This document shows, piece by piece, positions 1 to 14,107 of a DNA stretch of 14,107 nucleotides. Below the pieces are notes generated by a model, which was not told where the DNA came from, did not search any database, and saw nothing but the letters and a program-made list of their open reading frames with translations. A program made the position numbers and the translations under genes. This DNA comes from Thiobacillus sp. (GTDB lineage: Bacteria; Pseudomonadota; Gammaproteobacteria; Burkholderiales; Thiobacillaceae). Positions within the stretch are counted from its first letter, which is position 1, and the number at the start of each line of letters is the position of its first letter. The stretch is from the NCBI GenBank assembly GCA_024710445.1, contig JANJUT010000150.1, forward strand, positions 1 to 14,107, written 5' to 3'.

Positions 1-180
1 ATTAGCTTGGATCTCTTTGGCCAGGCCGATCAGGCGATTGGTTTCGCCCGACATGGCGGAGAGCACGACCACGACCTGATGCCCGAGCATTTTGAATTTG
101 GCGACACGTTCCGCGACTGCGCGGATGCGTTCGACATTGGCGACCGAGGTGCCGCCGTATTTTTGTACGATGAGTGCCAT
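1..180 (-). CDS. lysC: Aspartate kinase, N-terminal 60 residues (runs off the left edge)
   Basis: Phosphorylates aspartate in the first step of the lysine/threonine/methionine (and diaminopimelate) pathway, in the cytoplasm. The translation begins [13 protein letters not shown], the KYGGTSV nucleotide-binding signature of aspartokinases, at residues 7-13. It continues through [15 protein letters not shown], the conserved second strand and SxMxGxTxxL motif. These are the first 60 of the roughly 400 residues usual for the family; the rest, including the ACT regulatory domains, lies outside the window. The ATG at 180-178 is the family start. The Shine-Dalgarno upstream is weak. It sits 51 bases downstream of rlmD on the same strand, so it may be cotranscribed. 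Seen: motif and start. Known: function. Inferred: cotranscription. Confidence 0.95.
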
Positions 181-231
181 GATGGTTAGAGTTGAGTTGA
201 GGATGCGATTTTAATGGATTAGCAGCGAGAA

Positions 232-1530
232 TTATCGCTTGAACAGGGCAATCGACTCCACATGCGCAGTATGCGGGAACATATTGGCGACGCCTGCCGC
301 TTCGAGTGCGTAGCCTTTGGTGTGGCACAGCACTTCGGCATCGCGTGCCAGCGTGGCGGCATCGCATGAAACATAAACGATGCGATGCGGTGCGCCGCTG
401 TCCGGTAGGGATTTGACGAGCTCAAATGCACCGCTGCGAGGCGGGTCGATCAGCAGTTTGTCGATGTGGCCGAGGGCAGCAAACTTTTCCGGTGTCATCT
501 CGAACAGGTTGTCGACGACGAAATGGGCGTTGGGCAGCTTGTTGTGCAGCGCATTGGCGCGCGCACGGGCAACCAGTTCCGCGCTGCCCTCGATCCCCAG
601 CACCTCGGCTCCGCTGCTGGCGATGGGCAGCGAAAAGTTGCCCAGTCCACAGAACAGATCGGCGATGCGTTCGCCCGGCTGCGGTTGCAGCAAACGCATC
701 GCCCGGCTTACCAGCGCGCGATTGATGGCGACGTTGACCTGGGTGAAGTCAGTGGGGCGGAACGGCATGACAAGGCCGAATTCGGGCAGGCTGTAGCTCA
801 GCTCAGGGGCGATTTCCGGCCAGAACGGGCGCACCGTGTCCGGGCCTTTGGACTGCTCCCATACCTGGATCTGGTGCTGGTCGGCGAAGTTGCGCACGAT
901 GGCCATATCGTCGTCAGACCAGGGCTCAAGCAGGCGGAACAGCAGGATGGTGATGTGTTCGCCTACCGCGATCTCGACCTGCGGTATGCGGGATGCATTA
1001 GACAGGTGCGCCATCATCTCGCGCAAGGGCTGGATCAGGGCTGACACATCGGGCGTGAGGATGTCGCAGCTCGCCATGTCGGTGATGAAGCTGGAGCGCT
1101 TTTCGCGAAAGCCCACCAGCACGCCGCCTTTCTTGTCGACAAACCGGGCTGACATCCGTGCGCGGGTGCGGTAGCCCCAACTGGGACCGTGCAGGGGGCG
1201 CATCACCACATCAGGGGTGACCTTGCCGATGCGGGCGAGATTTTCCTCCAGCACGCGCTGCTTGGCCGCAACCTGCGCGCTGGCTTCCAGATGCTGCATC
1301 GAGCAGCCGCCGCAGTGGCCAAAATACGGGCAGCGTGGCGTGGTGCGCTGGGCGCTGGATTTGAGAATGGCAGTGGCGTAGGCCGAATTGTATTTGGCGT
1401 GTTTGCGATAAACCTTGATTTCTGCCCGTTCACCCGCCAGCGCATCGTCGACAAAGGTGACCTTGCCGTCAATGCGTGCGATGCCGTGTCCCTCGTGGTC
1501 GAGGGACAGAATGTCGACGATCTCGTTCAT
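232..1530 (-). CDS. rlmD: 23S rRNA (uracil-1939 C5)-methyltransferase RlmD
   Basis: Transfers a methyl group from SAM to C5 of U1939 in 23S rRNA. The protein is 432 residues, matching the roughly 433 of E. coli RlmD. Domain order: TRAM-like N-terminus (about 1-55); a 4Fe-4S cluster motif C-x5-C-x2-C at C67, C73, C76 with the fourth cysteine at C155; central domain; SAM-binding motif DLFCGLGNFSLP near 291-302; IDPPRSG at 361-367; catalytic cysteine C389 in YVSCDAATLARD; and the terminal MFPHTAHVES with catalytic base E425. These separate RlmD from RlmC and TrmA. Start: the ATG at 1530 begins the conserved NEIVDILSLDHEGHG stretch. An in-frame ATG at 1542 would add four residues and an open frame runs to 1617, but those codons encode nothing family-like. 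Both ATGs lie inside the inverted repeat described separately, so the start region may be altered. Confidence 0.95.
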   Translation of the reverse strand: MNEIVDILSLDHEGHGIARIDGKVTFVDDALAGERAEIKVYRKHAKYNSAYATAILKSSAQRTTPRCPYFGHCGGCSMQHLEASAQVAAKQRVLEENLARIGKVTPDVVMRPLHGPSWGYRTRARMSARFVDKKGGVLVGFREKRSSFITDMASCDILTPDVSALIQPLREMMAHLSNASRIPQVEIAVGEHITILLFRLLEPWSDDDMAIVRNFADQHQIQVWEQSKGPDTVRPFWPEIAPELSYSLPEFGLVMPFRPTDFTQVNVAINRALVSRAMRLLQPQPGERIADLFCGLGNFSLPIASSGAEVLGIEGSAELVARARANALHNKLPNAHFVVDNLFEMTPEKFAALGHIDKLLIDPPRSGAFELVKSLPDSGAPHRIVYVSCDAATLARDAEVLCHTKGYALEAAGVANMFPHTAHVESIALFKR

Positions 1531-1547
1531 CCTAGAAACCATGGTTG
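1527..1547. repeat. Left copy of 21-bp inverted repeat
   Basis: The reverse complement matches 1748-1768 at 19 of 21 positions and contains the palindrome AACCATGGTT at 1538-1547. It covers the rlmD ATG at 1530-1528 and the TAGG just before it, the only Shine-Dalgarno-like bases there. Confidence 0.75.
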
Positions 1548-1746
1548 GACGTGCTCGATGGTGCGTCTGGGCGCGTGGCTGACGCGAAGCAAGGAGGCGG
1601 CAGGCCGGGGCCTGCAACGACGAGCGACAAAGTCAGGTGCGTGGCCAGGCATGCCAGCGGGTACGTAGTGAACTCAGCCTTGCGGCAAACTTTGTCGAAG
1701 GCAGGTAAGCAGATGTTCATGGGAAATTCTTTATGGTGGCGAGTGG

Positions 1747-2556
1747 TCAACCATGGTTTTTAGGATCAGCCCAGGCCGCCAGAAATTCCTGCCAGTGTGG
1801 CGCGTCGTGATGGGCTACGGTGCTGCGGGCCAGTTCGATTTCTGCGGCGTAGGCAGTGTCGGATAGCGTGCCACGCATTTTCTGGAAGCGCAGGTAGACC
1901 AGCCATGTGTTCATCACGTCGGTTTCGCAGTAATTGCGGATGGCCTCGATTTCACCTTTCTGGAAGGCATCCAGCACTTTCGATCCATCCATCCCCAGCT
2001 TGCCGGGAAAACCGCACAGCTTGGCCATCTGGTCGAGCGGGGCATTGGCACGCGGCTGGAACATCGCCAATACGTCCATCAGGTCGAGATGGCGGGTGTG
2101 ATAGCGGCCCAGATAGCTGTTCCACTTGAATTCCTTGTCGTCGTCGCCCCAGTCCCAGTAGCGCGCGGCGGACACGCCGTGAATCATGCTGCGATAGTGC
2201 AACACCGGCAGGTCGAAGCCGCCGCCGTTCCAGGAAACCAGTTGCGGAGTGTAGCGCTCGATGCCGTCGTAAAAGCGCTGGATCAGTTCGGCTTCATCGC
2301 TGTCAGGCTCGCCCAGCGACCAGACGCGAAGCTGGTCGCCGCCGTGTTGGTCGGCGCTGCGCAGCACGCAGGAAATGGCGACGATGCGGTGGAGGTGATG
2401 CGGCATGAAGTCGCTGCCGGTTTTCTGGCGGCGGGCAAGCAGGGCCATTTCGGCAAGCTCGGCCTGGGAAAGCGCGGTGACGTCTATGCCGTTGACTGCG
2501 GCAAACCCGGCAAGGTCGGGAATGGTTTCAATGTCGAAAACCAGAGTGGGGTGCAT
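1747..2556 (-). CDS. DEDD-family 3'-5' exonuclease (PolB-like exonuclease, PF10108 type)
   Basis: A 269-residue protein with the three exonuclease motifs of the DEDDy superfamily. Exo I is FDIETIPD with D8 and E10; Exo II is SWNGGGFDLPVL with D115; Exo III is YCETD with Y209 and D213. The spacing and the WNGGGFD sequence match the stand-alone 'predicted 3'-5' exonuclease related to the exonuclease domain of PolB' family. These residues would bind two metal ions and trim 3' ends of DNA or RNA; the natural substrate is not known to me. The ATG at 2556 starts immediately before the Exo I strand, as in the family; no clear Shine-Dalgarno precedes it. It lies 46 bases after the EAL-HDOD stop on the same strand. 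The final residues PKNHG come from the inverted repeat and may not be ancestral. Confidence 0.88.
   Translation of the reverse strand: MHPTLVFDIETIPDLAGFAAVNGIDVTALSQAELAEMALLARRQKTGSDFMPHHLHRIVAISCVLRSADQHGGDQLRVWSLGEPDSDEAELIQRFYDGIERYTPQLVSWNGGGFDLPVLHYRSMIHGVSAARYWDWGDDDKEFKWNSYLGRYHTRHLDLMDVLAMFQPRANAPLDQMAKLCGFPGKLGMDGSKVLDAFQKGEIEAIRNYCETDVMNTWLVYLRFQKMRGTLSDTAYAAEIELARSTVAHHDAPHWQEFLAAWADPKNHG
1748..1768. repeat. Right copy of 21-bp inverted repeat
   Basis: Partner of 1527-1547, with the palindrome AACCATGGTT at 1749-1758. It lies over the last codons of the exonuclease gene and two bases of its stop codon, so it supplies that protein's C-terminal residues. Confidence 0.75.
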
Positions 2557-2602
2557 GGAGCGGGCGGCCAGGAAAAAACCGCCATTTTACGCTGCTCCCG
2601 GC

Positions 2603-3895
2603 TTAAAGCAGTGCGGCATCGAGCGCCGAGGCTGCAATCAGGGCATCCAGATAGGCCACGGAAATTTGATGCAGCGGGATGTCCAGCGCCTGGGCATGCT
2701 TTTCCAGCGTCTCGACGTCGTTGTTTTCACAGGCATGAGCCAGTTGCAGCATGGCGCCTTCGGGTGTGGGGTGTGCGCTCAAGGCCCGTGCGGTGGTCGC
2801 CGACAGGCCGAGTTTCCGGATGAGCGTTTCCAGGGGCACGGAAAGGGCGAGGGGCGCGGTGGACAGCAGGCCGACTTCGAACGCGGCCGCGGCGCTTTCG
2901 GCCGGTGCGCCCAGCCGGGTGACCTTGCCCATGAACAAGGCGCGTGTCAGCCCGGTGATGGCGTAGTGACGTGTGGTTTCGGTGGGATGGGTCCCGGTCA
3001 GGGCCAGCAGTGCCGCAACCCGGCTGGCACGCTGCGCGCCCAGCACGACAAGCGCATGGGTGGCCGATTCGGCCGGGCGGCTCAATCCGCCGACCTGGGA
3101 ATTGGCAATGGCCAGCAGGCGTGGGGCCATTGTCGGGTTCAGGCGGAAGAACTGGATCAGGGTTTCGAGCGATTGGCGCAGGGCAATCGCCAGCAAATCG
3201 AGTTGTATCGCCTGCTCGTGGGTATTGTTGGCAGGCTGGGTATCGCCGGAAAAAAAGCTGCCCTTGAACCACGCATGTTCGGGCCAGTTTATCTGGGTAT
3301 GGGATTGGCGCACGCCTTCGACAATCAAACGGGCCTTGACTTGTGGTGGCGTATCGTCGGCGTGACAGGCCAGATAACGCCAGGCAGAACTGCTGTCCTT
3401 GACCACAGCGTTGTTGCGGTTGAGGGTGGGGCAGAAGGTGAGCCCGGCATCCTGCAGGGCGAGGGCGCGCGACAGATGCTCTTCGTTATCGATATTCACG
3501 CACCAGATCAACTGGCGGTGATTGAGTTGCTGCGGAATGTCGCTGAACAGCACGCCACTGCTGATTTTGACCAGCAAGGGCAGTTTGCCGGTCAGACCAT
3601 CCTGGGTCAGCGAGTACAGACCGGTCAGCAACATGTCTTCATCCATCTGCTGGAGTTCGGGGGGGGCATCGACAAGCAGGGTACGGCCGCGCAAGACCAG
3701 TTGATGCGCAACCAGGCTGGAGCCGGAATCGAACAGCGGGTCGAACGTCAGATAGCGTGCGCGCAACACTTCTTCCCGTATGGGTGCAGAACTATCGATC
3801 CCCAGCACTTGCGTGACCACGGCGGGTTGCCCGGATTCGCCGGTGTTGATGCCGCCGCCAACGATGCGGGATGGAGTGGGGTCGTCTGAAATCAT
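2603..3895 (-). CDS. Degenerate EAL + HDOD domain protein (YuxH-like)
   Basis: A 430-residue cytoplasmic signalling protein with the two-domain YuxH layout. Residues about 46-218 follow an EAL fold: RYLTFDPLFD at the start and WFKGSFFSG (209-217) where active proteins have the QGYFFxxP end. Residues about 228-420 are an HDOD domain (QLDLLAIALRQSLE, then RLLAIANS and ATHALVVLG). The EAL signature is missing: where an E-L-L pair is expected the sequence is AHQLVLRG (63-70), and the conserved metal-binding Asn is not in VKISS (109-113). It is therefore unlikely to hydrolyse cyclic di-GMP; a binding or scaffold role is inferred. The ATG at 3895 has a good AGGA at 3904-3901. An eight-C run encodes D-A-P-P-E (C8 at 3659-3666). 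It heads the leftward gene group. Confidence 0.8.
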   Translation of the reverse strand: MISDDPTPSRIVGGGINTGESGQPAVVTQVLGIDSSAPIREEVLRARYLTFDPLFDSGSSLVAHQLVLRGRTLLVDAPPELQQMDEDMLLTGLYSLTQDGLTGKLPLLVKISSGVLFSDIPQQLNHRQLIWCVNIDNEEHLSRALALQDAGLTFCPTLNRNNAVVKDSSSAWRYLACHADDTPPQVKARLIVEGVRQSHTQINWPEHAWFKGSFFSGDTQPANNTHEQAIQLDLLAIALRQSLETLIQFFRLNPTMAPRLLAIANSQVGGLSRPAESATHALVVLGAQRASRVAALLALTGTHPTETTRHYAITGLTRALFMGKVTRLGAPAESAAAAFEVGLLSTAPLALSVPLETLIRKLGLSATTARALSAHPTPEGAMLQLAHACENNDVETLEKHAQALDIPLHQISVAYLDALIAASALDAALL

Positions 3896-3923
3896 GTTGT
3901 TCCTGCAGGTTTTTTATGCGGTC

Positions 3924-3929
3924 ATTCTA
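3924..3929 (-). promoter_or_regulatory. Possible -10 box for the EAL-HDOD gene
   Basis: On the minus strand these bases read TAGAAT, five of six matches to the sigma-70 -10 consensus, 28 bases before the ATG. No convincing -35 lies at 16-18 bp, so this is weak. Confidence 0.25.
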
Positions 3930-3987
3930 GCGCCGAGAACCATTTTGCGCGCGTATCGGTCATCATGAAATCTTTCACCCGGGAAAA

Positions 3988-3993
3988 TGAGGA
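3988..3993 (+). promoter_or_regulatory. Shine-Dalgarno that fixes the DUF4139 protein start
   Basis: GAGGAC sits five to six bases before the ATG at 3999, whereas the upstream in-frame ATG at 3987 overlaps this site and has no comparable site of its own. The signal peptide also begins properly from 3999. Confidence 0.7.
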
Positions 3994-3998
3994 CGGAT

Positions 3999-5441
3999 AT
4001 GCTGAAGAAAAAATTGCTGGCCATGACGATTGCCGGGCTGCTTGGCGTGTCCCCGACAGGCTGGGCTGCGCCACGTGACGAAATCGCCAGCACGGCAGCG
4101 GATCAGACGGGTGTGGCCGTCACCATTTATAACGACAACCTGGCCCTGGTGAAGGATGCGCGACGGGTCAAGCTCGCGCGTGATTTCAACCAGCTGGCGT
4201 GGCGGGAGGTATCGGCGCAGATGCGGCCCGAGACCGCTCAATTGCGCAATGTGTCCAATCCTGCCGGGTTTCGGTTGCAGGAGCAGAACTTTGACTTTGA
4301 TCTGCTGACGCCCCAGAAACTGCTGGAGAAATACACTGGGCGCGAGGTCAGTGTCATCCGCACGCATCCCGCCACTGGAGTCGAATCACGTGAAACCGCC
4401 ACGGTGCTGTCAACCAACAATGGTGTCGTGCTCAAGTATGCCGACCGCATTGAAACCGGCGTACCTGGCCGGCTGGCTTTTTCCGGCGTACCTGACACCT
4501 TGCGTGACAGGCCCACGCTGGTGATTTCGCTGCTTAACCCGGCAGCCGGTCTGCAGAACCTGGAGTTGTCCTACCTGACCGGCGGGATGTCGTGGCGTGC
4601 CGATTACGTGGCTGAGCTCAATGCTGCGGACGATCAGCTGGACTTGAATGGCTGGGTCACGCTGACCAACCAGAGCGGGGCGGCTTATCCCGATGCCCGG
4701 TTACAGCTGGTGGCGGGCGATCTCAACCGGGTGCGCGAAGAGCGGCCAGCCCCGCGGGCGCTGATGGCGATGGCGTCCAAGGCGGACAATGCGGCCGAGA
4801 TGCAGCAGGAATCGCTATTCGAATATCACCTCTATACCTTGCCGCGTCCGACCACGCTGGCGGAAAACCAGACCAAACAGGTGGCGCTGATGTCGGCCAC
4901 CCGGGTGCCGGTCAGCAAGGAGTATCTGCTCGCCGGCTCAAACTATTATTACTCGGGCCAGTATGGCGAGCTTGGGCAGAAAATGAAGGCCGGGGTGTTT
5001 GTCGAATTCAACAACAAGGGTGATGGCTTGGGCATTCCCTTGCCCAAGGGCGTGATCCGCATGTACAAGAAGGATAGCCAGGGCAATGCCCAGTTTGTCG
5101 GCGAGGATCGGGTCGATCACACACCGAAGAATGAAACCGTGCGACTGAAACTGGGCGATGCATTTGATGTGACCGCAGACAGGAAACAGACGGCCTTCCA
5201 GAAGCTCGCGGGAACCAGCCGCTACAACTACGTCTTCGAGTCGGCGTATGAAATCGTGCTGAAAAATGCCAAGTCGGAGGCCGTGACTGTCACGGTGCGT
5301 GAACCGATGCCGGGCGACTGGGCGATGGTCAGCGAATCACAAACGCATACCAAGGCTGCGTCCGGTACCGCCGAATGGCAGGTGAAGGTGCCAGCCGAGG
5401 GTAAAACGACGCTGACTTATCGCGTCAGGGTCAGGTACTGA
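3999..5441 (+). CDS. Secreted DUF4139 domain-containing protein
   Basis: A 480-residue exported protein. The N-terminus MLKKKLLAMTIAGLLGVSPT followed by GWA|APRD is a typical Sec signal peptide with a signal peptidase I site after residue 23. The mature part starts with a beta-rich region (GVAVTIYNDNLALVKDARRV, about 38-57). It carries the DUF4139 hallmark around 187-206 (NLELSYLTGGMSWRADYVAE), followed by the strand GWVTLTNQSG, and ends in a beta-rich tail (TVTVREPMPGDW, then TLTYRVRVRY). The family's biochemical role is not established; no catalytic motif is visible. The ATG at 3999 is chosen over 3987 because of the Shine-Dalgarno and the signal peptide. It is monocistronic, divergent from the EAL-HDOD gene and convergent with pgi, whose last 11 bases it overlaps. 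Confidence 0.88.
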   Translation: MLKKKLLAMTIAGLLGVSPTGWAAPRDEIASTAADQTGVAVTIYNDNLALVKDARRVKLARDFNQLAWREVSAQMRPETAQLRNVSNPAGFRLQEQNFDFDLLTPQKLLEKYTGREVSVIRTHPATGVESRETATVLSTNNGVVLKYADRIETGVPGRLAFSGVPDTLRDRPTLVISLLNPAAGLQNLELSYLTGGMSWRADYVAELNAADDQLDLNGWVTLTNQSGAAYPDARLQLVAGDLNRVREERPAPRALMAMASKADNAAEMQQESLFEYHLYTLPRPTTLAENQTKQVALMSATRVPVSKEYLLAGSNYYYSGQYGELGQKMKAGVFVEFNNKGDGLGIPLPKGVIRMYKKDSQGNAQFVGEDRVDHTPKNETVRLKLGDAFDVTADRKQTAFQKLAGTSRYNYVFESAYEIVLKNAKSEAVTVTVREPMPGDWAMVSESQTHTKAASGTAEWQVKVPAEGKTTLTYRVRVRY

Positions 5442-7083
5442 GGCCGCGCCGCCGGCGGATGTCGGTGATCAGGCCCAGCGTCGAGCCATCGTGCTCGCCG
5501 ATGGCTCGCACTGAACTCAGCGCGGCCCGGATCGGTGGCGCCAGTTGCTTGCCGAGTTCGACCCCCCACTGGTCGAAACTGTTGATCTGCCAGATCACTC
5601 CCTGAACAAACACCTTGTGCTCGTACAGCGCGAGCAGCATGCCCAGCGTGTGCGGGTCGAGCTTTTGATACAGCAGCGTGTTGCTGGGCCGGTTGCCGGG
5701 GAACACCTTGTGTGGAGCCAGAGCCTTGGCCGCCTTGCTGCTCATGCCCTGGGCGATCAGTTCGGCTTCGATCACTGCGCGGGATTTTCCTTTCAGCAAG
5801 GCCTCGGTCTGCGCCAGGCAGTTGGCCAGTAGCCATTCATGCTGGTCGGCCAGCGGCGTGTGATTGACGGCTGCCATCAGGAAATCGGTCGGGATCAGGC
5901 GTGTGCCCTGGTGCACCAGTTCAAAGAACGCGTGCTGGCCGTTGGTGCCGGGCGCTCCCCAGACGATGGGGCCGGTGTTGTAGTTGACGAGACGGTTGGC
6001 ACGGCTGACGTTCTTGCCGTTCGATTCCATGTCGAGTTGCTGCAGGAACGGCACCAGCAGACGCAACCGCTGATCGTAGGGGAAGATGCCGTAGGTATCG
6101 GTGCCCCAGAAATTGGAGTACCAGATGCCCAGCATGCCGAGGATGACCGGCATGTTGGCTTCCAGCGGCGCTTCCTTGAAGTGAAGGTCCATGGCATGGG
6201 CGCCTGCCAGCAGCGCCTGGAAATTTCCCCAGCCGATCTGCAGCGCAATCGACAGGCCGATCGCCGACCACAGCGAATCGCGTCCACCGACCCAGTCCCA
6301 GAAAATGAACATGTTGGTGGGGTTGATGCCGAAGGCCTCGACCGCCTGCGCATTGGTCGACAGTGCCACGAAATGCCGGGCCACCGCAGCGGGTGCGCGC
6401 AGCGCTGCCAGCAACCAGGCCTTGGCCGAGTTGGCGTTGGCCAGGGTTTCGAGCGTGGTGAAGGTTTTCGATGCAACGATAAACAGCGTGGTTTCGGGAT
6501 CGAGCGTGGCGAGGGTGCTGGCAAGATGGGCGGGGTCGAGGTTGGATACGAAATGCACCCGTATGCTTTCCACCGCGTAATGATCGAGCGCCACGCAGAC
6601 CATGGCCGGACCGAGATCCGAGCCGCCGATACCGATATTCACCACATTGCGGATCGGCTTGCCGGTATAGCCGAGCCAGCTGCCATTGTGGACGGACTCG
6701 ACAAAGCGTTGCATCCGCTTGAGTACGGTGGCGACTTCGTGTTCGATTTCCACACCTTCCACGATCAGGGGTGGGCGCACAGGCGCGCGCAACGCCGTGT
6801 GCAGTACCGCACGCTGTTCGGTGAAGTTGATGCGTTCACCCCTGCACATGGCATCGCGCGTGTCTTCCAGTCCGGATTCGCGCGCCAGTTGCATCAGTTG
6901 CGTCATCGTCTCCGAGGTGATGCGGTTTTTCGAGTAATCGAGCAACAGATCGCCGCAGCGCAGCGAAAGCGCTTCAAAACGTTGCGGGTTTTTGCGGAAC
7001 GCCGTGCGCATGTCGAATGCGCGCATGGCCTTGTAATGCTGTTCCAGAGATTTCCAGGCGGGCAGATGTTTGAGCGGTGTCAT
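5431..7083 (-). CDS. pgi: Glucose-6-phosphate isomerase
   Basis: Interconverts glucose 6-phosphate and fructose 6-phosphate in the cytoplasm (glycolysis and gluconeogenesis). From the ATG at 7083 it is 550 residues; E. coli Pgi is 549. Visible motifs: IGIGGSDLGP (151-160), the phosphate-binding S/T cluster ASKTFTTLET, FWDWVGGRDSLW (first family signature), catalytic E353 in LDMESNGK, H384 in GTNGQHAFFE, and the second signature FDQWGVELGK with K512. The aromatic residue usually following VGGR is an aspartate here (D269). Start: 7083 begins TPLKHLPAWKSLEQHY, aligning with known N-termini; an in-frame ATG at 7122 adds 13 residues and a GTG at 7158 more, and none has a strong Shine-Dalgarno. The stop overlaps the convergent DUF4139 stop by 11 bases. 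Confidence 0.95.
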   Translation of the reverse strand: MTPLKHLPAWKSLEQHYKAMRAFDMRTAFRKNPQRFEALSLRCGDLLLDYSKNRITSETMTQLMQLARESGLEDTRDAMCRGERINFTEQRAVLHTALRAPVRPPLIVEGVEIEHEVATVLKRMQRFVESVHNGSWLGYTGKPIRNVVNIGIGGSDLGPAMVCVALDHYAVESIRVHFVSNLDPAHLASTLATLDPETTLFIVASKTFTTLETLANANSAKAWLLAALRAPAAVARHFVALSTNAQAVEAFGINPTNMFIFWDWVGGRDSLWSAIGLSIALQIGWGNFQALLAGAHAMDLHFKEAPLEANMPVILGMLGIWYSNFWGTDTYGIFPYDQRLRLLVPFLQQLDMESNGKNVSRANRLVNYNTGPIVWGAPGTNGQHAFFELVHQGTRLIPTDFLMAAVNHTPLADQHEWLLANCLAQTEALLKGKSRAVIEAELIAQGMSSKAAKALAPHKVFPGNRPSNTLLYQKLDPHTLGMLLALYEHKVFVQGVIWQINSFDQWGVELGKQLAPPIRAALSSVRAIGEHDGSTLGLITDIRRRRGLST

Positions 7084-7190
7084 AAGCAGGCGCTGTATGG
7101 GGTCAAGCTTCGAAGGTATCATAAGCGGGCTGCCTTGAAGCCAGCCAGGCGTCGGCACAGCGCTTTTTTAACGAATTTGAAAGAAACAGC

Positions 7191-7676
7191 ATGGTCACCG
7201 TGGCACACAATAAGCTCGTATACATCACCTATTCCATCCTTGACGCGCGTGGCATGATCGTTGAGCAGCATGACGTGCCGGTCGGGTACGTGCAGGGCGC
7301 CAACAGCGGTATTTTGCCGGCAATCGAGTCAGCCGTGGCAGGATGCAAGATAGGCGAGCGGGTCGAGATTTCGCTTACGCCTGAAGAAGGATACGGATTG
7401 CGCGACGAGAGCCTGGTGTTTACCGATGATCTCGATAATGTCCCCGAGCAGTTCAGACGTGTGGGGGCTGAAGTCATGTTTGAAAACGCATCGGGCGAAA
7501 CCAAGGTCTTTTATGTCACGGCCATCGAGGACGGCAAGCTCACACTGGATGGCAATCCTTCGCTTGCGGGGCAGAGCGTGACTTGCCTGGTGAATGTGAT
7601 CGATATCCGCGATGCGACGCCCGAGGAAATCCGCAATGGACGGCCGCTCGATGTGCAAACCGGCTCGATTCACTGA
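7191..7676 (+). CDS. slyD: SlyD-like FKBP-type peptidyl-prolyl cis-trans isomerase
   Basis: A 161-residue cytoplasmic FKBP-type isomerase with the SlyD layout. The FKBP lobe (about 1-70) includes PVGYVQGANSGILPAIESAV and the SLTPEEGYG flap. An insert-in-flap chaperone domain follows (about 72-122). The FKBP fold then closes with NPSLAGQSVTCLVNV and DATPEEIRNG. These proteins speed proline isomerisation and act as folding helpers. It lacks the His/Cys-rich metal-binding tail of E. coli SlyD, ending at DVQTGSIH, so nickel delivery is unlikely. The ATG at 7191 follows a weak purine stretch (GAAAGAAA). It is divergent from pgi and is closed by the terminator at 7731-7760. SlyD versus another IF-domain FKBP paralogue cannot be settled from sequence alone. 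Confidence 0.88.
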   Translation: MVTVAHNKLVYITYSILDARGMIVEQHDVPVGYVQGANSGILPAIESAVAGCKIGERVEISLTPEEGYGLRDESLVFTDDLDNVPEQFRRVGAEVMFENASGETKVFYVTAIEDGKLTLDGNPSLAGQSVTCLVNVIDIRDATPEEIRNGRPLDVQTGSIH

Positions 7677-7730
7677 TCAGGCCCGGAGCACCGAATAAGC
7701 AAAACGCCCTTAGCGCAGAAGCATGGACGT

Positions 7731-7760
7731 AAAAAAACCGGGATTGCTCCCGGTTTTTTT
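7731..7760. terminator. Bidirectional rho-independent terminator
   Basis: Seven A, then the stem CCGGGA-TTGC-TCCCGG (7738-7753), then seven T. It is symmetric, so it works on both strands. It sits 54 bases after the slyD stop (plus strand) and 16 bases after the SCP2-like gene stop (minus strand). Confidence 0.93.
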
Positions 7761-7776
7761 GTGCTGGGTGCTCTGA

Positions 7777-8286
7777 TTACTTGGCGGGGCAGGCCTTGTC
7801 GCCAGCGATTTTACCCGGCAGGCGCAGGAAGGTTTCGAACGGACCCATCACGGTCATGGCTTCGACCTTGGGGCCTGCAAACTTGAGGCGGCCAAACATC
7901 ATGGCTTTCATGGGGCCGTATTCGCCAGCACCCATTTCGTTCCAGCGCTCGGTTGTGGCATGCATCGTGTAATCGACTGCATAGTCCATCTTGGCGTTCT
8001 GGACTGCGCCGCCATAGACACACATGGCTTTGCCATCCTTGGCTTCAATCTTCATTTCGGTCTGGGTGGCTTCACCGCAGTCGGTACGGTACAAGTGAAT
8101 AATCTTGTAGCCGCGGTTGGCATTGTTCTTGATCCACTTGTCAGCCAGGCCGTCAGTCAGGGTGGAATCCTTGTTCCAGGCGTCGCAAGCCTGGGCAGTC
8201 CATTCCACCGACATCATGGCGGGTGCAGCGTGGGCTGCGGTGGTGAAGGCAGCCAAAACGGCCAGCGCGATTGATTTGTATTTCAT
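7777..8286 (-). CDS. Secreted SCP2-like (sterol carrier / lipid-binding) protein
   Basis: A 169-residue protein with a clear Sec signal peptide, MKYKSIALAVLAAFTTAAHA, cleaved after residue 20, so the mature part is periplasmic. The mature sequence resembles a betaproteobacterial family annotated as SCP2 sterol-binding proteins. The C-terminal half (DYTMHATTERWNEMGAGEYG, 105-124, then MKAMMFGRLKFAG) has the SCP2 pattern of a strand, a residue block ending in G-x-x-x-P and the GRLKxxG strand. Four cysteines (C34, C70, C89, C166) could form disulfides. The SCP2 fold holds lipids in a hydrophobic tunnel; the ligand here is unknown. A very strong AAGGAGGAG precedes the ATG at 8286. It follows the MCE operon on the same strand, but has its own promoter-like region and a terminator after it. 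Confidence 0.72.
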   Translation of the reverse strand: MKYKSIALAVLAAFTTAAHAAPAMMSVEWTAQACDAWNKDSTLTDGLADKWIKNNANRGYKIIHLYRTDCGEATQTEMKIEAKDGKAMCVYGGAVQNAKMDYAVDYTMHATTERWNEMGAGEYGPMKAMMFGRLKFAGPKVEAMTVMGPFETFLRLPGKIAGDKACPAK

Positions 8287-8292
8287 GGGGTA

Positions 8293-8301
8293 CTCCTCCT
8301 T
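8293..8301 (-). promoter_or_regulatory. Strong Shine-Dalgarno of the SCP2-like gene
   Basis: AAGGAGGAG on the minus strand, six bases from the ATG at 8286. It is much stronger than the ribosome sites of the neighbouring genes and suggests high expression. Confidence 0.8.
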
Positions 8302-8357
8302 TTGGATATTAGGGTACAGCTTGTTTTGTATACGAAGACGTTGCTCTCCGAAGCCAC

Positions 8358-8386
8358 ACGTTAATCATGCGGGGCAGGCTTGTCAA
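8358..8386 (-). promoter_or_regulatory. Possible promoter of the SCP2-like gene
   Basis: A perfect minus-strand -35 hexamer TTGACA (8386-8381) is followed after 17 bp by TAACGT (8363-8358), which matches only three of six -10 positions. The perfect -35 and spacing argue for it; the poor -10 argues against. Confidence 0.35.
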
Positions 8387-8404
8387 TGCGGGCAATGCTT
8401 TTTT

Positions 8405-8431
8405 ACACGGCCCTACAGCCAGGTGCCGTGT
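8405..8431. repeat. Hairpin between the MCE operon and the SCP2-like gene
   Basis: ACACGGC (8405-8411) pairs with GCCGTGT (8425-8431). An inner CCT/AGG adds three pairs around a one-base bulge, leaving a six-base loop. In the minus-strand transcript it is 39 bases past the lipoprotein stop and is followed by six A rather than U, so it is not a standard terminator. It could stabilise the 3' end, weakly terminate, or be an operator upstream of the TTGACA. Confidence 0.5.
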
Positions 8432-8469
8432 GGCGGCCCGGTCAGACTGGCCAATGCCTCATTCCCCGA

Positions 8470-9144
8470 TTATTTCCGGAGTGGCAGGAGGCTTTCTTCA
8501 ACCAGTTGTATGCGGCGGGCAAGGCGGGCACTTTCGTCCGCCTGTCCCTGGCTGGCAGCCTGTTTTTCCTGCAATTTGAGATAGGTCAGCAGGGGTTGCC
8601 GCCAGCCTTGTGCGGAAGCCGTGTCTGATGCCAGTACCAGTGTGGCGTCATCGGATTCCTGGCGCATTACCAGCAGACTGGCGCCGAGCAGACGAGCCAG
8701 CGGATCCTCGATCTTGCTGAGCGAGGCGCGTCGTGCGCCAGACGGGGTACTCACGAGGTCCCGGTGCTGCTTGGGGAGTTGGCCGATATCGATGGCATCC
8801 CAGCGTAGCGTCAGGAACAGGTAATACGCCTGGTCTGCAGTATTGGGTTCGATACGAGCCAGATCGGCATATTCGTGGCAGGCATCGTCGATCAGCATGG
8901 CGCGACGAGTCGCACAACGAACCAGCCACAGGCGCGCAGTCTCGGTGACCCGTCCGGCACCGCCCGTGGCTGCAACCGCCTGCTGGAAATAGCGTTCGGC
9001 CAGGGTGTTTTCCCCGAGCAGGGCATGCTTCTTGTAACGCTCGATCAGGTCGGCCGAATCGGTTTTCCAGTCCGGTGGGGGGGGGCCGCCGCTGCCGCAG
9101 GCGCTGAGCAGGAACAAACAGGCGAGCGCGAGCAAGGGCTTCAT
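8470..9144 (-). CDS. Lipoprotein of unknown function in MCE operon
   Basis: A 224-residue protein with a signal peptide and lipobox MKPLLALACLFLLSAC, so C16 would be lipidated. The +2 residue is G, which favours outer membrane sorting in proteobacteria. After a short GSGGPPPPD stretch the rest is predicted helical and repeat-like (ERYKKHALLGENTLAERYFQ, about 35-54; paired helices through 215), resembling TPR-like solenoids without a clean TPR consensus. It is not the DUF330/PqiC lipoprotein often found with MCE genes. Its ATG overlaps the MCE stop as ATGA, so the two are probably translationally coupled and act together, perhaps at the outer membrane end of a lipid path (inferred). Nine consecutive C residues encode the PPPP run and could be prone to slippage. 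Confidence 0.78.
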   Translation of the reverse strand: MKPLLALACLFLLSACGSGGPPPPDWKTDSADLIERYKKHALLGENTLAERYFQQAVAATGGAGRVTETARLWLVRCATRRAMLIDDACHEYADLARIEPNTADQAYYLFLTLRWDAIDIGQLPKQHRDLVSTPSGARRASLSKIEDPLARLLGASLLVMRQESDDATLVLASDTASAQGWRQPLLTYLKLQEKQAASQGQADESARLARRIQLVEESLLPLRK

Positions 9145-10088
9145 GGCAGATTCACCTCGGGATCACGCGCAAACGGCCACATCTTGTTGATTTCATTGAC
9201 CAGCGCATTGGCCTTGCGCACCGCATCGTCGATTTCGGCGCGCAGCTTGGCAATGTCCTGCGTACCTTCCTTGACGTCGGCCGATATCGCCACGGCATTG
9301 GCCATCAGGGCATCGGCTTTTTTCAGGCTGGCTTGCGCGTCCGTCAGCATCAGGCGTACCTGTGCCATGGAGCCGCTCGCCTGGTCGGCGATTCCGCCGC
9401 TTGCGAAAAGCCAGCGGTCCGCCTTGGTTGCCATGCCATCCATCTTTAGGGCCATGCCATCGAGCTTGGTGATGAGGGCACGGGTCTTGTCGAGCGAGTC
9501 GGTCACGGCACGGGCTTTTTCCGGACTGCCCAGTACGCTTTCCAGTACGCCATATTCACCGGTCATGCGTCCGGTCACGGTTTTGACGTTGGCCAGCGTG
9601 GCATTGATTTCGCCATCCTTGCGGGTGAGGTGTTCAACATTGGCCAGGATTGCCTTGACCCGCTCGACCAGCACCGGGATTTCCTTGCTGACGTCGGATG
9701 TGGTCAGTAGCATGGTGGCGTTGTCGGGCAGGGCGGGGGCATTCAGATCGGGGGAATCGACGCGGATCTTGGCGCCGCCGACGATGGGTTTGTCGAGGGT
9801 GAAACTGCTGTTTTCTTTCAGCCATTTGGCGTTGCGCGCCAGGAACTCGGTGTGAATGATGATGCCGCCGTTGTCGTTCAGTCCCAGCGTGGTAACGCGG
9901 CCGATTTCAATGCCGGAAAACACGACCGGCACGCCCGGCGCCACGCCGTCGGCGCTGGCCGCGGCGAGCTGCAGGTGAACCGTGTCCTCGAAAAATCCGC
10001 GTGCATGCAGCAGGTAGACCAGGAAAACCCCGGCCAGCAGCAGCGATGCGGCAGCAAACAATCCGACCTTGAAATGCAGTGTGTTCAT
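9141..10088 (-). CDS. MCE (MlaD-like) domain protein
   Basis: A 315-residue periplasm-facing protein anchored by one N-terminal membrane helix (about 9-28, VGLFAAASLLLAGVFLVYLL without processing). The MCE domain spans about 37-115: VHLQLAAASADGVAPGVPVV, FSGIEIGRV (57-65) and PIVGGAKIRVDSPD. A long helical, coiled-coil-prone tail follows (about 133-305, with KADALMANAVAISADVKEG), ending in PFARDP. MCE proteins form hexameric rings that carry lipids between inner and outer membranes. The long tail resembles LetB/PqiB or Mce needle forms more than the short E. coli MlaD (183 residues). Overlaps of four bases on both sides (10085-10088 with the ATPase-like gene, 9141-9144 with the lipoprotein gene) tie it into one operon. 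Confidence 0.9.
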   Translation of the reverse strand: MNTLHFKVGLFAAASLLLAGVFLVYLLHARGFFEDTVHLQLAAASADGVAPGVPVVFSGIEIGRVTTLGLNDNGGIIIHTEFLARNAKWLKENSSFTLDKPIVGGAKIRVDSPDLNAPALPDNATMLLTTSDVSKEIPVLVERVKAILANVEHLTRKDGEINATLANVKTVTGRMTGEYGVLESVLGSPEKARAVTDSLDKTRALITKLDGMALKMDGMATKADRWLFASGGIADQASGSMAQVRLMLTDAQASLKKADALMANAVAISADVKEGTQDIAKLRAEIDDAVRKANALVNEINKMWPFARDPEVNLP

Positions 10089-10555
10089 TCCGAATCTAGT
10101 GCCTGGTTATATAGCGGCTGGTTCCAGCTGAAATCGTAAATCTCCCACGTGCCCGTCATTGCGGCCTGTTCGGCCAGTTGCCTGATAAACGCAGGATAGG
10201 GCACATCGTAAAGCATGGCGCCGGGGCGGTCGATGACCAGGCGTGGGCGTTGCAGAATGAGTGCGCGCGCCAGCTGGGTGGCGAAGCGCTGCGCCGGCGT
10301 CATATCGGGATCGCGCAGTGGCGCAATGCCGGCAAATCCCAGCCGCTCCAGCATGGCCTGTGCTTGCCGGGTGGATTCCGTTGCATCGAAGTGGCTTTGA
10401 TACAGCGGGATCAGTGCGATGTTGTCGAGTGCCGACAGGTTGGCCCGCAGTGGCAGATCGAGCGCCACCCGTGCCACATCGTCCGGCAGGGCGGCGACAG
10501 CCGCCAGCAAGGCGGAGCGGTCGGCGAACGGCGTCAGATGTATTTGAGCGCTAAT
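10085..10555 (-). CDS. ABC-ATPase-like protein without P-loop (MlaF position), probable ATT start
   Basis: About 156 residues in the MlaF position of an MCE operon. The middle resembles the helical half of an ABC ATPase: ANLSALDNIALIPL (38-51) corresponds to the post-Q-loop LTVLENVALPL, MTPAQRFATQLARALI (85-100) sits where LSGGQxxRVAIARAL belongs, and PRLVIDRP (104-111) stands for Walker B. There is no Walker A, no Q-loop glutamine, the signature glycines are lost, the Walker B glutamate is replaced by R, and no switch histidine is seen (EIYDFSWNQ). ATP hydrolysis by it alone is unlikely. No ATG, GTG or TTG suits: ATT at 10555 follows GAGGTGG (10566-10560); TTG at about 10510 and GTG further in have no ribosome site. 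The frame is intact and overlaps the MCE gene by four bases, arguing against a pseudogene. Function as a partner or scaffold is inferred. Confidence 0.65.
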   Translation of the reverse strand: MSAQIHLTPFADRSALLAAVAALPDDVARVALDLPLRANLSALDNIALIPLYQSHFDATESTRQAQAMLERLGFAGIAPLRDPDMTPAQRFATQLARALILQRPRLVIDRPGAMLYDVPYPAFIRQLAEQAAMTGTWEIYDFSWNQPLYNQALDSE

Positions 10556-11331
10556 GACACCACCTCGATCGCAACGATGGCAAAGAATACCCGCATCATT
10601 CCGCGCAGCACGGAGACCGGGACCATGAACAGTTTTTTCGGGGTTTCGAGCCCGGCCGTGATGGGGATCAGCGTGACAGCGAGCCCGAACAGGGCACATT
10701 TGGCAATCAGGCCGGCCATGATCTGCAGATTGAAAATTTTCGCAAAGGTTTGGGTGAAAGGCTCAAAACCTGCCATGCTCAAGCCATAAATCGACAGATA
10801 GGCCAGCAGCAGGGCGAGCAAGCCCGCCAGTCCGGCCAGGGTGATGACCGAAATCACGCCGCCGATCAGGCGTGGCAAAAACTCGAACTGCATCGGCGGA
10901 ACCTTGCAGTGGGCCAGCGCATCCAATTCATTGTTGACCTGCATCAGCGCGATTTCGGTGTTGATGGCGCTGCCGGAGCGCAAGGCGATAAAGAGCGCGG
11001 TCAGGAAGGGCAGCAACTCCAGGACCAGCACGCGGATGGTCATTTCGCTGGCGAATTCGGTCAGACCGAAGTCGCGTGCCGTGGACAGGATGATGGTGAT
11101 GATGAGCCACGAAATGACCAGCGCGTAGCCGAGGAAGACGTGAAGGATTTGCACCGAAGTGAAGTACACCTGCTTGATCACCACGTCGAAGGTGGCGCGG
11201 TTCCAGATGGTGCGGTCGAGCAGCAGCAGCAACACGGCTTTGGCCAGAAAGGCAAAGATGCCGTAGCCGACGGTAAACCAGCCGGTGACTTTGGCGCCGA
11301 GTGATTCGATGGATGCCGCAAGAAAATTCAT
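10534..11331 (-). CDS. MlaE-family ABC permease
   Basis: A 265-residue inner-membrane protein of the MlaE/TrbI-like permease family that works with MCE proteins in lipid transport. Hydrophobic segments are visible at about 18-38, 60-84, 99-118, 154-186, 205-226 and 245-262. The family core is present in altered form: RSGSAINTEIALM (118-130) for the usual RVGAAIAAELGTM, then NNELDALAHCKVPPM (133-147) where the coupling helix normally reads EQIDALxVMGVDP, and FEFLPRLIGGVISVI. The changed coupling helix coincides with the degraded ATPase encoded next. The ATG at 11331 has only a weak AAG-type ribosome site. It is the first gene of the leftward operon, divergent from the SH3 gene across 84 bases. 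Confidence 0.88.
   Translation of the reverse strand: MNFLAASIESLGAKVTGWFTVGYGIFAFLAKAVLLLLLDRTIWNRATFDVVIKQVYFTSVQILHVFLGYALVISWLIITIILSTARDFGLTEFASEMTIRVLVLELLPFLTALFIALRSGSAINTEIALMQVNNELDALAHCKVPPMQFEFLPRLIGGVISVITLAGLAGLLALLLAYLSIYGLSMAGFEPFTQTFAKIFNLQIMAGLIAKCALFGLAVTLIPITAGLETPKKLFMVPVSVLRGMMRVFFAIVAIEVVSLALKYI
10560..10566 (-). promoter_or_regulatory. Shine-Dalgarno supporting the ATT start
   Basis: GAGGTGG on the minus strand, four bases before ATT at 10555-10553 and inside the last codons of the permease gene. It is the only good ribosome site for the downstream frame. Confidence 0.45.
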
Positions 11332-11344
11332 CGCGGCATCTTAA

Positions 11345-11371
11345 CGCCATCGGTGGTGCTTGCGCCATCGG
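11345..11371 (+). repeat. Two direct copies of CGCCATCGG in a divergent promoter region
   Basis: CGCCATCGG occurs at 11345-11353 and 11363-11371, 18 bases apart, about one and three-quarter helical turns, between the permease and SH3 genes. Possible regulator half-sites; chance cannot be excluded at this length. Confidence 0.3.
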
Positions 11372-11388
11372 ACGGCAACCCCTACAGT
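11360..11388 (+). promoter_or_regulatory. Possible promoter of the SH3-M48-CHASE2 operon
   Basis: TTGCGC (11360-11365), a 17-bp spacer and TACAGT (11383-11388), which lies 27 bases before the ATG. Matches are three of six and four of six, so support is modest. Confidence 0.3.
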
Positions 11389-11415
11389 TTTGCAGTCAGA
11401 AGGAGAGTACAGACG

Positions 11416-11952
11416 ATGAGAACCCCCATGATTCCTGTTGCCGCGATGCTGCTATGCATGGCATCGGCATCGGCCCTCGCCGCATCGGGTACCGTATTGC
11501 GCAGCGAAAAGATCTATAGCCAGCCCAGCTCGGGATCGAAAGTCACCGCAAATATAGCCAAAGGCGCCACGGTGAATATCCTGGCCAAGCAGGGCGGCTG
11601 GCTGCGTGTGTCTGCAGGCAAGACCACGGGCTGGATGCGACTGTTGTCGGTGCGTGCCGGTGCGGGGGGATTGAGCAGCAGTGGCGTGGGCGATGTTCTG
11701 GGGGTGGCCACGACCCGGTCCGACCCCAGTCGTGTGGTGGCGGTGGCAGGATTGCGCGGCCTGAATGACGAAGAACTGAAACAGGCCAAGTTCAACGCGG
11801 ACGAACTGGCACGGCTGAATACCTGGAACGTGACCGAGACCCAGGCCCGCAGTTTTGCCAGCCAGTCCGGCCTGGTTGCAGCCAATGTGCCGGCCCTGCC
11901 TGAACCCAGGCCTGCGCAAGCCAACACCTCGTCACCGTGGGGAGACAACTGA
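11416..11952 (+). CDS. Secreted SH3b-domain protein
   Basis: A 178-residue exported protein. The signal peptide MRTPMIPVAAMLLCMASASA then LAAS predicts cleavage near residue 22-23. A bacterial SH3 (SH3b) domain follows at about 25-80: SGTVLRSEKIYSQPSSGSKV, then ANIAKGATVNILAKQGGWLR and GWMRLLSVR, with the usual KG turn and GWL/GWM strands. The C-terminal half (AVAGLRGLNDEELKQAKFNA and on to ETQARSFASQSGL) is a conserved helical extension seen with this protein type beside M48 proteases. SH3b domains bind peptidoglycan or peptides in the envelope; the ligand here is unknown. AGGAGAG (11401-11407) supports the ATG at 11416 rather than the open frame from 11353. Its TGA overlaps the next ATG by one base. 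Confidence 0.85.
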   Translation: MRTPMIPVAAMLLCMASASALAASGTVLRSEKIYSQPSSGSKVTANIAKGATVNILAKQGGWLRVSAGKTTGWMRLLSVRAGAGGLSSSGVGDVLGVATTRSDPSRVVAVAGLRGLNDEELKQAKFNADELARLNTWNVTETQARSFASQSGLVAANVPALPEPRPAQANTSSPWGDN

Positions 11953-12902
11953 TGAAGATCAAATTGATGGTATTGGCCATTTCGCTGGTTTCGTTCAGCG
12001 GGCTGGCTGCGGGTTTCGATCTGGGCAAATTGCTGGAAGACCGGCTGAATCAGGAACTGAACAAGGACAAGAAAACCCAGCCGGTACCGGCCCCCGCGCC
12101 TGCGCAAACCGGCGGTCAGTCACCTGCGACACAGAGTGCCGCGGCCACACCGCCGCCTGCCAAGCAAAAGATCGATGCCAAACAATTGGGGTTCGCCTTG
12201 TTCGGCGACTATTCCCCTGAAGAGGAAACCCGCATCGGCACGCAGATCTCGGGCAATCTGCTGGGCGCGGTGCCGCTGGTACGCGACGACACGCTGCAGC
12301 GTTACGTTAATCTGGTCGGCAACTGGGTTGCGCTGCAAAGCGGTCGCAAGGATGTTGACTGGCGTTTTGGCGTGCTCGATACAGAAGACATCAATGCTTT
12401 TGCCGCACCCGGAGGCTATATTTTTCTGACCAAGGGCCTGTATCGCCGGCTTAATAGTGAAGCCGAGCTGGCAGGGGTGTTGGCGCATGAAGTCGCCCAT
12501 GTCACCAAGAAGCATCACCTCAAGGTACTCAAGAAATCCAGCCTGATCGGCGCACTGGGGCAGGCCGCCAGCAACAAGGCACAGGGTAGCGACCAGATCG
12601 TACAAAACCTGATTGGCAACGGCGCCGAAATCATGGCGCGTGGGCTCGACAAGGAAGCCGAGTTCGAAGCCGATCGGGTTGGCATCGTGTTTGCCGCGCG
12701 TGCGGGTTACGAGCCGTGGGGCTTGCCCGACGTGCTGCAGGACATGGCGGGATTGCCGGCCAAGGATGAACGCACCAGCCTGCTCTACAAGACCCACCCG
12801 CATCCGGCGGATCGCCTGGCTGCACTGGGCGAGGCCGTGGATGGGCGCCTTGATGCCATTAAAGGCAAAGAACTGGCCGAGCGCTTCTACCGTATCAAGT
12901 GA
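11952..12902 (+). CDS. Periplasmic M48-family zinc metalloprotease
   Basis: A 316-residue protease. The N-terminus MKIKLMVLAISLVSFSGLAA is a Sec signal peptide without lipobox. A Pro/Ala/Gln-rich linker (about 42-72) leads to the M48 catalytic domain (about 88-292). Zinc ligands and catalytic base are in AHEVAHVTKKH (H179, E180, H183), with the third ligand E237 in EAEFEADRVG (ExxxD, D241). INAFAAPGGYIFLTKGL (147-163) is the conserved strand and loop before the active site, and THPHPADRLAAL (281-292) is the C-terminal motif. Relatives such as BepA, LoiP and YcaL trim misassembled outer membrane proteins, which suggests envelope quality control. GGGGAGA (11939-11945) precedes the ATG, which shares one base with the SH3 stop; its own TGA overlaps the CHASE2 GTG by four bases. 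Confidence 0.93.
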   Translation: MKIKLMVLAISLVSFSGLAAGFDLGKLLEDRLNQELNKDKKTQPVPAPAPAQTGGQSPATQSAAATPPPAKQKIDAKQLGFALFGDYSPEEETRIGTQISGNLLGAVPLVRDDTLQRYVNLVGNWVALQSGRKDVDWRFGVLDTEDINAFAAPGGYIFLTKGLYRRLNSEAELAGVLAHEVAHVTKKHHLKVLKKSSLIGALGQAASNKAQGSDQIVQNLIGNGAEIMARGLDKEAEFEADRVGIVFAARAGYEPWGLPDVLQDMAGLPAKDERTSLLYKTHPHPADRLAALGEAVDGRLDAIKGKELAERFYRIK

Positions 12903-14107
12903 AATCGCTTTCGTCGAAGCTGGTGCAGGCAGCCCTGTCTGCGCTATTGGTTGGGCTGATTGCGGCGCATGTGGGGGGTCTCATACACATCGCGCCGATG
13001 CAGCGTGCCGAAGCCTGGTTGTACGACACCTGGCTGAAACGTACCGCACCGACCGGGCTGGATGACAGGATCGCGATCCTCGATATCGACGAAGCCAGTC
13101 TGAAAAGCGTGGGGCGCTGGCCGTGGAGTCGCGACACCATGACTGCGCTGGTCGACAAATTGTTCGATCACTATTATGTCGGCGCGCTGGGTTTTGACGT
13201 GGTGTTTGCCGAGCCGGACAAAAGCTCGGGCCTCGACAGCCTGAAGCAACTGGCACAAGCCGAACTGGCAGGCAGCAAGGATTTCCAGTCGGCCCTCAAG
13301 CAACTCGCCCCGCGCCTCGATTACGATGCACGCTTTGCCCAGGCGCTGGCCGACCGTCCGATTGCGCTGGGGTATTACTTCATCCCCGAAGGCTACGGCG
13401 ATTCGAAATCCGGCATGTTGCCGTTCCATTCCCTGCCGCTGGCGGCATTCAGGCCGATGCAACCCGGCATGCCGCCCGCCACGGGTTACGGTGCGAACCT
13501 GGCAGTATTCCAGAATGTGGCGCAGGGCTCCGGTTTCTTCAACATGCGCGCCGATGAAGACGGCACCGCGCGGCAGATGCACCTGGTCGCGCCATTTGGT
13601 GAAGGGTATTACCCGGCCTTGTCGGCAGCCACCCTGCGTGTCGCGTTTGGCGGCGACCCGCTGGTGGCCGGCGTTGAGGCAAGCAGCATACTGGGGCGGA
13701 CATACACTGCGCCGTGGGTTGAAGTCGGCGGCATCCGCGTGTCCTTGAGCGCAGACGGCAGCGTGCATGTGCCGTATCGGGCCGGAGCGCCTTTCCCCTA
13801 CATTTCTGCGGCGCAGGTACTGGCAGGCAAGGCGCCGCTGGCGCAACTGGAAAACCGTATCGTGCTGCTGGGATCGACCGCGCCGGGTCTGGCCGACTTA
13901 CGTGTCACGCCGTTTTCCAGCACCTTCCCCGGAGTGGAAATCCATGCGCATTTGATAGCCGGCATGCTCGATGGCACCACGCGTTACACGCCGCCCTGGG
14001 TCGACGATGCACGCGTGCTGGTTGTACTGGTTCTGGGCGTACTGCTCACCCCGGTGCTGCTGCGCTTCAACCCGATCATCGGACTGGTGGTCAGCATGGG
14101 TTTGCTG
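12899..14107 (+). CDS. CHASE2-domain sensor protein (probable adenylate/guanylate cyclase), partial
   Basis: The first 403 codons are in the window; the reading frame is open at the right edge. GTG at 12899-12901 overlaps the protease stop as GTGA. Residues about 7-24 form a membrane helix, then an extracytoplasmic CHASE2 domain (about 35-362): LYDTWLKR, DDRIAILDIDEASLKSVG, WPWSRDTM, GFDVVFAEPD (98-107), GSGFFNMRADEDGTARQMHL (210-229), NRIVLLGSTAPGLADLRVTP (319-338) and FPGVEIHAHLIAGML. Two or more membrane helices begin at 371 (ARVLVVLVLGVLLTPVLL). CHASE2 proteins end in a cyclase, GGDEF, histidine kinase or Ser/Thr kinase output; which one is encoded lies outside the window. In such operons a class III adenylate cyclase is the commonest, an inference. 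The domain probably senses an envelope signal related to the SH3 and M48 proteins. Confidence 0.9.
   Translation, partial: MKSLSSKLVQAALSALLVGLIAAHVGGLIHIAPMQRAEAWLYDTWLKRTAPTGLDDRIAILDIDEASLKSVGRWPWSRDTMTALVDKLFDHYYVGALGFDVVFAEPDKSSGLDSLKQLAQAELAGSKDFQSALKQLAPRLDYDARFAQALADRPIALGYYFIPEGYGDSKSGMLPFHSLPLAAFRPMQPGMPPATGYGANLAVFQNVAQGSGFFNMRADEDGTARQMHLVAPFGEGYYPALSAATLRVAFGGDPLVAGVEASSILGRTYTAPWVEVGGIRVSLSADGSVHVPYRAGAPFPYISAAQVLAGKAPLAQLENRIVLLGSTAPGLADLRVTPFSSTFPGVEIHAHLIAGMLDGTTRYTPPWVDDARVLVVLVLGVLLTPVLLRFNPIIGLVVSMGLL

Follow-up and report, generated by a model that had tools for sequence, protein, structure and literature searches.

Genes and features of the locus

The window analyzed here is the whole of a contig of 14,107 nucleotides (the 14.1-kb contig C95) from a draft Thiobacillus sp. 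genome that is 76.6% complete. On its minus strand, we found genes for a permease, a P-loop-less pseudo-ABC ATPase (hereafter the half-NBD), an MCE protein, and a putative lipoprotein, which follow one another in that order with overlaps (Table 1). The MCE ATG overlaps the half-NBD stop codon and the lipoprotein ATG overlaps the MCE stop codon, in both cases as ATGA. A sequence-only reading of this DNA had noticed an intact frame between an MlaE-type permease and an MCE gene, and we confirm it as a frame of 156 aa.

Table 1. Features of the operon in the window
Feature	Position	Strand	Basis or remark
MlaE-like permease, 265 aa	10534..11331	-	PF02405, E 5.1e-39
Half-NBD (P-loop-less pseudo-ABC ATPase), 156 aa	10085..10555	-	Frame, homologues, family profile, alignment to MlaF
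MCE (MlaD-type) protein, 315 aa	9141..10088	-	PF02470, E 1.8e-7
Putative lipoprotein, 224 aa	8470..9144	-	Lipobox LSAC, by eye
Permease coupling-helix segment and flank, residues 118-154	10870..10980	-	Bounds inferred from MlaE alignment
Shine-Dalgarno-like GAGGTGG	10560..10566	-	GAGG ends 7 nt before ATT
Proposed AUU start of the half-NBD	10553..10555	-	First base 22 nt before the end of the permease stop codon

The permease belongs to the MlaE permease family, with a score of 134.5 bits against a PF02405 cut-off of 22.5; its match to the NCBIfam model TIGR00056 (E 8e-23) lies under that model's cut-off, and a permease profile (A4) matches MlaE structures at E 5e-19. No plasmid relatives of the permease were found at E 1e-20. 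The MCE protein, which matches TIGR00996 at E 8e-9, under the cut-off, has a single MCE domain at residues 36-99, and for the roughly 215 residues after it Pfam gave no significant match. The putative lipoprotein fell into no family of Pfam (best E 0.51) or NCBIfam, and a relative of it lies downstream of the MCE gene in 41 of the 43 order-wide loci that we mapped (see below).

The half-NBD resembles a truncated ABC ATPase without ATP motifs

On its own, the half-NBD matched PF00005 at E 0.28, under the cut-off, and the LolD model at E 2.8e-5, far under that model's cut-off. Against solved ABC ATPases, a 66-row profile of the half-NBD family (A3) gave a match of E 7.6e-8 that spans 97 positions, from upstream of the Q-loop to beyond Walker B, and because of this match we take the kinship with ABC ATPases to be real. 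Residue 1 of the half-NBD aligns to residue 69 of the MlaF encoded by the same genome; since the protein thus starts after Walker A, it is a true truncation. We also considered the segment LTPFADRSALL as a P-loop decayed in situ and rejected it, since the alignments to MlaF and to solved NBDs place the N terminus past Walker A. A fusion to the permease by programmed frameshifting was rejected as well: no slippery heptamer was seen at the junction by eye, and the genes lie apart in the split genomes described below.

Motifs were counted in 83 distinct half-NBD members. Walker A (GxxxxGK[ST]) occurred in 0/83 of these, whose database rows carry the gene caller's start, and it was equally absent from frames read stop to stop in the 22 order-wide loci (0/22) and in 73 named loci. 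Full-length homologues with Walker A, which the sequence-only reading had named as evidence that would tell against it, are therefore missing from both sets of loci. The catalytic Glu of Walker B is absent (0/83) and replaced by Arg in all 83 members, the Q-loop Gln is absent (0/83), the first and second Gly of the LSGGQ signature are found in 2/83 and 0/83, and the switch His is found in 1/83, at a C-terminal switch strand where the alignment is less certain. The window's own protein lacks all of these residues, just as had been described. The Walker B Asp is kept in 75/83 members and the D-loop Asp in 83/83, and the window's half-NBD retains both. Invariant residues that active NBDs do not need include R81, D82, R110, W144, and Y149, with a further invariant RF pair at positions 90-91. 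Together, these alignments place the half-NBD in the ABC ATPase superfamily by descent, without the motifs that make an NBD active.

The half-NBD is ancient and under purifying selection

An orthologous half-NBD, 75-86% identical, turned up in 32 of 35 congeners; in one of these, the gene runs off the end of its contig. The remaining three genomes (G025, G004, and G014) are 81-90% complete, and their permease matches are all distant, at E 6e-19 or weaker. A partial MCE gene with 76% identity is present in G025, and no MCE orthologue was found in G004 or G014. Since the latter two appear to be without the system, it is either dispensable or unassembled there.

Across the order, we sampled 300 genomes and counted a permease as orthologous at E 1e-25 or better, which was the case in 44, the window's genome included. 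The 43 other loci, all mapped with flanks of which a few are cut by contig ends, comprise 22 with a half-NBD, 19 with permease, MCE, and lipoprotein genes but no NBD, and 2 with the permease only. Throughout the 22, which are spread over six families, the half-NBD sits between the permease and the MCE gene. None of the 43 mapped loci contains an MlaF-like ATPase ORF, the best match to canonical MlaF being E 4e-4.

Median pairwise dN/dS (Nei-Gojobori, pairs with dS of 0.1-1.2) was 0.199 for the non-overlapping part of the half-NBD gene (n = 50), 0.176 for the MCE gene (n = 49), and 0.118 for the permease (n = 51), and the half-NBD frame is open in the 22 order-wide and in 31 congeneric loci. 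The gene is thus under purifying selection and, judging by its spread among the congeners, ancient. Loss of the catalytic motifs, and of the entire half-NBD in sister lineages, would fit an MlaF-like ATPase gene that is decaying as a pseudogene; however, a dN/dS of 0.2, an open frame in six families and in the congeners, invariant residues outside the ATP motifs, and retention of the gene after the operon has split leave that explanation with hardly any probability. A pseudo-ATPase under selection had been proposed from the window alone, with dN/dS near 1 as the contrary outcome. The value of about 0.2 and the family-wide absence of the motifs support that proposal, and the earlier observation now stands on firmer ground than when it was first described.

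Half-NBD presence appears tied to the coupling helix of the permease

In MlaFEDB, contact with MlaF is described as mediated by a coupling helix that lies between TM2 and TM3 (PMC7790496), and we compared this segment in permeases with and without a half-NBD. Both the helix Glu and the helix Met are kept in 35/35 permeases that have a half-NBD next to them, among them that of the window, and in 7/7 lone permeases, but in only 7/21 permeases without a half-NBD. When 15 thinned permeases with and 15 without a half-NBD were compared, the best helix-segment window had a mean pairwise identity of 62.6% with the half-NBD versus 30.5% without, and among seven non-overlapping permease windows the helix segment was the best conserved in the former and the worst conserved in the latter. 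A predefined helix window of 30 columns, starting 9 columns later, gave 57.0% versus 34.2%, compared to 49.6% versus 47.1% for the rest of the permease. This predefined window ranks 39th of 210 sliding windows, 38 of which drop more; the steepest drop is at the helix segment, and the eight largest start 5-15 columns upstream of the predefined window and overlap it. On the other hand, two other permease windows are better conserved without the half-NBD (73.9% versus 54.1% and 45.7% versus 27.5%).

Log-odds against a canonical MlaE profile, calculated for permeases hand-picked for diversity in which Thiobacillus is represented by the window alone, were 0.81 with and -0.02 without the half-NBD for the helix, and -0.37 and -0.43 for the rest of the permease. 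A rank-test p-value on the helix scores overstates the evidence, since the hand-picked sets are related by descent. Similarly, the NBD-less loci form one group, so loss of the half-NBD and decay of the helix may be a single event.

For lone permeases with an intact helix, the expectation, open to failure, was a half-NBD elsewhere in the genome. We found one in 6/7 such genomes (G236, G164, and G701-G704), in every case adjoining an MCE gene, and none in the genome of the seventh (G700). In the 21 NBD-less genomes, the best half-NBD profile match was E 1.6e-11 or weaker and fell in longer frames; such matches resemble those given by ordinary ABC ATPases. These comparisons suggest that the presence of the half-NBD is tied to the state of the helix on which an NBD would dock.

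The same comparisons bear on whether the half-NBD might instead be a soluble regulator of a partner other than the permease, for example a canonical NBD, with its operon position serving co-expression only. A parallel would be MlaB, which binds MlaF; this STAS protein has been described as part of MlaFB (PMC7367683). Docking of the half-NBD on the permease is our deduction, its invariant residues (RD 81-82, RF 90-91, W144, and Y149) could form the binding face for another partner, and the six split genomes encode it beside an MCE gene, apart from the permease. However, its presence tracks the state of the coupling helix, including in 6/7 lone-permease genomes, and we consider a soluble regulator improbable.

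The half-NBD is likely initiated at AUU

The conserved N terminus of the half-NBD (ISAQIHL...) begins at an ATT codon, and the gene caller's product in the window (P0002), at 141 aa, is 15 residues short of it. We found ATT at 14 of the 22 order-wide adjacent loci; the other 8 have an ATG close to or beyond the permease stop codon. Among 80 named loci, whose counts are not independent because many records are the same genomes as in the congener and order-wide sets, ATT is in frame in 70, plus 2 after correction; of the other eight, two have GCT with an ATG six codons on, one has the half-NBD in a different frame that offers an ATG, and five are without an adjacent half-NBD. The GAGG is kept in nearly all loci that have the ATT. 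Five loci have an in-frame TGA 9 nt ahead of the ATT, and at one locus with a TGA so placed (L223) the next canonical start comes 36 codons in.

Two other starts were examined and rejected. When the frame was scanned from 38 nt upstream onward, the first in-frame TTG, GTG, or ATG came downstream of the ATT, at a distance of 6 to 84 codons, and the frame that would open at an upstream ATG at 10699 is not conserved, as judged by eye.

Codon choice in the overlapping permease gene is skewed at the ATT. The Ser codon that supplies its A is TCA in 51/51 Thiobacillus-type permeases, compared to 28/573 serines elsewhere in the gene, and the next permease codon is TTA in 47/51, compared to 9/2058 leucines. 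As a control, we looked at the seven lone permeases, where the ATT is gone from that place in six and kept in one (L080). The six split half-NBD genes have starts near the same position, namely ATT in two (L232 and L247), ATC in one (L246), and ATG in three, and a GGAG-type site precedes the ATT of both L232 and L247. At L232 and L246, an in-frame GTG that overlaps a GGAG-type site is a possible alternative start. Altogether, the half-NBD is likely initiated at an AUU, a codon very seldom used as a start, that overlaps the end of the permease gene. A weak start of this kind would keep half-NBD output low and tied to translation of the permease.

A possible order of events

A midpoint-rooted tree of 94 permease sequences places the NBD-less loci within the clade of half-NBD loci, beside a locus that keeps the half-NBD (L084); support was 0.55 for the NBD-less group alone and 0.89 for this group together with L084. 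With the midpoint root, canonical MlaE does not form one clade, and we therefore claim no precise branching for the gammaproteobacterial group. Small-permease MCE operons of other gammaproteobacterial genomes, outside the order, have NBDs in several states: Walker A, the Walker B Glu, and the switch His are present and the signature glycines absent in L147; Walker A is present and the catalytic Glu is Asn in L143; L145 and L148 are full-length with broken motifs; and the NBD is truncated in L117, the nearest outgroup in the permease tree. L144 was left out, as its NBD frame looks shifted in the N-terminal part.

These states suggest that catalysis has been lost repeatedly in this permease class, with the direction and number of losses drawn from few loci. 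One lineage appears to have later discarded the half-NBD along with the coupling-helix sequence and to have kept the permease, MCE protein, and lipoprotein. There may be about an even chance that the series records, in graded steps, how a primary-active ABC transporter for lipids became an MCE conduit independent of ATP: from a full NBD, through a full-length NBD with broken motifs and a truncated, AUU-started pseudo-NBD that plugs the coupling helix, to loss of both NBD and helix with the other three components kept.

A probable structural role for the half-NBD

We favor, as the probable explanation, that the 156-aa protein is a functional pseudo-NBD, most likely a structural seat on the coupling helix of the permease, with no ATP hydrolysis in cis. 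It would descend from an ABC ATPase stripped of its catalytic residues and of the first quarter of the chain, Walker A included, in which the Q-loop segment, the helical subdomain, and the Walker B/D-loop core were kept. This remainder would most likely dock on the coupling helix as MlaF does on MlaE, keeping the permease either fixed in one state or cycling passively, and the MCE protein and lipoprotein would complete a path across the periplasm, presumably for lipid. Transport along this path would be independent of ATP.

The sequence-only reading had left three options for the transporter, namely an ATPase encoded elsewhere, some other way of energizing it, or a regulator or scaffold, and had proposed looking for a canonical operon elsewhere in the genome. 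We found two such operons by eye, with canonical MCE ATPases: MlaF on contig C144 and a second ATPase on contig C17. Since the coupling-helix sequence and the half-NBD have both disappeared from a sister lineage that still has the permease, MCE protein, and lipoprotein, we favor a scaffold with no ATP in cis, and an ATPase in trans retains some weight for the window's lineage. There, the half-NBD would be an adaptor through which the C144 MlaF or the C17 ATPase powers the permease, as MceG does. The two canonical operons, the coupling helix still conserved in the window's lineage, and the precedent of a shared MceG (PMC9947336) are consistent with such an arrangement. However, a half-NBD with no Walker A, with the Walker B Glu changed to Arg in 83/83, and with the second signature Gly in 0/83 should not complete a partner's ATP site. 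The relatives that have neither half-NBD nor helix sequence still keep the permease, MCE, and lipoprotein genes, so that an ATPase is hardly required there, and we regard powering in trans as unlikely.

Together, these findings suggest an MCE/MlaE system by descent that appears to lack the defining feature of an ABC transporter, an active ATPase encoded with the permease. It is a probable inner-membrane lipid transporter of sulfur bacteria and their relatives, in which the position of the motor is held by a protein without ATP-binding parts. In a search of open-access full texts, we found no title or abstract that describes an NBD without a P-loop in an MCE operon, or this particular AUU start. 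The system speaks to whether MCE systems need ATP and to what an NBD does beyond hydrolysis: since the same MlaE-type permease occurs with a catalytically dead half-NBD or, in sister lineages, with none, natural proteins allow what an NBD does mechanically to be told apart from what it does catalytically. The system is also a warning that annotation as MlaE/MCE does not imply an ATP-driven transporter.

Comparison with known systems

The operon shares with MlaFEDB an MlaE-fold permease, an MCE protein, and the kinship of its NBD gene. Unlike in MlaFEDB, the NBD is truncated with ATP motifs that do not appear to work, the gene order is permease-NBD-MCE, no MlaB or MlaC was seen in the operon, and the MCE protein has 315 aa with a long C-terminal part and is accompanied by a lipoprotein. 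The C17 operon of the same genome is similar by eye in its kinds of products, gene order, and lipoprotein, but it encodes a full ATPase with Walker A. The kinds of products and an MCE protein longer than MlaD are common to the window's operon and to operons of the C17/Brucella Mpc type. The Mpc system of Brucella is described as a four-gene system with an MlaF homologue and a STAS-extended permease (PMC12436622), and these two components set it apart from the window's operon.

Like PqiABC and LetAB, the window's operon is an MCE system with an inner-membrane partner that has no ATPase domain. It does not belong with them, as its membrane protein is of the MlaE type rather than the PqiA/LetA type, and PqiA and LetA are not known to be MlaE-type permeases. 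The window's protein has one MCE domain, whereas the MCE proteins of PqiABC and LetAB have 3 or 7 such domains, and no relic of an NBD is described there. PqiC is described as an outer-membrane lipoprotein, and PqiABC/LetAB as having an inner-membrane partner without an ATPase domain (PMC12436622); the periplasm-crossing path set out there for Pqi is a model for the path that the MCE protein and lipoprotein may form here.

The operon also resembles the mycobacterial MCE permeases served by MceG (Mce1 and Mce4) in having no working ATPase of its own. MceG is described as an active ATPase shared in trans by Mce1 and Mce4 (PMC9947336); unlike in that system, the local NBD position here holds a protein that is probably inactive. 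According to the same source, the mycobacterial MCE ATPase is needed to protect its transporters from degradation, and Walker B mutants also failed. An NBD can thus matter for stability, since loss of this ATPase leads to degradation of the transporter, and the analogy is only partial because the Walker B mutants failed too. Finally, infC, with an AUU start, and sigR, with a GTC start, are described as genes in which a start codon outside the set AUG, GUG, and UUG is conserved (PMC5472188). The half-NBD gene, which is conserved and probably starts at AUU, would be a case outside translation factors, and unlike in infC and sigR, its AUU lies where it overlaps the gene before it in a transporter operon.

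Results

The half-NBD gene, which encodes the P-loop-less pseudo-ABC ATPase, probably starts at an AUU codon inside its overlap with the permease gene; this codon is conserved across four families (f1, f11, f35, and f47). ATT occupies the same position in loci L072-L079, L081, L083-L085, L100, and L103, and in 72 among L152-L231. The database prediction for the window's half-NBD, P0002, begins 15 residues downstream of this AUU. At L080, a split operon where the permease has no adjoining half-NBD, the permease end retains the ATT and a short stump in the half-NBD frame (ISFQVHL), followed by unrelated sequence, a remnant of the former permease/half-NBD junction. That trace is gone from the permease end at L082.

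Features of the window
Feature	Position	Strand	Remarks
Candidate AUU start codon, half-NBD gene	10553-10555	-	Within gene overlap
SH3-domain protein gene	11410-11952	+	PF08239, E 1.4e-10
Operon lipoprotein, 224 aa	8470-9144	-	No Pfam or NCBIfam match

The lipoprotein is kept together with the operon and, having no match in Pfam or NCBIfam, represents an unnamed family. The SH3-domain gene starts divergently from the operon and is followed by an M48-like metalloprotease frame, recognized by eye. The same Thiobacillus-type operon (L174; permease identity, 88%) lies in a public record labelled Rhizobium sp., probably a mislabelled bin.

Permease-MCE-lipoprotein operons with no NBD occur at L089-L090, L095-L099, L101-L102, L104-L114, and L116, and their permeases lack a conserved coupling helix, the segment where MlaF docks in MlaFEDB. 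They may represent a widespread ATP-independent MCE system. Upstream of the L114 operon (L114:2424-3725), FNPHPARRPGAV recurs in translated frames, as would be expected from CRISPR-like direct repeats. Outside the order, MCE operons with a small permease (L145, L147, and L148; genomes G470, G374, and G458, respectively) encode full-length NBDs, with ATP motifs intact in L147 and broken in L145 and L148.
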